Assembly (NCBI GenBank): GCA_003165115.1
Contig: PLSJ01000364.1
Coordinates: forward strand, 1 to 12,990
Direction of reading: 5' to 3'
DNA length: 12,990 nt
Source of the DNA: Syntrophaceae bacterium
GTDB taxonomy: Bacteria > Desulfobacterota > Syntrophorhabdia > Syntrophorhabdales > WCHB1-27
Part shown: positions 1 through 12,990 of the stretch, in pieces
Layout of the letters: each line of letters begins with the position of its first letter
Numbering within the stretch: the stretch's first letter is position 1
Notes under the pieces: generated by a model
Databases searched by the model: none
What the model saw: the letters and a program-made list of their open reading frames with translations, nothing else
What the model was told of the DNA's origin: nothing
Made by a program: the position numbers and the translations under genes

Positions 1-2027
1 CCCATGCGGATGTATTTGAGGATATTGACGAAAACCTTGCGGCCTTCGATCACACCATCATCCAGCACCATGAGATCCTTTTCGAGGAGGATGACGACTG
101 CGGCGGCCTTGGCGATATCGACAGCGGAATCGACCGATATGCCCACATCGGACACATGCAACGCGGGTGCGTCGTTGATGCCGTCTCCCATAAAACCGAC
201 GACGTGGCCGTTCGTCCGCAGGTTGCGGACAATCTCCTCCTTCTGCGACGGTGAAAGCTTGACGAAAATGTCCGCCTCCCGCACCGTCTTCGAGAAGGAC
301 TCGGAGGAAAGCTCCGACAGCTCCGACCCGTTAACGATGCGTTCGCTCGAAAGGCCCACGTCCCGGCAGACTTTTTGGGTGACCAGGTGGTTATCGCCTG
401 TCAGGACTTTGACCCGCACGCCTGCCTCCTTGAGCAAATCGAGGGCTTTCGCGGCCGAGACCTTCGGCGGATCGAAGAACGCAATATACCCGAGCAGAAT
501 GAGCTGGCATTCGTCTGCCGTGGAAAAGGCCCGTTTGTCGCGGGGAAACTCGCGGTAGGCTATGCCCAGCACCCGGAAGCCGTCCCTGTTGAGCCCTTCG
601 ACCTCCTCGAACAGGTCCGCCCGGATCATGGGGATGAGCGGGTAGACTTCGTCACCGATCTGATATTGCGTGCAGCAGGCGTATATCTCCTCGACGGCGC
701 CTTTGCAGATAAGCACGTTGTCGCCCTCGTAATCGACCACGACCGACATCCGGCGCCTCTGAAAATCGAAGGGCAGCTCGTCGACGAGGGTGCAGTCCCG
801 CTCGACGTCCAAATCGACGTGCTTGAGGACCGCCCGGTCGATCAGGTTGCGCAGGCCCGTCTGATAGTAGCTGTTGAGGTACGCGTAGGTGAGCGCGTCG
901 GTGCTCGGGTGGCCGATAATATCGACGCTGCGCTCCAGCACCACCTTATCCTCGGTAAGGGTGCCCGTCTTGTCGGTACAAAGGATGTCGATGGCGCCCA
1001 GGTTCTGGATCGAGGGAAGCCGCTTGACGATGACCTTTTTCTTGGCCATCGTGAGCGCCCCCTTCGCCAGGTTCACGGTGACGATCATGGGCAGCATCTC
1101 CGGGGTGAGGCCGACGGCGACGGACAGGCCGAACAGGAGGGCCTCCACCCAGTCGCCCTTCGTCATTCCCACGATGAAGAACACCGCGGACACCATCACC
1201 ACCATGAACCGGATCATGAGCCAGGTGAAGGAGCGCACGCCCCGGTCGAAGCTCGTTTCTTCCCTGCCCCCGGCCAGCCGTTCCGAGATGGACCCGAAGA
1301 CGGTATGCGACCCCGTGTTAATGATGAGTCCCCGGGCCGAGCCGCTCGTCACCGTGCTGCCGAGAAAGCAGGCGTTCGGCAGCTCCAGGGCGGGTCTATC
1401 GGCCACCTTGTCCGTCTCGCTCGTCTTTTCGACGGCCATAGACTCCCCCGAGAGGGCGGACTGGCTGACAAAGAAATCCTTCGCGGTCAGCAGGCGCAGG
1501 TCGGCGGGGATAAGGGACCCGGCCTGCAGGAGCACGACGTCACCCGGCACGACTTCCGATACCTTGATCTCGGCCGCCTTGCCGTCCCTCAAGGCAACCG
1601 TCCGTGACTGCACCCGTTTTCCGAGGGTCTCGACGGCCCGATTCGACCGGCTGTCCAGGATATAGGAAAGGCCGACGCTTAAGAGGACCATCGCACTGAC
1701 GATGAACGTCGACTTTATCTCTCCGATTATCCCCGAGATCACCGCAATCACCAGCAACTGAATGACCAGGGGGCTCTTGCAGCGATGGACCATATCCTCC
1801 CAGAAGCCGAGCCGCTTCGTATGGGTCATTTCGTTCGGACCGTACTCATCCAGGCGATGTTCGACATCAATGCTGCCGAGGCCCTGGGCGGTCGTGCCGA
1901 GGGCACCCATGGCTTCCGCCACGGGGAGCGTGCACAGGTCGATGAGGCGACGCTCGTCTGCCGTGACGATTCGCCGGCCATTGCCCCTGAATGCGTCGGG
2001 GATCGACTTTATGACGTTATTGCCCAT
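1..2027 (-). CDS. mgtA: Mg2+-importing P-type ATPase, MgtA family (3' end outside window)
   Basis: This encodes an inner-membrane P3B-type ATPase that imports Mg2+ using ATP. The first 675 codons are present; families of this type run to about 850-900 residues, so the last membrane helices lie beyond the left edge. The N-terminal cytoplasmic segment is followed by two membrane helices (about 88-124), the actuator domain with SGES at 193-196, two further helices (about 269-288 and 294-315) with the MgtA-like LTPEMLP, the phosphorylation motif DKTGTLT with D352, TGD at 543-545 and GDGINDAP with D615 and D619. The stretch just before the edge (EKDLMVLDDGVIEGRK) is characteristic of MgtA rather than Ca2+ or heavy-metal pumps. 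The ATG at 2027 is fixed by an in-frame TGA two codons upstream and by AGGAAG eight bases before it. Expression is probably controlled through the long leader upstream. Confidence 0.93.
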   Translation of the reverse strand, partial: MGNNVIKSIPDAFRGNGRRIVTADERRLIDLCTLPVAEAMGALGTTAQGLGSIDVEHRLDEYGPNEMTHTKRLGFWEDMVHRCKSPLVIQLLVIAVISGIIGEIKSTFIVSAMVLLSVGLSYILDSRSNRAVETLGKRVQSRTVALRDGKAAEIKVSEVVPGDVVLLQAGSLIPADLRLLTAKDFFVSQSALSGESMAVEKTSETDKVADRPALELPNACFLGSTVTSGSARGLIINTGSHTVFGSISERLAGGREETSFDRGVRSFTWLMIRFMVVMVSAVFFIVGMTKGDWVEALLFGLSVAVGLTPEMLPMIVTVNLAKGALTMAKKKVIVKRLPSIQNLGAIDILCTDKTGTLTEDKVVLERSVDIIGHPSTDALTYAYLNSYYQTGLRNLIDRAVLKHVDLDVERDCTLVDELPFDFQRRRMSVVVDYEGDNVLICKGAVEEIYACCTQYQIGDEVYPLIPMIRADLFEEVEGLNRDGFRVLGIAYREFPRDKRAFSTADECQLILLGYIAFFDPPKVSAAKALDLLKEAGVRVKVLTGDNHLVTQKVCRDVGLSSERIVNGSELSELSSESFSKTVREADIFVKLSPSQKEEIVRNLRTNGHVVGFMGDGINDAPALHVSDVGISVDSAVDIAKAAAVVILLEKDLMVLDDGVIEGRKVFVNILKYIRM

Positions 2028-2162
2028 ATCTCAAGCTTCCTGTGACGCTCGACCGGGAATGAACGGGCGAACGCAAAGAGACGCACCCGGCTTTAGGGCG
2101 TCCGTCAAAAAGCGCTGATCGGCGGACCAAAACCACATTAGGTTGCCGCCCGTTTCGACCGT

Positions 2163-2199
2163 GCAATTGCTTATTTACTACTGCTTATTGCTGCTAGTT
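2163..2199 (-). repeat. Low-GC patch with repeated AATAAGCA in mgtA leader
   Basis: On the minus strand AATAAGCA occurs twice (2189-2182 and 2175-2168), a partial copy lies at 2199-2192, and the 8-bp palindrome GCAATTGC sits at 2170-2163. The patch is strikingly AT-rich against GC-rich surroundings. It could be an unstructured RNA segment, a protein-binding site or chance; no known element is recognised. Confidence 0.35.
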
Positions 2200-2223
2200 A
2201 CTTGTTGCGGAAGCGAAGGAGGG

Positions 2224-2275
2224 AAAAATTCTCCCCTCAGGAGACCGCTTAAGGCCCAAGAGGAGAGAGGGGAAA
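2224..2275 (-). terminator. Candidate attenuator terminator in mgtA leader
   Basis: On the minus strand TTTCCCCTC (2275-2267) can pair with GAGGGGAGA (2238-2230) over nine base pairs including one G-U, and TTTTT follows at 2228-2224. A smaller alternative hairpin, TCTCC/GGAGA, uses the same 3' arm. The loop of the larger stem is long (28 bases) and the T-run is short, so termination strength is uncertain. The element lies between the leader ORF and mgtA, where an attenuator would be expected. Confidence 0.4.
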
Positions 2276-2296
2276 CACTTCAGGAAAATGTTCCTC
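2267..2296 (-). promoter_or_regulatory. Candidate antiterminator hairpin competing with the attenuator
   Basis: On the minus strand GAGGAACA (2296-2289) can pair, with bulges, with TGTTTCCCCTC (2277-2267), closing an 11-base loop. This would occupy TTTCCCCTC, the 5' arm of the proposed terminator, so the two structures exclude each other. Its 5' arm begins immediately after the leader ORF stop codon (2299-2297), so a ribosome at that stop would mask it. It is imperfect and needs folding analysis. Confidence 0.3.
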
Positions 2297-2300
2297 TCAT
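2280..2300 (-). CDS. Possible six-codon mini-ORF overlapping the leader ORF stop
   Basis: An ATG at 2300 overlaps the TGA of the upstream leader ORF (ATGA) and opens a six-codon frame, MRGTFS, ending in TGA at 2282-2280. Translation could only occur by reinitiation after the leader ORF, as there is no separate strong ribosome site. An ORF this short is easily found by chance. It matters only because translating it would place ribosomes inside the proposed antiterminator hairpin. Confidence 0.15.
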   Translation of the reverse strand: MRGTFS

Positions 2301-2362
2301 GCCTTGAGCGGAGCGGTTTCGCTCCCACCACACAAATTCTGACCGCCAGGGTCGTCTTCCAT
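2297..2362 (-). CDS. Putative MgtL-like leader peptide upstream of mgtA (21 aa)
   Basis: This short ORF begins MEDDPGGQNL and ends SETAPLKA. AAGGAG (2378-2373) sits ten bases before the ATG, and a TTGACA/TAAAGT promoter would start transcription about 30 bases upstream, so it is well placed as the first translated frame of the mgtA message. It is too short for default gene callers. The opening EDDP run of acidic residues plus proline recalls enterobacterial MgtL (N-terminus MEPDP in E. coli). In MgtL, acidic and proline residues destabilise ribosomes at low Mg2+ and so raise mgtA expression. The rest of the peptide does not resemble MgtL. The codons for GGSETAP overlap a GGAGCG/CGCTCC hairpin (2325-2310), and TTCC/GGAA flanks the start codon. 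The role is inferred; coding status rests on ribosome site, promoter and position. Confidence 0.5.
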   Translation of the reverse strand: MEDDPGGQNLCGGSETAPLKA

Positions 2363-2397
2363 ACGGAAACCACTCCTTAAAATAGGGAACCTTCGAA

Positions 2398-2426
2398 ACT
2401 TTAAGCCTGCCCTCCCCTTTTGTCAA
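2398..2426 (-). promoter_or_regulatory. Sigma70-type promoter for the mgtA leader
   Basis: A perfect TTGACA (2426-2421) is followed after 17 bases by TAAAGT (2403-2398, four of six matches to TATAAT), giving a start near 2391. It lies just downstream of a terminator-like element and about 370 bases before mgtA. Confidence 0.65.
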
Positions 2427-2430
2427 CAAG

Positions 2431-2458
2431 AAAAAAGTGGACGGCGTATTCCCCCGTC
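2431..2458 (-). terminator. Terminator of the MFS-Pat-thioesterase operon
   Basis: On the minus strand GACGG (2458-2454) pairs with CCGTC (2444-2440), followed by CAC and then six Ts (2436-2431). A stronger hairpin, GTCCCC/GGGGAC, lies at 2483-2467 immediately after the thioesterase stop. Together they look like an end-of-operon signal separating this operon from the mgtA promoter. Confidence 0.55.
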
Positions 2459-2486
2459 ATCGACGCGTCCCCTTACCGGGGACCGC

Positions 2487-2909
2487 CTACTCCGCAAGGA
2501 AGGGGACGTGCTCCTTTTTCCTGTAGACGAGCGCCTGGCAGACGGCGACGAGGCCGTCGTCGTCCTCCACCGTGATATGGTAGGTCGCGGTCTTTCTCCC
2601 CCTGTTTATTTCCTGGGACCTTGCGCGGAGCATGCTTCCCTTCTTCGCGGGTTTAATATAGGTCACATTCATGTTGAGGGCAACGGCGACCGTGCCGTGG
2701 CTGTTCGACGAGATTTCAAACGCCTCGTCGATAAGCGAGAAGACCGCCCCACCGTGGGCCGTTCCGTGCAGGTTGTCCATGGTCTCTCTGTATTCCATCT
2801 CGCACGCCGCATAGCCATCGCCCACTTCGGTGAGCCTGATCCCCATGAACCGCGCGAAAGGCTCTTTCGAAACGCTCATTACAAATGCGCCGACCCTGTC
2901 CTGATCCAT
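2487..2909 (-). CDS. PaaI-like hotdog-fold acyl-CoA thioesterase
   Basis: The 140-residue product matches the length of single hotdog-domain thioesterases, which hydrolyse acyl-CoA or aryl-CoA to free acid and CoA as cytoplasmic multimers. The signature N46-x2-G49-x2-H52-G53-G54 followed by D61 is present (NLHGTAHGG ... SLIDEA), and the central helix is followed by the expected strands (NVTYIKPAKKG, TATYHITVEDDDG, VAVCQALVYRK). The ATG at 2909 is preceded by AAGGAGG ten bases away; a second Met at residue 11 lacks such a site. The gene begins 26 bases after the acyl-CoA synthetase/acetyltransferase gene ends and is the last of three cotranscribed genes. Substrate cannot be read from sequence; the company of an acyl-CoA binding protein suggests relief or recycling of CoA esters. 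Confidence 0.87.
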   Translation of the reverse strand: MDQDRVGAFVMSVSKEPFARFMGIRLTEVGDGYAACEMEYRETMDNLHGTAHGGAVFSLIDEAFEISSNSHGTVAVALNMNVTYIKPAKKGSMLRARSQEINRGRKTATYHITVEDDDGLVAVCQALVYRKKEHVPFLAE

Positions 2910-2935
2910 GGTAATGAACCCTCCTTAGTGTTTCG

Positions 2936-5365
2936 TCAATCTCCTGCTCGTACCTTCAGCGACGCGCCGATGATGCCGCCCGGCTGAAGGACCGTCTTAA
3001 AGCCAAGACCCCGCATGAGCTTCAACATCCGATCGTTTTCCGAGAGCGTGATGGCGTAGACCTCCTCCAGCCCCTTCTCCCTGGCTATGCCTATCAGCAC
3101 CTCGACCAGCTTCTTGCCGAGCCCTTTGCCCTGATAGTCATCGTGGACGAGCACGGCGAACTGGGCCTTCGAGCCGGGTTCAATGATGAGTCGCGAGATA
3201 CCCACGATCCGCTTTGTATCGCCTCCGCCTACCTCGGCGACAATCGCGATTTCCCTGTCATAGTCGACGTTGCAGAACCTGACGAGCATGTTGTGGGTCA
3301 TATCTTTTATGACGCTGAAAAACCGCTCCTTCACCGTCTTTTCCGAAAGCGTGTAAAAGAGGTCGTGCTGCAGCGGCTCGTCCTCGGGCCGTATGGGCCG
3401 CAGGAGCACCTCGGTCCCGTCCCGCAGCGTCCAGGGTGTGATATACCGCGTCGGATAGGGGGTGATGACAAGGTGCGGATAAGCGCCCGTCGCGACAGCG
3501 TGGAGCGGTCCAAGGGAAATGTGTGCCTCCAGGGCGCGAACCCTGCCGTTCATGACGGCGAGGGGATCGATGCTAAGAGAGTCTATCTCGGGAAAATCGA
3601 CTACCAGGCTGGAAACCCTTATCAATATCTGCTCAAGCCTGGATAAATCCACGGGTTTCCCGCCCCCGTACCCGGAGAGCACGGTGAATGCCTTCGATTC
3701 CTCGATGAGCCTCCTAGCGAGCGTCTGGTTCAACGGCGGCAGTCCTATCGCGCAGTCTCCGAAAATGTCCCGGGCCATTCCCCCGAGGCCGAAGCGTATA
3801 ACGGAACCGAACGTCCTGTCCCGCGTCATGGTCACATACAGCTCATAATCGACGGTCTCCCGGCCGGCCCTGCCCATGGGGATCCCATAACCCGTGAGAA
3901 CGCTCTCGCACTGCCTTGGGGTCAGCACCCGCGCGCCTTCTCCGACCGCCTTTTGGAGGACCGCTTTCAGAGGGCCGGTGGGCGGCCGCCGGCCCGTCGA
4001 GAGGTCGGCGGGTGTTTCATAGAGAAGGTCAAGGCTTCTCTTGTATCTGAACATCTCCATATAGGTCGCCACGGCTTCTTCAGGGGTCGCGTAGGCGGGC
4101 ACCTTCCGCTCCCGCAGGACCTTCATCCCCTCCTTCATCTCGCGGCCGCCCATCCACGCGACAATAACCGGTTTTTTCGTTTCCCCCGCGATCGATGCGA
4201 TCATCCCGGCAAGTTCCGGGGGCATGGCGGCAGCGAGGGCCGTGCAGACGACGAGGAGCCCGTCGACGCCCCGGTCCTTCAGACATACCCGCATGGTCTT
4301 CTCGTACCGGTCGGTGCCCGCCTGACCGCCGAGGTCGACAGGGGTCTGCCCGTTCCATTGCCGGGGCTGGAGAGGCGCCAGGGCCGCCACGCTCTCCGGG
4401 GAAAGCTCCGCCGGCCGGCCGCCCTGCCCCGCGAGCGCATCGATTGCCATGGCCGCGATGGTGCCGGCGTTCCCGATGACGGCAAGACGCGGGCCCGCGG
4501 GCAGGTATGTCGAATCGAGCACCTGGGCCGCGTTGAACAGGTCTTTCGCCTCGGCGACCCTCACGACCCCGGCCCGCTTGAAGACGGCCTCGTAAACCGC
4601 ATCATCGCCGTGGGAGCAGTCGCCATGCGCGGCGAACCTGCCGGGCTTCACCACGATTATCGGTTTGCTGCGGGCGAATCCACGGGAGGCGCTCATGAAT
4701 TTTCGCGCATCGGCCACGTGCTCCATATTGAGCAGGACACTCGCTGTCGCGGGATCGTTGCCCAGGAAATCGATGAGGTCGCCGAAGTCGACATCGATCA
4801 TGGAACCGAGGGAGACAAATATGCTGAAGCCGACCTGGGCCTCCGACCCCCACTCCAGCACGGCGCTCCCCAGCTCGCCGCTCTGGGCGATGAACGCTAT
4901 GTTCCCCGGCCGGGGGTCCGCACGCAAGACACTCGCATGGAGCCCAATCTCAGGCCTGATGATGCCGAAAGAGCCGGGACCTATGATCCTCATGCCGTAT
5001 CTCTCCCGGACCCGGACCAACTGCTCCTCCAACCCCTTGCCTTCCTCGCCCGTATCGCCAAAACCCGTGGAAATGATGACGGCCCCTTCCGTCGCGGCGC
5101 GACCGCACTCTTCCAGTATTTCCGGCACAAAAGCGGCCCTGACGGCAATTACCGCCAGATCGGGCGTGCGGGGAAGCGCGGCGACGGACGGATAGCACGG
5201 CAGACCGAGTAGCTCTTTCCTGTGAGGGTTTACGGGGAATATCCTGCGTCCGTCCGAACGGCACAGGTTTTCCAACAGGGCCCTTCCTATGGTCCCTTCT
5301 TTTTCGCTGGCGCCGACAAGCGCGACCGTCGCCGGATCGAGCATCCTCTTCAGATCGCCCATCAC
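2936..5365 (-). CDS. PatZ-like acyl-CoA synthetase (ADP-forming)/GNAT fusion, protein lysine acetyltransferase, with shortened ATP-grasp
   Basis: The 809-residue product has the domain order of Pat/PatZ (about 886 residues in enterobacteria), which acetylates lysines of proteins such as acetyl-CoA synthetase. A CoA-binding Rossmann domain (about 5-130, VALVGASEKEGTIGR) and succinyl-CoA-ligase-like domains (about 150-440) come first; H247 lines up with the phosphohistidine of active ADP-forming synthetases, though nearby residues differ. The ATP-grasp part runs about 470-620, and a C-terminal GNAT domain about 645-800 carries the acetyl-CoA loop QGKGLG at 745-750. From memory of PatZ, some 75 residues are missing between GYGIPM (492-497) and YELYV (507-511). 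These would contain the nucleotide-binding lysine and HKS-type loop, so the synthetase half is probably inactive and serves as a ligand-sensing or scaffold module. The start is GTG at 5365 or ATG at 5362, with AGAGG about ten bases upstream of the GTG. The gene is 15 bases after the MFS gene. Confidence 0.85.
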   Translation of the reverse strand: MMGDLKRMLDPATVALVGASEKEGTIGRALLENLCRSDGRRIFPVNPHRKELLGLPCYPSVAALPRTPDLAVIAVRAAFVPEILEECGRAATEGAVIISTGFGDTGEEGKGLEEQLVRVRERYGMRIIGPGSFGIIRPEIGLHASVLRADPRPGNIAFIAQSGELGSAVLEWGSEAQVGFSIFVSLGSMIDVDFGDLIDFLGNDPATASVLLNMEHVADARKFMSASRGFARSKPIIVVKPGRFAAHGDCSHGDDAVYEAVFKRAGVVRVAEAKDLFNAAQVLDSTYLPAGPRLAVIGNAGTIAAMAIDALAGQGGRPAELSPESVAALAPLQPRQWNGQTPVDLGGQAGTDRYEKTMRVCLKDRGVDGLLVVCTALAAAMPPELAGMIASIAGETKKPVIVAWMGGREMKEGMKVLRERKVPAYATPEEAVATYMEMFRYKRSLDLLYETPADLSTGRRPPTGPLKAVLQKAVGEGARVLTPRQCESVLTGYGIPMGRAGRETVDYELYVTMTRDRTFGSVIRFGLGGMARDIFGDCAIGLPPLNQTLARRLIEESKAFTVLSGYGGGKPVDLSRLEQILIRVSSLVVDFPEIDSLSIDPLAVMNGRVRALEAHISLGPLHAVATGAYPHLVITPYPTRYITPWTLRDGTEVLLRPIRPEDEPLQHDLFYTLSEKTVKERFFSVIKDMTHNMLVRFCNVDYDREIAIVAEVGGGDTKRIVGISRLIIEPGSKAQFAVLVHDDYQGKGLGKKLVEVLIGIAREKGLEEVYAITLSENDRMLKLMRGLGFKTVLQPGGIIGASLKVRAGD

Positions 5366-5380
5366 CCTACCCGCGCCTCT

Positions 5381-6772
5381 TCATCGCATCTTGCCCCTCG
5401 CGAGAGACGCATACACACCCCCGAGGCAGAGAAGGAAAAAAACGGCGAAGATCACCCTGACGCTCGTCAGAAAGGCCGGATAACGTTCCGGCGTGATCCG
5501 TACCTGTCCGATATAGATCGAAAAGACAATGGTCGCCGTGCCGATGCTGAACGAATTACCCAAAAGACGCATGGTGGAGACGATGCCGGACGCCACGCCG
5601 TAGAGGCGCTTGTCCACGGAGCCCATGACCGCATTCGTATTGGGCGACGAAAAAAGGGCAAACCCTAAACCGTGGAGCGCGAGGGTGCCAACGATGAACC
5701 AGAGCGGCGTCTCCTGCCCAAGGAACACAAAGAGCGCGAGCCCTATGACGGTGAGACCCATGCCGCAGGAAGCGACTACCTGGGGCTCTACCCTGTCGGA
5801 CAGCTTGCCGGCGTAGGGGGAGAAAACAGCCTGCACGATGGGCTGGGCCATAAGGACCAGCCCTGCGTTCTGCGGGCTCAGCCCTTTGGTGTACTGGAGG
5901 TAGAGGCTGATGAGAAAACCGATGGCGTAGGTCGCGCCGTAGTTTATAAGCGTTGCGAGGTTCGAGAGGATAAAGACCCGGTTGTGCCGGAAGAGCTTCC
6001 ATTCGAGCACGGGGAACCTGACCCGCATCTCCCACTTCACGAACAGCCAGAGACCAGCCAGACCGATTAAGAGGAAGAGGAAGCCCCGATTGCCCGGCAG
6101 GAGATGAAAGCCGTACATGACCGCCGCGATGGCTATGGAGTAGGCGCCGGCGCCGATGATATCGAAAGGCTCTCCCCTCGCCTCTGCCCACTCGCCTTTG
6201 AGCTTCCACACGACAGACACCGTGATGGCCGACCCGAAGAAGCCGCTAAAGAGAAATATGCTCCTCCATCCCAACTGCTCCGTCATGAAGCCCCCGAGGA
6301 GAGGGCCCGCCGCAAGCCCCACGTATACGGCGCTCACCGTGATGCCGAGCACCTTCCCCCTGGCTGACGCGGGAAAGACCGACATGAGAATGGCGACGCT
6401 GATGCCGAAGATCATGGAGCTGCCGATCCCCTGGAATGCCCTGAAGACAATAAGCATCTCACCGGACGGTGCAAGACCGCAGAGGATCGACGAGGCGGCA
6501 AATATGCCCCCTCCCCAGGCAAACAGCTTTTTTCTTCCGTAAATGTCGGCGATTCTGCCCAAAGGCAAAAGGAATATGGCGCCCAGAAGGATATAGGCCA
6601 TAGGGACCAGCGTCAGGAGGACCGCGTCCATCCGGAAATCCAACGCTATGGCCGGCAACGCGATATTTGACGCCGACACCATAAAGGGCCCGAGAAAAGA
6701 CGAAGCGATAGCGACGAGGAGGGCGGTCCGCTTTGTCGTTTCGTCGATATGCTTATCAAGGGTATTGTTCAC
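5381..6772 (-). CDS. MFS drug/metabolite exporter, DHA2 (EmrB/QacA-type) family
   Basis: The 463-residue, very hydrophobic product is an inner-membrane proton-coupled exporter by family. It shows the MFS loop motif GRIADIYGRKK (72-82), motif B around R111 (RAFQGIGSS) and the antiporter motif C ending GLAAGPLLGG (152-161). After a hydrophilic stretch near 195-205 it continues with further helices to a short basic tail, consistent with a 14-helix DHA2 layout. The start is GTG at 6772, supported by AAGGA six bases upstream; no in-frame ATG fits better. It is the first gene of the operon with the Pat-like protein (15-base gap) and thioesterase, preceded by its own promoter at about 6827-6800. The substrate is unknown; export of an organic acid or xenobiotic would suit the acyl-CoA neighbours, but that is inference. 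Confidence 0.88.
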   Translation of the reverse strand: MNNTLDKHIDETTKRTALLVAIASSFLGPFMVSASNIALPAIALDFRMDAVLLTLVPMAYILLGAIFLLPLGRIADIYGRKKLFAWGGGIFAASSILCGLAPSGEMLIVFRAFQGIGSSMIFGISVAILMSVFPASARGKVLGITVSAVYVGLAAGPLLGGFMTEQLGWRSIFLFSGFFGSAITVSVVWKLKGEWAEARGEPFDIIGAGAYSIAIAAVMYGFHLLPGNRGFLFLLIGLAGLWLFVKWEMRVRFPVLEWKLFRHNRVFILSNLATLINYGATYAIGFLISLYLQYTKGLSPQNAGLVLMAQPIVQAVFSPYAGKLSDRVEPQVVASCGMGLTVIGLALFVFLGQETPLWFIVGTLALHGLGFALFSSPNTNAVMGSVDKRLYGVASGIVSTMRLLGNSFSIGTATIVFSIYIGQVRITPERYPAFLTSVRVIFAVFFLLCLGGVYASLARGKMR

Positions 6773-6799
6773 AAAATGTCCTTCGCCGCCCGATTTTTC

Positions 6800-6827
6800 A
6801 GTTTACCATACCCGCCGGTGAGGTCAA
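6800..6827 (-). promoter_or_regulatory. Promoter of the MFS-Pat-thioesterase operon
   Basis: TTGACC (6827-6822) is followed after 16 bases by TAAACT (6805-6800), predicting a start near 6793, about 20 bases before the GTG start of the exporter. It faces away from the cupin gene, so the intergenic region is divergent. Confidence 0.5.
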
Positions 6828-6874
6828 AGGAATTTGAGCCTTCGGCGCCGTCCTTCCCTTCCCGCCGCCACTCA

Positions 6875-6883
6875 TGGTAAGAT
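6875..6883 (+). promoter_or_regulatory. Weak extended -10 candidate for the cupin gene
   Basis: TGG followed by TAAGAT (6878-6883) resembles an extended -10 element; no good -35 is visible at the right distance. A short GGACC/GGTCC hairpin (6911-6924) lies in the presumed leader. Confidence 0.25.
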
Positions 6884-6945
6884 GTGATCGGCGGACGCGG
6901 CGGTACAGAGGGACCGTCCGGTCCGGGCGACCGAGAGGGGGGAAG

Positions 6946-7287
6946 ATGTTCGGGAAATGCGGCAAGGACGGCTACATTCAGGCATTGGACGGAATCGCGC
7001 TAAAGACCCTGGTCCACGGCGACAAGACGTTGATGGCGGAGTTTCTCCTGCAAAAAGATGCCGTTCTGCCATTTCATTCGCATCCCCAGGAGCAGACCGG
7101 CTACCTGGTCGCAGGACGGATCAGGCTGACCATCGGGGCGGATGTTCATGAGGTGATGCCGGGGGATAGCTGGTGCATTCCGGGCGGCGTGCTCCACGGC
7201 GCCGACATTATCGAGGAATCGGTGGCCCTGGAAGTATTCTCTCCGGTGAGGGAGGATTACCTGCCATCGAAGGCGAAGACCGGCTGA
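6946..7287 (+). CDS. Small single-domain cupin protein
   Basis: The 113-residue product is a single cupin barrel, typical in length for stand-alone cytoplasmic cupins. Motif 1 is PFHSHPQEQTGYLVAG with H44, H46 and Q50 (or E49) as likely metal ligands; motif 2 is PGDSWCIPGGVLHG with H84 as the remaining ligand. Such proteins bind a divalent metal and serve as small isomerases, dioxygenases or sensors; the exact activity cannot be told. The frame is open upstream to 6874, but the ATG at 6946 is preferred: it follows a purine-rich GAGGGGGGAAG site, and the upstream extension is arginine-rich and unlike a cupin. The gene stands alone, divergent from the MFS operon and convergent with the next gene (21-base gap, no clear terminator seen). 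Confidence 0.85.
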   Translation: MFGKCGKDGYIQALDGIALKTLVHGDKTLMAEFLLQKDAVLPFHSHPQEQTGYLVAGRIRLTIGADVHEVMPGDSWCIPGGVLHGADIIEESVALEVFSPVREDYLPSKAKTG

Positions 7288-7308
7288 GCGCATAACCCGG
7301 CGTTCGTT

Positions 7309-7878
7309 CTACCCGGACTCCTTCTCCCAGAAGAGCATCTGCTTGATCCTCGTCATCAGGGCAGGGATGACCGCAACATTCTTCACGGGCTGAAGCTCTT
7401 TCCACTCCCGCCAGTCCCCCAGCAATTCCTGGTGCAGCTCCATACAGCCCCGGTGAAACCCCACTTCCGAGCCGGGGTTCACGTGGCGCGCACATATCGC
7501 CACCTCTTCACACAATCTTTCCTTTTCCTTTTCGGGCGCATTGAAGACCACGACCCTGGTGGCCCTGTCCGGGTCCCCCGAACCGAAGCGCCCCCTGAGC
7601 CTCCTCTCGCCCAGGAACCGGGTCTCGAATTCGCCGATCAGGCCGAGGCACTCCTCTTCGTCTTTCACGACCGCGACCACCTTCCAGCATGTACCGGCCG
7701 GGCCGAGACGAAGCACGCGCTTCCCTTCCCTGAGCTGGTCGTAGAGAGAGGTAATGCAGGGGACACATGTCCCATAGATTGCCTGTTTGGTCGCGGCCAG
7801 ATGCGGGTCGCTTTCAAAGCTCACCCACTTCAGTGCCTTCTCCGTGTAATATCGCCTGTCGAAGTAAAACTTCCCCAT
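7309..7878 (-). CDS. Unrecognised cysteine-rich soluble protein
   Basis: I do not recognise this 189-residue protein. It has no signal peptide or membrane helix. It carries seven cysteines (38, 41, 64, 77, 123, 129, 145), including a CVPC pair at 38-41 and a C-x-H-rich region (CARHVNPGSEVGFHRGC, 129-145) with H132, H142 and H149, which could bind a metal or form a redox centre. Hydrophobic strands such as CWKVVAVV and ATRVVVFNAP alternate with charged helices, suggesting a compact alpha/beta fold. The ATG at 7878 gives MGKFYFDRRYY; an in-frame GTG at 7902 would add eight residues, and neither has a strong ribosome site. It is transcribed alone, divergent from the histidine kinase and convergent with the cupin. 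Codon pattern and charge distribution look like a genuine gene. Confidence 0.7.
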   Translation of the reverse strand: MGKFYFDRRYYTEKALKWVSFESDPHLAATKQAIYGTCVPCITSLYDQLREGKRVLRLGPAGTCWKVVAVVKDEEECLGLIGEFETRFLGERRLRGRFGSGDPDRATRVVVFNAPEKEKERLCEEVAICARHVNPGSEVGFHRGCMELHQELLGDWREWKELQPVKNVAVIPALMTRIKQMLFWEKESG

Positions 7879-7943
7879 CTCTTTTCTTCTGTATGGTACC
7901 ACTTTTCCCTGGTTCTTTCTTCAATACCTGTCCCGACTCGTCC

Positions 7944-7972
7944 TTTATGTCGCAAGGGCACTATGTTATAAT
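7944..7972 (+). promoter_or_regulatory. Promoter of the hybrid histidine kinase gene
   Basis: A perfect TATAAT (7967-7972) lies 17 bases after the weak -35 TTTATG (7944-7949), giving a start near 7979. That leaves a leader of about 12 bases to the ATG at 7991 or about 80 bases to the ATG at 8060. Confidence 0.5.
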
Positions 7973-7990
7973 TGTTCAGGGTCATCAACT

Positions 7991-10381
7991 ATGTCTACTC
8001 ATAATTGCCCGTCCGGTCAAACCCCGGTTTCGGGGAATGGAGGTCGTATTCCTTCAGAAATGGGAATCAGGAAGAGAATCGTTGTGCTCCTCCTTCTCCT
8101 CTTCGTTCCGCTTCTCCTCCTTGAGTCTTTCACCTATTACAAATGGTTCCAGGAACGCAAAAAAGTCGAAATGCAGGCCAACCTGGAAATTGCCAGGACG
8201 GTGGCGAAAACATTCGATGCTTTCATACAGGACGTTCTCCACACCCAGCTTGCTATAGGCATGGCGGCCACCGCGTCCCCCGCCCCCTCGGCCGCATCTC
8301 TCCTCCACATGTTACGGGAAGCCGAAAGAGTAAATCCGGCCCTCCGGTCGTTTGCATGGGCAGGCCCCGATGGGGTGAACCTCGTGACCACGAATCCGAG
8401 GATAGCGAACCGGAAGATTGCGATAGAGGACCAGTTCTTAAGGATCCTCTCGGGCGAGGAATGGCGCGTGACCGATATTTATCCCTCTCCCTACACGGGG
8501 GAGCAGGTCTTTATGGTGCTCAGGGGAATCCGGGACCAAAAAGGCGCGTTTCTGGGCATGGTCACCGCCATTGTCGTCGCGGATAAGCTGGACCGGCTGC
8601 TGGCCGTCCAACGGTCGAAGGGCGCGGGCATAAGTCTCGTCGACAGCCGGGGTATCCACGTGTACCGCTCACCCACCGCACGGTTTACAGCCGTGCGGTG
8701 GGACTGGCTCAAAAGTTATCCTGTCATCGCGGATGCGCTCAGGGGAAAAGAGGTTGTCGCCACGGTTGTATCGGGATTGTCCGGGACGAGACGGCTGATC
8801 GCGTTCGCCCCTGTCCCTTCCATCGGTTGGGTCGCCGCCGCGAGCCTGGCGGAAACCGTGATGATCGGAGCCATTATCGGGACGCTTTTGCCTCAGGCAA
8901 TCTTGATCCTGCTTGTCGCCATAGCGGCTTTCGGCGCTGCCATTGCATTTTCCCGCCCTATCTCGGCCTCAATCGTGAAACTCCGTAACTATGCCCTGGC
9001 GCTCGGACGCGGAGAGGTCCGGGATTTGACCATGGCCACAGGACCCGGTGAGCTTAAGGACCTCGCCGACGCCTTTAACGATATGGCGGGGAAGGTCCGG
9101 TTGCGCGAGGAGGAGCTTCGCGAGGCCCGCGACGACCTGGAGCGGCGGGTCGAGGAGAGGACCGAGGAGCTGCGGAAGGCATATGAAAAGCTCAAAGAGG
9201 AAGCGGAGGAGAGGCAGCACATGGAGGAGCAGCTCCGCCAGTCTCACAAGCTGGAGGCCGTCGGCACCCTCGCCGGCGGCATAGCCCATGACTTCAACAA
9301 CATGCTTGCCGTCGTCCTCGGGAATGCCGAGCTGGCTCTCGACGACCTGGAAGACAATGACGAAGCGCGCCATTATATCGACCAAATCGTGAAGGCGTCG
9401 AAGCGTGCAAGGGATCTGGTCAGGCAAATCCTTACGTTCAGCAGAAAGAGCGAACACGGAAAGGACCCCTTGATCTTGACCGCCCTGATCAAAGAGACAT
9501 ACGAGCTTCTTCGTGCTTCTCTCCCGAGCACCATCCACATGGAACTCGATGTGCGCGCGGGCTTCGACACGATCATGGGCGATCCTTCCCAGATCCAGCA
9601 GGTGCTGATGAATCTTGCCACCAACGCGGCGTACGCGATGGAAGAAAGAGGGGGGACCCTTTCGATCGGCCTCTCCAACTCCACCTTTACGCGTCTCGAT
9701 AGGATGCCCGGGCCCGATATGGAACCGGGCACTTACGTGCAGCTCTGCGTAGGGGATACGGGAACCGGCATATCCGGGGACGTGCAAAAAAGGATGTTCG
9801 AGCCGTTCTTTACCACGAAGAAGCCGGGTGAAGGAACCGGCATGGGGCTTGCGGTGGTGTATGGCATCGTAAAGAACCACAAGGGTGTAATTTCCGTGGA
9901 GAGCAAGGCGGACGTTGGATCGACCTTCACCATCTTCCTGCCCTGTGCCGAGACCGCGCAAAGAGAAAGGCCGGAGCAGGCCGGGGCCGCTCCCGGCGGC
10001 AGGGAAAGGATACTGCTGGTGGACGACGAGCCGGCGGTCGTCGAGATGGCTTCCCGAACCCTCAGGCGTCTCGGCTATGACGTGGTTGCCGACACCAGCG
10101 GCAGCCGGGCGCTAGGGACTTTCCTGGAAGACCCCCGGCGCTTTGACCTCGTCATCACCGATCAGATGATGCCCGGCCTTACCGGTATCGATCTCGCGCA
10201 AAGGATGCTGGAGGTGAGAAAAGACCTCCCCATCATTCTTATTACGGGGTATAGCGAGACCGTCTCACCGGAACAGGCGACGTCGGCCGGCATCAGCGAG
10301 CTTGTCATGAAGCCCCTCGCTAAAGAGGAAATGGCGGAAACCGTCCGCCGGGTACTGGACGGGCGAACCGGGAATCGATAA
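7991..10381 (+). CDS. Membrane hybrid sensor histidine kinase: Cache-like sensor, HAMP, HisKA, HATPase, receiver
   Basis: The 796-residue product is an inner-membrane sensor kinase. A hydrophobic anchor (about 30-45) and second helix (about 291-320) bracket a periplasmic domain of about 240 residues resembling a double Cache ligand sensor (FAWAGPDGVNLVTTNP, later ISLVDSRGIHVYRSP). HAMP (about 321-375) and a charged coiled coil (about 373-420) lead to the H-box IAHDFNN with phosphoacceptor H433, N-box NLATNAAYAM (N541, N545), GDTGTGIS (588-595) and GEGTGMGL (613-620). A C-terminal receiver (about 672-790) has D678/D679, phosphoacceptor D724, T752 and K774 intact. No separate regulator or output domain is adjacent, so phosphate is probably passed to a distant partner, or the receiver modulates the kinase. 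The ATG at 8060 (MGIRKRIVVLL) is a plausible alternative start that places the anchor at the N-terminus, though its GGAGG is 16 bases away. Confidence 0.93.
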   Translation: MSTHNCPSGQTPVSGNGGRIPSEMGIRKRIVVLLLLLFVPLLLLESFTYYKWFQERKKVEMQANLEIARTVAKTFDAFIQDVLHTQLAIGMAATASPAPSAASLLHMLREAERVNPALRSFAWAGPDGVNLVTTNPRIANRKIAIEDQFLRILSGEEWRVTDIYPSPYTGEQVFMVLRGIRDQKGAFLGMVTAIVVADKLDRLLAVQRSKGAGISLVDSRGIHVYRSPTARFTAVRWDWLKSYPVIADALRGKEVVATVVSGLSGTRRLIAFAPVPSIGWVAAASLAETVMIGAIIGTLLPQAILILLVAIAAFGAAIAFSRPISASIVKLRNYALALGRGEVRDLTMATGPGELKDLADAFNDMAGKVRLREEELREARDDLERRVEERTEELRKAYEKLKEEAEERQHMEEQLRQSHKLEAVGTLAGGIAHDFNNMLAVVLGNAELALDDLEDNDEARHYIDQIVKASKRARDLVRQILTFSRKSEHGKDPLILTALIKETYELLRASLPSTIHMELDVRAGFDTIMGDPSQIQQVLMNLATNAAYAMEERGGTLSIGLSNSTFTRLDRMPGPDMEPGTYVQLCVGDTGTGISGDVQKRMFEPFFTTKKPGEGTGMGLAVVYGIVKNHKGVISVESKADVGSTFTIFLPCAETAQRERPEQAGAAPGGRERILLVDDEPAVVEMASRTLRRLGYDVVADTSGSRALGTFLEDPRRFDLVITDQMMPGLTGIDLAQRMLEVRKDLPIILITGYSETVSPEQATSAGISELVMKPLAKEEMAETVRRVLDGRTGNR

Positions 10382-10385
10382 TCCC

Positions 10386-10400
10386 GTCCCTTTCGGGGAC
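10386..10400 (+). terminator. Hairpin after the histidine kinase gene
   Basis: GTCCC (10386-10390) and GGGAC (10396-10400) form a short hairpin four bases after the stop codon. No T-run follows, so it is a weak terminator candidate or an RNA 3'-end stabiliser. Confidence 0.25.
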
Positions 10401-10453
10401 GTCACTGTCCCTTGCCCGTGACCCCACATGCAACCTCAGCTTCTCAAAATACT

Positions 10454-10481
10454 TTGACGGCGGCGTGTCTCGTGCTACAAT
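10454..10481 (+). promoter_or_regulatory. Promoter of the alpha/beta hydrolase gene
   Basis: TTGACG (10454-10459) and TACAAT (10476-10481) are 16 bases apart, each matching consensus at five of six positions, predicting a start near 10488. This leaves a leader of about 110 bases before the ATG at 10598 and argues against translation from the in-frame ATG at 10412, which lies upstream of the promoter. Confidence 0.6.
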
Positions 10482-10597
10482 TCCTTCAGTGTCGTTCGCC
10501 CGTTAACCGTCTGCGCCGCATGAAGGCTCAAAGTCAGCATAACGAGCCGCCGAAAGGCAAGCCGGGGCCCGGGAAATCCAAGAAGGCAGGAGGAGCC

Positions 10598-11644
10598 ATG
10601 ACGAATAACCGGTCACTTATCGTGCTCGTTGCGACGCTGCTTTTGGTCCCTGGAATAACCCACGCGGCGTCCGCGGCGAAGATCGCCGCGGAGACATTTT
10701 TTGTCCATGCATCGGATCCCGGGATCGAGCTGTATGTACTGAACAAGCACCTGGCCGGGAAAAAGACCTTCCCCCCGAATAAGGCGGTGCTTTTTGTCCA
10801 CGGTGCGACGTACCCCTCCGAGACGATGTTCGACATCGATCTTCCCGGCGGCTCCTGGATGGATTATGCGGCCGCACGTGGCTACGACGCCTACCTCGTC
10901 GACATCCGGGGCTATGGCCGCTCCACCAGGCCGCCGTCCATGGACGTCCCCCCGGACCGGAACCCGGCCTTCGCCACCACAGCGGATGCGGTAAAAGATG
11001 TGGGCGCCGCGGTCGACTTCATTCTCAAGCGCCGCAACATCGACAGGATGAACCTCGTCGGCTGGTCCTGGGGAACAACCATCATGGGCGCCTTCACCGC
11101 CCAGAATAACGATAAGGTCGTCAAGCTCGTCCTCTACGCGCCGCTCTGGCTTCTCAAGGAGCCGCCGCCCTTCTCGGGAAGCGGCGCATACCGCTCCGTC
11201 ACCAAGGAGTCCGCCAGGGATCGGGGCCTGCGGGGCATTCCTGACGCCCGCAAGGAGGAGATAAGCCCCAAGGCCTGGTTCGACAAATGGTGGGAGGCGA
11301 ACCTGGCGGCGGACCCCGCGGGAGCCAGGCAAACACCGCCGGTTGTAAGGGCCCCTAACGGCGTCCTCAAGGACGTGGTCGATTTCCTGGGACAAGGCAA
11401 GCCGTTGTACGATCCGGCGCTCATCCGCGTGCCGACCCTGCTGATCGTGGCGGAATGGGACCAGGACACGCCGCTCTTCATGGCCCAGGAAATCTTTGCC
11501 AGGCTCGCCAACGCGCCCTACAAACGGGAAGTGATATTGGCCGCGGGCACCCACACGATCGCTGTCGAGAAAAATCGCATGGAGCTGATCAGGGAGGTCC
11601 AGCGCTTTCTGGATGAATTGCAGGAGGGGAATCGACCGTGGTGA
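10598..11644 (+). CDS. Exported alpha/beta hydrolase
   Basis: The 348-residue product starts with a clear Sec signal peptide (MTNNRSLIVLVATLLLVPG, likely cleavage after THA at residue 23), so it should act in the periplasm or outside. The mature part is an alpha/beta hydrolase: oxyanion HGA at 68-70, strand-turn YLVDIRGYGRST (99-110), nucleophile elbow GWSWG with S157, a likely acid D288 or D290 in AEWDQDTP, and H319 in GTHT. Substrates of such enzymes range from esters to epoxides and cannot be deduced here; the lid region (about 185-260) is rich in W and P. The ATG at 10598 is chosen because AGGAGG precedes it, the signal peptide begins there and the promoter lies between it and the earlier in-frame ATGs at 10412 and 10520. 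Its last 56 bases overlap the converging lytic transglycosylase gene. Confidence 0.88.
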   Translation: MTNNRSLIVLVATLLLVPGITHAASAAKIAAETFFVHASDPGIELYVLNKHLAGKKTFPPNKAVLFVHGATYPSETMFDIDLPGGSWMDYAAARGYDAYLVDIRGYGRSTRPPSMDVPPDRNPAFATTADAVKDVGAAVDFILKRRNIDRMNLVGWSWGTTIMGAFTAQNNDKVVKLVLYAPLWLLKEPPPFSGSGAYRSVTKESARDRGLRGIPDARKEEISPKAWFDKWWEANLAADPAGARQTPPVVRAPNGVLKDVVDFLGQGKPLYDPALIRVPTLLIVAEWDQDTPLFMAQEIFARLANAPYKREVILAAGTHTIAVEKNRMELIREVQRFLDELQEGNRPW

Positions 11645-12830
11645 TCCCCGAATCCCAGATGATATAGAATTTGTCCAGATAGATCTTTGTTTCCAGGGGC
11701 AGGCGGCAGGTCCATTCGCTTCCGCACAGCTTTACCGATTTTTCGACCCTTTTCGACCCGCAGTTGTATGCCGCGGCCAGGTACATGCCCACGGTCTTGA
11801 GGTCTTTCGCGATAAGCGGCAAGTGCCTGTCCGGCAGGTCCGACAGGTCGGAATCGAAGAGCAGCAAGGATGCCTTGGCCGCGTTTACGTGGTCCGTGCA
11901 GCCCGTGATAAAATCCTTTATCAGCCCTGCCTGCGGGTACTTGCTCCGAAGCCTTTTATACGTGGGAGGAATGATCTGAAACAGGCCCATGGCCCCCGCG
12001 GATGACCTGCTGTAGGCGTATGCGTTGACCGTGTTTGCGCCCATGATGGTGAGCACCTCGTGCACAAGGTCGGTCTCTTTGCCTTTCGGGCAGCTCCTGA
12101 ACCTGGCGGGGTCGATATGTTCGATAATCGAAAGGGCCAGGGAGACGTCCGTCGGTATGTCGGTTGACAGCCGTTGAAATCCGTATAGTCTGGTTTGCCT
12201 CCTCTCGAGGTCCTTGCCGGCCAGCGCTATCTGCGTCGTGAGATAATCGAGCCCGGCCCGGCGTACCTGCGGGGTGTCGATCTGAGGGCTGTAAGGTGTG
12301 TAGACGACTTCCCTGAAACTGTTCCCGCCGGCCCGTACCGTTGTCCGCAAAGCCAGCACGACCATGTTCTCGGGATAGGCTATTTCAAACCTCGATCCTA
12401 CGCCGTTCCTGCGGACTATCCTGACGTCGAACCCTTCCGTGACCCGCCCGTCGGCACTTACCAGTACTTCCCGGATGTTCCTCTCTTTCAAATCCTCCAC
12501 GGCCAGAAGGAAATTCGGCCTTACGGTCCTTTGGACGAGGACCTTTTCCCTCCTTCGTCCCCTTCTACCGACCACAACCCTCCTCTTTCCGACCGAAACC
12601 AGGCTGCCCGCAATCCTGCCCCTGAGAAACTCCTGCCCTCTTGCGATGTCGTCTCTGATGTCGAACCCGGTCTCGCCGGGGCCGTCCTTGTCGACGGGGT
12701 CAAGGAGCGTGCTTTCCCCGGAACAACCGCTTACCTCCTGCCGCAAAGGAACGTCGCCTGCCCCGGCCGTCCCGTGGGCCGCGAGGACGACACCGAGTAC
12801 CATTGCCGCAAACACAATCCATTTTTTCAT
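11589..12830 (-). CDS. Exported SLT-type lytic transglycosylase (MltC-like layout possible)
   Basis: The 413-residue protein has an N-terminal signal sequence (MKKWIVFAAMVLGVVLAA, cleavage near residue 22-24) and acts on peptidoglycan in the periplasm. A strongly basic segment (81-104, KRRVVVGRRGRRR) precedes a domain of unknown role (about 104-215), then the SLT domain (about 225-395). E237 in LSIIEHID is the probable catalytic acid; SSAGAMGLFQIIPPTY (276-291) and LAAAYNCGSKRV (351-362) are classic SLT motifs. About 39 residues separate E237 from S276, where about ten are usual, so the active-site loop carries an insertion including C247. An N-terminal domain before SLT also occurs in MltC, but I cannot confirm homology. 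ATG 12830 is chosen for its signal peptide; the ribosome site (AGAGAAG) is weak. The last 18 residues are antisense to the hydrolase 3' end. Confidence 0.85.
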   Translation of the reverse strand: MKKWIVFAAMVLGVVLAAHGTAGAGDVPLRQEVSGCSGESTLLDPVDKDGPGETGFDIRDDIARGQEFLRGRIAGSLVSVGKRRVVVGRRGRRREKVLVQRTVRPNFLLAVEDLKERNIREVLVSADGRVTEGFDVRIVRRNGVGSRFEIAYPENMVVLALRTTVRAGGNSFREVVYTPYSPQIDTPQVRRAGLDYLTTQIALAGKDLERRQTRLYGFQRLSTDIPTDVSLALSIIEHIDPARFRSCPKGKETDLVHEVLTIMGANTVNAYAYSRSSAGAMGLFQIIPPTYKRLRSKYPQAGLIKDFITGCTDHVNAAKASLLLFDSDLSDLPDRHLPLIAKDLKTVGMYLAAAYNCGSKRVEKSVKLCGSEWTCRLPLETKIYLDKFYIIWDSGITTVDSPPAIHPESAGPP

Positions 12831-12905
12831 CGCTTCTCTGCCTTTCCCCTACCGAAACATAAGAAACGTCGCGCGAGAACAGGTGCCGTCCGAACCGCAC
12901 GGCAG

Positions 12906-12935
12906 ATTCTATACCGGAAGAAAGCACGGAAGCAA
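12906..12935 (-). promoter_or_regulatory. Candidate promoter of the lytic transglycosylase gene
   Basis: TAGAAT (12911-12906, five of six matches) lies 18 bases after TTGCTT (12935-12930, three of six matches), giving a start near 12899 and a leader of about 70 bases. The rest of 12831-12990 shows no other feature. Confidence 0.35.
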
Positions 12936-12990
12936 AGATAAAAATGACCGCCCTTTTCATAAGGCGCCGGATTGTCGCGCGGGACCGGTG

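Follow-up and report, generated by a model that had tools for sequence, protein, structure and literature searches.

A candidate leader peptide upstream of mgtA in a Syntrophaceae bacterium belongs to a family found before three kinds of Mg2+ transporter genes

The DNA under study is contig PLSJ01000364.1 of assembly GCA_003165115.1, from a Syntrophaceae bacterium; its 12,990 nt are referred to here as the window. At one end of it, on the minus strand, lies mgtA (3..2027; 675 codons), which encodes a magnesium-translocating P-type ATPase, starts with the ATG at 2027-2025 and is incomplete, the contig ending at window base 1. The encoded protein scores 782.1 bits with TIGR01524 (cut-off 610.75), and its top PDB chains are MgtA. 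Upstream, on the same strand, a short ORF at 2297..2362 encodes MEDDPGGQNLCGGSETAPLKA followed by a stop codon, and 269 bases separate its end from mgtA. The ORF is preceded by the Shine-Dalgarno (SD) sequence AAGGAG (2373..2378, minus strand) and by a promoter whose -35 element, TTGACA (2421..2426, minus strand), and -10 element, TAAAGT (2398..2403, minus strand), are separated by a 17-nt spacer. The first-pass annotation had described a 21-codon ORF with its SD and a TTGACA/TAAAGT promoter ahead of mgtA, and all of these are present as claimed. By size alone the leader ORF is unremarkable, since 14 ORFs of at least 20 amino acids (aa) overlap positions 2020-2490. Elsewhere on the minus strand, positions 2939-5365 encode a CoA-binding/succinyl-CoA ligase/ATP-grasp protein fused to a GNAT acetyltransferase domain, and a 197-aa ORF at 7312-7902 had no match in a Pfam search at the threshold used.

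The 22-nt start of the ORF, ATGGAAGACGACCCTGGCGGTC, has exactly one further exact copy in the 3.9 Mb assembly of its own genome, and relatives occur in other genomes. Searches for this short form that were blind to context covered 99 genomes and then the 46 genomes of the order, where nine loci were found in eight genomes. The window's ORF start recurs with few substitutions in seven further genomes, six of them found in the 99-genome search and one with model R1. Given the exact second copy and this recurrence before transporter genes, the leader ORF goes beyond chance; a chance origin was rejected on its recurrence in the own genome, the order and the phylum. Codons 2-7, the acidic-proline core EDDPGG (2342..2359, minus strand), are conserved as E(D/E)DP(G/N)(G/S) in all nine short forms, which have about seven residues in common. 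From PMC11282234 and PMC8092293, this core would be a ribosome-destabilising stretch. A purine-rich SD and, by reading, an upstream TTGAC(A/T) are likewise found in 9/9 short-form loci.

The short-form pattern search listed 24 places, eight of which are members. Ten other matches (L005, L014, L015, L016, L020, L023, L024, L025, L027 and L028) were inspected one by one and set aside as non-members; the remaining six places listed are L017, L018, L019, L021, L022 and L026. In the order, model R1 returned nine matches at E < 1e-10, every one a member; a weaker match, L053, lies inside a coding gene. Over 395 genomes of the phylum, none of the R1 matches beyond the order was convincing, and the one inspected, L059, lies opposite a membrane protein gene; L136 and L139 are pattern matches that lack the remainder of the leader. 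A search of the plasmid collection gave no match.

The genes downstream of the nine short-form loci are mgtA in three cases (window, L034 and L010), an NRMT gene (Nramp-related Mg2+ transporter) in five (L012/L013, L007, L008, L011 and L009) and a porin gene in one. The NRMT assignment is based on the PDB chain of EleNRMT, 7qia, which scored 228 bits with the L013 protein (second-best chain, 63) and 380 bits with the L009 protein (second-best, 96); the L007, L008 and L011 proteins are 78-82% identical to that of L013. NRMTs carry Ala in place of Met at one position (PMC8806188), and at this position the L013 and L009 proteins have Thr, as judged by eye from the alignments. Adjoining the NRMT gene, L013:4880-6154 encodes a product that combines a PRC barrel with MgtE_N and CBS domains and resembles a cytoplasmic MgtE sensor minus the channel. 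MgtE-like fragments have been reported beside Nramp-related genes, and M-boxes before such genes revealed Mg2+ transport (PMC4072509). In the same paper, an NrmT whose gene lacks an M-box is reported to have transported Mn2+; therefore, NRMT identity alone is no proof of Mg2+ transport. The porin locus is the second copy in the window's own genome (L003); the porin is of the OprB family (PF04966) and had no match in the PDB. The leader copy and the porin gene lie at L003:1501-1584 and 1864-3021; the porin gene is not obviously a Mg2+ gene, and the leader before it might point to a path for Mg2+ through the outer membrane.

Other genera of the order have a longer form of the leader ahead of mgtA, with the pattern M(G/S/D)(D/N)SDG(S/G)...EE..DDPGS (or, more briefly, M(G/S/N)DSDGS...EE..DDPG), 36-45 codons and the acidic-proline core at about residues 20-26. 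In the order, it precedes mgtA at L107-L110 and L114-L116. The exact gap-free pattern matched 7/395 phylum genomes, and all seven matches are leaders before mgtA or mgtE. Two of them are in G013 and G014, and five lie outside the order: L150 and L151 before mgtE (TIGR00400, 323 and 348 bits; cut-off 232.75) and L152-L154 before mgtA, where TIGR01524 is the best family for proteins truncated by the locus end. L150 is the sole long-form match in the class of G363 (85 genomes). L142, L146 and L148, which match the long pattern with one mismatch, are not leaders. Three protein searches added 66 database proteins, the weakest with E near 1 or above. These relatives, of 36-79 aa, are deposited as 'hypothetical protein' where named and come from Syntrophorhabdaceae, uncultured Desulfatiglans and Deltaproteobacteria; P0001 is identical to the L107 peptide and the L150 peptide lies within P0011, so that the genomes of both loci can be placed. 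The earlier remark that such ORFs are missed by gene callers is thus correct in part, the longer form having these deposited relatives.

Among the first 30 residues, each of the 74 distinct long peptides compared has a pair of acidic residues that are either neighbours or one apart, and 68/74 have D/E-P in the same stretch, both being raw counts with no background rate. In this regard, an acidic stretch has been reported to act only when located within the first 30 aa (PMC11282234). The proline is lost in P0009, P0015, P0016 and L115. Based on the order of the parts, the short form may be a long leader shortened to its EDDPG core. Counting both forms, a leader precedes mgtA in 10/22 loci of the order that score above the TIGR01524 cut-off; L118, with 6 bases upstream, is outside the test, and a 23rd match, G026:C145, has no locus. 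Among Nramp loci of the order, a leader occurs in 5/23, and 16 of the 21 testable ones (L092 and L096 being untestable) are without it. The proposal of an analogous leader peptide for mgtA gains a conserved ORF, SD, promoter and acidic-proline core, and a sequence family of its own outside Enterobacteria; against it stand the 11/21 testable mgtA loci of the order without a leader and the loss of the proline in some relatives. At the level of sequence, the family and its place before Mg2+ transporter genes are established.

What has been conserved, peptide or RNA, bears on two other explanations. The start codon and SD are kept in 21/21 member DNA loci, nine short and twelve long. The first-pass annotation had held that frameshifts, or loss of start or SD, with mgtA conserved would speak against the ORF, and none is seen in these leader-bearing loci. 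In the alignment that it proposed, the ORF, SD and start are indeed conserved; the expected synonymous bias is weak (codon-position bias, p 0.098 for 7 loci and p 0.047 for 12), and the nucleotides are conserved too, including third positions of the ORF start, with CCT in 9/9 short forms and GGC in 12/12 long forms. This nucleotide conservation would suit an element that acts as RNA alone (a new Mg2+ riboswitch or a protein-binding RNA) and carries the ORF only incidentally, as would a small hairpin that the start could form. In the window (2341-2353, minus strand) this is a 4-bp hairpin, GACC/GGUC, a pairing counted in six short forms; long forms can pair GACU/AGUC at nearly the same place. 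We regard such an element as unlikely in view of the invariably kept start codon and SD, the synonymous changes in the fourth and fifth codons of the long-form N-terminus, the L116 indel, which is the sole one among codons 8-14 and consists of whole codons, and a peptide kept in dozens of relatives. Additionally, a search of the whole of Rfam, M-box included, matched no family at the gathering threshold in the window or in 26 loci other than the NRMT and porin ones.

Behind DPGS, the L110 RNA is read as RPVTESVLLI, while P0008 ends in SDRLLNRFY and P0009 in ATGY, which correspond to the other two frames; the DNA was seen for L110, and the frames of P0008 and P0009 were read from their peptides. 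The use of three frames points to a C-terminus kept as RNA and an N-terminus kept as peptide. It is also at odds with a small protein that has a function of its own and acts on the transporters in trans, a possibility that would account for the 45-aa class, in which length and sequence are largely kept, and for the fact that proteins of such size exist as predictions. With the C-terminal third of the L110 relatives read in this way, and so few residues shared by the short forms, a trans-acting protein seems very unlikely.

The RNA of the window leader can be divided into four strands, all on the minus strand. Strand 1, GGTGGGAGCG (2320..2329), is the 5' arm of a hairpin within the ORF, and strand 2, ACCGCTCC (2310..2317), is either the 3' arm of this hairpin or an alternative partner of AGCGGT (2244..2249), a loop sequence complementary to ACCGCT at 2312-2317. 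This loop belongs to a second hairpin, T, formed by strand 3, CTCTCCTC (2260..2267), as the 5' arm and strand 4, GAGGGGAG (2231..2238), as the 3' arm; the equivalent of strand 4 in the mgtE relatives holds the mgtE SD. Directly after T comes the terminator-like AATTTTT (2224..2230). By eye, a U-run right behind T is present in the window and L007 and absent from the other loci examined. A scan of the window found 3 terminator-like sites against 0.9 expected, and the GC-rich stem of T with the U-run behind it has the form of a putative intrinsic terminator. The whole leader folds better than its shuffles (z -3.60); the 3' part of T alone, a piece that excludes strand 3, behaves like its shuffles (z +1.07).

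In the long forms, T lies just after the ORF, with GGUUCRCCUC as strand 3 and GAGGYGAACC as strand 4, and comparison of the sequences shows it to be conserved: over 12 long forms, 94.1% of cells are paired, against 35-51% in slid controls. Its covariation score was reached by 4/500 shuffles; four of its 17 pairs changed on both sides, a count reached by 154/500 shuffles. Before mgtE (L150 and L151), strand 4 coincides with the mgtE SD and extends as far as the start codon, and this SD is predicted to be buried (z -5.1 and -5.3). Masking of a transporter SD by the hairpin is found at these two loci and not in the window, where some 200 nt separate T from mgtA.

Alternative pairing of strand 2 was examined in both forms. 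In the short form, ACCGCU of the ORF pairs better with its own AGCGGU in T than with foreign partners (162/5040 permutations); L008 and L011 are without this arrangement and this set of hairpins. In the long form, strand 2, located where the ORF ends, prefers its own strand 3 (40/5040 permutations, 7 loci); with 12 loci the figure is 541/20000, in a run in which strand 3 of L110 was misplaced. This pairing beats shuffles in L107-L109, L115 and L116 (at most 2/200 each) and partly in L151 (11/200), with no excess over shuffles in L150, L152-L154 and L114. For strands 1 and 2 of the long forms, own partners were no better than foreign ones (1649/5040).

In our view, the ORF is probably translated, as the leader peptide of an attenuator that acts in cis on mgtA, and we infer that Mg2+ would be its signal. 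The passage of the ribosome through the first acidic-proline codons (MEDDPGG) would set the folding of the RNA behind it. With ample Mg2+, a ribosome at the stop codon would cover strand 2, T would form, and transcription would end before mgtA. With scarce Mg2+, ribosomes would destabilise and leave at EDDP, so that strand 2 and the ORF end could pair with parts of T and mgtA would be transcribed. Before mgtE, control would be translational, since there the hairpin hides the mgtE SD. Fold prediction for the window gives T a probability of 0.66 in free RNA, 0.57 with a ribosome at codon 5 and 0.99 with a ribosome at the stop. This change fits the direction reported for MgtL, in which complete translation leads to termination and early drop-off to read-through (PMC11282234, PMC11552253). 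Among the 19 loci modelled, the predicted change from the early to the stop position reaches +0.2 or more in four (window, L009, L107 and L108), within 0.1 in five (L034, L010, L109, L110 and L115) and -0.2 or lower in 10, largely where the stop codon lies 8-14 nt before strand 3. Given these mixed changes, the direction of the switch may differ between members.

A translated leader could also respond to a cue other than Mg2+, such as the supply of proline or charged tRNA-Pro or the general speed of translation, the Mg2+ genes being incidental. The leader often has DP and EP codons, and the prolines of mgtL matter for mgtA control (PMC11552253). Short forms, however, conserve just one proline, and in several long relatives the proline is gone and the paired acidic residues are kept, which makes this explanation distinctly unlikely.

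The long-form mgtA loci suggest how the leader came to stand before mgtA. In 7/10 of them, an open frame extends from the place once taken by the mgtE start to a stop codon that shares exactly four bases with the start of mgtA. Such overlaps number 7 against 1.54 expected (P 2e-5, single-base shuffles), a P value that is too small because the loci are related. The frame ends one base before mgtA in L108, fourteen before in L153 and not near it in L110. In L114, the frame between leader and mgtA begins with 44 mgtE residues (64% identity, E 1e-16), and ORF2 of L154 weakly resembles MgtE (E 0.014). These observations suggest that mgtA took over the leader and ribosome-binding site (RBS) of mgtE through coupling. 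More tentatively, we propose as a possibility that one Mg2+-responsive leader module was handed between three unrelated transporter families across part of the phylum, changing its output from gene to gene: RBS masking before mgtE; the same hairpin plus a short coupling ORF (clearly an mgtE stub in one case) with a stop codon that runs into the start of mgtA; and attenuation of transcription in the window's short form, reduced to its EDDPG core. At its boldest, this proposal would turn the long form's conserved DxDG N-terminus into a nascent-chain metal sensor.

A leader family placed before three unrelated kinds of Mg2+ transporter gene (mgtA, mgtE and NRMT) is apparently undescribed: the open-licence literature searched yielded no paper with the peptide strings or describing the family. 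In the literature examined, control of Mg2+ uptake by failure of leader translation has so far been described in enterobacteria. A separate family in another phylum, if real, would make ribosome fragility a general Mg2+ sensor, and the leader would mark Nramp-type genes that move Mg2+, as the M-box did (PMC4072509). Its natural variants could also serve to separate the roles of acidic residues, prolines and RNA.

MgtL, the peptide encoded in the mgtA leader of Salmonella and E. coli, has further prolines and arginines after its EPDP. The leader described here resembles it in its short acidic-proline N-terminus (MEDDP, against EPDP in MgtL; PMC11282234), in its place ahead of the same transporter family and in the predicted alternative RNA folds behind the ORF. 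It differs from MgtL in its hairpins, in serving mgtE, NRMT and porin genes as well and, in the long form, in the position of the acidic-proline core at about residues 20-26. The 8-codon ORF mgtQ, before Salmonella mgtB, likewise has acidic codons and RNA strands pairing 1:2, 2:3 and 3:4, with a 3:4 hairpin that masks the RBS of an Mg2+ transporter, as before mgtE here (PMC8092293). However, mgtQ is much shorter and lies within an operon; in the window, the distance from the leader to the mgtA start rules out direct masking of the RBS. The M-box (ykoK) riboswitch has the same kinds of targets, including Nramp-related genes beside an MgtE-like fragment (PMC4072509), but is an RNA aptamer without a leader ORF. 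The best reading is that the leader would work like MgtL and mgtQ, a likeness in mode of action and not necessarily in descent.
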